A DNA stretch of 64,000 nt, from positions 1 through 64,000 of the forward strand of contig CALXYK010000010.1 of the NCBI GenBank assembly GCA_944392955.1, read 5' to 3'. Numbering within the stretch: the stretch's first letter is position 1; each line of letters begins with the position of its first letter. Below are positions 1-64,000 of this stretch, one piece after another. Both the position numbers and the translations under genes were made by a program. Source of the stretch: an uncultured Alphaproteobacteria bacterium. Lineage in GTDB: Bacteria > Pseudomonadota > Alphaproteobacteria > Rs-D84 > CACZYB01. A model generated the notes under the pieces. It had not been told where the DNA came from. It did no database searches and saw only the letters and a program-made list of their open reading frames with translations.

Positions 1-70
1 TTTGCATAGTAAAAACACCTTTCAATGATTTATATATAAGGTAAAAGGGAAAAAAATTCAAGGAACAAAA

Positions 71-100
71 AAAACAACCTATTTTGAAATAGGTTGTTTT
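71..100 (-). terminator. Rho-independent terminator of the 701-aa lipoprotein gene
   Basis: A perfect 14-bp inverted repeat (71-84 with 87-100) is followed, on the minus strand, by a run of eight T. It lies 16 bp past the stop codon of the minus-strand gene that ends at 117. Confidence 0.85.
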
Positions 101-116
101 TGGTAAGGAGGAATGG

Positions 117-2222
117 TTAGCCATAAATCCTTTGGTTATAATAAAGAAGTCGTTTCATAACCAAAGATTTTATAGATTTAACATTTGCCTGTGAAACATT
201 TGCGGTGTTTTGTGGTATAGTAGGAATACCACCATCAGTATTACCAGCCCTTTCCCAATCAGCATTTGTTGCATTTAATGGTGTATAGCCCTCATTTACC
301 AAAGTTGGAACACCATCTACATATACAGCCTCTCTTGCTCCTGCATTATTACTTGCAAAAGCATTAGGGTTTTGTGAAGAATTAAGATAAACTTCCTTTG
401 CTGTAATACCAGTAGGATTTAATATTCCATTAAAAGAAGTAAGTTCTGAAACATCAATAGTATGAGTAGTTCCGAAAATAACACTAGATCCCTCCTTTAT
501 ATTTCTTATTATAACCTTGGCTTGGGTAGATGATGCTATTAAATTAACAGGAGTTTTAGCAGGTGCGATTTCAAAATCAATAACACCAGAACCTGCACCA
601 AATCTAATGTCAGAAACATCAGATGACACACGAACATTTGTAACACTTGACATTTCTGTTTTATTTGTTTTATTTGTTCCTATGATATTAACATTTTTAA
701 TACCACCTCCCCCAATCAATAAAGCGGCATTAATGTCAAGATTATAAGCATTACCATTATAATCGTTTTTAGTATACATAGTTTTGCCATTTAAAGCCTC
801 CTTCGCATCAAAATAATGTGCACTTCCATATGACTGGAATCTTATATAATTTACCTCATCACTTCCTATATCAGCATCGATATCATAATATGTTGTTATA
901 AGTTTATCAATACCTAAACCATAAACATTAACATTTTCATCACCCATAAATTGAACATTAACCTTTGGTAATCTATTTAAATCAATATCAGATATTACAT
1001 TTACTTTTCCATCTGTTTCTGTAATATTATCAGAACCAAAAAACAATTTAAAGACATCTGATTGTGAGATATTAGGATCTTTTAATAACTCAAAAGTAAG
1101 TGCCCCTGTAATCGTTGTATTTGAAGGGTCTGGATATATTATCTTTATATCTTCGTTTATGTTTTCATTTTCCTTTAATGCCTTATAAAGTGTTATAATA
1201 TCGTAAAAATACACCCCTTCATCCTCGGTATTTTTAATATTTAAAGAAATATTACCAGTTAATTCTGACACTTTGGTTTTTACTTCATTAACATCGCCTG
1301 AATCTGAAGTATAATCCTCGATATCAATTGACGTTATAGAAACATTATTTTTGTTAAGTTGGAAACTATTTACATAATTTGCTTGGGAAAATGCTGCCTT
1401 ATAATTATCGTTTAAGGTCTTTGTATTCCAATTCAAAGTAGTTGTATTTGCGTCTAAACTCCTTTTTAACTCACTATTCGGTTTATTTTCTGCTTCTGCC
1501 TCTGTTAAAATTGTTTCAAGATTATCCACCTTATAATATTCAAGATTATCCACCTTATAATATTCTGGTTTTTCCTTTTTATCACTTTCTTTTGCTGTGA
1601 GATTAAAGATATTATCGTCATTGAAATCATCAATTAAGTAATTTAAAACCCTTTCTAACTTATTAATAGCAGTAGTAGGTGTATTTTTAACACTTTCTGA
1701 ATAATTATCATAACTTTCTTTGTATGCATTGTAGGAAATTATATAATCTTTATTATAGTAGTCTTGATAGGTATTTCTAGAAATTTCTGCAGCTTCGTAT
1801 GCCTTTTCATAGTTAGTATAATTAGAATAATTATCATCAGGACGCTTATCTTCTAGATCTATTTCTTTTGGATTTTCTTTGGGTATTTCCTCAGGAATTA
1901 TATTAGATAAATTTTCTAACCTGTCAATAAAAGATCCACCTTCTGTTTCTTTGGTTAATGCAACCATAATTTTTCCAATCTCCTCTGGTAATAATTCGTT
2001 ATTTTCATTAACAGTTATAAAATTTTTTATTACCTCAACCTTTGAAGCAAGGGTGACATCCTCTGAAATAGGAATAGGAATAACTGTTCCTGTTGTCGGA
2101 CCCCCATTGCTAGAAACAGCCATTTTGCACCCCGTCATAATGGTTGCACCCCATATCAAAGCAAGTAATATTGAATTAAGACGTTGTTTTTGTGATTTAT
2201 ATTTTTGATTTGTTTTTTTCAT
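117..2222 (-). CDS. Large secreted putative lipoprotein, unknown function
   Basis: This 701-residue protein is not recognised. The N-terminus is basic (residues 1-14), then has a hydrophobic stretch and the sequence TIMTGC with Cys near residue 32, which looks like a lipobox, so it is probably a lipoprotein exported by Sec. Residues about 125-180 are unusually rich in Tyr, Asn and Ser. Around residues 219-236 an eight-residue unit, YYKVDNLE, occurs twice in tandem, matching a 24-bp DNA repeat. The C-terminal third is rich in Val, Ile, Asn and Gly and could be beta-rich, but no domain is evident. The ATG at 2222 is preceded by GGGGG seven bases upstream. The gene stands alone, with its own promoter and terminator. 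A surface adhesin or matrix role is only a guess. Confidence 0.75.
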   Translation of the reverse strand: MKKTNQKYKSQKQRLNSILLALIWGATIMTGCKMAVSSNGGPTTGTVIPIPISEDVTLASKVEVIKNFITVNENNELLPEEIGKIMVALTKETEGGSFIDRLENLSNIIPEEIPKENPKEIDLEDKRPDDNYSNYTNYEKAYEAAEISRNTYQDYYNKDYIISYNAYKESYDNYSESVKNTPTTAINKLERVLNYLIDDFNDDNIFNLTAKESDKKEKPEYYKVDNLEYYKVDNLETILTEAEAENKPNSELKRSLDANTTTLNWNTKTLNDNYKAAFSQANYVNSFQLNKNNVSITSIDIEDYTSDSGDVNEVKTKVSELTGNISLNIKNTEDEGVYFYDIITLYKALKENENINEDIKIIYPDPSNTTITGALTFELLKDPNISQSDVFKLFFGSDNITETDGKVNVISDIDLNRLPKVNVQFMGDENVNVYGLGIDKLITTYYDIDADIGSDEVNYIRFQSYGSAHYFDAKEALNGKTMYTKNDYNGNAYNLDINAALLIGGGGIKNVNIIGTNKTNKTEMSSVTNVRVSSDVSDIRFGAGSGVIDFEIAPAKTPVNLIASSTQAKVIIRNIKEGSSVIFGTTHTIDVSELTSFNGILNPTGITAKEVYLNSSQNPNAFASNNAGAREAVYVDGVPTLVNEGYTPLNATNADWERAGNTDGGIPTIPQNTANVSQANVKSIKSLVMKRLLYYNQRIYG
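1517..1564 (-). repeat. 24-bp tandem repeat, two perfect copies
   Basis: Two exact 24-bp copies (1517-1540 and 1541-1564) lie in frame inside the lipoprotein gene and encode the repeated residues YYKVDNLE. In-frame repeats of this kind can change copy number by slippage without breaking the gene. Confidence 0.9.
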
Positions 2223-2253
2223 GGTATACCCCCATTTGTTAAATTTTTAACCT

Positions 2254-2282
2254 ATAATAAAATAAATATTTATATTTGTCAA
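2254..2282 (-). promoter_or_regulatory. Sigma-70-type promoter of the lipoprotein gene
   Basis: On the minus strand a perfect -35 box TTGACA (2282-2277) is separated by 17 bp from TATTAT (2259-2254). The start codon follows about 30 bp downstream. Confidence 0.8.
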
Positions 2283-2370
2283 GTATTTTGTCAAATGTAA
2301 ATATTCCTATTACTATTTTATTTATATATTATCATAAAAATGACATAATAACAAGAATTTTTTCAAAAAA

Positions 2371-2391
2371 AACCCGATTTAAAATCGGGTT
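2371..2391 (-). terminator. Terminator of the Cys-rich secreted protein gene
   Basis: The inverted repeat AACCCGATTT (2371-2380) / AAATCGGGTT (2382-2391) is followed on the minus strand by a run of T. It lies 27 bp after the stop codon at 2418. Confidence 0.8.
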
Positions 2392-2417
2392 GTGGAGAGA
2401 TAATATAAAAAACACAA

Positions 2418-3869
2418 TTAAATACCATGTATTGAACGAAGGATATTTTCCAATTGATCAAGACATGCATCACATTGCAATTTATTTCCAAAGGTTCCTC
2501 TACCCCCTATATTAAAGGAACTGCCTTCGCGAAGTTTTTTTACCAAATTATCCAATCCCACATCGGAACAGCCAGTTTCGGTGCAACCAGATGTGTTTTT
2601 CATAACCTCTCTTACTATTGCTTCACAATGGTTATTCACATCTTCACATCTAACACATTGACGAACATTAAGATATTTTTTATAAGGTGAAGACTGCCCT
2701 TCGTAGTAATTAGACCCCAAAGGCAACCTTATTAAATATCGTGTATAATAAGGTTCCAATAAATTATCAACTTCCATTGCGATTGATTTGCTATCTGCAC
2801 ATACAGTTTTTCCTGTTTTAGGATCTTTTTTATAAGGAGCAGTTATAGTTGTTTTTGTGAACATACCACAAGGAAGCTTAACATCTCTATCACGAGCAAG
2901 ACCATTAACAGAACTTAAATCATCAGGATTCTCAATATAATTAGTTGTTCCATCGTTTGTTGTTACAAATTTATAATTAAAATCAGGATCCAGACATGAA
3001 CTTTGTGTATTTGGAGTCCAACTATTAACCATTAAATTTACCTCTGGACAAGTACCCCAATAAAGACAAGTCGGATCTGCACCATCCTGATAATCACCAT
3101 AAAGACCACTACTTACACTTCCAGTTCCACTTTCCGCCATAACCCTTACCCTCATTTGATAAATATTTCCTACACTTTTAGTAGCAGTATAACTATTTTG
3201 TCCATCATTTAAGGAGGAACTGCGGGCTCCGAAATAATCCCTTGCTTCGTCAGCATTAGTAATATTTTCTACACTTCTTCCAGGAATACAAATCTTTGGG
3301 AAAGCAGGCGACCAACAAGATGTCATTGTAGAAGTTCCGTCAGCAGTTTCAAGGTTACAACCTTCACTCCTCCAATATTTATAGAACATATTGTTTGAAT
3401 CTACCCCCTTTGTCACGACAGGTGGTTCCGCAATCAAAAAGCCATTCTCATCCAATGTATAGGAGGCAGTTCCCGTAGTTTCACCCTTTGCCAATATGGT
3501 GTTTTCCTGCACCTCCATACCTGCAACAGAATCGCAGATGCCATCCTTATTACTATCCTTACAATTATCGCATTGTCCATCCTTATTCCAATCATAGCAG
3601 AAGTATGGGCTATCTACTGCTTCACCCCATGGGTTTCCATCTGCATCCATTACCTCACGACTTTCCATTGATGGTGCAATAGCACTTTTCATATTGGTGT
3701 TTGGGAGGATGTCGTTTACCTCCTCGTTTATAACCTTTTGAACACTTTCCGTGGAAACGTTTTCGTTGCTGGTATCCTGACTGGTGTCGGCGATACCCTG
3801 CCCCATAACAGATAAACTTAATAAATTAGATAATACTATTACTGATAGTGTCAATCTTTTCTTAGTCAT
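2418..3869 (-). CDS. Secreted Cys-rich protein, unknown function
   Basis: This 483-residue protein is not recognised. It begins with a typical Sec signal peptide (MTKKRLTLSVIVLSNLLSL, cleavage probably near residue 25). Residues about 93-116 hold two short Asp/Asn-rich loops with the sense DxNxDGxC, one after the other and separated by Cys. They resemble the calcium-binding loops of thrombospondin type-3 or dockerin repeats. Cysteines are frequent throughout, and the C-terminus has CxxC-type pairs (CVRC, CDAC), which suggests disulfide bonding outside the cytoplasm. The start follows AAGGAG. The gene is monocistronic, with its own promoter and terminator, and runs divergently from dnaK. Confidence 0.75.
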   Translation of the reverse strand: MTKKRLTLSVIVLSNLLSLSVMGQGIADTSQDTSNENVSTESVQKVINEEVNDILPNTNMKSAIAPSMESREVMDADGNPWGEAVDSPYFCYDWNKDGQCDNCKDSNKDGICDSVAGMEVQENTILAKGETTGTASYTLDENGFLIAEPPVVTKGVDSNNMFYKYWRSEGCNLETADGTSTMTSCWSPAFPKICIPGRSVENITNADEARDYFGARSSSLNDGQNSYTATKSVGNIYQMRVRVMAESGTGSVSSGLYGDYQDGADPTCLYWGTCPEVNLMVNSWTPNTQSSCLDPDFNYKFVTTNDGTTNYIENPDDLSSVNGLARDRDVKLPCGMFTKTTITAPYKKDPKTGKTVCADSKSIAMEVDNLLEPYYTRYLIRLPLGSNYYEGQSSPYKKYLNVRQCVRCEDVNNHCEAIVREVMKNTSGCTETGCSDVGLDNLVKKLREGSSFNIGGRGTFGNKLQCDACLDQLENILRSIHGI

Positions 3870-3901
3870 ATTTTCTCTCCTTATTAAATGAGTATGCTCC
3901 T

Positions 3902-3930
3902 ATATTAGCATATTTTTTAAACCTTTTCAA
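3902..3930 (-). promoter_or_regulatory. Promoter of the Cys-rich secreted protein gene
   Basis: TTGAAA (3930-3925) and TAATAT (3907-3902) on the minus strand are 17 bp apart, upstream of the ATG at 3869. Confidence 0.7.
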
Positions 3931-3948
3931 TAAAAATTCTATCATCCC

Positions 3949-3977
3949 TTGAAATTATTTCTTTTTATCACTATATC
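3949..3977 (+). promoter_or_regulatory. dnaK promoter
   Basis: TTGAAA (3949-3954) is followed after 17 bp by TATATC (3972-3977), about 45 bp before the dnaK start. The -35 box is preceded by C, giving CTTGAAA. This also fits the -35 element of heat-shock sigma-32 promoters, but the -10 side matches sigma-70 better, so sigma-32 control is only a possibility. Confidence 0.6.
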
Positions 3978-4021
3978 AATTCCTGTGATTTTATAACAAC
4001 AACAAAAAAAGGAGTTTTATT

Positions 4022-5929
4022 ATGTCTAAAGTAATTGGTATTGATTTGGGTACTACTAACTCTTGTTTCGCTTATATGGATGGTGGTGAAGCAAAAGTTA
4101 TTGAAAATAGTGAGGGTAAAAGGACTACTCCTTCTGTCGTCGCTATTAACGAAAATGAGGTGTTGGTTGGAAGTTCCGCTAGAAACCAGGCTATCATTCA
4201 TCCGGAAAGCACTATCTATGCTGTTAAAAGACTTATAGGTAGAAGATTTGATGATAAAATGGTGGAACGTGATCGCGAACTAGTCCCTTATAAAATTGTT
4301 AGCGCTGAAAACGGAGATGCTTGGGTGGAAGTAAATGGAAAAAAATACTCTCCTTCTCAGATATCCGCTTATGTGCTTTCTAAAATAAAAAAAGATGCTG
4401 AGGCTTATTTGGGTGAAAAAGTTGAAGAGGCTGTTATTACCGTTCCTGCTTACTTTAACGATTCTCAAAGACAGGCAACAAAAGATGCTGGTAAAATTGC
4501 CGGACTTAATGTCCTTAGGATTATAAACGAACCTACTGCTGCGGCTTTGGCTTATGGTTTGGATAAGAAAAAATCAGGAACTATTGTGGTTTACGACCTT
4601 GGTGGTGGAACTTTTGATGTGTCCGTTCTTGAAATAGGTGATGGTGTGTTTGAAGTTAAATCTACCAATGGTGATACATTCCTTGGCGGTGAAGATTTTG
4701 ATAACAGAGTTATTGATTTTTTGGCTGATGAATTTAAAAAGGACAATGGGGGAATAGATCTTAAAGCAGATAAACTTGCTTTGCAAAGATTAAAGGAAGC
4801 GGCAGAAAAGGCAAAAATTGAACTTTCTACTGCTATGCAAACAGATATAAACCTTCCATTTATAACAGCAGATGCAACAGGTCCAAAACATTTAAATGTA
4901 AAACTTACCCGTGCAAAACTTGAATCTCTTGTTCAGGATTTGATAGATAAGACTTTGGAACCTTGTTCAAAAGCATTAAAAGATGCTGGTATAGATAAAT
5001 CAAAAATTGACGAAGTAGTTTTGGTTGGAGGTCAAACTCGTATGCCAAAAGTTCAAGAAGTTGTTAAAGAATTTTTTGGCCGTGAACCTCATAAAGGTGT
5101 TAATCCAGATGAAGTTGTTGCTGTTGGTGCAGCAATTCAAGGTGGTGTTTTAAAAGGTGATGTGAAAGATGTCCTTCTTCTTGATGTTACCCCACTTTCA
5201 CTTGGAATAGAAACACTTGGTGGAATATTTACAAGACTTATTGATAGAAATACAACTATACCTACAAAAAAGTCACAAGTATTTTCTACCGCCGAAGATG
5301 GACAAACTGCGGTTTCAATTCGTGTATTCCAAGGTGAAAGAGAAATGGCTCAGGACAACAAACTTCTTGGTGCATTTGATTTGATAGGTATTCCTGCTGC
5401 ACCACGTGGAGTTCCACAAATAGAAGTTACATTTGATATTGATGCCAACGGAATCACTCATGTTTCTGCAAAAGATAAAGGCACAGGTAAAGAACAAGCA
5501 ATCAGTATAAAATCTGATGGTGGACTTTCTGATGCTGAAATTGAAAAAATGGTAAAAGAAGCAGAAGCAAATTCCGCAGAAGATAAAAAGAAAAAGGAAA
5601 GAATAGAAGCTATTAACCAAGCCGAATCACTTGCTCATCAAACAGAAAAGAATCTTAAAGATTTTGGCGACAAAGTTGATGAAGCAACAAAATCAGCATT
5701 GGAAACTTCAATAAAAGAAGTTCGTGATGTTATTGCAAAAGAAGATGCTTCTGTTGAAGAAATAAAATCTAAAACAGATGCTTTGACACAGGCTGCAATG
5801 AAACTTGGCGAATTGATGTATAAACAACAACAACAACCAGGTCCTGATGCTCAACCTCAACCAGAGCAACAGACAACTAATGAAAATGGTGAAAAGGTTG
5901 TTGATGCAGAATTTGAAGATAAAAAATAA
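4022..5929 (+). CDS. dnaK: Chaperone DnaK (Hsp70)
   Basis: ATP-dependent Hsp70 chaperone that folds and protects cytoplasmic proteins with DnaJ and GrpE. The length (635 aa) is normal. The nucleotide-binding domain shows [10 protein letters not shown] at the N-terminus, a phosphate-2 motif [12 protein letters not shown] near residue 195, and [12 protein letters not shown]. The interdomain linker [15 protein letters not shown] is near residue 385, and the substrate domain and helical lid follow. The acidic tail ends [10 protein letters not shown], like other proteobacterial DnaK tails. The ATG is preceded by AAAGGAG. dnaJ and grpE are not adjacent, which is unusual because dnaK-dnaJ is the common arrangement. 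A strong terminator follows. Confidence 0.98.
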
Positions 5930-5950
5930 TAATTTTATTCTTTTTGCACC

Positions 5951-5977
5951 CTCCCCCTTTGTTTATAAAAGGGGGAG
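5951..5977 (+). terminator. dnaK terminator
   Basis: The 10-bp stem CTCCCCCTTT / AAAGGGGGAG (5951-5960 with 5968-5977) is followed by six T, 21 bp after the dnaK stop. Confidence 0.9.
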
Positions 5978-6028
5978 TTTTTTACTTAGTATCCCATTAT
6001 AAATAAATGATTCATATCATATCAAATA

Positions 6029-6059
6029 AAAAATCCCCATTGAAACAATAGGGATTTTT
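6029..6059 (-). terminator. Terminator of the 7996-6078 secreted-protein operon
   Basis: AAAAATCCC (6029-6037) pairs with GGGATTTTT (6051-6059), with an inner CATTG/CAATA helix. The stem's A-rich arm becomes a T run on the minus strand. Confidence 0.8.
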
Positions 6060-6077
6060 ACGGAGGAAGATAAAAAA

Positions 6078-7244
6078 CTAATATTGTTTTAAAATTTCTT
6101 CACATTTTTCTGCTCTATCACTATCTTCTTGTGCCTTAACCAAAGAAACACCACTTAATCCAGTGCTGGTAATAGAAGTTCCAGTAGTAATTCCAGCCAT
6201 AATATTTGAAACAAGATTTAAGTTTCTCTCTTTTTCCTGTCCGGCTTCGGAATCATCATTTCGAATCTCATCTTTATTTGCTAAAAGTGAAGTTACTATT
6301 CCAGTTCCAGATGCCAAAGTTCCAATACCAGAAACGACTGCGGAACCTGTCATCATACCTGAAACAGCGTTAATATTATCTTTGCTGTATCCTTTGCAGA
6401 CATCAAGAATATCTTTTGCCTTAACAGAAGTTGTGGTATTTTCCTGTTCGGCATCTAATCTTGATTTTACAAGGCTAAGTTCACGAAGTTTTTGGTTGCA
6501 TTGCGACATTTTTTCAGCCAATTTTTTAGCATTAATCACAGATGCAATAGATGTTCCCGTTGATACAGCCGAAGTTGCAGTTGAACCAGCTAACAAAAGG
6601 CTTCTTTGTGCACCTAAATTTTTTGATAATTCAACTTTTTCGGAAATTTCATTTTCAAGTTTTTCCTGTCTTTGTTTTATATTGGCTAGAAGTTGTTGTC
6701 TTTTTTCTTCCATTTCTTCGGAATTTTCAGGATTGGATTGAGATAATAACAATACCTGATAAAGTTCATCTACCATTTGTGGCAAAGTTTTTTCCTTAGC
6801 TATTTCATTATCCAATTTTGCCTTTTGAACACCTGTAATCAATGCATGACCAGAAGCACCAGCACCTAAAAAACTGGAAACAGCAGTTACCGCATTTAAT
6901 CCGAATAAAGTATCAAAATCCTTTTTAATACCTAGACATTCAGATTTTACCTCGGAAATTTTAAGTTCAACTGCCTTAATCGCAGATTCCACCTCTGCTT
7001 TGTTTGAATCGTCATCATCCGAAGTGGTATTAACAATATCAACAACAGAAGTCAAAGTTTGTGAAGTGGTATCTGTATTATCAGTTGTTGTTATTGATGT
7101 ATCAACAGAAGATACAGATGTTGAAGAACTTCTGATAGAATTGTTTGATGCATTTCTTCGGAAACTTCTGTTAGAGGCAGAAAAAACCAAAGATGAATTT
7201 AAAAATGTTAACAAACTTAATGTAATAACTGAAACTTTTTTCAT
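6078..7244 (-). CDS. Secreted Ser/Thr-rich protein with hydrophobic Gly/Ala/Thr segments
   Basis: This 388-residue protein is not recognised. The signal peptide MKKVSVITLSLLTFLNSSLVFSA is clear, with cleavage after about residue 22. A Ser/Thr/Asp-rich low-complexity region follows (about 24-80). Then come alternating long charged helices, probably coiled coils, and small-residue hydrophobic stretches such as SFLGAGASGHALITG, AGSTATSAVSTGTSIASVI and GSAVVSGIGTLASGTGIV. The hydrophobic stretches recur about every 60-70 residues, so the protein may insert into or span a membrane, or oligomerise. Its ATG follows AAAGGAG. It begins 17 bp after the upstream secreted-protein gene, so the two form an operon. 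Function is unknown. Confidence 0.7.
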   Translation of the reverse strand: MKKVSVITLSLLTFLNSSLVFSASNRSFRRNASNNSIRSSSTSVSSVDTSITTTDNTDTTSQTLTSVVDIVNTTSDDDDSNKAEVESAIKAVELKISEVKSECLGIKKDFDTLFGLNAVTAVSSFLGAGASGHALITGVQKAKLDNEIAKEKTLPQMVDELYQVLLLSQSNPENSEEMEEKRQQLLANIKQRQEKLENEISEKVELSKNLGAQRSLLLAGSTATSAVSTGTSIASVINAKKLAEKMSQCNQKLRELSLVKSRLDAEQENTTTSVKAKDILDVCKGYSKDNINAVSGMMTGSAVVSGIGTLASGTGIVTSLLANKDEIRNDDSEAGQEKERNLNLVSNIMAGITTGTSITSTGLSGVSLVKAQEDSDRAEKCEEILKQY

Positions 7245-7261
7245 ATCAATTTCTCCTTTTA

Positions 7262-7996
7262 CTATTCTGCTACCGTTATATTAAAGTTATCATCGTATTT
7301 AAGAACGATAGAACCATGACTTCCTGAAACTCTGACTTCGTTATTGCCAATATTAGACCAACCATCCACAGAAAACCATCCCTTTTCATAAATAAGAAAA
7401 TTATGAATACTATCATCTAATTTATTACTTATATCTTTTGCTACCTTGGCAGATGAAGTTGAAATTGAATTAAACTCTGCATCCATCTGTTTACCATATT
7501 GATACATACCGTCAGGATCGTTAAGGAATTCAAATCCAGTAGGATTTTTAAGACATAAAGAAACATTTTTCTGACTTTCTGCTGCTTTACTTTCTGTGGA
7601 AAAATCACATATCAAAGAAGGACATTGCTTTTGTGCATCCTGACATGCATTTTCTTCGTCTGACTGATTTGCTCTTTTTTCCTCTTCTGCTTTCTTTTTT
7701 TCATATTCACCAAAAAAATTAAGTGGTAAATTTTTATCTATACCAAAATTGTTATTGTATAAACAATTCTGGACATCAACTTTTAAAGTTTGTGAAAATT
7801 CCTCAAAGCTTGAATTCTTACATTCTATTTCTGAGCACAAAAATTTCTTTACTGCTAGACAATAATTATATAGTTCGGAATAATTTGCTTGGAATTGTTC
7901 ATCCTGTTCACTTATCCAATCAGGAATAGTAGATGCATTTGTGTTGCCACAAAAAAACATTCCTAAAATAAGGGGTAATGTTATACTTTTTTTCAT
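7262..7996 (-). CDS. Secreted hypothetical protein
   Basis: This 244-residue protein is not recognised. The signal peptide MKKSITLPLILGMFFCGNTNA is likely cut after residue 21. The mature part has eight or so Cys residues in a mostly helical, Lys/Glu-rich body. The C-terminal 50 residues are predicted beta-like (VRVSGSHGSIVLKYDD). The ATG follows AAGGAGAG. The gene heads an operon with the next secreted protein (6078-7244). It lies 48 bp downstream of the terminator of a structured RNA, which may be an independent gene or its leader. Confidence 0.65.
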   Translation of the reverse strand: MKKSITLPLILGMFFCGNTNASTIPDWISEQDEQFQANYSELYNYCLAVKKFLCSEIECKNSSFEEFSQTLKVDVQNCLYNNNFGIDKNLPLNFFGEYEKKKAEEEKRANQSDEENACQDAQKQCPSLICDFSTESKAAESQKNVSLCLKNPTGFEFLNDPDGMYQYGKQMDAEFNSISTSSAKVAKDISNKLDDSIHNFLIYEKGWFSVDGWSNIGNNEVRVSGSHGSIVLKYDDNFNITVAE

Positions 7997-8039
7997 TAGA
8001 TTCTCTCCTTTTCATTTTATTGTTAATATAACCGAAAAG

Positions 8040-8225
8040 GAAAAAACCACTTTGGAAAAGTGGTTGGGATTTAACAAACATCGTGAATAACAAGTAAAAA
8101 CGACCGCAATGCGCAAGGGAAAACCTTATGCATCACATCCCAACCTTTTGTTGTTGGGTCTTGTTATTCTTTGAGGAGTTTGTTAAGCTCCCATATCCTC
8201 TCGGATACTAACTTACGGAGGATAT
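8040..8225 (-). ncRNA. Candidate structured noncoding RNA (about 185 nt), family not identified
   Basis: Between a good promoter (8257-8230) and a terminator (8065-8045) the minus strand holds no sizeable ORF but dense complementary segments. A 5' hairpin pairs 8218-8225 with 8193-8200. A long helix pairs 8178-8192 with 8066-8079, interrupted only by a small bulge. After an asymmetric internal loop, a perfect 10-bp helix pairs 8160-8169 with 8085-8094. Inside it sit two hairpins (8139-8144/8153-8158 and about 8108-8133). The size and long-rod shape recall 6S RNA, but I cannot match it to 6S, RNase P, SRP or tmRNA. A leader of the gene at 7996 is the main alternative, because 8138-8145 can pair either locally or with the terminator arm. 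Confidence 0.7.
8045..8065 (-). terminator. Terminator of the structured RNA
   Basis: AACCACTTT (8045-8053) and AAAGTGGTT (8057-8065) form a 9-bp stem followed on the minus strand by a run of at least six T. Its 5' arm overlaps a segment that can pair with upstream sequence instead (8062-8069 with 8138-8145). Confidence 0.85.
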
Positions 8226-8229
8226 TAGT

Positions 8230-8257
8230 ATTATATCAATATCGTAATGTATGACAA
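8230..8257 (-). promoter_or_regulatory. Promoter of the structured RNA
   Basis: TTGTCA (8257-8252) and a perfect TATAAT (8235-8230) are 16 bp apart on the minus strand. They predict a start near 8223-8225, at the edge of the first RNA hairpin. Confidence 0.8.
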
Positions 8258-8348
8258 GGATACTATATTCCTACCCGCAAGTATGCCTTTATAATATTAT
8301 AAAATAGGATTGGTGTCAAATAAAAAAAATCAAAATAGATAAAAAAAT

Positions 8349-8365
8349 ACCCCCAATAAGGGAGT
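8349..8365 (-). terminator. tRNA terminator
   Basis: ACTCCC and GGGGGT (minus strand, 8365-8360 and 8354-8349) form a 6-bp stem with a five-base loop. Seven T follow after one intervening base, just past the tRNA CCA end. Confidence 0.75.
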
Positions 8366-8373
8366 TTTGAAAA

Positions 8374-8450
8374 TGGTGGGAATGGATGGACTCGAACCAA
8401 CGACCGACCCGTTATGAGCGGGTAGCTCTAACCAACTGAGCTACATTCCC
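8374..8450 (-). tRNA. tRNA with anticodon CAU (elongator Met or Ile2)
   Basis: This is a 77-nt cloverleaf with encoded CCA. The acceptor GGGAATG pairs with CATTCCC, the D arm is GCTCAGTTGGTTAGAGC, the anticodon arm is ACCCG-CTCATAA-CGGGT, and the T arm contains GTTCGAGTC. The anticodon CAU could read AUG (elongator methionine) or, after lysidine modification by TilS, AUA (isoleucine). The CGCTCATAACGG arm recalls tRNA-Ile2, but I cannot decide from sequence alone. The acceptor pairs fully at position 1-72, so it is not an initiator tRNA. Confidence 0.95.
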
Positions 8451-8464
8451 AAAATATAGGAGGT

Positions 8465-8492
8465 ATTATATACTATTTTTTATTAAAATCAA
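8465..8492 (-). promoter_or_regulatory. tRNA promoter
   Basis: TTGATT (8492-8487) and TATAAT (8470-8465) on the minus strand are 16 bp apart, ending about 14 bp before the tRNA 5' end. Confidence 0.75.
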
Positions 8493-8533
8493 TCAAAAAA
8501 TTATAAATACCCCTTGATTTATTATTTTTGCTG

Positions 8534-8893
8534 TTATCTTATCAAATCAGATAAATTATCCAAAATTTTCTGAACTTCAAGCATTTCCTTTTGCAATTCC
8601 AGTTTTCTTAGCTCAGACTCGCGTATATTGTGTTTATGTCTGTTTAATGCGATTGTTGCAGTGCTGGAAGGTTTAAATTTCAAGGATCTGCTGAGGGAGT
8701 AAACACGTTCCCTTTGTTCCCTTAATAAAGTTTCCTCTCTATGTATGACAGCTTGTATTTCTGATACAACCTCAGTAAATCCTGATGATAATTCTGCCTT
8801 TTTTAATGATATATTTTGTGAAGATGTTAATATTTTGAATAATAAAATATCTAGTTTTAAATTTCTTTTTTCCTTATCTGTTATATATTTCAT
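8534..8893 (-). CDS. Hypothetical coiled-coil protein
   Basis: A 119-residue protein with no signal peptide or membrane segment. It is rich in Lys, Glu, Leu and Arg and is predicted to be almost entirely helical, with two heptad-like stretches (about 40-70 and 85-115). The start is placed at the ATG at 8893 because AGAGG lies five bases upstream; an upstream in-frame ATG at 8932 has no better site and would add 13 very basic residues. Not recognised. It lies between the tRNA and the rpmG terminator and may be monocistronic. Confidence 0.55.
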   Translation of the reverse strand: MKYITDKEKRNLKLDILLFKILTSSQNISLKKAELSSGFTEVVSEIQAVIHREETLLREQRERVYSLSRSLKFKPSSTATIALNRHKHNIRESELRKLELQKEMLEVQKILDNLSDLIR

Positions 8894-8984
8894 ATTGCCT
8901 CTTTCTTTTTTTTCTTTTTTATTAAATATCAACTATTTCATATTAACAGAAAAATAGGAAAGTTGTCAATATTTTTATGAAAAA

Positions 8985-9008
8985 AAACCTTTCCAAAAGA
9001 AAAGGTTT
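8985..9008 (-). terminator. rpmB-rpmG terminator
   Basis: AAACCTTT (8985-8992) pairs with AAAGGTTT (9001-9008), followed on the minus strand by a T run, 34 bp after the rpmG stop. Confidence 0.8.
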
Positions 9009-9041
9009 ATAAATGTTTAAGAAAACTATTTCCAGAAAATC

Positions 9042-9212
9042 TTAAATCTTATTTTCTACAAATATTTCATGCTTTCTTGTTTTTTTATCGTATTTTCTAA
9101 AAGAAAGTTTTTCAGTTGTATTTGGAGATTTTGGATTTCTGTAAGTGGTATAGAAAGTTCCAGTTTCTGGATTTCTTAACTTTACCAACATTTTTACGCC
9201 TTTTTTTGCCAT
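9042..9212 (-). CDS. rpmG: 50S ribosomal protein L33
   Basis: A 56-residue basic protein beginning MAKKGVKMLVKLRNPETGTF and continuing with YTTYRNPKS and KLSFRKYDKKTRKHEIF, the normal L33 pattern. It lacks the CxxC pairs of zinc-binding L33 forms. An AGAGA site precedes the ATG. It follows rpmB by 19 bp, the classic rpmB-rpmG pair, and ends in a terminator. It was found by direct reading because it is very short. Confidence 0.95.
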   Translation of the reverse strand: MAKKGVKMLVKLRNPETGTFYTTYRNPKSPNTTEKLSFRKYDKKTRKHEIFVENKI

Positions 9213-9231
9213 TTTTATCTCTCTTTCTTAA

Positions 9232-9528
9232 TTATTTTGCGTTTTTCTTAGCTTGGCATTTTTGAATTCTGGATTTGATTGCCTTTGCTTCTTTTGTTAA
9301 TTTAGAGTTTCCTGTATTCAAAAGATATGAATCAAGTCCACCATTTGCCTCTACTGTTTTTATTCCACGGCTGGTAACTGTCATTTTTACCTTTGTTCCA
9401 AGTATTTCAGATAGGAAAGAAACAACTTGAAGATTTGGTAAAAACCTTCTTTTTGTTTTGATTTCTGAATGAGAAACATTATGACCAGACATAGGTTTCT
9501 TCTTTGTAATTTCGCATACTCTTGACAT
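9232..9528 (-). CDS. rpmB: 50S ribosomal protein L28
   Basis: A 98-residue L28. The start MSRVCEIT, the motif NVSHSEIKTKRRFLPNLQ (about residues 17-34) and RGIKTVEANGGLDSYLL match alphaproteobacterial L28. There is no zinc-ribbon CxxC pair. It is cotranscribed with rpmG from a strong promoter just upstream. Confidence 0.97.
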   Translation of the reverse strand: MSRVCEITKKKPMSGHNVSHSEIKTKRRFLPNLQVVSFLSEILGTKVKMTVTSRGIKTVEANGGLDSYLLNTGNSKLTKEAKAIKSRIQKCQAKKNAK

Positions 9529-9561
9529 TTCTTATTCCTTTGTTCGTAATTAGATTGAGAA

Positions 9562-9590
9562 ATTGTAGTTTATCTTCTTTGATATGTCAA
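9562..9590 (-). promoter_or_regulatory. rpmB-rpmG promoter
   Basis: A perfect TTGACA (9590-9585) and TACAAT (9567-9562) lie 17 bp apart on the minus strand, about 35 bp before the rpmB start. Confidence 0.85.
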
Positions 9591-9725
9591 CAAAAAAATT
9601 GCCTTTTTATTTTGATTTTGTTTTTGTTGTATAATGAACTTTTTTTAAATTGGCAGTTTCAAAAAATTTTAACAAACTATTGAAATAATTTATTTTCTTT
9701 TTATAATTTCTTTGAAGGTGTTGTG

Positions 9726-11015
9726 ATGGCAGAACTTTTTGAAAGTAAAATAGGCACTCCGTTAGCGGAACGATTAAGAGCTGATAGTTTGGCCGATGTC
9801 GTAGGACAGGAACATTTGCTGTCTGATGATGGAGTAATTACATCTCAACTTAAAACTGGGAAAATAAAATCTATGATTTTGTGGGGACCTCCGGGGTGTG
9901 GAAAAACTACGATTGCGAAGTTAATCGCAAAATATATTGATGCAGAATTTGTTATGTTGTCCGCTGTTTTTTCTGGTGTTGCCGATTTGAAAAAAGTTTT
10001 TACAAATGCTTCGGAACTTCGCTTAGTGGGACGAAGAACTATCTTATTCGTTGATGAAATTCATAGATTTAATAAGGCTCAACAAGATAGCTTTTTGCCT
10101 TATGTTGAAGATGGGACTATAACCCTTATTGGTGCGACTACGGAAAATCCTTCGTTTGAATTAAATTCAGCTTTGTTATCCAGATGTCAGGTTTTGATTT
10201 TAAAAAGGCTTGATGAAAAAGCTTTGGAAACTCTTATTAACCGAGCAGAAAATGAGTTAGGTAAAAAGCTTCCACTGACTGATGAGGCAAGAAAAATGTT
10301 AATAAATATTGCTGATGGTGATGGAAGATACTTATTGAATATGATTGAAAATATTTTTGATTTTCCTTCTAAATCAATAATAAATGAAAAGGAATTAACT
10401 AAAATATTGCAAAGTCGTATGCCCAATTATGATAAAAGTGGGGAGGCTCATTACAACCTTATTTCTGCTTTGCACAAATCTTTGCGAGGTTCGGATCCTG
10501 ATGCTGCTCTTTACTGGTGTGCCAGAATGATTGAAGGTGGAGAAGATCCAAAATATATTTTGCGCAGATTGACAAGGTTTGCAGTAGAAGATGTAGGGTT
10601 GGCGGATCCACATGCCTTGCCTTATGCAATTAGTGCATGGCAAGCATACGAACGTTTAGGAAGTCCCGAAGGCGATTTGGCAATTGCTTCTTTGGTAATA
10701 TATCTTGGCACTGCTCCGAAATCAAATGCTTCGTATACCGCATGGAATGAGGCTTTGGCTACTGCAAAATTTACAGGGTCCCTTCCTCCTCCTATGCATA
10801 TAATAAATGCACCTACTTCGTTAATGGAGGAACAAGGCTTTGGTAAAGGGTATGTTTACGATCCTGATACGAAAGATGGGTTTTCTGGTCAAAATTATTT
10901 TCCTGATAAAATGGAAAGAAAAAAGTTCTATCAACCTTTTGAAAGAGGATTTGAAAGAGATATTAAAAAAAGGCTTTTGTATTGGGAAAACCTTAGAAAG
11001 AAAAAAAATTCTTAA
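9726..11015 (+). CDS. rarA: Replication-associated recombination protein A (AAA+ ATPase RarA/MgsA)
   Basis: RarA is an AAA+ clamp-loader-like ATPase that acts at stalled replication forks. The 429-residue protein has the N-terminal motif PLAERLRADSLADVVGQEH (about 12-30), Walker A WGPPGCGKTT (53-62), Walker B ILFVDEIHRF (about 103-112), the sensor GATTENPSFELN, and the C-terminal domain with PPMHIINAPT near the end. The ATG at 9726 is chosen over a GTG three bases upstream because GAAGG then lies seven bases away. A TATAAT lies about 95 bp upstream. Its stop overlaps, tail to tail, the stop of the converging HAD-family gene. Confidence 0.95.
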   Translation: MAELFESKIGTPLAERLRADSLADVVGQEHLLSDDGVITSQLKTGKIKSMILWGPPGCGKTTIAKLIAKYIDAEFVMLSAVFSGVADLKKVFTNASELRLVGRRTILFVDEIHRFNKAQQDSFLPYVEDGTITLIGATTENPSFELNSALLSRCQVLILKRLDEKALETLINRAENELGKKLPLTDEARKMLINIADGDGRYLLNMIENIFDFPSKSIINEKELTKILQSRMPNYDKSGEAHYNLISALHKSLRGSDPDAALYWCARMIEGGEDPKYILRRLTRFAVEDVGLADPHALPYAISAWQAYERLGSPEGDLAIASLVIYLGTAPKSNASYTAWNEALATAKFTGSLPPPMHIINAPTSLMEEQGFGKGYVYDPDTKDGFSGQNYFPDKMERKKFYQPFERGFERDIKKRLLYWENLRKKKNS

Positions 11016-11548
11016 CTGTTTTTCAATATACTTAAATGTTCCTTTAATTCTTTTAATGCTTGTGTTGGGGTTTTAAACAAAATACCAATACCGCCGTGTT
11101 TTATCCAATCTTTGATATTTAAAATTCTGTCATCAATAAGGATGTCGTGTCCCTTTACAAAATGATATTTATCCTTTTCCGTTATGATTATTTCACTAAA
11201 TGTATTTGGAAAATGTTTCTGCAACCAATCTTTTTTATAAGTTGTTATTTGTTTTATATACTCCTTTGGCAATGTGTTTTTTACAGGTAGGTTTGAAATA
11301 ACTCCGATACCTATATCAGTTTGTTGCTTTACAAAATTTACAAGTTTATCTATACCCTTTGTTTTTTGTAAATCACACCAAAAGGTAGGATACTCCTTAT
11401 ACATTTTCATCCAAAAAGCATTTCTTTTTTCCCATTCATGTTTTGGAAGTTTATCAGTGGGAATGTTGTCGCCACGATCTTTTTGTATTGTATCAGCAAG
11501 ACTTTTGAAATCATCTAATACACCATCTATATCAAACCATATATTCAT
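11012..11548 (-). CDS. HAD-superfamily protein, 5'(3')-deoxyribonucleotidase-like
   Basis: A 178-residue HAD-fold protein. Motif I is FDIDGVLDD (residues 5-13) with both catalytic Asp, and a motif III/IV-like segment DILIDDRILNIKDW lies near residues 135-148, followed by GGIGILF. This layout resembles the NT5C-type nucleotidases and related small HAD phosphatases, which dephosphorylate nucleotides or small phosphate esters. The true substrate cannot be told. It has its own promoter, separate from the acetyltransferase gene upstream, and converges on rarA with a 4-bp overlap of the stop codons. Confidence 0.75.
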   Translation of the reverse strand: MNIWFDIDGVLDDFKSLADTIQKDRGDNIPTDKLPKHEWEKRNAFWMKMYKEYPTFWCDLQKTKGIDKLVNFVKQQTDIGIGVISNLPVKNTLPKEYIKQITTYKKDWLQKHFPNTFSEIIITEKDKYHFVKGHDILIDDRILNIKDWIKHGGIGILFKTPTQALKELKEHLSILKNS

Positions 11549-11580
11549 AACTTCACCATTTATAACTATATAATTTTGTT

Positions 11581-11609
11581 ATAATATCTGAATTTTACAA
11601 TTTTGTAAA
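11581..11609 (-). promoter_or_regulatory. Promoter of the HAD-family gene
   Basis: TTTACA (11609-11604) and TATTAT (11586-11581) lie 17 bp apart on the minus strand, about 35 bp before the ATG. Confidence 0.65.
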
Positions 11610-11626
11610 TAGTAATATAAAACAGA

Positions 11627-12181
11627 TTATTTTAGAATACCTAAATCATACAAAGGTTTAAGAACTTGTTCTTTATTCCTTTCTTTTATTGGGCGGATTG
11701 GAGTTCCCGCATATACGGTCCATTCTTTAAATTCAAAATTTTCTGGAACAAAACTTAATGCACCTATTGTCACACCTTCTGGGATATGATTATTAGGCAT
11801 AATAACTGAGTTAGCACCGATACCTGTATATTTTTCCATGATTACATCACCTACTATTTCCCTTACTGTTGGAACGGAGTGAGTTACCAATTCATTTACA
11901 TAATCATTACTGGAAAGCCATATACGAACCCCCGAAGACAAACTTGAAAATCCCTTCATCGCAAAGGTATATTTTCCGTTTCCTCCTGCAATTGATGTAT
12001 AAGGGGCAATTTCACAATAATCACCTATTTCCGCCTTTGATGAGATACGGCAGAAATCTGCAATTCTGCAATAATCACCGATAGTTAATAATTCAGGTTT
12101 TTTTAAGATAACATTTTGCCCTAATTCAAAATCTTTACCATATTTATTTATTTTTTTTAATAAATCTAATACTTCTGTCAT
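11627..12181 (-). CDS. Hexapeptide-repeat acyltransferase (left-handed beta-helix)
   Basis: A 184-residue cytoplasmic protein with irregular hexapeptide repeats such as IGDYCRIADFCRI, AEIGDYCEIAPYTSI and IGANSVIMPNNHIPEGVTIGALSFV. These are typical of the LacA/CysE/NodL-like O-acetyltransferases, which move acetyl groups from acetyl-CoA to sugars. The C-terminal VYAGTPIRPIKERN resembles the end of sugar O-acetyltransferases. The acceptor is unknown; a role in surface-glycan modification is possible but not shown by neighbours, since it lies between lpxA and a HAD protein. Confidence 0.8.
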   Translation of the reverse strand: MTEVLDLLKKINKYGKDFELGQNVILKKPELLTIGDYCRIADFCRISSKAEIGDYCEIAPYTSIAGGNGKYTFAMKGFSSLSSGVRIWLSSNDYVNELVTHSVPTVREIVGDVIMEKYTGIGANSVIMPNNHIPEGVTIGALSFVPENFEFKEWTVYAGTPIRPIKERNKEQVLKPLYDLGILK

Positions 12182-12328
12182 AATAAACTTTCTTTTGTTA
12201 ATGCGGATTTTATCCTAACTATTGATATAATTATTTTCAATTAAATTTTTTGTAATATTTGGAAATAATTCTTGTATTGTGCTTTTATTCTTTATAACTT
12301 ATTATTGAAAGAAAAATAAGGATTTATA

Positions 12329-13171
12329 ATGGGTAATAATAATTTTATTGATGTGGAAATACACCCTACTTCGTATGTTGATGAACATGCTGTTATTGGA
12401 AAGGGAACAAAAATCGGTCCATGGTGTATGATTGGTCCTGATGTTGTTATTGGGCAGAATAATATTTTAAAATCAAATGTTATAATAGAAGGTAAAACTA
12501 CTATTGGTGATAATAATTTGATACACCAATTCGTTATTATTGGTAATAAATCGCATGATTTAAAATTTACCGCCGAACAGGCAACAACTGTTACTATTGG
12601 CAATAACTGCGACATAAGGGAATTTACAAATATTCACGCAGGAACACCAAATGGGGCAAAGGGAACTTGGATTGGGAATAATGTATTTTTAATGTCTCAT
12701 ACCCATATTGGACATGATTGCGAAGTCAGAGATGGTGCCTTATTATCACAGGCAACAACTTTGGGTGGTGAAGTTATAATTCAAGAAAAGGCTATTATTG
12801 GTGGTTGTTCTGCTATACATCAATTCTGTACTATTGGTAAGTATGCAATCATTGGAGGTTGTTCAAAAATAACTCAGGATGTAATACCTTATTCTATGAG
12901 TGATGGCAATCCTCAAAGCCTTGATGGTTTAAATTTGGTTGGATTGAAAAGAAATAAATTTTCTGTTGAAGAAATTAGAACTATTAAAGAAGTATATAAA
13001 ATATTGTTTATTTCAAATGAAGGTTTGTGGACTGAGCGTTTACAGATGGCAAAATCTGTTTATGCAGGAAATCCAATTGCCGATGAAATATTTAATTTCA
13101 TAGAACATGATTCAAGACGAATCATTTGTAAACCTAGATCTAAAAATGCCTCTGAAAATATTGAAAATTAA
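12329..13171 (+). CDS. lpxA: UDP-N-acetylglucosamine O-acyltransferase LpxA
   Basis: First enzyme of lipid A synthesis: transfers a 3-hydroxyacyl chain from ACP to O-3 of UDP-GlcNAc in the cytoplasm. The 280-residue protein has hexapeptide repeats from residue 8 (IHPTSYVDEHAVIGKGTKIG). The conserved catalytic histidine region HTHIGHDC is near residue 130, and the LpxA signature SDGNPQSLDGLNLVGLKR lies around 192-209, followed by the helical C-terminal domain. AAGGA precedes the ATG. It is followed after 8 bp by lpxI, so the two form a lipid A operon. lpxD, fabZ and lpxB, often beside lpxA, are not here. Confidence 0.97.
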   Translation: MGNNNFIDVEIHPTSYVDEHAVIGKGTKIGPWCMIGPDVVIGQNNILKSNVIIEGKTTIGDNNLIHQFVIIGNKSHDLKFTAEQATTVTIGNNCDIREFTNIHAGTPNGAKGTWIGNNVFLMSHTHIGHDCEVRDGALLSQATTLGGEVIIQEKAIIGGCSAIHQFCTIGKYAIIGGCSKITQDVIPYSMSDGNPQSLDGLNLVGLKRNKFSVEEIRTIKEVYKILFISNEGLWTERLQMAKSVYAGNPIADEIFNFIEHDSRRIICKPRSKNASENIEN

Positions 13172-13179
13172 GGGAATGT

Positions 13180-14010
13180 ATGAAAAAAAATATTTCTCAT
13201 ATAGGTTTGGTTGCAGGAGATAAAAACTTACCTTTGGCTGTAATTGATTTTGCAAAAAAAAACAATATTGATATTTCTGTTGTTGGCATCAAAGATTCTG
13301 TTTTACCCATTGTAAAAACAAAATTACCAAAAGATAATTATATTGAATTATCTATATCTCAACTTTCCAAAACTATTAAATTTTTTAAAAGTAAAGGTGT
13401 TGATACTATCTTAATAGTAGGCGGTGTAAACAACTCTAAAATAACTATAAACTTTGATGTTATAAAAATATTTTTTAAGTTATTATTTATAAAGAAAAAA
13501 TATGATGGAATCCTTAGATTAGTAATAAAGCAATTTGAAAAGTCTGGATTTAATGTCATAGGAATAGATGACATAATGCCAGAAATGTTAATTGAAAATA
13601 AGGTATTGACTGATGTTTATCCATCAAAACAGGATTTGGATGATGCAAAATTTGGCTTTGCACAGGCATTAAAATATGCAAAAACTGATAAGGGGCAATC
13701 TATTGTTGTATTTAATAAAAAGCTAATTGCAGTAGAAGATTTTAAAGGGACAGATAACCTTATCAAAAGAGCGCTAAAAATAAAAGGAAAACAAAAAGGT
13801 GGTATTTTAGTAAAAGTTTTAAAACCAGGACAAGAAAAAAGAGCGGATATACCTGTGTTAGGGAAAAATACTATATTAAATTTACACGATGGTAATTTTT
13901 CTGGTGTCGTTATTCAAGCAAACAATTCTATCATAGAAGACAGAAAAAATGTATTGGAATTAGCAAATTCACTTAATATCTTTATTATGGGAACAGATGG
14001 GAAATTCTAA
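13180..14010 (+). CDS. lpxI: UDP-2,3-diacylglucosamine pyrophosphatase LpxI (DUF1009)
   Basis: LpxI hydrolyses UDP-2,3-diacylglucosamine to lipid X and UMP, replacing LpxH in many alphaproteobacteria. The 276-residue protein shows the family features: a Rossmann-like start (IGLVAGDKNLPLAVIDFAKK), LIVGGVNN near residue 78, GIDDIMPEML, the strongly conserved IAVEDFKGTDNLIKRA (about 187-202), and DIPVLGKNTI near residue 228. It lacks a signal peptide, as expected for a cytoplasmic/peripheral enzyme. It is directly downstream of lpxA, and a bidirectional terminator follows 13 bp after the stop. Confidence 0.95.
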   Translation: MKKNISHIGLVAGDKNLPLAVIDFAKKNNIDISVVGIKDSVLPIVKTKLPKDNYIELSISQLSKTIKFFKSKGVDTILIVGGVNNSKITINFDVIKIFFKLLFIKKKYDGILRLVIKQFEKSGFNVIGIDDIMPEMLIENKVLTDVYPSKQDLDDAKFGFAQALKYAKTDKGQSIVVFNKKLIAVEDFKGTDNLIKRALKIKGKQKGGILVKVLKPGQEKRADIPVLGKNTILNLHDGNFSGVVIQANNSIIEDRKNVLELANSLNIFIMGTDGKF

Positions 14011-14023
14011 TGAATAAAAAAAG

Positions 14024-14048
14024 ATATCCCCGAATTTATCAGGGATAT
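14024..14048. terminator. Bidirectional terminator between lpxI and the beta-barrel gene
   Basis: ATATCCCCGA (14024-14033) pairs with TCAGGGATAT (14039-14048) with one mismatch. T runs lie on both sides when read in either direction, serving lpxI (+) and the converging outer-membrane gene (-). Confidence 0.85.
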
Positions 14049-14070
14049 TTTTGAAACTTTTCACCATTAC

Positions 14071-14958
14071 TTATATCTGGAATTTCAAACCTATTGTTGC
14101 GATATGAGCCTCTAAATCAGTTTGCATTTGCAATTCTTTTAATGTTTCGGTTCCATCAACGGCAATTTCTTTTAGGGTATTTTCTGTTTCTATGGTTCCA
14201 AAATTATAGTATCTGTATCCTATATCCAATGAAATATAATTGTTAAGACCTGCTGTTATACCTGCACCATATACAATAGTTCTGTTCCTTTGAACCTTAC
14301 CTAAAACTATGAAATCAGAATCTGATGTTCCCTTAAACGAAACATCGCCTAAATCTATTTCTGATGCACCAATACCAGCCATAACATAAGGAACAAAAAC
14401 AAAATATGGCTTGTTCCTGTTTGCTACGAAATCAAAGTAGACATTAACGGAGCCACCCTTTAAATCTATGTTGCTGTAATAATTTCTTGAATCTATACCT
14501 ACTGTATTAGTTCCTTGGATATCTATTGCCTGACCTAATTGGAAATATGACAATTCAACTCTGAGTGGATTTGCTGAATTTATTCCGAATGATGCAGATA
14601 AGAAATAATCATCTTTGTAATCTAAGGCAATAGGATTTTCCTTTCCATCTGTGCAAAGGAAGTCCGCAGTATATGCCCTCTTACAATGATTAGAATCTGT
14701 AAATGTCATATCGTCTTTTGTATAAAAATAACCACCATATACACCTATGTATATACGTTTTAATCTACTTTCTTTTTCTTTCTTTGGGGCAGATGAAGAT
14801 GTTGTTTCAGTTTCAAAATCATTTCTTTTTTCTTCTTGCTTACCTATATACATTCTTTCAATAGTGCTTACTGGTGCAAAAAGATTTTCACTTGCACAGG
14901 CAGGAACTGTTAATGTATAAACCCAGATAAGAACTAAACTTTTTAATACTTTTTTCAT
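14071..14958 (-). CDS. Outer-membrane beta-barrel protein
   Basis: A 295-residue protein with a Sec signal peptide (MKKVLKSLVLIWVYTLTVPACA, cleavage near residue 22). After a charged linker (about 23-72) it shows alternating amphipathic strands rich in Tyr, Phe and Gly (IYIGVYGGYFYT, YFLSASFGI, VNVYFDF, ISLDIGYRYYNFGTI). It ends AHIATIGLKFQI, with alternating hydrophobic residues and an aromatic two residues before the C-terminus, as in BamA substrates. This fits an 8-strand OmpA/Omp25-like porin-type barrel. Specific function unknown. It has its own promoter and shares a terminator with lpxI. Confidence 0.85.
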   Translation of the reverse strand: MKKVLKSLVLIWVYTLTVPACASENLFAPVSTIERMYIGKQEEKRNDFETETTSSSAPKKEKESRLKRIYIGVYGGYFYTKDDMTFTDSNHCKRAYTADFLCTDGKENPIALDYKDDYFLSASFGINSANPLRVELSYFQLGQAIDIQGTNTVGIDSRNYYSNIDLKGGSVNVYFDFVANRNKPYFVFVPYVMAGIGASEIDLGDVSFKGTSDSDFIVLGKVQRNRTIVYGAGITAGLNNYISLDIGYRYYNFGTIETENTLKEIAVDGTETLKELQMQTDLEAHIATIGLKFQI

Positions 14959-14993
14959 TTTATTTTCCTAATAAAATTTCTCTTTTTAGACAT

Positions 14994-15022
14994 AAATTAC
15001 AATATCTAAAATATTTTGTCAA
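14994..15022 (-). promoter_or_regulatory. Promoter of the beta-barrel gene
   Basis: A perfect TTGACA (15022-15017) and TAATTT (14999-14994) lie 17 bp apart on the minus strand. Confidence 0.65.
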
Positions 15023-15054
15023 GCATTTTGTATAAAAAAAAGAAAAAATATTAT

Positions 15055-15660
15055 TTACTTTATTATATCAAAGATTTCGCCCCTAATCTCGTCAAGACCT
15101 GTTCCATTTTCACTACTTGTCAATATAGTTATAGGGTGCATTGCGGGGTGATTTTTGTAAATGCCATCAATATCATCTTTTGTCTTTTGCATAAAAGAGG
15201 TAGAAACCTTATCACATTTTGTTATTATAACTTGATAATTGACAGCAGAAGAATCAAGCATATTCATCATATCTATATCTACTTGTTTTATACCTTGCCT
15301 TACATCTATCAAAAGAAAAACTCTTCGTAATTGAGCTCTACCCTTTAAATAAGTATTAACATTGTCCCGCCAAGTTTTGACCACATCCTTTGGAGCCTTT
15401 GCAAATCCGTATCCTGGTAAATCAACTATCATCAACAAATCCTGATCGTTGAAAAAGTTTAAGGTTTGGGTTCTACCTGGTGTAGAGGAAGTTTTTGCCA
15501 AATTAGGAGTTGAAAATATTGCATTTATCAAAGATGATTTTCCTACATTGGATCTGCCTATAAATGCAATTTCCTTTTGAAAACTAGATGGAATTTGATT
15601 TACACTTGGATAACTACCCACAAAAATAGGTTTTACCTTATAAAAATCCTTTAACTTCAT
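15055..15660 (-). CDS. engB: Ribosome-biogenesis GTPase EngB/YsxC/YihA
   Basis: A TrmE-Era-like small GTPase needed for late 50S assembly and cell division. The 201-residue length is typical. G1 is GRSNVGKSS (about residues 30-38), G2 is TPGRTQ (about 60-65), G3 is DLPGYG (about 78-83) and G4 is TKCD (about 145-148). It lies 7 bp after yidC, and the run yidD-yidC-engB reproduces the usual alphaproteobacterial order, linking membrane insertion and ribosome assembly genes. Confidence 0.97.
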   Translation of the reverse strand: MKLKDFYKVKPIFVGSYPSVNQIPSSFQKEIAFIGRSNVGKSSLINAIFSTPNLAKTSSTPGRTQTLNFFNDQDLLMIVDLPGYGFAKAPKDVVKTWRDNVNTYLKGRAQLRRVFLLIDVRQGIKQVDIDMMNMLDSSAVNYQVIITKCDKVSTSFMQKTKDDIDGIYKNHPAMHPITILTSSENGTGLDEIRGEIFDIIK

Positions 15661-15667
15661 TTTGTTC

Positions 15668-17344
15668 CTATTTTATAAACTTTTGTTGTAATATACTTAA
15701 TACATTATTAACAGTCCAATAAAGCACTAGACCACTTGGAAGACCTCCAAACATAACAACAAAAATTATAGGCAAAAATTTCATAATTTTTGTTTGTGTT
15801 TCATCAGTTGACACCATTGGCTGCATTTTTTGTTGTATATACATAGTTATTCCCATAAGGATTGGTAATACTCCGATATGAGGAAGCCAAGAATATGGCG
15901 TATATGGCAAAAGTCCAAATAAGTTAAATATGCTGGTGCTGTCTGGCATTGATAAATCATTTATCCAAAAGATAAATGGTGCCTGTCTCATTTCTATTGA
16001 AATAATTAAAGATTTATACAATGCAAAAAATACAGGTATTTGTATTAAAATTGGTAAACAACCAGATAATGGATTAACCCCACTTTTTTTATAAAGCATC
16101 GCAAGTTGCATATTCATCATTTGTTTATTGTTTGCATAAAGAAGTTGTATTCTTTTCATTTCAGGTTGCAACTTTTTCATCTTTTCCATACTTTTGAAAG
16201 ATTTTTGTGCGATTGGAAATAGCAAAGCCCTTATCAATATTGTGAAGAGTATTATTGCCACACCAAAATTACCTGTGAAGTCATAAAACCATTTTAATAT
16301 TTGTGTAAATGGTTTTGATAAAATGTAGAAAAAGCCATAATCTATCACCAAATCAAATTTAGGAATTGAAAGTTTAGTTTCATATTTATCTATTATAGAT
16401 GGTTCCTTTGCCCCTATATAAACATAGGACTTTACCTCTGTTGTTTGTTTTGGAGCAACCTTTATCATATCACTTATGTAATCAGATTGAAATTGTTTAT
16501 ACGTTGATTTTGATGATGGAGATGGTATAGAAGAATCTTCTAATTTAAGAACTCTGGCTGTAAAATTGCTTTTGTTTTGTTCTGGTATTAAAATAGTCAT
16601 AAAATAATCAGAACCAAATCCCAGCCAACCATCTTTTGAATTAAATTCTTGGATATTTGAACTTTCTAATGACTGATATCTTTCTTCCTCTAATGAATCA
16701 TCTAAATAACCTACGAATCCAGTATGAGAAGAAGAAGGTGGAGAGGCTAAATCAAATGCCTTTACTATCCTTGCATAAGGGAAAAATTCAACATCTATAT
16801 TAGAATTATTTTTAACCTTATCCTTTATAGTTAACATGTAATCTTCATCAAAAGATAGTTCCCTTATAAATTCAACTTTGTCTTTATTAGTCCATGATAA
16901 TGTAATAGAATTATTAGTTTTATTTTCTACCTTCCATTTTGTTATATTAGTTGGAAAATCTGTTGTATTGTTGCCACTGCCTAATAATCCAAATTCAACA
17001 TAAGATGATTTTTCATTTACTTTATCTTCGTCCTTTATGTATTTCAAAAGTTCAACATTTTTTGAATCTGATTCAAGAGATACTTTATATTTTTTAAGTA
17101 AAACATCATCTAAACGAAGACCGACAGAATTAAAGTTTCCCTTTAAAGAATCTGTTTCAAAAGGAATCAAATTTCTTTGGATTTCAACCTTTTTAGTTAG
17201 GGTAAGAGGATTTATTGTTGGAAGAGGTTCTTTCTTTTTTCCGAATATCATTTGCAATATTAGGAAAATAGAAAAAACATATAAAAATGTTTTAAAAAAA
17301 CTTGTTTTTTGAACAGGTTGATTTGGTGTTATATTTTTTTCCAT
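15668..17344 (-). CDS. yidC: Membrane protein insertase YidC
   Basis: Inserts and folds inner-membrane proteins with or without SecYEG. At 558 residues it is the long Gram-negative form. An N-terminal membrane anchor (FLYVFSIFLILQMIFG, about 21-36) is followed by a large periplasmic beta domain (about 40-340) and a conserved C-terminal core of five membrane segments. The core contains GVAIILFTILIRALLFPIAQ (with the conserved Arg in the hydrophilic groove) and KSGVNPLSGCLPILIQIPVF. It starts one base after the yidD stop, so translation is probably coupled. Confidence 0.98.
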   Translation of the reverse strand: MEKNITPNQPVQKTSFFKTFLYVFSIFLILQMIFGKKKEPLPTINPLTLTKKVEIQRNLIPFETDSLKGNFNSVGLRLDDVLLKKYKVSLESDSKNVELLKYIKDEDKVNEKSSYVEFGLLGSGNNTTDFPTNITKWKVENKTNNSITLSWTNKDKVEFIRELSFDEDYMLTIKDKVKNNSNIDVEFFPYARIVKAFDLASPPSSSHTGFVGYLDDSLEEERYQSLESSNIQEFNSKDGWLGFGSDYFMTILIPEQNKSNFTARVLKLEDSSIPSPSSKSTYKQFQSDYISDMIKVAPKQTTEVKSYVYIGAKEPSIIDKYETKLSIPKFDLVIDYGFFYILSKPFTQILKWFYDFTGNFGVAIILFTILIRALLFPIAQKSFKSMEKMKKLQPEMKRIQLLYANNKQMMNMQLAMLYKKSGVNPLSGCLPILIQIPVFFALYKSLIISIEMRQAPFIFWINDLSMPDSTSIFNLFGLLPYTPYSWLPHIGVLPILMGITMYIQQKMQPMVSTDETQTKIMKFLPIIFVVMFGGLPSGLVLYWTVNNVLSILQQKFIK

Positions 17345-17345
17345 A

Positions 17346-17573
17346 TTATTTCCTTTCTGGTGGTAAATCCAAACCTCCTTTGAATAAGGGGTTGCATTTT
17401 AAAATCCTTTTTATAGTTAGATAACTTCCCTTTACTATACCAAAGTTTTTCAAAACTTCAATAGAATAATCCGAACATCTTGGGAAAAAACGACACCTAT
17501 ATCTTCCTCCTAAAATTGGAGAGATAAATAATTGGTATCCACGAATCAATAGTATAAGTGTTTTTGTTATCAT
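17346..17573 (-). CDS. yidD: Membrane-protein insertion efficiency factor YidD
   Basis: A 75-residue protein matching Yid[39 protein letters not shown], with the conserved C-x6-C and RCSDY region, an N-terminal amphipathic helix for membrane attachment and a C-terminal [13 protein letters not shown]. It assists YidC, whose gene begins one base later. rnpA and rpmH, which often precede yidD, are absent; birA runs divergently instead. Confidence 0.96.
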
Positions 17574-17673
17574 ACTTTTAAGATATAGTGATTATTCAAA
17601 AATACAAGTAATAATTGACTTTTTATCTATTTATATGCATTATAATGATTTGAAAAAATACTTTGAGGAATAA

Positions 17674-18417
17674 ATGCTTAGTTTAGTAAAAGATTTTGAT
17701 ATTATACATTTAGAAAGTGTTGACAGCACAAATAATTATGCAAAAAAAATAATTTCTGAATCTGATAAAAAAAATTTTATAATAATCGCTGATACCCAAA
17801 CATCAGGAAGGACTACTAAAAAAGAAAAATGGATAAGCCCAAAGGGAAATCTTTATATAACATTTGCTATACAATTAGAAAATAATGAAGAAAAATATTT
17901 TCCTATGTTTTCTTTTTTAAGTGCGTTGTCCATAATACAATCGGTTGAATCTGTTGCCAATTTTAAGATGGATTTAAAAATAAAATGGCCAAATGATGTA
18001 TTGTTGGAGTATAAAAAACTTTCTGGGATTTTAATTGAAAAAGAGTCCAATTTCGCAATTATTGGTATAGGGGTGAATGTAAATTCTTCTCCTGATAATT
18101 CCTTGACCAAATACCCTACTACTTCGTTATTGGAAAGCAAAATAAATGTATCTGTTGAAAAATTTGCCTTAGAATTACAAAAAAATATAATTAACAATAT
18201 AAATATTTGTCGTGAAAATGGCTTTGAAAAAATGATTGAACTTGTAAAACCTTTTATGTGTAAAATTGGCGAATATGTTTATGTGATGACACCCAATAAT
18301 AATTTAGTTTGTGGTATATTTTCCGGACTTTCGGTTGATGGCGGTTTGATTATAAAAACAACAGAAGGAACAAAAACTTTAATGTCTGGTGAACTTACAA
18401 AGGAAAACTTTGTATAA
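17674..18417 (+). CDS. birA: Biotin-[acetyl-CoA-carboxylase] ligase (BirA, ligase-only form)
   Basis: Attaches biotin to the carboxyl-carrier protein AccB via biotinyl-AMP. The 247-residue protein lacks the N-terminal DNA-binding domain of E. coli BirA, so it is not a repressor. SVDSTNNYAKK (about 15-25) and ADTQTSGRTTKKEKW, with SPKGNLY next, mark the biotin/ATP loop. That loop is usually GRGRxGRxW, so this one is divergent. IKWPNDVLLEYKKLSGILIE (about 108-127) and IIGIGVNVN complete the active site, and an SH3-like C-terminal domain follows. TGAGG precedes the ATG. Confidence 0.93.
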   Translation: MLSLVKDFDIIHLESVDSTNNYAKKIISESDKKNFIIIADTQTSGRTTKKEKWISPKGNLYITFAIQLENNEEKYFPMFSFLSALSIIQSVESVANFKMDLKIKWPNDVLLEYKKLSGILIEKESNFAIIGIGVNVNSSPDNSLTKYPTTSLLESKINVSVEKFALELQKNIINNINICRENGFEKMIELVKPFMCKIGEYVYVMTPNNNLVCGIFSGLSVDGGLIIKTTEGTKTLMSGELTKENFV

Positions 18418-18431
18418 AAATTTATTAGTTT

Positions 18432-19070
18432 TTATTTTGTTATTTTACTATCTATATATTGACCTATGGTATTAAATAGTTCTTTTAACTTTCCCTCGTA
18501 ATTATGAGGTGAATCTTTTACAAAAGAAAGATCTGCCTTTCCAAATTTTTGTTTGTTAATAAAGGTTGTTAAATTTTTTAAACTTTCTGGTAAAATTATA
18601 TTATCATTTTCCGCCCCTATAATAAGTCCATCACAAGGGACAGGATTAAAAAATGAGAAATCATATTTTTTTGGAAACGGAGAAACTGCAACATACCCTG
18701 TAATTTCTATACGACGCATTAAAATTTGCATGGCAACCCATGCACCAAAACCGGTCCCTGCAAGCCAAAATCCATTTGCATCTTCGTTTTGTTCCTGTAT
18801 CCAATCTACAATAGTAGATGCATCTGTTAATTCACCTTCTCCTGCTTCAAAAACACCTTCGGTATTACCTACACCTCTGAAATTAAAACGAATCACTGAA
18901 AATCCCTTTTGTAAAAAAGAATAAAATATGGTGTAATTGACCTTTTCATTCATATTACCTCCATTTGCTGGGGCATCATGGAAGACTACTGCTATTGGTG
19001 CATTTGGATTTGCATTTTTATAATAACTTGCCTGAATACGTCCATTCGCTCCTGATAAAATCATATCCAT
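18432..19070 (-). CDS. Alpha/beta-hydrolase-fold protein lacking the nucleophilic Ser
   Basis: A 212-residue protein of the small alpha/beta-hydrolase family of COG2945 type. The family blocks are clear: VVFHDAPANGGNMNEKVNY (about 28-46), FSVIRFNFRGVGNTEG (about 56-71), GEGELTDA and FWLAGTGFGAWVAM. In relatives the last block reads LAGxSFGA, with Ser as nucleophile. Here the codon is GGT, giving Gly in its place. The Asp region (GAENDNIILP) and the His region (DSPHNYEGKL) remain. So it may bind rather than hydrolyse, or use another residue. It has no signal peptide and converges on birA. Confidence 0.8.
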   Translation of the reverse strand: MDMILSGANGRIQASYYKNANPNAPIAVVFHDAPANGGNMNEKVNYTIFYSFLQKGFSVIRFNFRGVGNTEGVFEAGEGELTDASTIVDWIQEQNEDANGFWLAGTGFGAWVAMQILMRRIEITGYVAVSPFPKKYDFSFFNPVPCDGLIIGAENDNIILPESLKNLTTFINKQKFGKADLSFVKDSPHNYEGKLKELFNTIGQYIDSKITK

Positions 19071-19168
19071 TTTTATTTTCCCTTTCTCGTATTGGTATAT
19101 GATACAATATCTTATCTATAAAATGCAATAAAAAGAAATGTATTTTACGTAAAATTATTATAGACTTT

Positions 19169-19196
19169 TTGATTTAACAATGCTATTAAATATACT
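19169..19196 (+). promoter_or_regulatory. Promoter of the secreted protein-response regulator-kinase operon
   Basis: TTGATT (19169-19174) and TATACT (19191-19196) are 16 bp apart, about 25 bp before the ATG at 19221. Confidence 0.65.
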
Positions 19197-19220
19197 TGTA
19201 TACAACAAAAAGGAGAGATT

Positions 19221-20171
19221 ATGTTAAAAAAAATATTTTGTTTGTTAGTATTGTTTTTATCTATGGCTGTTATGCGAAACAACTCTGTTTCCGCATCTTT
19301 TTGGGATGCATGGGCAAATGAAGATGAAGAAGAAAATATGAAAAATCCCTCTACTTCATCTACTAAAAAGATGATTAAAAATAATAAAACATCAACATTA
19401 AAGACAACTAAAAACGAAACAAAAAATGTTACTGAAAAAACTTATGTAACTATGAGTGATGAAACAATTACTCAAGATGCGTTCTTTAATATTGATTCAT
19501 TAAATAACGAGAAACCTATTGTTATTTGTCGCCAAAAAGGTTGCACAGAATTAAATGATAAAATGACAAGAAGTTATTTATTTAATGCCATTGCAAACTT
19601 GTTGTATGTAAATAATAAAACAAAAGTTTATTTGTGTGAAGCAAACACTAGCACCAGAGCATGTATTTCAAATGGTTTAAAATATGCAGTTAATATTGGT
19701 GGAACTGCTGCTGTTGTGTATATACCATCTTTGACAATTACTGATGTTTCTTTCTCTCAAAATTTAAAGAAAATTAGTTTTATGTTCTCTTATGACTTAT
19801 ATGCAAATGGATTAAAATCTTTCTGTACCTCTGCTTATAATACTATTGAAATTTCTGAAAATAAGCAGGCTTTGATAAGAGATAATAATTATAAATGTCA
19901 ATTAACTTCTGACTTACCTTCCACTACTTATAATATTTACAACATAGATTATGTTGATTTAGATTATGGCATTATTGGGGCTTATTACTCAACCGGTATG
20001 AGTGGGGCAAGCCATGGTGGACATGATGGTTATGTTTTGATGAAATTCCAATATACAGATGCTAACCTTGCAAAACCTACTTCGTCATGTCAAGCCGGTG
20101 TTTGTGATAGTGAAAGTTATAAAATTGCTCCGGGACAATACGAAGTAATACCTTTGGAAAAAAAAGGATAA
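19221..20171 (+). CDS. Secreted protein of unknown function upstream of a two-component system
   Basis: A 316-residue protein with a signal peptide (MLKKIFCLLVLFLSMAVMRNNSVSA, cleavage near residue 25). A Lys/Thr/Asn-rich, probably unstructured segment follows (about 40-80), then a folded domain with paired Cys residues (CRQKGC, CEANTSTRAC, CQAGVC). The region around GAYYSTGMSGASHGGHDGYV is Gly/His-rich. No family recognised. An AAGGAGAG site precedes the ATG. The response-regulator gene starts six bases after its stop, so the three genes are one operon. It might be a periplasmic input or accessory of the sensor kinase, which is inference from position. Confidence 0.7.
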   Translation: MLKKIFCLLVLFLSMAVMRNNSVSASFWDAWANEDEEENMKNPSTSSTKKMIKNNKTSTLKTTKNETKNVTEKTYVTMSDETITQDAFFNIDSLNNEKPIVICRQKGCTELNDKMTRSYLFNAIANLLYVNNKTKVYLCEANTSTRACISNGLKYAVNIGGTAAVVYIPSLTITDVSFSQNLKKISFMFSYDLYANGLKSFCTSAYNTIEISENKQALIRDNNYKCQLTSDLPSTTYNIYNIDYVDLDYGIIGAYYSTGMSGASHGGHDGYVLMKFQYTDANLAKPTSSCQAGVCDSESYKIAPGQYEVIPLEKKG

Positions 20172-20177
20172 CTAAAA

Positions 20178-20867
20178 ATGGATGTAAAAGATTCTACTGA
20201 CTTTGTCGCTCATATACTTGTTATTGATGACGATGATAGAATTAGAAATCTTTTGAAAAAGTATTTATCGTCGGAAAATTTTTTGGTGTCTGTTGCAAAA
20301 GATGCTTTTGATGCGGAGAAGTTAGTTGCAAATATAAAATACGATCTTATCGTTTCTGATAAGATGATGCCTAAAAAAGATGGAATTGATTTCATTAAGG
20401 ATTTACGTAGTGTGAATAACAATACTCCTGTTATAATATTAACTGCTGTTGGTGATATTGATAATAAATTATTAGGTTTTTCCATTGGTGCAGATGATTA
20501 TATTGCAAAACCTTTTGAACCAAAAGAACTATTATTCAGAATAAAAAATATTTTAAAAAGGACTGGGATAAATAATAAAAATGAAATAAAATTTGGAAGT
20601 TTTTCATTTAATCTTTCATCAAATGTATTAAAAAAAGGTGAAGAGGTGATAAAACTTACAAATACACAAAAATCTTTGATAGCTTATTTTATAAATAATC
20701 CTAATAAAGTTTTGACTAGAAACGATTTATTATCTGTTTTACCCATTGCTGATGAAAGAAGTGTTGATGTTGCAATTACTAGGTTAAGAAAAAAAATATA
20801 CGATGAAAAAAATGAAAATGAATTTATTACTACTATCAGAAATGTAGGATATAAGTTTGTAATTTAG
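20178..20867 (+). CDS. OmpR-family response regulator
   Basis: A 229-residue response regulator. The receiver domain has the acidic cluster VIDDDDR (about 16-22), the phospho-acceptor Asp in LIVSDKMMPKKDG (near residue 60), Thr in ILTAVGD and Lys in YIAKPFEP. The C-terminal winged helix (about 135-229) ends with VAITRLRKKIYDE and TIRNVGYKFVI, as in OmpR/PhoB. It regulates transcription when phosphorylated, presumably by the kinase whose gene follows. Target genes unknown. It begins six bases after the secreted-protein gene. Confidence 0.93.
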   Translation: MDVKDSTDFVAHILVIDDDDRIRNLLKKYLSSENFLVSVAKDAFDAEKLVANIKYDLIVSDKMMPKKDGIDFIKDLRSVNNNTPVIILTAVGDIDNKLLGFSIGADDYIAKPFEPKELLFRIKNILKRTGINNKNEIKFGSFSFNLSSNVLKKGEEVIKLTNTQKSLIAYFINNPNKVLTRNDLLSVLPIADERSVDVAITRLRKKIYDEKNENEFITTIRNVGYKFVI

Positions 20868-20878
20868 TGAGGTATGTT

Positions 20879-22234
20879 ATGACTAAAAATTTTGATAATG
20901 TAAAAAAAATCTTTCAATTAAGAACTTATTTCCCTAAGGGAATTATGGCAAGAATGCTTATCCTTGTTATATTGCCTATTGTGTTATCTCAAATACTAAC
21001 TGGATATATGTTTTACAGGAGACATTGGAAAAGTATTTCAAATCAAAGTGCAATTACATTTGTTGGAAATGTTTTAACTATCATTGATTTAAAAAAGCAA
21101 GATAAAACCGAAGATGAATTTTTAGAAACTCAGCAAATGGCAAAGAAAAATTTTATGATGGATGTTGAATGGTTGCCGGGCGAGAAAATGAAACCTGAAA
21201 AAAATTCAAGCCGAGTTAATAAATTATCTTTGCGATATGTTTATGGATTTTTAAATCAAAATTTAAAAAAACCTTATTCCTTATATGCTGATGAAGAAAA
21301 AAACATTTTAGAAATGCAGATACAATATCCTAATGGTGTATTGTTTATAAGTTCTTCGTTAAAATCTGTTTTTTCAAAGACTATTTATATTTTCTTTTCT
21401 TGGGTATTAGGAAGCACTCTTATCTTTATACTTATTGCAGTGCCTTTTGCAAAAAAACAAGTAGAATCTATTAAAAATCTTACTAGGGCTATTAGTTTAG
21501 TTGGTAAAGGTGAAGAGTTAAATGATTTTACACCATCTGGTTCTATACAGGTAAAAAGGGCTGGGGCTACATTTTTAAAAACATACAAAAGGATGCAAAG
21601 ATATATGAAATCTAGAACTGATATGTTATCTGGAATTTCCCATGACTTAAAAACTCCTTTGACCAGAATGAAATTGGAATTGGAATTTTGTGATGATAAA
21701 AATCTTCAATTTGCTTTGCTTAGTGATATAGAAGATATGGAAAAAATGATTAACTCTTATCTATCTTTTGCAAAGGGAATGGATCCTGAAAAATCAGAAA
21801 AAACTAATATTACAAAGACTATTCAAAATTTGATTAGAAAACTTAACAAAGGAAACTATGATATTACATTTTTACCTAAGAAAGATTATTTTGCGGTTGT
21901 AAGGCTATCTGCATTTGAAAGAGCTGTTTCAAATGTAATTGTTAATGCAATACGTTATGGTAAAAAGAAGATTATAGTAGATATAGTTAAAAAATCTGAA
22001 TCTCTTGAAATATCAATAGAAGATAATGGTCCAGGTATTCCTGAAAATCAAAGAGAAGAAATGTTCAAACCTTTTACAAGGTTAGATGATTCCAGAAATA
22101 CAGAAACAGGCGGTATGGGATTGGGACTTTCTATTGTTCAAGAGGTTATTCACCAACATGGTGGAGAAGTATCTTTGTTAACAAGTGAAAAACTTGGGGG
22201 ATTAAAGGTAAAAATAGAACTTCCTTTGAAATAG
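20879..22234 (+). CDS. EnvZ-like sensor histidine kinase
   Basis: A 451-residue inner-membrane kinase. TM1 lies about residues 22-42 (MLILVILPIVLSQILTGYMF) and TM2 about 160-183, bounding a periplasmic sensor of about 115 residues; a HAMP region follows. The H box is ISHDLKTPLTRMKLELE (phospho-His near 252). The N box NVIVNAIRYGKK and the G boxes EDNGPGIP and GGMGLGLSIV complete the HATPase domain. ATG 20879 is chosen over a GTG at 20867 that overlaps the regulator's stop, because GAGG lies six bases before the ATG. It forms a two-component pair with the preceding regulator; the architecture matches EnvZ-type osmosensors, but the stimulus is unknown. Confidence 0.93.
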   Translation: MTKNFDNVKKIFQLRTYFPKGIMARMLILVILPIVLSQILTGYMFYRRHWKSISNQSAITFVGNVLTIIDLKKQDKTEDEFLETQQMAKKNFMMDVEWLPGEKMKPEKNSSRVNKLSLRYVYGFLNQNLKKPYSLYADEEKNILEMQIQYPNGVLFISSSLKSVFSKTIYIFFSWVLGSTLIFILIAVPFAKKQVESIKNLTRAISLVGKGEELNDFTPSGSIQVKRAGATFLKTYKRMQRYMKSRTDMLSGISHDLKTPLTRMKLELEFCDDKNLQFALLSDIEDMEKMINSYLSFAKGMDPEKSEKTNITKTIQNLIRKLNKGNYDITFLPKKDYFAVVRLSAFERAVSNVIVNAIRYGKKKIIVDIVKKSESLEISIEDNGPGIPENQREEMFKPFTRLDDSRNTETGGMGLGLSIVQEVIHQHGGEVSLLTSEKLGGLKVKIELPLK

Positions 22235-22278
22235 TTGTATAACAATATAATTAGTAAAAATTGAAATAGTTTTTTTGA

Positions 22279-22629
22279 TTATTTGTCGTATACTGATTTC
22301 CATTCTGCAAGAATAGAATTGGCATCTGAAACCTTACCCATATTTTTGTTTTTTGCCTTTATATACTCATTTTCAGTAAGAGTTTTATACCCCAAAATAG
22401 TATAAAAATCATCTGTTAAATCAGATAATTCCTTATTTTTTTTTAGGTTATCACGAACATTTTTTGAAAAATCTATTGCCAAATAGGTTTCAAGACCATA
22501 AACACCACCAAATACACATGATATACCAACAACCCAAGGAAGAGAATGCCCTATCATATCGACACCTGCCCTTACCTTTTTAGTATCAATTTTGGTAGCA
22601 GATTCAACAAATTTTTCAAATAGACTCAT
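22279..22629 (-). CDS. Hypothetical single-span membrane protein
   Basis: A 116-residue protein with one likely transmembrane segment (SLPWVVGISCVFGGVYGLETYLAI, about 29-52) and a C-terminal Lys/Asp-rich helical domain. No signal peptidase site. Not recognised. It is monocistronic between the two-component operon and aroK. The start follows AAGGAATAAAT. Confidence 0.5.
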   Translation of the reverse strand: MSLFEKFVESATKIDTKKVRAGVDMIGHSLPWVVGISCVFGGVYGLETYLAIDFSKNVRDNLKKNKELSDLTDDFYTILGYKTLTENEYIKAKNKNMGKVSDANSILAEWKSVYDK

Positions 22630-22783
22630 ATTTATTCCTTTTTAACTCTTTGTATCCACTTTGTAATTTTAGTATAAAAACACAATTTTGTAAATATTAT
22701 TTTTTTCTAATTTTATAAATTTTTGTTTCAAATAAAATTTAATAATGTTATAAATAAAAGAAAAATATTTATGGATTTAGATA

Positions 22784-23335
22784 ATGTTGATAGATATTAA
22801 AGAAAAATTAAATAAGCCTATTGTTATAGTGGGGTTGATGGGGGCTGGAAAAACATCTGTTGGAAAGATGATTTCCAAAAAACTTTCCTTGCCTTTTGTT
22901 GATTCTGATAGTGAGATAGTAAGTTCGGCTGGTTGTTCTGTTGTTGATATTTTTTCTATATACGGGGAACAAGAATTTAGACGGGTAGAAGACAGGGTTA
23001 TAAATAGAATACTTTCTGATGAAAAAATAAAAGTTTTATCAACTGGTGAAGGGGCTTTTATAATAGATAGTGTTAGACAACTAACTAAGGAAAAAGCTAT
23101 TACAATATGGTTAAAGGCAGATTTGGATTTGTTAGTAAAAAGGACCAGTTTCAAAGATACACGCCCTCTTTTGCTTAATTATGACTCTTCTAAAATCTTA
23201 AAAAAACTTATTGAAGAACGTTATCCAATATATGCAAATGCAGATATCACTGTTGAAACAAAAGACGAGCCTACCTATAAAACAACTCAGAATGTATTAA
23301 AGGCTTTGCATTCATTCTTAAAAAAAAGGGGTTAA
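22784..23335 (+). CDS. aroK: Shikimate kinase
   Basis: Phosphorylates shikimate at O-3 with ATP in chorismate synthesis. The 183-residue protein shows Walker A GLMGAGKTSVGK (about 17-28), the shikimate-binding DSDSEI (about 39-44), EQEFRRVE with the conserved Arg, TGEGAFI in place of the usual GGG-type loop, and the lid Arg in DTRPLL. No clear Shine-Dalgarno precedes the ATG. It heads a tight operon with lptE, holA and a pseudouridine synthase. In many alphaproteobacteria aroB follows aroK; here it does not. Confidence 0.93.
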   Translation: MLIDIKEKLNKPIVIVGLMGAGKTSVGKMISKKLSLPFVDSDSEIVSSAGCSVVDIFSIYGEQEFRRVEDRVINRILSDEKIKVLSTGEGAFIIDSVRQLTKEKAITIWLKADLDLLVKRTSFKDTRPLLLNYDSSKILKKLIEERYPIYANADITVETKDEPTYKTTQNVLKALHSFLKKRG

Positions 23336-23336
23336 A

Positions 23337-23837
23337 ATGAAATTGTTTAAATATTTATCTATATTTTTATTGATTTGTTCCTGTGGATTTAAACCTATGT
23401 ATAAGGAAACACCATACAATAATCTATCAGAAAAAACCGCATCTATTGCAATTTCACCAGTTAAAGTTTTTGATGGTGCCTATGGTGTAGAACTTCGTAA
23501 TAAATTGCTTAATAAACTTACACCTTTGGGAAAACCTGAAAATCCTAAATACATTTTGGACATTACTTTATCAGAGCCTAATATCTTAGATTATACTATA
23601 AAAACTGATGGAACCGCTTCTTCTTATCTTGTTAAAATGTATGCAGTTTATACCTTAAAACAGAAAAAGGATTTCAAAGTTTTATTTACAAAAACAGCAA
23701 ATGCTGAAATTTCCTATAACATTTTGAAAAACCAATTTTCAACCGAAATGTTAAAGAAAAATGCTATAAAATTGACTATTGATGATTTGGCGAATCAAAT
23801 TTATTTTGCGGTTATAACTTATTTTACTGAAAGATAA
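23337..23837 (+). CDS. lptE: LPS-assembly lipoprotein LptE
   Basis: A 166-residue lipoprotein. The signal peptide ends in LLICSC with Cys at about residue 16, followed by GFKPMY, the hallmark of LptE (CGFxPxY). The body is a small alpha/beta domain with repeated strands. LptE plugs the LptD barrel and helps deliver LPS to the outer leaflet. It starts one base after the aroK stop and is followed by holA after two bases. The lptE-holA pairing, usually behind leuS, is common in proteobacteria; leuS is not here. Confidence 0.9.
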   Translation: MKLFKYLSIFLLICSCGFKPMYKETPYNNLSEKTASIAISPVKVFDGAYGVELRNKLLNKLTPLGKPENPKYILDITLSEPNILDYTIKTDGTASSYLVKMYAVYTLKQKKDFKVLFTKTANAEISYNILKNQFSTEMLKKNAIKLTIDDLANQIYFAVITYFTER

Positions 23838-23839
23838 AA

Positions 23840-24874
23840 ATGGTGAAATTTAAACTTGCTGATTTTAACAATGCAAAAAAAAATAAATTTTCCGAATTTG
23901 ATGCTATATTGTTTTATGGGCAAGATAGAGGGCAAGTATTAGAAAATTTTAATATTGCAATGGAAACTATTGCTCCGGAAATTGATGATGGATTTTCTGT
24001 GTTTGAATTTTCTTCGTCAGATATTAAACAAGATCCATCAAAGTTAATTGATGAAGCAACTGCTATATCATTTTTAGGAACTAGAAAAGTTATCAAAATT
24101 AAAGATGCAAATGAAGATGTTGTAGAACCATTGAAACTTTTATTAAAGAACTATCAAAAATTAGAGGCATTTATCATTCTATCAGCAGATGAATTATCTC
24201 CTTCGTCAAAATTAAGGTCGTTGTTTGAAACTAATAAAAGATTGGCTGTTTTACCAAATTATATAGATACTGATGAAAACCTTTCTTTTATAATAAAGGA
24301 TACTTTGGCAAAGTCTGGAATAAAAAGAATACCTGACGAAGTTTTAATGTTTTTAAGATCAAAATTAGGTGAAAATCGTGCAACTACACGAATGGAACTT
24401 GAAAAACTTGCGTTGTTTTTATACCCCAAAACTGAAATATCCATTGATGATGCTCAGAAATGTATTATGGACTCTTCTAGCATCACTTTGCAAGATTTGC
24501 CTTTGGCTATTGCTGATGGAAATAATAAAAAATTGTTCAGTGTATTATCAAGGCTTTTATCAGAAGGAAACAACCCTATTGACTTATTAAAAATTGTATT
24601 AAACCATTTTAAAAATCTTTACTATATGGCTTCGCAAATTGAAACGGGTATGTCAATTTCAAGTGTGATTGAAAATTCTAAGCCTCCTATATTTTTTAAA
24701 TTAAAACCAAGTTATGAGAGGCAACTTAGGTTTTGGACAACCGAAAAAATAATAAAGGTTATATCAGAAATAAATACTGCGGATATTCGTTGTAAATCCG
24801 TTAATATGCCACAGGAAACTATTGTTTCTCAGTTATTTTTTATGATATGTTCAATTGCTTCTAAAAGGATATAG
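23840..24874 (+). CDS. holA: DNA polymerase III subunit delta
   Basis: A 344-residue clamp-loader subunit that opens the beta clamp. The family start is AILFYGQDRGQVLENF (about 22-37), and a RecQ-like AAA+ fold follows with LGTRKVIKIKDAN. The middle NRATTRMELEKLALF (about 176-190) and the C-terminal collar region (RQLRFWTTEKIIKVI) match HolA. No Walker A is expected in delta. It sits two bases after lptE and two bases before the rluB-like gene, so the group is one transcript. Confidence 0.92.
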   Translation: MVKFKLADFNNAKKNKFSEFDAILFYGQDRGQVLENFNIAMETIAPEIDDGFSVFEFSSSDIKQDPSKLIDEATAISFLGTRKVIKIKDANEDVVEPLKLLLKNYQKLEAFIILSADELSPSSKLRSLFETNKRLAVLPNYIDTDENLSFIIKDTLAKSGIKRIPDEVLMFLRSKLGENRATTRMELEKLALFLYPKTEISIDDAQKCIMDSSSITLQDLPLAIADGNNKKLFSVLSRLLSEGNNPIDLLKIVLNHFKNLYYMASQIETGMSISSVIENSKPPIFFKLKPSYERQLRFWTTEKIIKVISEINTADIRCKSVNMPQETIVSQLFFMICSIASKRI

Positions 24875-24876
24875 GT

Positions 24877-27053
<2,177 letters not shown>

Positions 27054-27575
27054 ATGTTAAAGAAAATAAAAAGCACAAAATTAGTATGGAAAAACAAAAC
27101 CTTTTCAATTAACGATTTATTATTATGTATTTTATTCATCCTTATTTGTGATTTTGTTGGATACATAAGTAGTTTGTTCCAGACAGAAAGTCTTAGGGCA
27201 TGGTATCCTTTGCTTAATAAATCTTTATTTACACCTCCACCTTTTGTATTTCCTGCTGTATGGGGATTGCTTTACACTATTATTGGGATTTCAACATTCC
27301 TTGCCTTTAAAAATGCAATGAAAGAAGATAAAATTTATGTTTTATTTATTTTCTTTGCACAACTTTGTTTTAACTTTTTGTGGACTTTGTTCTTTTTTGG
27401 AATGAGAGCCCCTATTTTAGCATTTGTAGAACTTTTATTTTTTATTTTGATAGTAGTTAGTATGATGAAATTATATAAAAAATTAAGTTTTACTTCTTAC
27501 ATACTTCTTTATCCATATTTATTTTGGCTATTATTTGCCACATATCTTAATTTTTTTATAATTTTGAAAAATTAA
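27054..27575 (+). CDS. TspO/MBR family membrane protein
   Basis: A 173-residue five-helix membrane protein. The family signature WYPLLNKSLFTPPPFVFPAVW (tryptophan and proline-rich loop between TM1 and TM2, about residues 50-70) is clear, as is the later WTLFFFGM. Bacterial TspO proteins bind tetrapyrroles and sterol-like ligands and act in stress or photosynthetic regulation. The N-terminal 20 residues are basic, longer than usual. A CGGAGG site lies before the ATG. It is probably cotranscribed with the membrane gene 59 bp downstream. Confidence 0.9.
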   Translation: MLKKIKSTKLVWKNKTFSINDLLLCILFILICDFVGYISSLFQTESLRAWYPLLNKSLFTPPPFVFPAVWGLLYTIIGISTFLAFKNAMKEDKIYVLFIFFAQLCFNFLWTLFFFGMRAPILAFVELLFFILIVVSMMKLYKKLSFTSYILLYPYLFWLLFATYLNFFIILKN

Positions 27576-27634
27576 ATTCTTTTTTCTTAAAATATAAGTT
27601 ACGATAAAAAGGTTAAAAAAAAATGAGGTCGAAT

Positions 27635-28273
27635 ATGATATCAACAATAAAACAAGCCACACAAAATATACTTTCTAGATTAAACTGGAAAGTATACCAT
27701 TCGACAATATTTTCTATTATAACCTTTTTATCTGTAATCCCATGCACAATCTTTCTTCCGGAAAGGTTTGCATGGGAAAATTCATGGATTGAAAATTCTC
27801 AGTTGGTTATATTGGCAATCACATTTTATATCGCCATTAAATCTAATTATAACAAAAAATTTTTTAATTGGATTGCAATGATTGCCGTAATATTGTTTTT
27901 AAGAGAAATTAGTTATGGTAGAGCATTATTCCCAAAAGAAGAATTTGTTAATGTTTTTAAATCCTGGGATGAAATTTTACCTATGTGTCCTTGGCTATCA
28001 ATAACATTATACATTTCATTTATGGTTTATTCCTTGTTTTATTTCTTTAAAAACAGATTATGTTATGATGTTATAGGTTATGTAAAATCTGCAAAAATAG
28101 CAGGTTGGGATTTTTCATTTTTATTTATAGGAATAATAGTAGGAACTATAAGCGAATCGTATTTGCATAATGAACCTTTGGAAGAAATGACAGAAACCTT
28201 GTTTTATGTTGCATTCATGAGTATTATTTGGATATATTCCAATGTACCTATTTTCCATTTAAATAAAAAATAA
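27635..28273 (+). CDS. Polytopic membrane protein with EISYGR motif, unknown function
   Basis: A 212-residue protein with about six membrane segments. Charged residues recur inside or near them: WENSWIENSQLVIL (about 45-58), REISYGRALFP (about 88-98) and SESYLHNEPLEEMTE (about 169-183). The order of Glu, then [RE]EISxG, then His/Glu-rich loop recalls a family of uncharacterised membrane proteins with an EDGLIE...GEEISWGQ...E pattern, possibly metal-binding or hydrolytic; this match is from memory and weak. ATG 27635 is chosen because GAGG lies six bases upstream; an ATG at 27623 is the alternative. A terminator follows. Confidence 0.65.
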   Translation: MISTIKQATQNILSRLNWKVYHSTIFSIITFLSVIPCTIFLPERFAWENSWIENSQLVILAITFYIAIKSNYNKKFFNWIAMIAVILFLREISYGRALFPKEEFVNVFKSWDEILPMCPWLSITLYISFMVYSLFYFFKNRLCYDVIGYVKSAKIAGWDFSFLFIGIIVGTISESYLHNEPLEEMTETLFYVAFMSIIWIYSNVPIFHLNKK

Positions 28274-28299
28274 AAAACTGCTTATGAAAAGCAGTTTTT
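28273..28299. terminator. Bidirectional terminator (tspO operon / pyrG)
   Basis: AAAAACTGCTT (28273-28283) pairs with AAGCAGTTTTT (28289-28299). A/T runs on both sides serve the plus-strand tspO operon and the converging pyrG. Confidence 0.9.
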
Positions 28300-28317
28300 T
28301 TTAAAGAATTCTCTTTT

Positions 28318-29949
28318 CTATTTTTTCAAACAAATTTTTACCAAAGCATCAAATAAAGGTGCTACTGCAAAAGGTCTTGACTTAAATTCAGGATGGAATT
28401 GAACTGCAATAAAAAATTTATGTGCAGGAATTTCTATTATTTCTGGCAATTTTCCATCTGGAGATTTTCCACTTATTACAACACCTTTTGATTTTAATTC
28501 GTCTTCGTATTTTATATCCATTTCATAGCGATGACGATGGCGTTCTGAAATTTCGGTTGCACCGCCATAAACTTTACTTGCCAAAGAATCAGGTAATAGT
28601 TTGGAAATATATGCACCAAGTCTTAATGTGCCACCTTTGTCAGTATTTTCATCCCTTATCTCTTTTTTACCATCTTTTTCCCATTCTGTTACAAGAGATA
28701 TTACAGGGGTGCATTCAGACATAAATTCCGTTGAATTGGCATCTTTGATACCCAATAAATGACGAGCCATTTCTATAACAGCAACCTGCATACCCAAACA
28801 AATACCAAGGTAAGGAATGTTATGAATTCGTGCATATTCCGCTGCCTTAATTTTTCCTTCTACACCACGATGTCCGAATCCTCCAGGCACGATTATCCCA
28901 TCAACATCGGAAAATATATTTTCTATTTCTGTAGGATTCATTTCTTCTAAATGTTCGGAATTTATCCATTTGATATTTACCTTTGTTTCATTTGATATTC
29001 CTGCATGAGCAAGGGCTTCGTTCAAAGATTTATATGCATCAGGGAATCCACAATATTTTGCCACTATTCCTATTGTAATATTATGTTTCCAATTTCCCAA
29101 CACATTTGAAATTTTTATCCATTTTTCAAAATCTGGCTCATTTGAAACAGATAATAAATTGAAATAGTTTAAAATTCTATCATCAAGATGCTCCTTATGA
29201 TAAACTGCTGGAATTTTGTATATGTTATCAGTATCAGGAGCAGAAATAACATCTTCTGGCTTTACATTACAAAACATTGCAATTTTCTTTTTTTCATTTT
29301 CAGGAATTAACACATCACTACGGCATAAAATTATATTAGGAGAAAGTCCCATTTCTAATAATTTACGAACAGATTGTTGTGTTGGTTTGGTTTTTACCTC
29401 TGATGCGGTTTTTATATAAGGCACCAAAGTTAAATGTATCAATAATACATTATCTCTTCCTACCTCGTTCATAAATTGTCTTATACCTTCAAGGAAAAGG
29501 AAACCTTCCATATCACCTACGGTTCCACCTATTTCATAAATAACAAAATCTTCGCCATGCAAGTCAGATTTAATAAATCTTTTTACCTCGTCGGTTATAT
29601 GAGGGATAGACTGAACCGTTGCACCAAGATATTCCCCCTGTCTTTCCTTAGTCAAGACATTCCAATAAATACGTCCTCCGGAAATACTATCACTTTTATG
29701 ACAAGAAGAACCTGTAAACCTTTCGTAATGGCCCAAATCTAAATCTGTTTCAGCACCATCATCTGTCACAAAAACTTCACCATGTTGAAATGGGGACATT
29801 GTGCCAGGATCAACATTTAGGTATGGATCCATTTTTCTTTGACGAACCGTAAAACCACGAGATTGCAATAAAGCACCAATAGATGCAGAGGCAATACCCT
29901 TTCCCAATGATGAAATGACTCCTCCTGTTATAAAAATATACTTTGTCAT
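28318..29949 (-). CDS. pyrG: CTP synthase
   Basis: Makes CTP from UTP, ATP and glutamine. The 543-residue protein has the synthetase domain starting KYIFITGGVISSLGKGI with its P-loop. The C-terminal class I glutamine amidotransferase has the oxyanion loop PGGFGHRG (near 355), the Cys nucleophile in YLGICLGMQ (near 384) and the His-Glu pair in FHPEFKSRP (near 517). AAGGAG precedes the ATG. eno and kdsA, frequent neighbours, are not here. Confidence 0.99.
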   Translation of the reverse strand: MTKYIFITGGVISSLGKGIASASIGALLQSRGFTVRQRKMDPYLNVDPGTMSPFQHGEVFVTDDGAETDLDLGHYERFTGSSCHKSDSISGGRIYWNVLTKERQGEYLGATVQSIPHITDEVKRFIKSDLHGEDFVIYEIGGTVGDMEGFLFLEGIRQFMNEVGRDNVLLIHLTLVPYIKTASEVKTKPTQQSVRKLLEMGLSPNIILCRSDVLIPENEKKKIAMFCNVKPEDVISAPDTDNIYKIPAVYHKEHLDDRILNYFNLLSVSNEPDFEKWIKISNVLGNWKHNITIGIVAKYCGFPDAYKSLNEALAHAGISNETKVNIKWINSEHLEEMNPTEIENIFSDVDGIIVPGGFGHRGVEGKIKAAEYARIHNIPYLGICLGMQVAVIEMARHLLGIKDANSTEFMSECTPVISLVTEWEKDGKKEIRDENTDKGGTLRLGAYISKLLPDSLASKVYGGATEISERHRHRYEMDIKYEDELKSKGVVISGKSPDGKLPEIIEIPAHKFFIAVQFHPEFKSRPFAVAPLFDALVKICLKK

Positions 29950-30018
29950 AAGATTCTCCTTTTCCTATTTACTATAATCCTAATATATATACTTAATTTC
30001 CTATATGCAAGAAAAGTT

Positions 30019-30462
30019 TTAATGGAACATATCATATCCATTTTGAGACATAATATACTTTAACTTTTCTAATAAAGATGCATCCTCTTTTCGTTTTTTG
30101 ATATTTGTTGAATTGGTATGAGTTAAATTCTGGCTAAGTTTTAAAATATATGGAATAGTAATAGAAAGTAATCTATTTTTAAATTCATTTATTATTTCTT
30201 TATCCTTTACATTATAATCAGAAAATTTACTCAATTTCGCATAATCTTCTGTTATAACAATAATTTTATTGTCATCCAACAAATCTAATCTAAAATTACC
30301 CGTTGATAAAATTTCAGCCAGTTTGAATCTTAATTCAGGAAGTGTTGATTTAAGTTCTATTTTTTTACAGGAAAATGTCATTACATTTTCACCAATAAAA
30401 TATTCTATTTGTTCTACATTACTTGGGAAAATATAACAAGAGTATTTATTTTTTGAATTCAT
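30019..30462 (-). CDS. Hypothetical protein downstream of rplQ
   Basis: A 147-residue soluble protein without signal peptide or membrane segment. It has a beta-rich N-terminal half (YSCYIFPSNVEQIEYFIGEN, then LDLLDDNKIIVITEDYAKL) and a helical Lys/Asn-rich C-terminal half. Not recognised. AAAGG precedes the ATG by seven bases. It follows the terminator-like hairpin after rplQ, so it may be expressed by readthrough from the ribosomal operon or by its own weak promoter. Confidence 0.55.
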   Translation of the reverse strand: MNSKNKYSCYIFPSNVEQIEYFIGENVMTFSCKKIELKSTLPELRFKLAEILSTGNFRLDLLDDNKIIVITEDYAKLSKFSDYNVKDKEIINEFKNRLLSITIPYILKLSQNLTHTNSTNIKKRKEDASLLEKLKYIMSQNGYDMFH

Positions 30463-30489
30463 GTTTAAACCTTTATTTCTAAAATAAAG

Positions 30490-30507
30490 CCCCCTATGTT
30501 TAGGGGG
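30490..30507 (-). terminator. Terminator-like hairpin after rplQ
   Basis: CCCCCTA (30490-30496) and TAGGGGG (30501-30507) form a 7-bp GC-rich stem with a 4-base loop. The following minus-strand sequence CTTTATTTT is only a moderate T tract, so termination may be partial. Confidence 0.7.
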
Positions 30508-30518
30508 TGATTTATTCT

Positions 30519-31079
30519 TTATTGTCCGATAACTTTTCTGTGTGATGTTGCCTTTGGTGTGGTGCCCTTTGTCTTAAGCTTTACATCAGAGGACTTAACA
30601 TCCTTTACTTTCTTTGTATCTTGTTTTGATACTTCCTTTTTGGCCTCCGGAGCATCCTTTGCCTTTTCAGATTGTTTTTTAGATGCAATATCATTTTTTT
30701 GACGAAGACCTTTTGCATTAACATCTCTGTCAACAAATTCTATTATTCCCATAGGTGCACAATCGCCGTAGCGGAGACCTGCCTTTATTACACGGGTATA
30801 TCCACCATTTCTTTTTTCATATCTTTTTCCAAGAACATCAAAAAGTTTTTTTACAGCTTCTTCTGAACGTAAAAATGCAAGGGCTTCCCTTCTTGCTGCC
30901 AAAGAGTTTTTCTTTGCTATTGTTATCATTTTATCCGCAAAAGATCTTAAATCCTTTGCCTTTGGTAAGGTTGTTGTTATTTGTTCATGTTCTATAAGTG
31001 AACATACCAAATTAGAAAACAATGCCTTTCTATGCGATGTTGGTCTGTTAAGTTTTCTTCCACTAATATTATGTCTCAT
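30519..31079 (-). CDS. rplQ: 50S ribosomal protein L17 with charged C-terminal extension
   Basis: The L17 core occupies about residues 1-120: [20 protein letters not shown], then [19 protein letters not shown] and [22 protein letters not shown]. It is followed by about 60 residues rich in Lys, Asp and Ser (186 aa in all; E. coli L17 has 127). It closes the alpha operon, separated from rpoA by a small membrane-protein gene and a 77-bp spacer with a hairpin. AGAGG precedes the ATG. Confidence 0.97.
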
Positions 31080-31100
31080 TTTTATCCTCTTTGACTTGTA

Positions 31101-31117
31101 GTGTTGACGGGCAACAC
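31101..31117 (-). promoter_or_regulatory. Hairpin in the rplQ leader
   Basis: GTGTTG (31101-31106) pairs with CAACAC (31112-31117) around a five-base loop, 22 bp before rplQ. There is no T run, so it is not a terminator. It could influence rplQ translation or mRNA stability, but no function is shown. Confidence 0.4.
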
Positions 31118-31156
31118 GGATTAAACTTTGATATTACAGAAAAATCTAATAATATC

Positions 31157-31348
31157 CTATTTTTTACCTTTCTCAGAACCTTTTATTATATCTGCACTAA
31201 GGTAATGGTGGGTGCCTGCAACTGCCTTTTCTGATAAAGATGCAGCACCTTTTAAAAAATATCCGTTCATAGCAGAAACAAGAAGAAAGCAAGCGAATAT
31301 AATCTTGAATATACTCCACCAAATACTTTGTTCTTTTTTTTCTGCCAT
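31157..31348 (-). CDS. Small single-span membrane protein inside the alpha operon
   Basis: A 63-residue protein with a charged start (MAEKKEQSIW), one transmembrane helix (FKIIFACFLLVSAMNGYFL, about 14-32) and a soluble tail with AGTHHYLSADIIKG. AAGG precedes the ATG, and it starts 13 bp after rpoA, so it is translated from the ribosomal transcript. Not recognised; the usual rpoA-rplQ junction has no gene here. Tight spacing and clean ribosome-binding site support it as real. Confidence 0.65.
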   Translation of the reverse strand: MAEKKEQSIWWSIFKIIFACFLLVSAMNGYFLKGAASLSEKAVAGTHHYLSADIIKGSEKGKK

Positions 31349-31361
31349 AAACTAACCTTTA

Positions 31362-32381
31362 TTATTTATATGGATTTTCAAATTTCTTTGAAAGTTCCTC
31401 TATATTCTCTGGTGGCCATCCTGGAACATCCATTCCTAGATATAGTCCCATAAGTCCAAGTTGTTCCTTTATCTCGTTCAAAGACTTTCTTCCGAAGTTT
31501 GGTGTTTTTAACATATCATTTTCTGTCTTTTGAACAAGTTCACCTATGTAAGTGATATTATCATTTTTCAAGCAATTATTTGCTCTTACTGATAATTCAA
31601 GTTCATCAACTTTTTTAAGTAATACTTTGTTGAATGGAAGTTCTTCTTCTACTTCTTCTTTCTTAACAACTTCTGGATCTTCAAAATTTACGAATAAATC
31701 TAATTGATCTATTAAAATTCTTGCAGAAAGTGCAAGAGCATCTTCTGGTTTTACAGATCCGTCAGTTTTAATTGTCATCAAAAGTTTATCATAATCTGTC
31801 TTCTGACCAACACGAGCCTGTTCAACATTTGAAGCAACATTTAAAACTGGTGAGAAAATAGAATCTACTGCAATATAACCTATTGGCATATCAGGTTTTT
31901 TGTTTTCTTCTGCTGTTTTATATCCCTTTCCATTTTCAACAAAAAATTCCATTGAAAGGTTTGCTGTGCTGTCAAGATGGCAAAGAACTAAATCTTTGTT
32001 TATAACTTCTACATCATTAGATGTTTCAATCATTCCTGCGGTTACAACCTGTGCACCTGAAACATTTAATGTCATCTTTTTAGGATGTTCAGATTCTGAT
32101 TTTAAAACTATTTGTTTTACATTCAAAACTAGGTCTATAACATCTTCCTTTACACCAGGAATAGAGCCAAATTCATGTAAAACACCATCTATTTTTATTC
32201 CAACTACTGCTGTTCCTTGTAAAGATGAAAGAAGGACTCTGCGAAGGGCTGTACCCAATGTCAATCCAAATCCCTTTTCCAAAGGTTCTGCAACAAGTGT
32301 AGCAACATTTTTATTTGTGTCTTCTTTTTCTATTACTACCTTTTCTGGTTTTATCAATTCTAGCCAATTATTTTGTATCAA
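31362..32381 (-). CDS. rpoA: DNA-directed RNA polymerase subunit alpha
   Basis: Assembles the RNA polymerase core. The N-terminal dimerisation domain has [20 protein letters not shown], and the C-terminal domain (about 255-325) has [15 protein letters not shown] and [18 protein letters not shown] place the start at a TTG (32381): the sequence then reads [15 protein letters not shown], the canonical alphaproteobacterial N-terminus, and GGGGG lies five bases upstream. An in-frame ATG at 32393 would add four residues and has only a weak AAAG site. The 339-residue length is normal. Confidence 0.97.
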
Positions 32382-32419
32382 TTTCGCCCCCATCTTTATA
32401 TGGTTTAAACTTTTATATA

Positions 32420-32809
32420 TTAAACTCTTCTTGGTTTCTTTGCACGACAACCATTATGTGGTATCTTTGTTATATCTGTAATACCATTGATTGTAATACC
32501 AAGTGATTGCAATGTTCTGACTGCTGATTCTCTACCTGAGCCAGGACCTTCCAATTTTACATCAAGATAACGGATACCATTTTCCATAGCCTTTCTTCCT
32601 GCATTTTCTGCTGTTACTTGAGCTGCGTATGGTGTGGATTTTTTTGCGCCGTTGAAACTATTTGCACCAGCCGTAGACCATGATATAACATTTCCTTGCA
32701 TGTCGGTAATTGTTACCCTTGTATTATTAAATGTTGCAAGTATATATGCTATACCATTAGAGATATTTTTCTTTTCTTTTTTCTTTGTTAAACCTTTGTT
32801 ATCAGCCAT
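32420..32809 (-). CDS. rpsK: 30S ribosomal protein S11
   Basis: A 129-residue S11: [21 protein letters not shown], then [29 protein letters not shown] and the C-terminal [18 protein letters not shown]. Normal length, AAGG before the ATG, 18 bp after rpsM. Confidence 0.98.
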
Positions 32810-32827
32810 TTTAACTTTTCCTTTTAA

Positions 32828-33205
32828 TTATTTTGTAACTTTCTTCTTTCCTGCTACTGGAATCGCCTTACCTTTTCTTGTTCTGGCATTGGTTTTTGTT
32901 CTTTGACCATGAACAGGAAGTTTCTTTGTATGACGAATTCCCTTATAACATCTCATATCTTGAAGTCTTTTTATATTCATTGAGACTTCACGTCTTTTAT
33001 CACCTTCAACCGAGAAGTTTTTATCTATATATTCGCGGATTTTAAATATTTCATCATCGCTTAATTGATGAACGCGAACACTTGGTTTAATTTTTAATGC
33101 TGCACAAATTTTTTCTGCAGTCGCAGGACCTATTCCATAGATATAAGTCAATGCTATATTAACACATTTTTCGGTGGGTATATTTACACCTGCTATACGA
33201 GCCAA
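32828..33205 (-). CDS. rpsM: 30S ribosomal protein S13 (TTG start)
   Basis: A 125-residue S13: [21 protein letters not shown] with the H2TH region, then LRDMRCYKG-like [22 protein letters not shown] and a basic tail. The reading frame begins with TTG (33205-33203), with GGAG seven bases upstream and no in-frame ATG nearby, so TTG is the start. An internal promoter lies in the 98-bp gap after adk. rpmJ, often just before rpsM, is absent. Confidence 0.97.
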
Positions 33206-33268
33206 AATAATTCTCCTTGTTTATATTTTTCTTTGTTATTGTTCATTTTTACATCAAAAGATGTATAT

Positions 33269-33296
33269 ATATTAAGCATATTTTTTAATATGTCAA
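33269..33296 (-). promoter_or_regulatory. Internal promoter for rpsM-rpsK-rpoA
   Basis: A perfect TTGACA (33296-33291) and TAATAT (33274-33269) lie 16 bp apart on the minus strand in the gap between adk and rpsM. This would let the alpha operon be transcribed independently of spc. A small hairpin, ACATC-AAAA-GATGT, follows at 33251-33264. Confidence 0.75.
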
Positions 33297-33303
33297 TAAT
33301 TTT

Positions 33304-33957
33304 TTAAAACAAAAGCTTTTCCAATTTTTCGGTAACCTCCTCTATTGAAAGATGAGATGCGTCTACCTCCAATAATTTCTTTTTCTTGTTATAAAAATCA
33401 ACTATTGGTTCAACTTCCGAATAATAATGTTGAAGCCTTGTTTTTATAATTTCTGGTTTGTCGTCATTTCTTCTTATAAAATCATGAGAGCCACAATTAT
33501 CACAGACACCTTCTGTCTTTGTTTTATTAAATTCCTTATGATAATTTTGACCACATTTTGCACATGAAAAACGACCAGATATTCGTCTTACTATTTCATC
33601 TTCTGTTATATTTATCATAACAGCAGCATCTAACTTTATTCCAAATTCAAATAAAATATCTTCTAGAGCATAGACTTGGTTAATTGTTCTTGGGTATCCA
33701 TCTAAAATAAACCCTTTGTTTAAATCTATCTTACCCAACATATCCTTTACTATTTCATTAGTAAGATTATCTGGAACCAAAAAACCGCTGTCTATTATAA
33801 CTTTGACCTTTTGTCCTAGTTCACTGCCTGATGAAATTGCATCTCTGAAAATTTGTCCTGTTGATAGATGCAATAATCCATATTTTTTTGAAATAATTTC
33901 AGCCTGTGTCCCCTTACCTGCGGCTATTGGGCCTATGAATGTATAATATTTACCCAT
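33304..33957 (-). CDS. adk: Adenylate kinase
   Basis: Interconverts ATP + AMP and 2 ADP. At 217 residues it is the long form. The P-loop is GPIAAGKGTQAE (about 8-19, with Ile-Ala where Pro-Gly is usual), followed by LDGYPRT near 84-90. The lid carries a zinc-ribbon CAKC...CDNC (about 131-154), as in many Gram-positives and alphaproteobacteria. It sits four bases after secY, the conserved secY-adk pairing. Confidence 0.98.
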   Translation of the reverse strand: MGKYYTFIGPIAAGKGTQAEIISKKYGLLHLSTGQIFRDAISSGSELGQKVKVIIDSGFLVPDNLTNEIVKDMLGKIDLNKGFILDGYPRTINQVYALEDILFEFGIKLDAAVMINITEDEIVRRISGRFSCAKCGQNYHKEFNKTKTEGVCDNCGSHDFIRRNDDKPEIIKTRLQHYYSEVEPIVDFYNKKKKLLEVDASHLSIEEVTEKLEKLLF

Positions 33958-33961
33958 TTTA

Positions 33962-35323
33962 TTACCTTATAAATCTTCTTTTTACTTTTGTTGAAGAATT
34001 TTTTAATATTCCCTGATATTGATTAGATATCAAATAAGATTGTATCTGTGCAATAGTTTCAGTTATAACATTACATACAATCAATAATGTAGTTCCGCCT
34101 AGATAAAATGGAACACTAAATTTATTTATTAAAAAATCAGGAAGTAGACATAATGCAACCAAATATATAGAACCAACCACAGTAATCCTTGTCAATACAT
34201 AGTCAAGATATTCCGCTGTTGCCTTTCCTGGTCTTATTCCAGGGATAAAACCACCATAATTTTTTAAATTTTCTGCAGTTTCTTCTGGATTAAATTGTAT
34301 TGCAGTATAGAAAAATGAGAAAAATATTATAAGTCCTGCATAAATAAGGAAATATGTTATACTTTGTCTGTTTAATTGATTAGAGATAAATTGCAACCAT
34401 TCAGGAGATTTATCAGATATAAACGAAGTTAACATTGCAGGAATTGCCAATAAAGAACCAGCAAAAATTGGAGGAATAACACCTGCGGTATTTAATTTTA
34501 ATGGCAAATGCGATGATGAAGATGAATAACCCGCAGCCATTATATTAGATTGTTTCGGATAATGTATCAAAATTCTTCGTTGAGCCTGTTCCATAAAAAC
34601 AACAAATAATATCACTGCTGCTACTAAAACAATTAAAAGCAACATTACCAATGGTTGAATTTGACCAATCCTTCCTAATTCAACGGTTTTTGCCAACGCA
34701 GAAGGTAAATTAGCAATAATTCCAACAAAAATTATAAGAGAAGTTCCCTGTCCTATACCTCTGGCTGAAATTTGCTCACCTAACCACATAACAAGCATTG
34801 TTCCACCCAAAAGGCTTATCATAGTTGAGAATCTGAAAAAATACCCTGGATTTATAACTGCGGAAACTCCATCACGACCTGTTAAATGTTCCAAACCTAC
34901 TGCTATTCCATATGCTTGTATCATACAAATCAGAACCGTTAAATAACGAGTATATTGATTCATTTTTTCACGACCACTTTCACCTTCTTTCTTTAATTCC
35001 ATCATTGATGGAGTTATACTTGCAAGAAGTGAAATTATTATGGATGCAGAAATGTATGGCATAATATTCAAAGCAAAAATTGTCATTCTTGACAACGAAC
35101 CACCAGTGAAAACATCAAACATATTCAATATTCCACCATTTGCTTGACTATCAAAAAATGACTTTACTATTGATGCATCAATTCCAGGAAGTGGAATAAA
35201 AGATCCCAATCGGTAAATTATTAAAATAAGTAAAGAAAATAAAAGCCTATGTTTTAAATCTTTCGCCTTTTTAAAATCATCAAAAGTTATGTTAGAAACT
35301 AATCTCTCTGCCAAAGATGCCAT
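33962..35323 (-). CDS. secY: Protein translocase subunit SecY
   Basis: Central pore of the Sec translocon. The 453-residue protein has ten membrane segments. TM1 starts LLFSLLILIIYRLGSFIPLPG, the plug region ILNMFDVFTGGSLSRMTIFALNIMPYI follows, and the cytoplasmic loops carry KKEGESGREKMNQYTRYLT and GFIPGIRPGKATAEYL. ATG 35323 is chosen over an upstream GTG because AGAGG abuts the GTG but is eight bases from the ATG. It lies between rplO and adk in the spc operon. Confidence 0.98.
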   Translation of the reverse strand: MASLAERLVSNITFDDFKKAKDLKHRLLFSLLILIIYRLGSFIPLPGIDASIVKSFFDSQANGGILNMFDVFTGGSLSRMTIFALNIMPYISASIIISLLASITPSMMELKKEGESGREKMNQYTRYLTVLICMIQAYGIAVGLEHLTGRDGVSAVINPGYFFRFSTMISLLGGTMLVMWLGEQISARGIGQGTSLIIFVGIIANLPSALAKTVELGRIGQIQPLVMLLLIVLVAAVILFVVFMEQAQRRILIHYPKQSNIMAAGYSSSSSHLPLKLNTAGVIPPIFAGSLLAIPAMLTSFISDKSPEWLQFISNQLNRQSITYFLIYAGLIIFFSFFYTAIQFNPEETAENLKNYGGFIPGIRPGKATAEYLDYVLTRITVVGSIYLVALCLLPDFLINKFSVPFYLGGTTLLIVCNVITETIAQIQSYLISNQYQGILKNSSTKVKRRFIR

Positions 35324-35350
35324 AAGCCCCACCTCTTTTCTTAATTAATA

Positions 35351-35902
35351 TTATTTAGCCTGTTTAGAAGCTAATTTTTTTGCAATCCTTGTTGTTTTAG
35401 AAGGTTTTTCTGTTTTAATTTTTTTGCCAGTCTGTTCCTTTTTTTCAATAGAAACTATTGTACCCCCTACTTTTTCAACAAGTTCTTTTGCTTTGTTTGA
35501 AAATGCAGATACTTCTAATGTAATAGCTGTTTTTAATTCACCCTTTGCTAAAAGTTTTAGTCCATCTTTTACATGAGAAATAACACCTAAATCCTTTAAA
35601 ATTTCAGCATTTGCTTTATCTTTTAATAATTTAGCATCTATTAGATTTTGAATATCACCCAAATTGATTATAGCAAAGGATTTTTTAAAGTTTGCATTGT
35701 TAAAACCTCTTTTAGGAAGTCTTCTATAAATAGGTGTTTGACCTCCTTCAAAACCTTTTCCTTTAATTGCAACTCCAGATCTGGATTTTTGTCCCTTGTT
35801 TCCACGACCTGCAGTTTTTCCTTTACCTGAACCAATACCACGGCCAACTCTTAAAAGTGATTTTCTTGCACCTTTATTATCTTTTATTGTATTTAATTCC
35901 AT
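35351..35902 (-). CDS. rplO: 50S ribosomal protein L15 with Lys-rich C-terminal extension
   Basis: MELNTIKDNKGARKSLLRVGRGIGSGKGKTAGRGNKGQKSRSG opens the protein, with the conserved Gly-rich N-terminus, then PIYRRLPKRGFNN. At 183 residues it exceeds the usual 145 or so; the last 35-40 residues are Lys/Thr-rich low complexity. It lies 14 bp after rpmD. Confidence 0.97.
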   Translation of the reverse strand: MELNTIKDNKGARKSLLRVGRGIGSGKGKTAGRGNKGQKSRSGVAIKGKGFEGGQTPIYRRLPKRGFNNANFKKSFAIINLGDIQNLIDAKLLKDKANAEILKDLGVISHVKDGLKLLAKGELKTAITLEVSAFSNKAKELVEKVGGTIVSIEKKEQTGKKIKTEKPSKTTRIAKKLASKQAK

Positions 35903-35916
35903 TTTAACACCTTGTT

Positions 35917-36105
35917 TTATTCTTCTATTATTTTTACCAAATGGGAAACTTTGTTAACCATACCCCTTATTTCCGGAGTATCAAGCAAAACTTTTTCCTT
36001 ATTAACCTTTCCCAAGCCCAAACCTTTTAGTGTAGCAATTTGAGATTTTAAATGGCCACAACCACTTGCAATTTGTCTTACTTTTATAGTTTTTTGTGTT
36101 GTCAT
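35917..36105 (-). CDS. rpmD: 50S ribosomal protein L30
   Basis: A 62-residue L30: TIKVRQIASGCGHLKSQIATLKGLGL, followed by LDTPEIRGMVNKVSHLVKI. Normal length. It lies 11 bp after rpsE. Confidence 0.95.
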   Translation of the reverse strand: MTTQKTIKVRQIASGCGHLKSQIATLKGLGLGKVNKEKVLLDTPEIRGMVNKVSHLVKIIEE

Positions 36106-36116
36106 TTATCTATCCT

Positions 36117-36692
36117 TTATTCTGCTTCTGTTGTATCTGTGTTAATAGAACCTCCGATTTTTAAATCACGACGTCCTACAATTTCTCCTATTTTTAAACC
36201 TCTTCTATTTGCAACTAACTTTGGTGAAGATAATTCTTCAAAAGCCTTAAAAGTTGCCTTCAACATATTATGTGGATTAGAAGATCCTTGTGATTTAGAT
36301 ACTATATCTTGGATACCTAAAACTTCAAAAATTGCACGCATAGGACCTCCTGCGATTATACCTGTTCCTGATGGAGCAGAACGAAGAATAACTTTTCCAG
36401 AACCAAACCTTGTCACAACATCGTGGTGGATAGTTCTTCCTTCCTTTAATGGAACACGAATCATATTGCGTTTTGCCTGTTCTGTTGCCTTTCTAACAGC
36501 ATCAGGAACTTCTTTTGCTTTACCTGTTCCATAACCTATACGACCTTTTCCATCACCAACTATTACTATTGCTGCAAGAGAGAAATTTTTTCCTCCTTTA
36601 ACAACTTTTGTTACTCTGTTAACATGGATAAGTCTATCTACTAAACCTTCGTCTTTTTCTTTTGTTTTTATTTTAGGATTCACCATTTTCAT
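36117..36692 (-). CDS. rpsE: 30S ribosomal protein S5
   Basis: A 191-residue S5 with the double-stranded RNA-binding fold: [20 protein letters not shown], the spectinomycin-loop region [20 protein letters not shown], and a C-terminal domain with [17 protein letters not shown]. Normal for the family. Confidence 0.98.
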
Positions 36693-36707
36693 TTTTCCCT
36701 ATTTATA

Positions 36708-37067
36708 TTAAAAATTAAGTCCAGCTTCTCTTGCGCCTTCTGCTAATGCTTTTACGCGACCATGATAATAATATGCACCACGATCAAAAACAACATCTTT
36801 TACATTTTTTGAAAGAGCAAGTTTTGCTATTTCTGTACCAACTGCTGTTGCAGCTTCAACTGTTGAAGTCTTTTTTAGTTTAAAATCCTTACATTGTGTA
36901 GAATATGCACAAATTGTAATACCCTTTATATCATCTATTATTTGTGCTGATATATGAGTATTTGTACGATGGACAGAAAGTCTTGGTCTATCAGATTTAT
37001 TAACTTCTTTCAAATTCCATCTGTTTCTTTTTTTCCTTTGTAAAGACATTTTTTTCAATTTATTCAT
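36708..37067 (-). CDS. rplR: 50S ribosomal protein L18
   Basis: A 119-residue 5S-rRNA-binding protein: [20 protein letters not shown], then [27 protein letters not shown] at the C-terminus, split here as the canonical L18 ending. It lies 15 bp before rpsE. Confidence 0.97.
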
Positions 37068-37088
37068 TTTAAAAGCCCTTCTTATTTA

Positions 37089-37625
37089 TTATTTCTTTTT
37101 ACCTTCTTTTCTGCGTACATATTCATCTTTATATCTGATACCTTTTCCCTTATATGGTTCTGGTACACGGAAAGAACGAATCTCAGAAGCTACAAGTCCT
37201 AGTAATTCTTTGTTTGCAGATGTTAATTTTAATTCAGTAGGAGATACAACTTCTGCTTTTACTCCTGCTGGAATATCATATTCAACATTATGAGAAAAAC
37301 CTATAACCATATCAAGTTTTGTTCCCTTTAATGCAACTTTATAACCAACACCTTTGAATTCAAGTTCTTTTGTAAATCCTGTGGATACTCCGATAATTGC
37401 ATTGTTTATCAAAGCCCTTATTGTTCCCCACATAACACAAGATTGTGCATTGTTAGTATCTTTTGGAGAAACTGTTATTTCTTTACCTTCTATTTTAACA
37501 TCTACCAAATCAGAAAGTTTAACAGCAACTTCACCAACTTTGCCCTTTGCTATAAGTTGATTATCCTTTATTTCTACTGATACACCATCTACTATTTCAA
37601 CTGGATGTTTTCCAACTCTTGACAT
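37089..37625 (-). CDS. rplF: 50S ribosomal protein L6
   Basis: A 178-residue L6 with two tandem related domains. MSRVGKHPVEI opens the protein, and the C-terminal signature PEPYKGKGIRYKDEYVRRKEGKKK is intact. Normal length. Confidence 0.98.
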   Translation of the reverse strand: MSRVGKHPVEIVDGVSVEIKDNQLIAKGKVGEVAVKLSDLVDVKIEGKEITVSPKDTNNAQSCVMWGTIRALINNAIIGVSTGFTKELEFKGVGYKVALKGTKLDMVIGFSHNVEYDIPAGVKAEVVSPTELKLTSANKELLGLVASEIRSFRVPEPYKGKGIRYKDEYVRRKEGKKK

Positions 37626-37659
37626 TTTATTTTCCCTTTTTCTTTCGTGTTACCTTTTA

Positions 37660-38058
37660 TTAGAATACATAGCACAAAACTTCACCACCAACATTTCTTT
37701 TTCTTGCTTCGTAATCTGCAAGAACACCAACAGAAGTGGAAAGTATTGCTATACCTAATCCATTTTTAACCTTTGGAATATCAACAGTCTTGGAATAATT
37801 TCTTCTTCCTGGTCTTGATACCCTTTTTATTTCTTTTATTGCGCCTTGACCTTCAAAATATTTAAGATCAATTCTGATTTCTTTTACACCTTTTCTTATT
37901 TCTGATGTTTCATATCCTTTTATAAAACCTTCGTTTTTAAGAACTTCTAAAACACCTTCTCTTAGAATAGAGGCTGGACATTTAACAGAAGCTAGTCCTG
38001 CTTTTTGACCATTTCTTATTCTTGTTAACATATCCCCAATTGTATCTGAAAAACTCAT
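37660..38058 (-). CDS. rpsH: 30S ribosomal protein S8
   Basis: A 132-residue S8: DTIGDMLTRIRNGQKAGLASV at the start, SRPGRRNYSKTVDIPKVKNG in the middle, and GLGIAILSTSVGVL then GGEVLCYVF at the end. It binds 16S helix 21 and, in other bacteria, represses the spc operon. Confidence 0.98.
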   Translation of the reverse strand: MSFSDTIGDMLTRIRNGQKAGLASVKCPASILREGVLEVLKNEGFIKGYETSEIRKGVKEIRIDLKYFEGQGAIKEIKRVSRPGRRNYSKTVDIPKVKNGLGIAILSTSVGVLADYEARKRNVGGEVLCYVF

Positions 38059-38083
38059 TTTTTTTACCTTTTCTTAGTTTATA

Positions 38084-38389
38084 TTACCAACTTGATTTTC
38101 TTACACCTGGAAGTTTTCCTTCACTTGCCAACTCCCTTAATGAGATACGGCTCATATCAAACTTCCTGTAATAACCACGTGGACGACCACTTAAAGCACA
38201 TCTGTTTCTTACTCTGACAACCGCAGAATTTCTTGGAAGTTTTGCAAGTTTTAAATTTGCTTCAAAAATATCTTCTGGTTTCGCATTTCTATCTCTTGCA
38301 ACATCAAGAAGTTTACTTCTTTTTGAACTTAAACTTTTTGACATTTTTATTCTTTTTTTATTTCTTTCTATTAAACTTACTTTTGACAT
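38084..38389 (-). CDS. rpsN: 30S ribosomal protein S14 (zinc-independent form)
   Basis: A 101-residue S14 of the long type without CxxC zinc ligands: [19 protein letters not shown], then [19 protein letters not shown] and GVRKSSW at the end. It lies between rplE and rpsH as usual. Confidence 0.98.
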
Positions 38390-38404
38390 TATACAATATC
38401 CTTT

Positions 38405-38947
38405 CTAGTTATAAAATGGGAAGTTAAAAGCAGTAAGCAATGCTTTTGCATCCTTATCATTGTTTGCAGTTGTACATATTATAATATCCATACCACGAAT
38501 ATTATCAATTTTATCAAAGTCAATTTCTGGGAATATGATTTGTTCTTTTATTCCAAATGCATAGTTTCCTTTTCCATCAAAACTTTTACCATTAAGTCCG
38601 CGGAAATCCCTAATTCTTGGCATTGCAACATTTATCAATCTGTCTAAGAAGTCATACATTCTATCTTTTCTTAATGTAACTTTACATCCTATGTGCATAC
38701 CTTCTTTTAATTTAAAGTTTGCAAGAGACTTTTTAGCCTTGGTAATAACAACTTTTTGACCTGCAATGGCAGTCATATCCTTTACAGCTGCTTCTAATTT
38801 CTTTTTATCAGTAGCAGCATCACCAACTCCCATGTTTAAAACAATTTTTTCCAATTTTGGAAGTTGCATATCATTTGTATAGCCAAGTTGTTTTTTCAAC
38901 TCTGCCTTTATTTTTGTATCATATAATTCTTTTAATCTACTTGCCAT
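38405..38947 (-). CDS. rplE: 50S ribosomal protein L5
   Basis: A 180-residue 5S-rRNA-binding L5: [41 protein letters not shown], and [20 protein letters not shown]. Normal length; [19 protein letters not shown] at the N-terminus is typical. Confidence 0.98.
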
Positions 38948-38962
38948 TTTTTAACCTTTTAT

Positions 38963-39280
38963 TTATAATGTTTCACCACTTTTTTTTGCAAATCTTACTT
39001 TTTTACCATCAGATAATACTTTTACTCCTACTTTTGTTGCCTTGCCTGACTTTGGATCTACAATTGCAACATTTGAAACATCTATTGGTAAATTTTTTGT
39101 TACAATACCAGCTTTGTTACCCTGAGCATCAGCTTTTCTGTGTCTTTGAACCTGATTGACTCCAGCAACTATAACTTTGTGTTCCGCAGGAAAAGCACTT
39201 ATAACCTTACCTTTTTTACCTTTATCTTTACCTGTAAGAACTATAACTTCATCATTTTTCTTTATTTTCATTTTAGGCAT
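38963..39280 (-). CDS. rplX: 50S ribosomal protein L24
   Basis: A 105-residue L24 with the KOW motif [20 protein letters not shown] (about 7-26) and [16 protein letters not shown] precedes the ATG. Confidence 0.97.
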
Positions 39281-39298
39281 AATTTTACTCCTTATATA

Positions 39299-39667
39299 TT
39301 ATAGCACTTCTGGTGCAAGTGATACTATCTTCATAAAATCTTTTGCGCGAAGTTCTCGTGCAACCGGGCCAAAGATACGTGTTCCTATTGGCTCTTTATT
39401 AGCATTTATAAGAACTGCAGCATTAGAATCAAATCTAATTACACTACCATCTGCTCTTTTTATATCTTTTTTAGTTCTTACAATAACAGCCTTGTAAACT
39501 TTTCCTTTTTGAACTTTACCTTTTGGCATTGCTTCTTTTACTGAAACAACTATTATATCACCAACACTTGCTGTGCGAATATGAGAACCGCCAAGAACTT
39601 TAATACATTGTACTTTCTTAGCTCCGCTGTTGTCTGCCGCATCAAGAATAGATTGCATCTGTATCAT
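39299..39667 (-). CDS. rplN: 50S ribosomal protein L14
   Basis: A 122-residue L14: [57 protein letters not shown] and [13 protein letters not shown]. Highly conserved, normal length. Confidence 0.98.
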
Positions 39668-39688
39668 TTTATTTAATCCCTTATAACT

Positions 39689-39934
39689 TTATTTTTCTTC
39701 TTTATTGTCTGTGAAAAGTTCCCATGTCTTTGTTTTAGAGATAGGTTTTGTTTCACGAATTTTTACTGTGTCACCTAATTTTGCACTATTGTTTTCATCA
39801 TGTGCATGGTATTTTTTTGTAGTCCTTAAAAACTTTTTGTATAGAGGGTGCATAAACTTTCTTTCAACCTCTACCACAATGGTTTTATCCATTTTAGTAC
39901 TTACAACTGTTCCTTCTAATATTCTTTTTGGCAT
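39689..39934 (-). CDS. rpsQ: 30S ribosomal protein S17
   Basis: An 81-residue OB-fold protein: [39 protein letters not shown] and [20 protein letters not shown]. Normal. Confidence 0.97.
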
Positions 39935-39945
39935 TTCTTACCCTC

Positions 39946-40161
39946 TTACTTTTTTGTTTCTACTTTTTTAGTATTTGTTAAAAAACCTTTTAACATTGCA
40001 ATAGATTTTTTAGTCTTTCTTAATAAAGAAGAATCTTTCAAACTTCCAGTAGTATGTTGGAATCTTAAATTCATAAGTTCCTTTTTCAAATCTAATATTT
40101 TAGATGAAACTTCTTCTTTGCTTGCAGTTTTTAATTTTAAAATATCTTGTTTGCTTTTCAT
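39946..40161 (-). CDS. rpmC: 50S ribosomal protein L29
   Basis: A 71-residue helical L29: EEVSSKILDLKKELMNLRFQHTTG, then the family's Arg/Lys-rich second helix. Nine bp after rplP. Confidence 0.93.
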   Translation of the reverse strand: MKSKQDILKLKTASKEEVSSKILDLKKELMNLRFQHTTGSLKDSSLLRKTKKSIAMLKGFLTNTKKVETKK

Positions 40162-40170
40162 AATTTCACC

Positions 40171-40587
40171 TTATTCTACTTCTTTTCTTGTTACAAATTT
40201 TGTTTTAACAGGAAGTTTAAATGCTGCCAAAGAAAGTGCTTGTCTTGCTAATTCTTCGGAAATTCCATCAACTTCAAACATTATACGACCTGGTTTAACT
40301 CTTGTTACCCAATATTCAACAGCACCTTTTCCTTTTCCCATACGAACTTCGGCTGGTTTCTTTGATACAGGAACATCTGGGAATATGCGAATCCATACCC
40401 TACCCTGTCTTTTCATTGCTCTGGTCATTGCCCTACGAGCAGCCTCTATCTGTCTTGCTGTAACTCGTTCTGGGGTCAATGCTTTTAATCCAAATGAACC
40501 AAAATCAAGTTCTGTCGCACCCTTTGATTCTCCGTGAATTCTTCCTTTATGAGCTTTTTTAAATTTTGTTTTCTTAGGCATTAACAT
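40171..40587 (-). CDS. rplP: 50S ribosomal protein L16
   Basis: A 138-residue L16: [20 protein letters not shown] aligns with the usual MLxPKRTKFRKxxKGR start, so the first ATG (40587) is kept, with AAGGA nine bases upstream. The later motifs [20 protein letters not shown] and [11 protein letters not shown] are intact. Confidence 0.98.
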
Positions 40588-40619
40588 TTTAATTTTTCCT
40601 TTTTATTTTCTTTATTCAA

Positions 40620-41309
40620 CTAGTTTGACACCTTATCATTAGTTGCCATTGCATTTATTTTACGATCTGTTGCAAGTGCTTCTTTACCAACAACATCTCC
40701 TTTGTAAATCCAAACTCTTACACCAATAACTCCGTATGTAGTTTCGGCACGTGCATATCCATAATCTATGTCTGCACGAAGTGTATGCAAAGGCACTCTT
40801 CCTTCACGATACCATTCTTCTCTTGCTATTTCTGCACCATTCAAACGTCCAGCACAACTTACCTTAATACCTTTTGCACCACTTCTTAAAGCATTTTGAA
40901 CAGCCTTTTTCATAGCCTTTTTAAAAGAAATTCTTCTTTCTATTTGAGAAGCAATTGATTTTGCAGTTATTACAGCATCAACATCTGCCTTTCTTACTTC
41001 TACAATATTGACATTTACATCGGATTTTGTAATTTTGCTTAGTGATTTTTTCAAGTTATCAATATCTGCACCTTTTTTACCTATAATCAAACCAGGTTGT
41101 GATGAAAAAATGATAACATTTATTTTATTTGCTATTCTTTCTATAACAACATGACTTACACTAGCTTTTTTCAATTCTTTATCTATGAAAGATCTTATCT
41201 TTAAATCTTCATGTAATTGTGTTGCATAACTTTTATCTGCGAACCATCTTGAATCCCAAGTTCTGTTCACATTTAATCTTAAACCTAGTGGATTTACCTT
41301 TTGTCCCAT
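40620..41309 (-). CDS. rpsC: 30S ribosomal protein S3
   Basis: A 229-residue S3: [20 protein letters not shown], a KH domain with [11 protein letters not shown], and the C-terminal [20 protein letters not shown] and [15 protein letters not shown]. Its start directly abuts the rplV stop. Confidence 0.98.
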
Positions 41310-41747
41310 TTATTTTGCCTCTTTCTTTTCTGTTTTAGGTTTCGATTTCTTTACTTCTTCCTTTTTTGCTTTTACAGCAGGTGCTATTTTTTCAGCAACT
41401 ATCACTGTCATATTTGAAAATGGTTTCAATATAGCAGCACCACGACCACGTGCACGAGCATGGAATCTTTTCATAACTAATGCTTTTCCAACATAAGCTT
41501 CTTTTATATATAATTTATCTATATCCAATTTGTAATTATGTTCAGCATTGCTAATTGCAGAAAGAACTAATTTCTTTACTTCTACTGCTACCCTTTTCTT
41601 TGAAAATGTTAATTGCTCTATCGCTTTGTCCGCAGAAAGACCACGTATAGATTGAGCAACAAGGTTTAACTTTTGAGGAGAGGTCTTAACCATTCTCAAA
41701 AAAGCTCTTGCTTCGTTTTCTTTTATTCCATATCTTTTTTCAACCAT
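41310..41747 (-). CDS. rplV: 50S ribosomal protein L22 with Lys/Glu-rich tail
   Basis: The L22 core ([59 protein letters not shown]) is followed by about 30 Lys/Glu-rich residues, 145 aa in all against 110 in E. coli. No gap to rpsC. Confidence 0.97.
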
Positions 41748-41762
41748 TTTTTAATCCTTTAA

Positions 41763-42044
41763 TTATTTTGCAGCCTTTTTATCTGCTTCTTTTTTATGAC
41801 CTTTGAATGTTCTTGTCAATGCGAATTCACCAAGTTTGTGACCTATCATTTCTTCTGCTACCAAAACAGGAATAAATTTGTTACCATTATGAACAGCAAA
41901 AGTCAAACCTACCATATTTGGTAAAATTGTAGAAGATCTTGACCATGTTTTTATTGGTTTTCTGTCATTATTTTGATTCGCTACATCTACTTTTTTCAAA
42001 AGTGATGGATGTATATATGGACCTTTCCAAATAGATCTAGTCAA
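41763..42044 (-). CDS. rpsS: 30S ribosomal protein S19
   Basis: A 93-residue S19: [40 protein letters not shown] and [20 protein letters not shown]. Normal. Confidence 0.98.
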
Positions 42045-42057
42045 TTTAATTTACTCC

Positions 42058-42891
42058 TTATTTCTTTTTGGTTAAATGTCTACTTTTCAAGATAAACTTG
42101 TCTGTAAACTTATTTGTTCTTGTTTTATATCCTTTTGTTGGCTGTCCTGTTGGTGAAACCGGATGTTTACCAAAGTTTCTTCCTTCACCACCACCATGAG
42201 GATGATCAACTGGGTTCATGGCTGTTCCACGAACATGTGGCCTTCTTCCTAACCAAGAGTTTCTTCCTGCTTTTCCAAGGTTAACATTTCTTTGTTCTGG
42301 ATTTGAAACAGCACCTATACTTGCATAACATTCACAACTTACAAGTCTTAATTCACCAGAATTTAACTTTATCTGTGCAAATCCTGCATCTTTACCAGCT
42401 AATTGAGCATAACATCCTGCCGAACGAGCAAGTTGTCCACCACAACCAGGTTTTGTTTCTATATTATGAATTATTGTTCCCATTGGAATATTTTTTAATG
42501 GTAATGCATTTCCTACCTGAATATCAACATTATCACCTGCTATAACTTTACTACCAACAGATAATCTTTGTGGAGCAAGTATATATGCCTGTTCACCATC
42601 TTCGTATTTTATAAGAGCAATAAATGCAGTTCTGTTTGGATCATATTCCAATCTTTCTACTACTGCAAACATATCTCTTTTATTTCTTTTGAAGTCAATA
42701 ATTCTGTATCTTTGTTTATGGCCACCACCCATATTTCTATTTGTTTGATGTCCAAAATTGTTACGACCACCTGTTTTTCTTTTTCCTTCTGTTAATTTTT
42801 TAACAGGTTTTCCTTTATACAATTCACTTTTATCTACCAAAGTTAATGATCTTTGGGAAGGTGTTGTTGGATTAAATAATTTCAAAGCCAT
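42058..42891 (-). CDS. rplB: 50S ribosomal protein L2
   Basis: A 277-residue L2: [20 protein letters not shown], then the peptidyl-transferase-proximal block [20 protein letters not shown] with its conserved His. Normal length. Confidence 0.99.
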
Positions 42892-42904
42892 TTTCGTTCA
42901 TCCT

Positions 42905-43225
42905 TTATTTCAAACCAGCCATAATATCAATATTATGACCTTCTTCTAGTGTTACATAAGCCTTTTTCAAATCTGATGTCGAACCTAAAACCCCTCTAAA
43001 CCTTTTTGTTTTTCCAGGTTTCATAGTTATATTAACAGATTTTACTTTTACATTATAAAGTTTTTCAACTGCATTTTTAACATCTGTTTTTGTCGCATCT
43101 AATTTTACTCCAAAAACGATTTTACCTTGTTCTGCAACCAAAGTTGTTTTTTCTGTAATGATAGGTCGTTGTAATATATCATACATCTTTTCTGTTATTT
43201 TTACATCTTTATTTTTAACTACCAT
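42905..43225 (-). CDS. rplW: 50S ribosomal protein L23
   Basis: A 106-residue L23: YDILQRPIITEKTTLVAEQGK, VEKLYNVKVKSVNITMKPG and TKRFRGVLGSTSDLKKAYVTL. The N-terminus is about ten residues longer than usual; AAGG supports the ATG used. Confidence 0.96.
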   Translation of the reverse strand: MVVKNKDVKITEKMYDILQRPIITEKTTLVAEQGKIVFGVKLDATKTDVKNAVEKLYNVKVKSVNITMKPGKTKRFRGVLGSTSDLKKAYVTLEEGHNIDIMAGLK

Positions 43226-43236
43226 TTTTCAATCCT

Positions 43237-43860
43237 TTATTTTGATAACCTTTTTGTTAATTTTTCAACAGCATCTTTGGTCAAAACAAGTGTATCATGT
43301 TTCAAAATATCATATACATTTGCACCTTGAGAAGGTAAAGCATCTGTATTTATGATATTTTTTAATGCCAAAACAAAATTACCATCTAATACTTCACCAC
43401 CTATAAACAAAGGTTTTTTCCAACCTAATACATCTATTTTAGTTTTCAAATCTTTTGTTTTAGGAGTCGCACATTTTTCCGTATCTATAACAACAAGTTT
43501 TTTATCTTCTAATTTAGAAGATAATGCCATTTTTAAACCTAATGCACGAACTTTTTTAAGTAAAGAAAAGCCATGTTCACGAACAACTGGACCAAATATT
43601 GTCGCACCACCTCTCATTTGTGGAGAACGCAAAGATCCCTGTCTTGCACGACCAGTTCCTTTTTGTGAGAAAGGTTTTTTAGTAGTTCCACTTACTTCTG
43701 AAATAACTTTTGTAGAATGTGTTCCAGCACGTCTTTTCGCTAATTGCCAGTTAACAACTCTGAACAAAATATCCTTTCTAGGAGTAATACCAAATATTTC
43801 CTTTGGTAGTTCAACCTGACCTTGTACTTTATTATCTAATGTAATAACATCTACTTTCAT
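43237..43860 (-). CDS. rplD: 50S ribosomal protein L4
   Basis: A 207-residue L4: the exit-tunnel loop GTKKPFSQKGTGRARQGSLR and GGATIFGPVVREHGFSLLKK are intact. AAGGAG precedes the ATG, three bases after rplC. L4 represses the S10 operon in enteric bacteria; nothing here shows that. Confidence 0.98.
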   Translation of the reverse strand: MKVDVITLDNKVQGQVELPKEIFGITPRKDILFRVVNWQLAKRRAGTHSTKVISEVSGTTKKPFSQKGTGRARQGSLRSPQMRGGATIFGPVVREHGFSLLKKVRALGLKMALSSKLEDKKLVVIDTEKCATPKTKDLKTKIDVLGWKKPLFIGGEVLDGNFVLALKNIINTDALPSQGANVYDILKHDTLVLTKDAVEKLTKRLSK

Positions 43861-43863
43861 TTT

Positions 43864-44610
43864 TTACTCCTTTGATTCCTCAACAACAGAATCTTCTTCT
43901 TTTGTTTCAGAAGTTTCTTCTTTTACTTCTACTTTATTTGTTTTCTTTACACTTGCTGGAACAGGAGCCTGTGAAGGCAAAGCCCTTTTTACAGCATCAT
44001 AAATACATACAACAGAACCTGTTGCACCTGGGACTGCACCACGAACAAGGATATATCCGTTTTCATCATCTGTATCAACAACTACTAGGTTTTGAATAGT
44101 TACATTAACATTTCCTAAATGTCCAGGCATTTTCTTTCCTTTGAAAACACGTCCTGGATCTTGACATTGACCTGTTGAACCAACAGAACGATGTGAAACA
44201 GAAACACCATGGGTATCTTCTAATCCACGGAAGTTCCATCTTTTCATACCACCAGCATATCCTTTACCTATGGATCTACCAGAAACATCAACAAATTGTC
44301 CCTTTACGAAATGAGATGGTAATATTTCATCACCTATATTCAACATACAATCCTCAGAAACACGAAATTCCCTTATTTCTTTTGGAAGAACACCTGATTT
44401 TTTCAAATGTCCTTTTAAAGATTTTGAAATTTTGCTTTCTTTTGCAACCCCTGCACCAAGTTGAACAGATGTATATCCATCTCTGTCCTTTGTTTTAACA
44501 TCAACAACCTTACAATTGTCAATTTTTAGAACAGTAACAGGAACATGTTTATTATTTTCATCAAAAACACGGGTCATTCCCATTTTATATGCTATTAAAC
44601 CAGTTCTCAT
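43864..44610 (-). CDS. rplC: 50S ribosomal protein L3 with acidic C-terminal tail
   Basis: MRTGLIAYKMGMTRVFDENN opens the protein, the normal L3 start, with AAGGTGA five bases upstream. An ATG seven codons earlier would overlap no known L3 N-terminus. FKGKKMPGHLGNVNVTIQNL is the central loop region. The last 40 residues are Glu/Lys/Val-rich low complexity (248 aa; E. coli 209). Confidence 0.97.
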   Translation of the reverse strand: MRTGLIAYKMGMTRVFDENNKHVPVTVLKIDNCKVVDVKTKDRDGYTSVQLGAGVAKESKISKSLKGHLKKSGVLPKEIREFRVSEDCMLNIGDEILPSHFVKGQFVDVSGRSIGKGYAGGMKRWNFRGLEDTHGVSVSHRSVGSTGQCQDPGRVFKGKKMPGHLGNVNVTIQNLVVVDTDDENGYILVRGAVPGATGSVVCIYDAVKRALPSQAPVPASVKKTNKVEVKEETSETKEEDSVVEESKE

Positions 44611-44620
44611 AATATTCACC

Positions 44621-44929
44621 TTACAATTCAACTTTTACATCTACTCCAACAGATAGATTTAGATTCATCAAAGCATCTACTGTTTGAGGAGTTGGGTTTA
44701 TAATATCTAAAACTCTTTTATGAGTTCTTATTTCAAACTGCTCACGTGATTTTTTATTTACATGAGTAGAACGATTAACTGTAAATTTTTCTATCTTTGT
44801 TGGCAATGGGATTGGACCTATTACCTCTGCACCTGTTCTTTTTGCAGTGCTTACAATTTCATGTACAGATTCATCAAGAACCTGATTATCAAAGGCTTTT
44901 AACCTAATTCTTATATTAGAATTTATCAT
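44621..44929 (-). CDS. rpsJ: 30S ribosomal protein S10
   Basis: A 102-residue S10 (also the NusE antitermination factor): [40 protein letters not shown] and [18 protein letters not shown]. It is the first gene after a fresh promoter, where tuf is usually found upstream in this phylum. Confidence 0.98.
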
Positions 44930-44976
44930 TTTTTAATTCCTTATTAACTTTATAAACAGCATAAAAGTGTTTTAAG

Positions 44977-45005
44977 ATACTAAATGAAACAAAAGAAAAA
45001 ATCAA
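44977..45005 (-). promoter_or_regulatory. S10 operon promoter
   Basis: TTGATT (45005-45000) and TAGTAT (44982-44977) lie 17 bp apart on the minus strand, between the fusA terminator and rpsJ. Confidence 0.65.
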
Positions 45006-45051
45006 GCACTTTTTTTCTTTTATTTCATTTTTATATCAATGTCTTTTTAAA

Positions 45052-45075
45052 ACAAAGTAAACACTTAAACTTTGT
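45052..45075 (-). terminator. fusA terminator (weak)
   Basis: ACAAAGT (45052-45058) pairs with ACTTTGT (45069-45075) around a ten-base loop. On the minus strand it is followed by TTTTAAAAA. It lies six bp past the fusA stop and separates the str operon from the S10 operon. Confidence 0.5.
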
Positions 45076-45080
45076 CTTAT

Positions 45081-47162
45081 TTATTTGGTTCCTGCTTTTG
45101 CACGAATCTCTTCTGCTACATTAGATGGAACATCAGCATAATGATCAAACACCATTGTATATTGTGCACGACCTTGTGACATAGATCTTAATGTATTAAC
45201 ATAACCAAACATATTTGCCAATGGAACCATTGCTGTAATAATTCGAGCATTTCCCTGGCTATCCATATTTCCTACTTGACCTCTACGAGAGTTAATATCA
45301 CCAATAATATCACCCATATAATCTTCTGGTGTTACTATTTCCACTTTCATAATTGGCTCCATAAGTTTTGGACCAGCCTGTGGGATACCTTCCCTAAATG
45401 CAGCCCTTGCTGCTATTTCAAAGGCAAGAACAGAAGAATCGACATCATGATAAGCACCATCTATCAATGTAGCCTTAAAATCAGTACATGGATATCCAGC
45501 AAGCACACCTGTTTCCTTAGCCAATTCAAAACCTTTTTCAACACCTGGAACATATTCTTTTGGAACATTTCCACCGACAATTTTACTTTCGAATTGGAAG
45601 CCTTCACCTGCCTTTAAAGGTTCAAGTAAAACTTTAATTTTTGCGAATTGTCCAGAACCACCAGTTTGTTTTTTATGTGTATATTCAACTGTATATGGTT
45701 TGGAAATAGTTTCCCTATATGCAACCTGTGGAGCACCAATGTTTGCTTCTACCTTAAATTCCCTTTTCATTCTATCAACAATAATATCAAGATGAAGTTC
45801 ACCCATACCTTTTATTATAGTTTGACCTGTTTCTTGATCTGTTGACACTTTGAAAGAAGGATCTTCCACAGCAAGTTTTTGTAAAGCCAATCCCATTTTT
45901 TCAATATCCGCTTTTGTTTTTGGTTCAACAGCAACTTCAATAACTGGATCTGGGAAATCCATTTTTTCAAGAATTATTGGTTTTGATTCATCACAAAGTG
46001 TATCACCTGTTGTTGTATCTTTTAATCCAACAAGAGCAATAATATCACCTGCATATGCCTCTTTTATTTCTTGACGATTATTAGAGTGCATCAAAATCAT
46101 ACGACCGATACGTTCTTTCTTATCCTTTACAGAATTATATACATATGAACCAGCCTCTAACTTTCCAGAATAAACACGAGTGAATGTTAAAGAACCAACA
46201 AAAGGATCATTCATAATTTTGAATGCCAATGCTGAGAATGGAGCATCATCAGAAGGTTGTCTTTCATCTTCCTTATCTGTTTTTGGATTTATTCCCTTTA
46301 TAGCAGGAATATCAATAGGTGATGGAAGGTAATCAACAACACAATCTAGTAAATATTGAACACCTTTGTTTTTGAAAGAAGAACCACAGAACACAGGGAA
46401 TATTTTCATTGCCAAAGTTCCCTTTCTGATACATTTTTTCAATGTTTCTACATCAGGTTCTTTTCCTTCCAAATATGCTTCCATAGCATCATCATCAAAT
46501 TCAACAACTGCATCAAGTAATTCAGTTCTTGCTTGTTTTGCTTTTTCTTGTAATTCTGCTGGAATATCAAGGATATCGTAAGATGCACCCATATCTTCAG
46601 AATGCCATACAAGAGCCTTCATAGTAACTAAATCAACAATACCTTTGAAATCAGCTTCGGCACCAATAGCCAAACACAAAGAAACGGCATTTGCACCTAA
46701 TCTATCACGAATAGTACCTACACAATATTCATAGTTAGCACCAATACGATCCATTTTATTTATAAAACAGATACGAGGAACTTTATACTTATCAGCCTGT
46801 CGCCAAACTGTTTCTGATTGAGGTTGAACACCAGCAACACCTTCAAAAACAGCAACAGCACCATCAAGAACACGCAAAGATCTTTCAACTTCAACAGTAA
46901 AATCAACGTGCCCCGGTGTGTCAATTAAGTTTATTCTGTGTTCTTTCCAATAGCAAGTTGTTGCAGCAGATGTAATTGTTATACCACGTTCCTGTTCTTG
47001 TTCCATCCAGTCCATAGTTGCGCCACCTTCGTGAACTTCACCTATTTTATGAGTTTTTCCTGTGTAGAACAAAATACGCTCTGATGTTGTTGTTTTTCCA
47101 GCATCAATATGAGCCATAATTCCTATATTTCTATATTTATCTAATGCAGTAGTTCTTGCCAT
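45081..47162 (-). CDS. fusA: Elongation factor G
   Basis: GTPase that drives ribosomal translocation. The 693-residue protein has G1 [20 protein letters not shown]3 [18 protein letters not shown]4 NKMD near 141 and the EF-G domains II-V, with [19 protein letters not shown] near the end. Normal length. It follows rpsG. tuf, the usual next gene, is missing. Confidence 0.99.
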
Positions 47163-47194
47163 AATATTTTCCTTATTCCTTATTTCCTTTTATA

Positions 47195-47665
47195 TTACCA
47201 TCTGAAATGAGAGAAAGCCTTATTAGCTTCTGCCATCTTATGAACATCAGATTTCTTTTTCAATGAAGCACCATTTCCCGCAAGAATATCTAAAAATTCG
47301 CCAGAAAGTCTTTCTGCCATTGTTTTTTCATTACGTTTTCTTGCAGCTTCTATAATCCAACGAATTGCTAATGCTTCACGTCTTGCTGGACGAACTTCGG
47401 TTGGAACCTGATATGTTGCACCACCAACACGACGAGAACGAACTTCAAGAGATGGTTTTACCTTATCAACCAATTCCAAAAATTGTGAAAGTTCATCTTT
47501 TTTTGTTTTTGCTTTCACTGCATCTAGTGCCTTATACATAATACCACTTGCAACGGTACGTTTTCCATCAACCATCAAGTAGTTCATAAATTTTGAAACT
47601 AATAAATTTGCATATTTTGGATCTGGATTTATAACCCTTTTATCTGCTCTTTTTCTTCTTGACAT
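47195..47665 (-). CDS. rpsG: 30S ribosomal protein S7
   Basis: A 156-residue S7: [40 protein letters not shown] and the C-terminal [20 protein letters not shown]. Normal. Confidence 0.98.
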
Positions 47666-47679
47666 ATTAACTCCTTATA

Positions 47680-48051
47680 TTACTTTGGTCTTTTTGCACC
47701 GTATAGAGAACGTGCTTGTTTTCTGTTAGCAACTCCTTGGGTATCAAGAACACCTCTTATAATATGGTATCTAACACCAGGTAAGTCCTTTACCCTTCCA
47801 CCACGAATCATAACAACAGAGTGTTCCTGTAAGTTGTGACCAACACCTGGTATATATGCTGTTACTTCGTATCCGTTAACTAACTTAACCCTTGCAACCT
47901 TACGTAAAGCAGAGTTAGGTTTTTTAGGGGTTGTTGTATAAACCCTTGTGCAAACACCACGTTTTTGTGGATTTTGTTGCATTGCAGGAACCTTAGATTT
48001 TTTAACCTTATCAGTTCTTGGATGTTTTATCAACTGATTTATAGTTGGCAT
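47680..48051 (-). CDS. rpsL: 30S ribosomal protein S12
   Basis: A 123-residue S12: [18 protein letters not shown] and [18 protein letters not shown]. Both lysines known to mutate to streptomycin resistance in other bacteria (the one before PNSALRK and the one in VKDLPGV) are wild type here. It heads the str operon behind two promoters. Confidence 0.98.
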
Positions 48052-48094
48052 ATTTTTATCCTTTTTTTAGTTTTTACAATATGTTAAACAATAG

Positions 48095-48123
48095 ATATTA
48101 GAATCTATCAAATTAAAGTGCAA
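48095..48123 (-). promoter_or_regulatory. rpsL promoter P1 (proximal)
   Basis: TTGCAC (48123-48118) and TAATAT (48100-48095) lie 17 bp apart on the minus strand. Confidence 0.65.
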
Positions 48124-48125
48124 CT

Positions 48126-48154
48126 ATGTTAATCCCAAAAAATATAAGAGTCAA
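48126..48154 (-). promoter_or_regulatory. rpsL promoter P2 (distal)
   Basis: TTGACT (48154-48149) and TAACAT (48131-48126) lie 17 bp apart, immediately upstream of P1. Tandem promoters are typical for ribosomal operons. Confidence 0.55.
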
Positions 48155-48223
48155 TTAAATTTTAGTTTTTTAATGCTTTTTATTTACTACTTGTAATTTT
48201 ATAATATTATTTTGACAAAAATA

Positions 48224-48252
48224 TTGACAAATAAAATAATTTGTTGTATTCA
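48224..48252 (+). promoter_or_regulatory. Promoter of the small coiled-coil gene
   Basis: A perfect TTGACA (48224-48229), 17 bp, then TATTCA (48247-48252). A second TTGACA lies at 48212-48217, and TATAAT occurs closer to the gene near 48280, so the exact start is uncertain. Confidence 0.5.
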
Positions 48253-48297
48253 TATTATCAATGACAAAAAACGAATCTTTTATAATAGGGGGTTGAA

Positions 48298-48627
48298 ATG
48301 AACACTAAAACTTTGAATGCATACAAAACTTTGACTGATAATATTGACCTTTGTATAGATAAAATTGAAAAAAGACAAAAGCAAATTCAAGAAAAACTTC
48401 AAGATATAGAAATACAAAACTTAACTTTATCAGAATGCGTAGATTTTTTTAAAAACTATACATTAGAAGAATTACTAGAAATTCCAGTAGAAATTAAATC
48501 TTATGATGATGTTTTGGCTAAATTACAACAAGCAAAGAAAAACGAAAAAGATAAAAAAAATCTAACTCGTCGTTATAAGGAAAATGAACGTAAGTTAATG
48601 AAATTAAGACTTTCATTAAGTAGATAA
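48298..48627 (+). CDS. Small coiled-coil hypothetical protein
   Basis: A 109-residue, highly charged helical protein: KTLTDNIDLCIDKIEKRQKQ and KLQQAKKNEKDKKNLTRRYK give two likely coiled coils separated by a short LEELLEIPVEI hinge. No signal or membrane segment. Not recognised. GGGGG lies five bases before the ATG; promoter and terminator frame it as a single-gene unit divergent from rpsL. Confidence 0.6.
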   Translation: MNTKTLNAYKTLTDNIDLCIDKIEKRQKQIQEKLQDIEIQNLTLSECVDFFKNYTLEELLEIPVEIKSYDDVLAKLQQAKKNEKDKKNLTRRYKENERKLMKLRLSLSR

Positions 48628-48655
48628 AATCTTTCAAAAAAGAATATATAAAATA

Positions 48656-48678
48656 AAAAACTCCGTTATGGAGTTTTT
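48656..48678. terminator. Bidirectional terminator
   Basis: AAAAACTCC pairs with GGAGTTTTT around GTTAT. It ends the plus-strand coiled-coil gene and overlaps the 3' end of the minus-strand thioesterase gene. Confidence 0.8.
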
Positions 48679-49121
48679 ATTTTGTTAAGCCAAAATTCAG
48701 GAACACGACTGACCCTATGACCTATTCCATCTGGTAATTTTTTAACAAAGACCAATTTGAATTTTACCTCTACTAACTTTTCATCATTTCTAAAAATATC
48801 CTGAGACAATATTATATATGTTTTAGAAACTTCTATAACTTTTGAAACAATTACCAAATCATCATTTAAAAATGCAGATTTCAAATATTCTACATTACAT
48901 GAACGAACAACAAAATCACCAGTTTGTTGTAATTCTTTGTATGCCTCTTTGTCCTGAGCCCCCATTATTGAAAACATTGCAACACGAGCCTCCTCTGTCA
49001 TACGGAGATAGTTTGCAAAATAGACTATTCCACCTGCATCGGTATGGTTATAATAAACACGAACAGGAAAGTAATGAATGCCTTCTTTGATTTCGCCTAG
49101 ATTTACCTTCATATTTATCAA
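48666..49121 (-). CDS. ybgC: YbgC-type acyl-CoA thioesterase (hot-dog fold)
   Basis: A hot-dog-fold thioesterase of the Tol-Pal-associated YbgC type. FPVRVYYNHTDAGGIVYFANYLRMTEEAR matches the family's VYYxDTDAGGVVYHANYL block, read here in two parts; the catalytic Asp before AGG is kept, but the usual His before ANYL is Phe. I place the start at TTG 49121, since AAGGAG lies seven bases upstream inside the ruvB end; the ATG at 49112 would be 16 bases from any site. It follows ruvB directly. In many alphaproteobacteria ruvB-ybgC precede tolQRAB; the tol genes are not here. Confidence 0.85.
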   Translation of the reverse strand: MINMKVNLGEIKEGIHYFPVRVYYNHTDAGGIVYFANYLRMTEEARVAMFSIMGAQDKEAYKELQQTGDFVVRSCNVEYLKSAFLNDDLVIVSKVIEVSKTYIILSQDIFRNDEKLVEVKFKLVFVKKLPDGIGHRVSRVPEFWLNKIKTP

Positions 49122-49122
49122 T

Positions 49123-50133
49123 TTAATTCTCCTTTTTAACAAACAAATCTGATAGCCCAAGATGTTTATAAGCCTTTTCTGTTATCACCCTACCCCTTGG
49201 CGTTCTTTGTAAAAAACCTATTTGAAGGAGATATGGTTCTATAACATCTTCTATGGTATCAATTTCCTCACTTAATAGTGCAGAAAGAGTTTCTATACCA
49301 ACAGGACCGCCCATATAATTTTCAATTATCAATTTTAAATATTTTCTATCTAAATTATCCAAGCCAAATTCGTCTACTGATAATTTTTGTAGTGAAATTT
49401 TTGCCTCACTAGAATCTATTGTATTTTTATTATCTACAACTGCAAAATCCCTTACCCTTTTCAAAAGGCGATTAGCAACACGAGGTGTTCCTCTGGATCG
49501 TTTGGCGATTTCCTTTGCGCCGTCATCAGATAATGAAATGTTTAATATGTGTCCTGCCCTTTTTACTATATCTACTAAATCATCTTCGGTATAAAAGTCA
49601 AATGCCAATGGGATACCAAATCGTTCCCGTAATGGTGTAGATAAAAGACCTGTCCTTGTTGTTGCACCTATAAGTGTAAAGGGCGAAATATCTATTCTAA
49701 CAGAGCGAGCAGCGGGACCTTCGCCTATTATTAAATCCAATTTATAATCTTCCATCGCAGAATATAAAACCTCTTCTATTGATGGGGAAAGTCTATGTAT
49801 TTCATCTATGAACAACACGTCGTTTGGCTGCATATTAGTTAAAATTGCCGCCAAATCTCCGGTTTTTGTAATCATTGGGGCAGATGTTGCACGAAAACCA
49901 ACCCCTAACTCAACAGCAATTATATTTGCAAGGGTAGTTTTCCCCAAACCAGGTGGACCATAAAGAAGGCAATGATCCATTGCATTTTTTCTGTTTTTTG
50001 CAGATTGTATGAAGACCTTTAAATTCTCCTTTAATCTAGACTGACCTATAAATTCATCTAAACAAACAGGACGAATGTTTTCATCTTTTGTTTTGTCTTC
50101 TGTTGTTTCCTTCATATCTACTATACGATCCAT
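49123..50133 (-). CDS. ruvB: Holliday junction branch-migration helicase RuvB
   Basis: A 336-residue AAA+ motor. [21 protein letters not shown] (about 25-45), Walker [16 protein letters not shown] (about 60-74), Walker [14 protein letters not shown] (about 105-117), sensor [17 protein letters not shown], and the winged-helix end with [18 protein letters not shown]. ruvA and ruvC are not adjacent. Confidence 0.98.
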
Positions 50134-50285
50134 AGATTTCTCCTATAACAAATAGTATTTTGTATTATAATATTTTTTTATAAATATACAAGTCAAATTA
50201 TATTGACAAAATTTTAAATTATATTAGAATCTTCCCCGAGAAAATAAGGTGGGTATTTTGTGTTAATAAAATTGAAAGCAAAAAA

Positions 50286-50501
50286 ATGAATATAATAGAA
50301 GCACCAAAAAAACCTTATTGTAAAAAAAATAAAAAATATAATAGACATAATTTAAATGTTTATAATGCTTTGTTAGAAAAGGTAGAACAAATGGGTGTAG
50401 TTTCCATAGATTTTGCTTATATAAAATCTTATGAAAAAAGGATTTCTATACTGAAAAATATTATAAGATTAGAAAATGAGAAGAGGCTTTCTCAAAAGTA
50501 G
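50286..50501 (+). CDS. Possible small hypothetical protein
   Basis: A 71-residue, Lys/Asn/Tyr-rich ORF in the gap between ruvB and nusB, with a basic N-terminus (PKKPYCKKNKKYNRH) and a helical C-terminus. No good Shine-Dalgarno sits at normal spacing, and no clear promoter is visible. It resembles nothing I recognise, so it is a weak call. Confidence 0.3.
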   Translation: MNIIEAPKKPYCKKNKKYNRHNLNVYNALLEKVEQMGVVSIDFAYIKSYEKRISILKNIIRLENEKRLSQK

Positions 50502-50509
50502 TATCTTAT

Positions 50510-50968
50510 TTACCCTTCTATTTGATTTTTTGATATTTTATCCAATATCGCATTAACCAAAGCGGTTTTTGTTTCTGGATAAAATTTATTCGCGATTTTG
50601 GTGTATTCGGAAACAATTATTGGGTGAGGTGTATTTTTCCTGTATAACAACTCAAATGCTCCAGCACGAATAATTGATATTATTAGTTTATCATTTTTAT
50701 TTAAATCTATCTTTAAATATTTTGAAATTTCTTTATCCAAAGTTTCTTGATTTCTGATAATTCCTTTCACCAAAAATGCAAAAAGTTTTTCATTAACCTC
50801 TATTGGTTTGTCTGTATTGCTATCTTCCTCTGATAAAAAAGATTTTGTTTTAAAATATTTCATAGTTTTTGAAGTTAATTTTTCCCCCATAAAAATTACA
50901 GAGTATGTGCATTGAACAACAGCAATCCTTGTATTTAATGTAATAGTTTCTATTTTCAAATCTGGCAT
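50510..50968 (-). CDS. nusB: Transcription antitermination factor NusB
   Basis: A 152-residue all-helical protein that binds boxA RNA with NusE/S10. TRIAVVQCTYSVIFMG at the start, then LLYRKNTPHPIIVSEYTKIANKFYPETKTALVNAILDKI near the end (described in two parts) match NusB's C-terminal block. AAAGGA precedes the ATG. Its upstream region is one copy of an 83-bp repeat. Confidence 0.92.
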   Translation of the reverse strand: MPDLKIETITLNTRIAVVQCTYSVIFMGEKLTSKTMKYFKTKSFLSEEDSNTDKPIEVNEKLFAFLVKGIIRNQETLDKEISKYLKIDLNKNDKLIISIIRAGAFELLYRKNTPHPIIVSEYTKIANKFYPETKTALVNAILDKISKNQIEG

Positions 50969-50972
50969 AGCA

Positions 50973-51055
50973 ATTCCTTTTGTTTAAAATTTCCTACTTA
51001 ATATATAACATTTTTATGTAAAAAAAAAGTATAAAGTTTTATTTGAAATTATTTT
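50973..51055. repeat. 83-bp direct repeat, copy 1 (nusB side)
   Basis: Identical base for base to 52174-52256, 1201 bp away. It contains the ribosome-binding site of nusB and presumably its promoter. The copies flank a single acyltransferase gene. Confidence 0.97.
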
Positions 51056-51062
51056 AGTATAT

Positions 51063-52166
51063 TTAAATAATATTTGTATACTCACTATTATTTATATCGT
51101 TATGTTTTATAAAATGTTTCTTTAAATATTTATATGCGGGTTTTTCAACTAGATAATATGTTATTATACCTATAATAAAAGATACTAGTAAACTAACTGA
51201 TAAACTTAAATAAATATTTGAAATAAATGATGTTTCTTTCCATAAAGTTTTTCCTAAAATAAAAAAAGATAATTGTTGCATTATGTATGTGGAATAAGAA
51301 AACTTGCCTAAAAATCCTAAACTTTTATTATTCAATATTTTAGAAATTAAACCTTTCTTAAAAAGAAATAATATAAATAGAATAATAAACCCTATTATAT
51401 ATTGAATTCCATTTGAATATGTTGGAGTATGAAATAACATAAAACAAAAAAGTATTGCACAAGTAAATAACTCTAAAATACTTATAAAAATAAAAGATAA
51501 TTTTGTATCCTTTCTAACAGGTTGTAATTTATGATATTCGCAATAATTACATATAAAATATCCAATACCTAGACCTGTCAATATCCTTAAAATACCACTG
51601 GGTACCATGGCATTTATAACTATAAAACCTAGATTTCCATTAAATGTGTTAATATGTAAAACTAAACTTAGATAAATTATCAATGCAAAAACTAAATCTA
51701 TATATTTTTTTGAAAAATTTTTAATGAGATAATAAAATAATATCACGCCCCAGAAAAACAAGGAAACGAACCAATTAATTCCTTTATAATCCAAAGTTAA
51801 CCCTGTTGATTCAAGAAAAAATAAACTTAACATATTTACTTGGAAATTTTTATAACCTATTAAAATATAAATGATATTACAAAAAGCATATACCGGCCAA
51901 AGTCTAGCAATTTTATTTTTTGTAAAATCCCACCAGGAAACATCTTTGTTATTTAAAAAATTTTTATATATGAAAAAACCTGCTATAATGCAAAAAAAAT
52001 CAACTATAAAATAACTTTTTGCACAATTAACAGATAATTTTTGGTATAATGAAGAAATATTGGAATTACCTATAAACTTCATTATATTCTCATTTAATAT
52101 ATGGAAATAAACTATAATTAAGCAAAATATAATTCTTAAAAAATCAATGTTATAAAGTCTTGCCAT
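51063..52166 (-). CDS. Acyltransferase family 3 membrane protein (OafA/ExoZ-like), repeat-flanked
   Basis: A 367-residue polytopic membrane protein with about ten membrane segments, starting with RLYNIDFLRIIFCLIIVYFHI. Here Asp, Arg and the HI of the first helix match the R-x-x-A-x-x-x-V-x-x-x-H pattern of acyltransferase-3 proteins that O-acetylate surface sugars. The C-terminus is cytoplasmic and basic. It is even richer in A/T than nusB and sspB and looks acquired. It lies between two identical 83-bp repeats. Copy 2 supplies the same AAAGGAAT ribosome-binding site that nusB uses, so the gene carries a duplicated nusB leader. Confidence 0.88.
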   Translation of the reverse strand: MARLYNIDFLRIIFCLIIVYFHILNENIMKFIGNSNISSLYQKLSVNCAKSYFIVDFFCIIAGFFIYKNFLNNKDVSWWDFTKNKIARLWPVYAFCNIIYILIGYKNFQVNMLSLFFLESTGLTLDYKGINWFVSLFFWGVILFYYLIKNFSKKYIDLVFALIIYLSLVLHINTFNGNLGFIVINAMVPSGILRILTGLGIGYFICNYCEYHKLQPVRKDTKLSFIFISILELFTCAILFCFMLFHTPTYSNGIQYIIGFIILFILFLFKKGLISKILNNKSLGFLGKFSYSTYIMQQLSFFILGKTLWKETSFISNIYLSLSVSLLVSFIIGIITYYLVEKPAYKYLKKHFIKHNDINNSEYTNII

Positions 52167-52173
52167 TATAACT

Positions 52174-52256
52174 ATTCCTTTTGTTTAAAATTTCCTACTT
52201 AATATATAACATTTTTATGTAAAAAAAAAGTATAAAGTTTTATTTGAAATTATTTT
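52174..52256. repeat. 83-bp direct repeat, copy 2 (sspB side)
   Basis: Perfect copy of 50973-51055. Its right end includes the -35 box of the sspB promoter, while the -10 lies outside, so the duplicated segment was once the nusB-sspB intergenic region. Confidence 0.97.
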
Positions 52257-52272
52257 TTCTTTGCTTTATATT
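52244..52272 (+). promoter_or_regulatory. sspB promoter
   Basis: TTGAAA (52244-52249) and TATATT (52267-52272) are 17 bp apart. The -35 box lies inside the 83-bp repeat and the -10 outside it. Confidence 0.7.
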
Positions 52273-52293
52273 AACTTTTGATAGGAGATAAAA

Positions 52294-52788
52294 ATGCAAA
52301 ACCAAGTATCAGACTTTTTAAATTATAACAAAATGTTGGATAAGGCATTATTGGATATTGCAAAAAATGCTTTGCAACAGGTGGCATTTTCCGGATTATC
52401 CGGTGGACACTATTTTTATATAACTTTTAAAACTGATGCAAAAGGGGTTGTAGTTCCTGATTTTTTGTTAAAGCAATATCCTGATACCTTAACAATAGTA
52501 ATTCAACATGAATTTTCAAATCTTTCTGTATCGGATAAAGAGTTTGCTGTTACCCTATCATTTAATAACCATAATTACCACATAATTGTGCCGTTCTCAT
52601 CTTTGATTGTTTTTTCAGATCCTTCGGTTGATTTTTCTTTGTCTTTCAATCCTACAAATACAACCGAAGATTTATCAAAGGAAGATGAAGAACCGGAACT
52701 TTCCTATACTGATGATGATAGTAATATAATTTCTATGTCAGATTTTATGAAAAAACATTCATCACCTTCTGATGATGATGTGGCATAG
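52294..52788 (+). CDS. sspB: SspB-like ClpX adaptor (alphaproteobacterial type)
   Basis: SspB tethers ssrA-tagged and other substrates to ClpXP for degradation. The 164-residue protein has the alphaproteobacterial core: LLDIAKNALQQVAFSG, GGHYFYITFKTDAKGVVVPD (about 35-54), LTIVIQHEFSNLSVSDKEF, and VPFSSLIVFSDPSVDFSLSF (about 97-116). An acidic flexible linker and a short C-terminal peptide follow, where the ClpX-binding segment is expected. AGGAG precedes the ATG. Its 3' end overlaps the converging exchanger gene by 44 bp. Confidence 0.88.
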   Translation: MQNQVSDFLNYNKMLDKALLDIAKNALQQVAFSGLSGGHYFYITFKTDAKGVVVPDFLLKQYPDTLTIVIQHEFSNLSVSDKEFAVTLSFNNHNYHIIVPFSSLIVFSDPSVDFSLSFNPTNTTEDLSKEDEEPELSYTDDDSNIISMSDFMKKHSSPSDDDVA

Positions 52789-53923
52789 TATAGTTATCTT
52801 GTTTAGAAATTTCTGTCTTTTTTACAGGTAAGTTTTTATGAGTTTCCTTTATCTCCATACCTGTATATATTAGGAAAATTAAATACATTGCAAAAAGTGA
52901 TATGCTTGTAATTATCCAGTGTTTTTTACTTAATTTTAACAAGCAGAATACAAATATAACATAAAAAATACTCATAAATTTTAAGCAATTAATATAACTT
53001 AATGATAAATTACCTAAAACTATATCTGTATGATTTAAAATACAAAAAATTAAAACAGGAAGACCTATACAAAAACTTATGTTAAATATATTAGAACCAA
53101 ATACATTAGTAATGGAGTCATCAAATTCACCTATCTTTGCATCTTTTACAGATAAAATAGTATCAGGTAAAGATGTAGCAACTGCGGTAATTGTGATTGC
53201 AATAAAATAACTTGGTATATTTAAAAATTCGCCTATGGCATAACTGCTTGCTACCAATATATCACATGAAAAATAAAAAATTATTATACTTAATACCAAA
53301 ATAGTAAATGATATTTTTGTATTTTGTTTTTTGTGTTTTGGAAAACATAGTGCATATAAATCTATATCGCAAATAGATTTTATAACATGTTTTTGTTTTG
53401 TGTTACATTGTTCCGGATTGCAATTGGTATCTGAATCTTTTTTACCTTTGCTCCAATTAAAAATAATAAACAAATATATTAGATATATAAAAACTAATAT
53501 AAAAGATGAAAATGTTGTCATAACCCCTGTTGATAAAATATACATCAAGTATACCTGTAATAAAATCACAAAAATACTATCTCTGATTAGTATGTTTTTA
53601 TCAAATTCCATCTTTTTTATATTTTTAAAAAATACACAACCTAATATAACAAAGAAAGGGATTATTGTAATATTATAAATTAAACTGCCTGTCGTATTTG
53701 CAATACCAAACATTGCACCATCGTTGTCTGTATAACTAAATATTGCAATAAAAGATGTCATGAATTCAGGGAATGAGCTTCCTATTGCATTTATTGTGGC
53801 ACCTCGTGTTCCCAAAGGCATTTTTCGTCCCAAATACATAGATGCATTTTGAAAAGAATCACAAACTTTCCATATAACATAAGAACTTAGTAATAATAAG
53901 ATTAAATCTATAAAAAATTCCAT
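52745..53923 (-). CDS. CaCA-family sodium/calcium exchanger-like membrane protein
   Basis: A 392-residue protein with about ten membrane segments and two inverted alpha repeats. The first is GTRGATINAIGSSFPEFMTS (about 39-58), the second AITITAVATSLPDTILSVKD (about 250-269) with SNVFGSNIFNI-like ITNVFGSNIFN. The acidic residues in S-[FL]-P-[ED] are the cation-binding sites. The large central loop is Cys/Lys-rich. The start is the second of two adjacent ATGs because of AAGGAG spacing. Substrate (Ca2+, or Mg2+/K+) is unclear. It converges on sspB with a 44-bp overlap. Confidence 0.88.
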   Translation of the reverse strand: MEFFIDLILLLLSSYVIWKVCDSFQNASMYLGRKMPLGTRGATINAIGSSFPEFMTSFIAIFSYTDNDGAMFGIANTTGSLIYNITIIPFFVILGCVFFKNIKKMEFDKNILIRDSIFVILLQVYLMYILSTGVMTTFSSFILVFIYLIYLFIIFNWSKGKKDSDTNCNPEQCNTKQKHVIKSICDIDLYALCFPKHKKQNTKISFTILVLSIIIFYFSCDILVASSYAIGEFLNIPSYFIAITITAVATSLPDTILSVKDAKIGEFDDSITNVFGSNIFNISFCIGLPVLIFCILNHTDIVLGNLSLSYINCLKFMSIFYVIFVFCLLKLSKKHWIITSISLFAMYLIFLIYTGMEIKETHKNLPVKKTEISKQDNYTMPHHHQKVMNVFS

Positions 53924-54006
53924 CATAAACTCCTTCTTTTAAAATAGTGTCAGTATAATTTAACAATTCATTTTTTCAATATGATTTTTTTCAAATTTTT
54001 TGAATA

Positions 54007-55584
54007 TTATTTTTGAACAACATTATGATTATCATCAGTCAAAGTAATAAAGCCATCGTCCCCATAAAGATTTTTCCCATTTATATAAAATGTTTTTCCA
54101 TCATCATTAGGATTATTTAGTTCATATCCATACAAATTCAAAAGTTTTTCATTTATCCTATAATGTGTAGGTGTTTTAATTTTTGAAAATAATTCAAATT
54201 CTTTTTGATTACAATTATAACATTTTACAAATACTGGAATTGTGCCAACCTCTTTTGTTAAAACTGAATGACCTCTTTTATTACCACCGATTAGTTCCCC
54301 ATGATCGCTCATATATATTATATAGGTTGGAGACATAGTTTGTTTAGAAATATTTTCTGCATAGTTAAATATTTTGCTGTTTATATAGTCCCAATACAAA
54401 ACTGAATTGTTATATTCTGCTATTTTTTGATTATTTCTTTCGTCGTCCGATTTTTTAAATACTTCCCATTTATCTTTATTAAAACTATAATGATCCTTAT
54501 AATCAAAATGCATTATATTTTGATGATAAAATATTATATTCTTATCTTTTAATTCTGAAAGAAGTGGGAAAAAGTTTACAACAACCTCCTCCCCTGTTTT
54601 TATTTTACTACTTATATTCATAGAAACATCTGAAAATTTTTCATATTCAGGATCTGTTGACTGGGTTGTAATATACCAAACTTTGAATCCTGAATCTTTG
54701 GCAAGTTTTATTATATCTATTTTCTTATCCTTTTGAATTTGGTAATTTTCTGGCTCCCTTTGCATATAAAAATTCATCATGATAGAATAAATAGTAGAAA
54801 CACTTGATGAATATCCTTTTTTATAAAAGAAAGTTTTATCATTTTTAAACTTATCTAAAAATGGTGTTGTTTTATTCTTATATCCATACAAAGACATAAA
54901 ATCAGGGTTCGCACTTTCTCCAATTATATAAATAATATTTATTTTTTCAGGTGATGGTATAGTTGTTAAAGTATATTCTTTAAATGTCTTACCCTCACCT
55001 CCTAAAATAATTTTAGGAACAGCCTTAAAAAATATAAAAGGCAATTTTCGTAATGAATTGATAAATGTAGGATTTGTATTCCTTTCTCCCATATAGAAAA
55101 AAGATCTGTTTGGACGATTAACATCAATTGCCATAAAAAGAACTACTAAACAAAAAACAATAGTTCCATATCGTGGTCGTGATACAGCATTATTGTAATG
55201 AATATCTAAATATAATAGAACTGAAAAAGGCAATATTACACATAGTGGTGCATAAAATAAATTCAAAGAATTAAAAATTCCCGATGCCGTATCCTGTAAT
55301 TCCGTGAACATCCAAATATATGTGTATGGTGTTGCAACATCTCCGAAAAATGCATAATGACATAATTCCATAGAGTAAAAAATACCATATAATATTATAA
55401 AAGTTCTTCTTAACTTATTAGAGTTAATCATCATAATTATAGAAGAAAAAATAAACACCTCTAATATTTTACCAGGTCTAAATATCACCGAAGAAGTCTG
55501 AAAAAGTTTAAATAATAAATCTGGCATTATAAATAGAAATGCAGAAGTAAAAAATAATAAAATTGTATTTTTTGATTTAGACAT
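54007..55584 (-). CDS. Sulfatase-domain membrane protein, probable phosphoethanolamine transferase
   Basis: A 525-residue protein with four or five N-terminal membrane segments (about 5-165) and a periplasmic alkaline-phosphatase-like domain. The metal-binding motif is IIYIIGESANPDFMSLYGY (near 210-228), TTPFLDKF follows, the likely Ser/Thr nucleophile region is SSVSTIYSIMMNF (about 246-258), and YMSDHGELIGG carries metal ligands. This is the layout of EptA/EptC/CptA and LTA-synthase-type transferases, which add phosphoethanolamine or phosphoglycerol to envelope glycans. The acceptor (lipid A, LPS core or other) is unknown. It lies at the end of the polysaccharide locus, 75 bp after ugd. Confidence 0.85.
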   Translation of the reverse strand: MSKSKNTILLFFTSAFLFIMPDLLFKLFQTSSVIFRPGKILEVFIFSSIIMMINSNKLRRTFIILYGIFYSMELCHYAFFGDVATPYTYIWMFTELQDTASGIFNSLNLFYAPLCVILPFSVLLYLDIHYNNAVSRPRYGTIVFCLVVLFMAIDVNRPNRSFFYMGERNTNPTFINSLRKLPFIFFKAVPKIILGGEGKTFKEYTLTTIPSPEKINIIYIIGESANPDFMSLYGYKNKTTPFLDKFKNDKTFFYKKGYSSSVSTIYSIMMNFYMQREPENYQIQKDKKIDIIKLAKDSGFKVWYITTQSTDPEYEKFSDVSMNISSKIKTGEEVVVNFFPLLSELKDKNIIFYHQNIMHFDYKDHYSFNKDKWEVFKKSDDERNNQKIAEYNNSVLYWDYINSKIFNYAENISKQTMSPTYIIYMSDHGELIGGNKRGHSVLTKEVGTIPVFVKCYNCNQKEFELFSKIKTPTHYRINEKLLNLYGYELNNPNDDGKTFYINGKNLYGDDGFITLTDDNHNVVQK

Positions 55585-55665
55585 ACACAAACTCTATTAA
55601 TAATAAACGATAGGAGTATATCCCTAAAAAATATAGAAAGTCAATATATTAAATTTGTAAAAATA

Positions 55666-56961
55666 CTAACCTATTTTAAAGTAAATAAATCCTTTTTCCT
55701 TTAATCTATCTTTATTATACTGATTCCTTCCATCGAAAATCACTGGTGTTTTCATAATAGACTTCATCTTTTCAAAATCAGGTCGTCTGAATTCATTCCA
55801 TTCAGTTAATAACAGCATACAATCAGTATTTTTTAATGCTTCATAAGGATTAGATGCATATTCAATTTTATCTCCAAAAATTTTTTGTGAAACATCCATA
55901 GCCTTTGGATCGTATGCCTGTATTTTTGCTCCTAATTTAAGCAATTCATTTATTATAGTTATGGATGGAGCTTCTCGCATATCATCAGTTTTGGGTTTAA
56001 AAGACAATCCCCAAATTGCTATTGTTTTATTTGATAAGTCGGATGAAAAATATTTTTTTATTTTTTCTATAAATAAATATCTTTGTTTTACATTAATTTC
56101 ATCAGCTGACTTTATAATATTCATATCTAAACCATTATCTGCCCCTGTTCTTATCAAAGCCTTTACATCTTTTGGAAAACAACTTCCGCCATATCCTAAA
56201 CCAGGGAAAAGGAATTGATTTCCAATTCTGCTATCTGTTGACATACCTATTCTGACCATATCTGCATCTGCTCCAACAGATTCACAAAGGTTCGCTATTT
56301 CATTCATAAATGATATTTTTACCGCAAGAAATGAATTAGATGCATACTTTGTCATTTCGGCAGATTTAACATCCATTAAAATAATTCTGTTCGCTGTTCG
56401 CAAAAATGGAGAATATATATCCTGCATAATCTTAGTTGCCTTTTCGGAATTACTTCCAATAATAACTCTGTCCGGAGATAAGAAGTCAGCAACAGCATGA
56501 CCTTGTTTTAAAAATTCAGGATTTGAAACTACATCAAACGAATGCGATGTATTCTGTCTTATTATATCAGCAACCTTTTCAGCAGTGCCGACAGGAACCG
56601 TGGATTTATCTACGATAACTTTGTATCCATTCATAGCCTTTGCAATAGATTTTGCCACCTCTAACACATATTGTAAATCAGCGGAACCATCTTCGCCTTG
56701 TGGAGTTCCTACTGCAATAAAACAAACCTGAGAATTTTTTACTGCGGTATCTATATCTGAAGAAAAAGTTAACCTTTGTTCAGAGAAATTGGATTTTACA
56801 ATTTCTTCTAATCCTGGTTCGTAAATCGGAATGATACCCTGTTGAAGCTTTTGCAATTTTTCCTGATTATTGTCAATACAAATAACTTCGTTGCCCATAT
56901 CTGCTAAACAAGCACCAGCAACTAAACCTACATAACCTGTTCCTATAACTGTTATTTTCAT
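55666..56961 (-). CDS. ugd: UDP-glucose 6-dehydrogenase
   Basis: Oxidises UDP-glucose to UDP-glucuronate with two NAD+. The 431-residue protein has a Rossmann start (MKITVIGTGYVGLVAGACLA), the middle KYASNSFLAVKISFMNEIAN, the catalytic Cys in GYGGSCFPKD (about 256-265) and FKPKTDDMREAPS. It supplies sugar nucleotide for the adjacent glycan locus. Its ATG overlaps the previous gene's stop by 4 bp (ATGA), so it is the last gene of that operon. Confidence 0.98.
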   Translation of the reverse strand: MKITVIGTGYVGLVAGACLADMGNEVICIDNNQEKLQKLQQGIIPIYEPGLEEIVKSNFSEQRLTFSSDIDTAVKNSQVCFIAVGTPQGEDGSADLQYVLEVAKSIAKAMNGYKVIVDKSTVPVGTAEKVADIIRQNTSHSFDVVSNPEFLKQGHAVADFLSPDRVIIGSNSEKATKIMQDIYSPFLRTANRIILMDVKSAEMTKYASNSFLAVKISFMNEIANLCESVGADADMVRIGMSTDSRIGNQFLFPGLGYGGSCFPKDVKALIRTGADNGLDMNIIKSADEINVKQRYLFIEKIKKYFSSDLSNKTIAIWGLSFKPKTDDMREAPSITIINELLKLGAKIQAYDPKAMDVSQKIFGDKIEYASNPYEALKNTDCMLLLTEWNEFRRPDFEKMKSIMKTPVIFDGRNQYNKDRLKEKGFIYFKIG

Positions 56962-58259
56962 TTTTTATTCCTTTTAATTTTTATTTTTAATCCAAACAAT
57001 GTAATTATTTTAAATTTTCTATTATCCGAATTTTTGATTGAAAATATATATTCCCAAAATACCTTTGATTTACTTTTTTGACTCTTTTCTATAAAAGAAT
57101 TAATTGTTTTATATAAATTCGGTGAATAAGTTATTCTTATTTTTTTTAATTGTTTTTTATATGTTTTCTTTATTTTTCTTGAAGGCTTTCCATCTATAAT
57201 TTTTTTTATCTTTAAAAAACCTACATTAGTATCTTTGTTATGTAATTTTTGAGATAAAATTAAATCTTTTTCTCTTTCTTCTCTTATTTCAAAATTATTT
57301 GCTAACTTTGAAATAATATTAGCCCCAATATCGCTTCTTACTATTACACTACTTAGGCCTTCAATATCTTTATTGTTTTCAATATAGTTATCACCCAAAG
57401 AAATATCGGAATTTTTATTAAATTTATCAAGACAATACAAACATCGTTCTAATATAAAAAAATCTTTTAGTTTCATTCTCTCTGTATTAGGCAAATCTAA
57501 GATATCACCATTTGTGTATTCAATTCTAACATTTCCTGGCCAACCACCTGCCAATTTTGTTCTAAAAAATAAATTTTTTAATTTTTTATTTCGACTTTCT
57601 GGATGTTGCCTGAAATATTCAACGACTCCATAATTCATTGTTTTATCGCAAAATAAACCTATCAATAAATAATTATTTCTATTTAAATTTTTTAATTTAA
57701 TAAAATTAGAAATTCCAGAAATTGTACAACCTGTTCCTATTAATATTACTTTTTTATCGGGATTATTTAAAATGTATTTGCAACTATTAAAATGTGAAAC
57801 GGTTAAATATCTACTTTTTTGTGTCTCAGATAAGTCCATATTTTTATCAAAATATTTTGTTTCAAGTTGAGTATTATAAGAATATCCTTCAACCAAAAAA
57901 GCACAATCATACTCATCTTGTTTTAAGAGATTTCTTACAATTTCTGTTACTACTCCTCCACTTGTTGCATTTTGTAAAAGATTTTTATCTTTTGTTTTAA
58001 TAGAATAAATTTTTTTATACCCACCCAGAATATTCTGTTCCACGGATTTATTTGAATCATAACTTTTAAGATTATTTACAGGACAAGTTTTTAAACATAA
58101 TCCACAATCAATACACTTACTAGATATATGAGGCTGGTAATTATAATTTTTTTTTTGTACATCAATACAATTTTGAGGACAAATAGCTCTACATATGCCA
58201 CATTCTATGCATAAATTTTCTTTTAACACTATATTTATATTGTTATTTTTATTATTCAT
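56958..58259 (-). CDS. F420-hydrogenase-beta-like Fe-S protein of polysaccharide locus
   Basis: A 433-residue cytoplasmic protein. Two [4Fe-4S] ferredoxin motifs open it: CIECGICRAICPQN (about 17-30) and CIDCGLCLKTCPVN (about 49-62). A coenzyme-F420-hydrogenase beta-subunit-like domain follows, with ATSGGVVTEIVRNLL and LIGTGCTISGI. Such proteins often sit beside polysaccharide pyruvyl transferases in surface-glycan loci; the reaction is not established. The C-terminus carries the tail IFSIKNSDNRKFKIITLFGL, followed by KIKIKRNKK, which is shared with the glycosyltransferases upstream. Its ATG overlaps the pyruvyl-transferase stop by 8 bp. Confidence 0.85.
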   Translation of the reverse strand: MNNKNNNINIVLKENLCIECGICRAICPQNCIDVQKKNYNYQPHISSKCIDCGLCLKTCPVNNLKSYDSNKSVEQNILGGYKKIYSIKTKDKNLLQNATSGGVVTEIVRNLLKQDEYDCAFLVEGYSYNTQLETKYFDKNMDLSETQKSRYLTVSHFNSCKYILNNPDKKVILIGTGCTISGISNFIKLKNLNRNNYLLIGLFCDKTMNYGVVEYFRQHPESRNKKLKNLFFRTKLAGGWPGNVRIEYTNGDILDLPNTERMKLKDFFILERCLYCLDKFNKNSDISLGDNYIENNKDIEGLSSVIVRSDIGANIISKLANNFEIREEREKDLILSQKLHNKDTNVGFLKIKKIIDGKPSRKIKKTYKKQLKKIRITYSPNLYKTINSFIEKSQKSKSKVFWEYIFSIKNSDNRKFKIITLFGLKIKIKRNKK

Positions 58260-59452
58260 CTAAATAACTCCATAATGTATTAAAAATGTTTTCCTTTTGT
58301 ATTCTTATAACATTTTCCTTAATTTTATTTTTTTCTTCATCTTTATGAAGAATTAAATATTCTAATATTTTTACTAAATTATTATTATCAATTCCGTTTC
58401 TGGCATCAAACATATAAGTTTCTTGTCCTAAATTTTGAGCCAACTCAATATATTTCACCGCCCATCCAATAATTATGCAAGGAATATATTGTTTATATGC
58501 ATGTACTATTGAATGAAATCTTGAAGAAATTAAAAAAATCAAAATTACTTAATAAATTTGAAAAATCTATACAATTAAAATATTCATCAATAAATATAAC
58601 ATCTGAATTATCCTTAAAATATTCTTTTATATTTTTACAAATATCTATATCACATAAATCATAATATGTTATATAAATCTGATATCCTTTACTTAATAAC
58701 ATTTTAATGCAATTTTGATAATTATCATATAATTTATTATTATCAGATCTTTCAAACACTCTTTTATTAGGGATAATTAAAACTTTTTTAGCAGAAGAAT
58801 GAAAATTAAATGTTTTATTTATATTTTTCCTATAAATATGCTTGTAAGGCTTATTAGATTCTAAAACTATGTCATTTGCAAGAACAATATTATTTAATCC
58901 ATATGATTTTAACAAATCATAACCATCTTTTTCTCTACAAAATATTTTATCTACTGCTGATAAAATATTTATTAATTTTTTATTAGATACTGAAAAATTA
59001 AAAGGTCCAAACGATTGAGGTAATAAAAATATCTTTTTATTATATTTTTTAGCGATTTTAATTAAATCTAATAAACGTTTATTTGGTTTATTCCCCCATT
59101 GAGATGATAATGCATATCCGCTTATATCTAAAAAAACATCATTATTTTTATAAATATTAACAAAATCGTATTGAGCTAATTTTCTTTTGTTATTTGTTAG
59201 AGAATATATTACTTTTTTTAGTTTGAATACTAAATATTTAAAAAAGCTTAATGAAGCATCAGATAAGTTTTTATTTTCTTTAACTATTGTTATATTATCA
59301 AAATCATTTATGTTTATTTTCTCAAATCCATGCAGACATAATACTGTAATTTTAGAGTTTTCATCTCTATTTTTTATTTCAGTTATTAAAGTATAAAGCA
59401 TAGATTCTGCCCCTTTGTTGGCAAAACCCGCTCCTGTTATTAAATATCTCAT
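58252..59452 (-). pseudogene. Polysaccharide pyruvyl transferase, split by a single-base frameshift
   Basis: The first part (59452 down to about 58533) begins MRYLITGAGFANKGAESMLY, the N-terminus of WcaK/AmsJ-like polysaccharide pyruvyl transferases, with KIFLLPQSFGPF and KIFCREKDGY further on. At a run of seven T (minus strand; A run 58532-58538) the frame is lost and a stop follows at 58493. In the next frame the protein continues with LISSRFHSIVHAYKQYIPCI and IIGWAVKYIELA to 58252, exactly the family's conserved C-terminal block. With six T the reading joins cleanly as NFDFLISSRFHS, giving one protein of about 400 residues. The cause may be mutation, phase variation or a sequencing error. 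Confidence 0.9.
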
Positions 59453-59467
59453 TAAAATTTCTCCTTT

Positions 59468-60571
59468 TTATAACTCCATATTTAAAACTCTTTCTATCGC
59501 CTTGTCCATATCGTAGTATTTATAATCACCCAGGCGACCTAGGAATGTTATCTTATTATCTTTTTTTATTTCTTTCAAATACTTTTTATATAATTCTTGA
59601 TTTTCATCTTTGATTATTGGGTAATACCTTTCATTTTTACCCAAAACAAATGCTTCGGGATATTCAAATGAAACTATTGTTTTCCTTGATTTATCATTAA
59701 GGAAATATTTATATTCCCCTATTCTTGTAAATGTATAATTTTCCGGATAATTTATTACGGAATTAGACTGATAGTATTCTGTATTAAATTTTTGAAAATC
59801 TAAATTTATACTGCGATATGGTAGTTGCCCATATTTGTAATTGAAATATTCATCTATTGCTCCGGTATAATAGATTTTATCATATTTATCAACATTTGTA
59901 AAATCTTTAAAATCTTTGTTTAAAGAAACTTTTATCAATGGATGTTTTAACATATTTTCCATCATAGATGTATAACCTTTTAATGGAATACCCTGATATT
60001 TATTTTGAAAATATCTATCATCTTTACTTATATAAACAGGAACACGACCAGTTACAAGTGGATCTAACTCCTCTGGTTTTAATCCCCATTGTTTCAAAGT
60101 ATAATCTAAAAAAACTCTTTTATACACATAATCTGCTAAAAAAGTTAAGTCTTTATCTTTACTTTCTCTTAACTCTAATATTGGAACTTTTTTACCAAAG
60201 CCGAATTTTGCAATTAACTTTTCTTCTAATTTTTCTGCTAAACATTTTGGGAATAAAAGATTTATAGAATTTAAATTGAATGGAACTGGAACTTCTTTGC
60301 CTTCTATTATTGCTTTTACTTTGTGCATATATGGGTGCCATTTTGTAAATTTTGATAAAAAATCCCAGACATATTTATTATCTGTATGGAAAATATGTGT
60401 ACCATATTTATGAACACAAATACCATCTTCGTAATAATCGTAGCAATTACCACCAATATTATTTCTTTTATCTATTATTAAAACAGATTCTTGTTTTTCT
60501 TCGGCAATTTTTCTGGCAAGTGTGATGCCTGTTATTCCACAACCTACAATTAAGTTTTTAGAGTTTTTCAT
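59468..60571 (-). CDS. glf: UDP-galactopyranose mutase
   Basis: An FAD enzyme converting UDP-galactopyranose to UDP-galactofuranose, the donor for Galf residues. The 367-residue protein has the FAD fold LIVGCGITGITLARKIAEE (about 8-26), IIDKRNNIGGNCYDYYEDG (about 32-50), and HKYGTHIFHTDNKYVWDFL. RVPVYISKDDRYFQNKYQGI and FEYPEAFVLGKNERYYPII match substrate-loop regions. GAGAGG precedes the ATG. It implies that the glycan made here contains galactofuranose. Confidence 0.97.
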   Translation of the reverse strand: MKNSKNLIVGCGITGITLARKIAEEKQESVLIIDKRNNIGGNCYDYYEDGICVHKYGTHIFHTDNKYVWDFLSKFTKWHPYMHKVKAIIEGKEVPVPFNLNSINLLFPKCLAEKLEEKLIAKFGFGKKVPILELRESKDKDLTFLADYVYKRVFLDYTLKQWGLKPEELDPLVTGRVPVYISKDDRYFQNKYQGIPLKGYTSMMENMLKHPLIKVSLNKDFKDFTNVDKYDKIYYTGAIDEYFNYKYGQLPYRSINLDFQKFNTEYYQSNSVINYPENYTFTRIGEYKYFLNDKSRKTIVSFEYPEAFVLGKNERYYPIIKDENQELYKKYLKEIKKDNKITFLGRLGDYKYYDMDKAIERVLNMEL

Positions 60572-60595
60572 TTTTAATATCCTCTCATATAATCT

Positions 60596-61459
60596 TTAAA
60601 ATGTTATTTTTTTTAGTATTGGAATTATACCAAATAATTTATAATGTTTTTCTGTTTCCCATTCATAAACTTTTAATATTGTTATACCAAATATTATAAA
60701 TTTATGTTTCCTTTTAAGTTGTAATTTAAATGGAATTTTAATATTATTTTCCTTTACAAAATTTAGCATATAGTCCTTTGCCCAAATATGATCCATTCTT
60801 TTAAAATTATTTAAAGTGTTTACTATGGAATTTGGATTTGCTCTATAATAATAAAAAGCACCTGGAACCGCGATAATATTATTTAATTTAGAAATTATAT
60901 CTATTGAAAATGGGACATCTTCAAAATATTTACCTTGTTCAAATCTTATATTATGTTTAAGTAGTTTAGAAGATCTATATATTTTATTCCAAACATAACA
61001 ACATCTAGGGATATTTAAAATATCAAATTTTTCCTGTAATGTAGTTGCAAGTTGTTCACTTTCTATTTTTAAACGTAAATGAATTTTGTTTCCATAAACT
61101 CTTTTTATAGGGGCACATGCAATATCTGAATTTGTTGTAATTGCAGTATTATATAAGTTTTTATAAAAATTTGAGTCTATCCAATCATCCGAATCTACAA
61201 AACCAATAAATTCCCCTGTTACATTTTCTATTCCTGTATTTCTTGCTCCTGATAATCCTTTGTTTTCTTGGTTGATAACTTTTATCCTTTTATCTTTTTT
61301 TGCATATTCCTCTAAAATACTTAAAGAATTATCTGTGGAGCCATCATTTACACAGATTATTTCTATATCTTTTAATGTTTGGTTTATTACACTATCCAAA
61401 CATTCGCTTAGATATTTTTCTACATTATATACCGGTATTATTACACTTACCTTAGGCAT
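60596..61459 (-). CDS. Family-2 glycosyltransferase
   Basis: A 287-residue GT-A enzyme. PKVSVIIPVYNVEKYLSECL (residues 2-21), IICVNDGSTDNS with the nucleotide-binding Asp, and GFVDSDDW (about 89-96) holding the DxD-like motif are clear. The first 60 residues are nearly the same as in the next two upstream glycosyltransferases. The C-terminus is different from theirs and ends EKHYKLFGIIPILKKITF. The start is the ATG in ATGCCTAA, which overlaps the upstream gene's stop; GGAG lies eight bases before it. Donor and acceptor sugars unknown. Confidence 0.92.
   Translation of the reverse strand: MPKVSVIIPVYNVEKYLSECLDSVINQTLKDIEIICVNDGSTDNSLSILEEYAKKDKRIKVINQENKGLSGARNTGIENVTGEFIGFVDSDDWIDSNFYKNLYNTAITTNSDIACAPIKRVYGNKIHLRLKIESEQLATTLQEKFDILNIPRCCYVWNKIYRSSKLLKHNIRFEQGKYFEDVPFSIDIISKLNNIIAVPGAFYYYRANPNSIVNTLNNFKRMDHIWAKDYMLNFVKENNIKIPFKLQLKRKHKFIIFGITILKVYEWETEKHYKLFGIIPILKKITF
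61280..61459 (-). repeat. 180-bp glycosyltransferase head repeat, copy A
   Basis: The first 180 bp of this glycosyltransferase gene are nearly identical at DNA level to 62295-62474 and 63370-63549, far beyond what protein conservation requires. The repeat continues across the start codon into the end of the upstream gene. Confidence 0.85.
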
Positions 61460-62474
61460 GTTTATTTCTCCTTTTAATCTTTATTTTTAAGCCACACAAT
61501 GTAATTATTTTGAATTGTTTATCGCAAGAATTTTTTATTGAAAATATACTTTGTAAAAAAGAACGATTGTGAAAAAGTATTAAATTTCTGTAATGTTTAC
61601 TTAAACCCATTTTATCAAATCCATTATTTAATAAATATTCTAATACAATATTATATTCATTTTCATAATGACTTATAGTATGTAAATTATGTCTACATGT
61701 ATCCACTACTAAATTAAAATAACTTTTTTTTACACATCCATAAACATGATGGGATATTAAAAAATCTCTTAATGAAGTCAATGCCATTGTGAAATCTAAT
61801 GGGAATTTATAATTAGTACTTTGTGAATTATTTTTTATTCCTATTCTATAACATACCAAATAATCACTAATAACTGAAATTTTTTTAGCAACAATTAAAG
61901 ATGCCGAAGTAAAATATAAATCATTGGTTCTATAAATTTCTTGAAATTTTAAATTATTATCATTTACAAAAGAGGTTTTTAATAATTTATTCCAACTACA
62001 ATTATCAAAAATATTAAAAATTTTATTGGGAATATCCTCATAATTAAAAACTTTTTTGTGTATAAATTTATTGATGTTTCGTGCATTTATATATTTTCCT
62101 GTGGATGTACAAAAGTATTTAAAATTACATATGGCAATATCTGAATTAATATTTATAGCATTGTCATATAACTTTTCTAACATATCTAATTCAAAAAAAT
62201 CATCAGAATCTAAAAAACTAAGATAGTCGCCTTTTGCAACTTCTAAACCTTTGTTTCTTGCCGCACCTGCACCTAAATTTTTTTGTTTAATAATCTTTAT
62301 CCTTTTATCTTTTTTTGCATATTCTTCTAAAATACTTAAAGAATTATCTGTGGAGCCGTCATCTATACATATTATTTCTATATCTTTTAATGTTTGGTTT
62401 ATTACACTATCCAAACATTTGCTTAGATATTTTTCTACGTTATATACTGGTATTATCACGCTTACCTTAGGCAT
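61452..62474 (-). CDS. Family-2 glycosyltransferase with shared C-terminal tail
   Basis: A 340-residue GT-A enzyme. The head is PKVSVIIPVYNVEKYLSKCL, then IICIDDGSTDNS and SFLDSDDFFELDM (DxD-like, about 88-100). The middle is unlike its neighbours. The tail reads IFSIKNSCDKQFKIITLCGL, then KIKIKRRNKHA. The start is the second of two ATGs (62474), since GGAG is eight bases away and the sister gene has ATA at the first position. It overlaps both neighbours by ATGCCTAA. Confidence 0.92.
   Translation of the reverse strand: MPKVSVIIPVYNVEKYLSKCLDSVINQTLKDIEIICIDDGSTDNSLSILEEYAKKDKRIKIIKQKNLGAGAARNKGLEVAKGDYLSFLDSDDFFELDMLEKLYDNAININSDIAICNFKYFCTSTGKYINARNINKFIHKKVFNYEDIPNKIFNIFDNCSWNKLLKTSFVNDNNLKFQEIYRTNDLYFTSASLIVAKKISVISDYLVCYRIGIKNNSQSTNYKFPLDFTMALTSLRDFLISHHVYGCVKKSYFNLVVDTCRHNLHTISHYENEYNIVLEYLLNNGFDKMGLSKHYRNLILFHNRSFLQSIFSIKNSCDKQFKIITLCGLKIKIKRRNKHA
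62295..62474 (-). repeat. 180-bp glycosyltransferase head repeat, copy B
   Basis: Second copy of the head repeat. It differs from copies A and C at a handful of third-codon positions. Confidence 0.85.
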
Positions 62475-63549
62475 GTTCATTTCTCCTTTTAATCTTTATT
62501 TTTAAGCCGAACAATGTAATTATTTTATGCTTTGCATCACTAGAATTTTTTATTGAAAATATATATTCTACAAATTTAAGATTTTTTGTATAAAAGTATT
62601 TTTTTAACTTATCAATGTCTTTTGATAATAAAATATCATAGAATCTATATCTAATTAGTTTACTATCTGGATATTTATATTTAGATAGTATATCTATAGA
62701 TTTATCAATTGCATGCTTAACAATATTAACATTATTACAACAAAAAAAACTTTCCCAAGAGTGTTCTAATCCTTTATATATTGTTGAGAAAAATAATCTA
62801 TCATATTTATCTTTATTATTTATATTTTTATTAAAGAAATCTAATGTATCTAGTCTACTATTTAACTTGGAATTTATTTGCGCAATTAATTCTTTTTCTG
62901 ATAAAATTTTATGAGATGTAGAATTTTCTCTTAATCTATAAGTATAATAAGCATCATTGACTAGTACAAAATTATTGGCAATAGAGACAAATTTATATAA
63001 AAAAGTCACGTCCTCTAACCATCTTATATTTGCAAACTTAATATTATATTTATCTATCAAATCTTTTCTATAAATAATAGACAGCCAACTAGATGCCAAA
63101 TTTTTATAAGGAATTTTAGTAATTTTTGATGCCTTCGCTATTTTTAAATTTGTATTTGTAAATTTTATTTTTTGTTTTTTTTGATATAGTTGCTTTAAAT
63201 CTCCTTTGATAAAATCATACTTATTTATTTTAGATTTATTATATAATTTTTTAAAAAAATCTAAATCCACATAATCATCAGAATCTACAAAACCAATATA
63301 TTCTCCCTTTGCAACTTCTAAACCTCTATTCCTTGCGACTCCTGCACCTAAATTTTTTTGTTTAATAACCTTTATCCTTTTATCTTTTTTTGCATATTCT
63401 TCTAAAATATTTAATGAATTATCAGTAGAGCCGTCATCTATACATATTATTTCTATATCTTTTAATGTTTGGTTTATTACACTATCCAAACATTCTCTTA
63501 GATATTTTTCTACATTATATACCGGTATTATTACACTTACCTTAGGCAT
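62467..63549 (-). CDS. Family-2 glycosyltransferase with shared C-terminal tail
   Basis: A 360-residue GT-A enzyme with head PKVSVIIPVYNVEKYLRECL, IICIDDGSTDNS and GFVDSDDYVDLDFF. The middle (about 115-325) is distinct and Lys/Asn/Tyr-rich. The tail is IFSIKNSSDAKHKIITLFGL, then KIKIKRRNEHA. Start at the second ATG as for its neighbour, and 8-bp overlaps at both ends point to translational coupling. Confidence 0.92.
   Translation of the reverse strand: MPKVSVIIPVYNVEKYLRECLDSVINQTLKDIEIICIDDGSTDNSLNILEEYAKKDKRIKVIKQKNLGAGVARNRGLEVAKGEYIGFVDSDDYVDLDFFKKLYNKSKINKYDFIKGDLKQLYQKKQKIKFTNTNLKIAKASKITKIPYKNLASSWLSIIYRKDLIDKYNIKFANIRWLEDVTFLYKFVSIANNFVLVNDAYYTYRLRENSTSHKILSEKELIAQINSKLNSRLDTLDFFNKNINNKDKYDRLFFSTIYKGLEHSWESFFCCNNVNIVKHAIDKSIDILSKYKYPDSKLIRYRFYDILLSKDIDKLKKYFYTKNLKFVEYIFSIKNSSDAKHKIITLFGLKIKIKRRNEHA
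63370..63549 (-). repeat. 180-bp glycosyltransferase head repeat, copy C
   Basis: Third copy of the head repeat. Copies B and C also share sequence further into the gene (coding for the GAGxARNxGLEVAKG region). Confidence 0.85.
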
Positions 63550-64000
63550 GTTCATTTCTCCTTTTAATCTTTATTTTTAAGCCGAACAATGTAATTATTT
63601 TATGTTTTTTATCATCTGAATTCCTTATGGAAAATATATTTTGAGAAATAAATTTTAAAAGTAAATGGTTATAAACTTTTTGAACTAAATTCGCCTTATA
63701 AATTAATTCATAATCTATTGATTTTATGGTTTTATATAATTGTGTAGTAAAAATATCTTTCAATGTGAATATTTTAAAATGTTGATATAACCTTTCGTAT
63801 GTTAAGCAATAAAGTATATCAAGTTTATGTTTTTTCGCAAAATTAAAATTATCCGTAATTCCTTTTAATAAATCTCTTTTCTTTTTTGTTGTCCATATAA
63901 CATCTTTATGTCCTATTCTAAAAAGATATGTGATTTTTGAAATTGCATAAAATTGTTTAGCCTTATACATTGCCTTTACAAAAAAAGGCGGATCTTGAAA
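63542..64000 (-). CDS. Glycosyltransferase, C-terminal part only (window edge)
   Basis: The reading frame is open to the end of the window, giving 153 codons and no start. The first residues, FQDPPFFVKAMYKAKQFYAI, match the conserved region late in family-2 capsule-type glycosyltransferases, so an ATG at 63970 is internal. The tail IFSIRNSDDKKHKIITLFGL plus KIKIKRRNEHA is the fourth copy of the shared C-terminus. It is coupled to the next gene by ATGCCTAA. Confidence 0.88.
   Translation of the reverse strand, partial: FQDPPFFVKAMYKAKQFYAISKITYLFRIGHKDVIWTTKKKRDLLKGITDNFNFAKKHKLDILYCLTYERLYQHFKIFTLKDIFTTQLYKTIKSIDYELIYKANLVQKVYNHLLLKFISQNIFSIRNSDDKKHKIITLFGLKIKIKRRNEHA

Follow-up and report, generated by a model that had tools for sequence, protein, structure and literature searches.

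How does a single gene come to lie between two housekeeping genes, enclosed by a perfect direct repeat, and does such an arrangement act as a switch? The question is raised by the window analysed here, a 64-kb stretch of DNA from a small (0.9 Mb) gut-type alphaproteobacterial genome, in which an acyltransferase gene separates nusB from sspB (Table 1). The original prediction that two identical 83-bp repeats bracket exactly one gene held in full: the copies match at 83/83 bases, their identity stops exactly at the ends listed, and the space between them is occupied by one ORF. The copies lie 1201 bp apart, measured start to start, and the 1118-bp insert (51056-52173) consists of the 1104-bp ORF plus 7 bp on each side. 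No other near-identical direct repeat occurs in the 64-kb window. Across the whole genome (915,102 bp) a search recovered only these two copies, its other matches being two of 36-38 bases at 82-83%. No Rfam families were found in the region. Our overall reading, which we consider very probable, is that a foreign acyltransferase gene was recently inserted here with an 83-bp duplication of promoter DNA, that expression signals were kept on both sides, and that the gene may be lost or amplified.

Table 1. Coordinates of the repeat pair, the inserted gene and its native neighbours.
Feature	Position	Strand	Evidence
nusB (transcription antitermination factor), native neighbour	50510..50968	-	PF01029 NusB 3.2e-22; adjoins sspB in four congeners
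Repeat copy 1: nusB leader and Shine-Dalgarno	50973..51055	.	83/83 identical to copy 2
7-bp junction, acyltransferase stop codon / repeat copy 1	51056..51062	.	
Acyltransferase-3 gene, 367 aa, insert without its own promoter or Shine-Dalgarno	51063..52166	-	PF01757 1.1e-26
7-bp junction, repeat copy 2 / acyltransferase start codon	52167..52173	.	
Repeat copy 2: leader and Shine-Dalgarno now the acyltransferase's, plus sspB -35 (52244-52249)	52174..52256	.	
sspB promoter TTGAAA-17-TATATT, -10 outside repeat	52244..52272	+	consensus match; pattern kept in congener alignment
sspB (ClpXP adaptor type), native neighbour	52294..52788	+	PF04386 7.2e-32

The encoded protein matches Pfam Acyl_transf_3 over profile positions 2-324 of 326 with 94.2 bits, the cut-off being 31 bits, and this near-full-length match bears out its earlier assignment as an acyltransferase-3. 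It is the one PF01757 member in this genome. The R-X10-H motif of the first transmembrane helix, called absolutely conserved in AT3 domains (PMC9833829), is present as R11 and H22, both invariant in protein alignment A1. The RXXR motif at the cytoplasmic face of helix 3 is highly, not absolutely, conserved (PMC9833829); here this position reads KIAR, with the first Arg replaced by Lys and the second (R88) kept. A sequence search returned no close solved structure. Some 2-14 kb away lie genes for a sulfatase-family membrane protein, a UDP-glucose dehydrogenase, a UDP-galactopyranose mutase and several glycosyltransferases, of which the sulfatase alone was named by family search and the others from reading translations. 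Given these polysaccharide genes nearby, a surface polysaccharide is a reasonable acceptor, and family and neighbourhood together suggest that the enzyme most likely O-acylates a cell-surface sugar.

Further along the same contig (C10), a tandem array of glycosyltransferase-2-like genes occupies 60596-63970 and continues to ~65.6 kb. The N-terminal parts of these genes are nearly identical (81-90% DNA identity), the C-terminal halves are unrelated, and several of the genes end in a common short motif, FSIKNS-x-D-x-KHKIITLFGLKIKIKR. A different, 4Fe-4S-like protein (56958-58259) finishes with this motif as well, which suggests modular shuffling of C-terminal parts. At 58252-59452, an ORF named from its translation as polysaccharide pyruvyl transferase-like is apparently split into overlapping frames (58493-59452 and 58252-58542), possibly through a frameshift or an assembly error.

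The state of the site without the gene is seen in four congeners (G001, G002, G003 and G005), which are all the congeneric genomes where the sspB-nusB locus was found. In each of them the two genes are immediate, divergent neighbours separated by ~130 bp, and the acyltransferase is absent from the site; G005 carries a 29%-identical relative at another locus. When the window flanks are joined over one repeat copy, they align end to end with the four congener intergenic regions. By this alignment, the repeat is native promoter DNA bounded by the nusB Shine-Dalgarno on one side and the sspB promoter spacer on the other, and the locus as a whole is best described as a recent gain of a single gene in which most of the native sspB/nusB promoter region was duplicated. 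The ancestral order sspB-repeat-nusB, deduced originally from the window itself, is the one found in 4/4 congeners with the locus, and the comparison of related genomes proposed at that time yielded an empty site, free of the acyltransferase, every time. A clean loss in every congener could in principle look alike, deletion being scarless, but needs more events.

The same comparison bears on the age of the duplication. The repeat differs from the G001 intergenic region by 11 mismatches and 5 gap positions over ~83 positions, and the other congeners differ more, against 0 differences between the two copies in the window. This disparity indicates that the copies arose long after this genome and G001 diverged, or that gene conversion occurred recently; such conversion could hold old repeat copies identical.

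Read on the minus strand, both copies of the repeat end in the same AAAAGGAAT Shine-Dalgarno-like run, located upstream of nusB and of the acyltransferase, so that the two genes have duplicated leaders, as had been claimed. On the other side, TTGAAA in copy 2 lies 17 nt upstream of a TATATT that is outside the repeat, before sspB, which confirms the earlier placement of the sspB -35 within copy 2; in copy 1, the duplicate of this -35 (TTGAAA, 51043-51048) is separated from the sspB -10. These promoters are consensus matches of a kind that is no commoner in this DNA than after shuffling, although the aligned congeners preserve the sspB pattern. Directly ahead of the acyltransferase start codon stand the 7 nt AGTTATA, which hold no Shine-Dalgarno, and AAAGGA at the end of copy 2 is at a suitable distance from that start codon. 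Translation of the acyltransferase would therefore depend on the duplicated nusB leader, and its transcription most likely proceeds from the duplicated nusB promoter region. At 51043-51071 (+), the orphaned sspB -35 of copy 1 meets an AATAAT in the insert at 17 nt, giving a new promoter-like site that may direct antisense transcription of the acyltransferase gene at its 3' end.

The acyltransferase itself stands apart from its surroundings. A comparison with 201 genomes of the order gave 33% identity for its nearest relative, and searches of viral contigs, phages, plasmids and one-per-species genome contigs returned no close donor. Its G+C content of 21% is the second lowest among 204 sampled ORFs; its codon choice is typical, and the nearby polysaccharide genes are nearly as A+T-rich. 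Isolation and composition together make horizontal gain likely. Repeats comparable to the 83-bp pair were absent from the flanks of the relatives in G071, G084, G048, G009 and G005, where the longest was a 26-nt pair at 77%. The closest relative in the order (L041, genome G071, 761-3871) is also a lone gene and sits between a DnaQ-like exonuclease gene and a VirB6/TrbL-like gene, both named from translations.

We propose that a foreign acyltransferase-3 ORF, with 7 bp on each side, would have entered the divergent sspB/nusB promoter region, and that 83 bp of this region would have been duplicated during the insertion. Copy 2 would then give the captured gene the nusB promoter region and a ribosome-binding site while keeping the sspB -35, and nusB would still be served by copy 1. 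As neither neighbour lost its signals, the insertion would have cost little and the gene would have been expressible at once. Two routes could lead to this outcome: insertion-duplication, through a single crossover of a circle carrying the promoter region, with any longer duplication trimmed later, or template switching during repair, which would copy the gene and then return upstream. The present 83 bp may be the remnant of a longer duplication. Genes for ComEC and DprA are present in the genome, which is compatible with DNA uptake but does not prove it; a Ku gene was not found in this genome, and end joining through Ku is for that reason unlikely.

Insertion-duplication or template switching is probably to be favoured over transposition. 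The insert holds its single gene and no transposase, and no terminal inverted repeats were found at its ends, whose best end-to-end match scores no better than shuffled ends; on both counts the insert is as originally described. Target duplications made by transposons are usually far shorter than 83 bp. An insertion sequence or transposon was rejected on these grounds and because the repeat is native promoter DNA, which, together with the lack of a fold and of an array, also led to rejection of an integron gene cassette: the predicted fold of the 83-bp repeat is weaker than that of 196/200 shuffles. A recombinase acting in trans might nevertheless have moved an integron-like cassette or non-autonomous transposon, the 83 bp being attachment sites or an extreme target-site duplication, and a single promoterless gene with tight 7-bp boundaries and direct repeats on both sides has the look of such an element. 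Tyrosine recombinases do occur in the genome, but there are only three matches, two of them strong, as expected for what are presumably XerC and XerD. Moreover, the supposed attachment site is the sspB/nusB promoter region, of which congeners that lack the gene have one diverged copy; the repeat has no fold and no further copy in the genome, and the insert has no terminal inverted repeats, so that we regard movement in trans as extremely unlikely. We give very little weight to another idea, made conceivable by the ORF-exact insertion (7 bp per side) and the clean divergent-promoter duplication, namely that an undescribed repair- or competence-linked route might capture single foreign ORFs and copy a host promoter in one step, leaving a built-in exit.

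An assembly artefact, by which the acyltransferase would owe its position to a chimeric join or a collapsed array and the repeat would stem from assembly, draws some plausibility from the records themselves. The genome is in 17 contigs and its congeners are metagenome-assembled genomes, one of them from a water-deer rectum sample; this genome probably has the same origin, so alleles may have been mixed or a tandem array collapsed, and a repeat of 83 bp is of a length at which short-read graphs can tangle. Against this, the repeat is found nowhere else in the genome, so that such a graph could form only if it truly adjoined the gene on either side; each junction is exact to the gene and looks functional, and the contig spans 137 kb. 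An artefact is thus very unlikely, and the recent insertion of a foreign gene with duplication of promoter DNA stays the preferred reading.

The behaviour of the inserted gene would be governed by the repeats. Recombination between the copies, dependent on RecA, whose gene is present in the genome, or arising through replication slippage, would delete the gene and one copy, removing 1201 bp and restoring the ancestral site; it may instead amplify the acyltransferase in tandem. RecA-mediated deletion or amplification between the copies is plausible, as judged from this geometry. The clean deletion foreseen originally, which leaves the nusB and sspB promoters intact, agrees with the layout, one repeat copy being equivalent to the empty site of the congeners. 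The further suggestion of an on/off switch for surface modification is not supported, as recombination would amount to one-way loss (or amplification) and no second such locus turned up in a sample of 542 kb: across 272 kb from this genome and 270 kb from the four congeners, no other gene lies between near-identical intergenic repeats. The other repeats in the 542 kb fall within coding sequence or are duplicated fragments of a broken gene (contig C4, 85-87 kb). At this last place (L051; G000 contig C4, 84.3-87.1 kb), 54-bp (96%) and 40-bp (92.5%) pieces of a long ORF recur 1.2-1.6 kb away, where no long ORF is present; this looks like a coding duplication in decay.

A selected gain/loss or phase switch, with the repeats maintained because recombination turns surface acylation off in some cells and natural transformation or an excised circle restores it, would make use of the clean-excision geometry, with both promoters surviving excision, and of the RecA, ComEC and DprA encoded in the genome. 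Comparable instability has been described for lag-1 of Legionella (PMC3766260) and cagA of H. pylori (PMC5358911). Loss at this locus is one-way, however, unless DNA is re-supplied, and recency alone explains the identity of the copies; since no other repeat-bracketed gene occurs in the sampled 542 kb, nothing suggests a dedicated system. We consider such a switch unlikely, and the locus is best read as the product of a single recent insertion event, one that is incidentally easy to undo by loss of the gene. Its interest lies in the snapshot it offers of a foreign gene added between housekeeping genes with the neighbours unbroken. By duplication of the promoter region, the newcomer would gain expression signals and the residents keep theirs, at a place where surface chemistry could be lost cleanly.

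Several described systems resemble this arrangement in part. For lag-1 of Legionella pneumophila, which encodes an LPS O-acetyltransferase, looping out is assumed and deletion is reported at 1e-6 to 1e-7 (PMC3766260), and the gene has spread by recombination (PMC8660822). It too is a single O-acetyltransferase gene, variably present and near a partial duplication of a neighbouring ORF. Unlike the present gene, lag-1 is inside an LPS cluster and has a transposase in some strains. What is duplicated there is part of a gene, in contrast to the 83 bp of promoter DNA repeated here between two housekeeping genes, where loss is a prediction. The cagA gene of H. pylori also lies between direct repeats, termed CHA-ud, and occurs in zero to four copies, attributed to recombination between the repeats (PMC5358911). 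In that case, which concerns a different gene and bacterium and several repeat types, copy-number change was shown experimentally.

Whole-gene cassettes between conserved neighbours are known as minimal mobile elements, as they are described where cited (Saunders and Snyder 2002, in PMC4269198). The present locus is similar in combining an acquired whole-gene cassette, conserved neighbours and no mobility genes. Minimal mobile elements are moved by homology in the flanking genes and carry different cassettes in different strains; here a single cassette is known, duplication has affected the flank itself, and this class was rejected because the four congeners have an empty site and none an alternative cassette. 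In E. coli, short direct repeats enclose the H47 genomic island, which can undergo RecA-independent excision and needs no recombinase of its own for it (PMC5426353), but it is an island with attL/attR sites and measured excision, whereas excision here is predicted from sequence. What the locus has in common with lag-1 and cagA is a whole gene enclosed by identical direct repeats, together with a one-copy empty allele, seen here in congeners of other species. The arrangement is an isolated case of a known kind.
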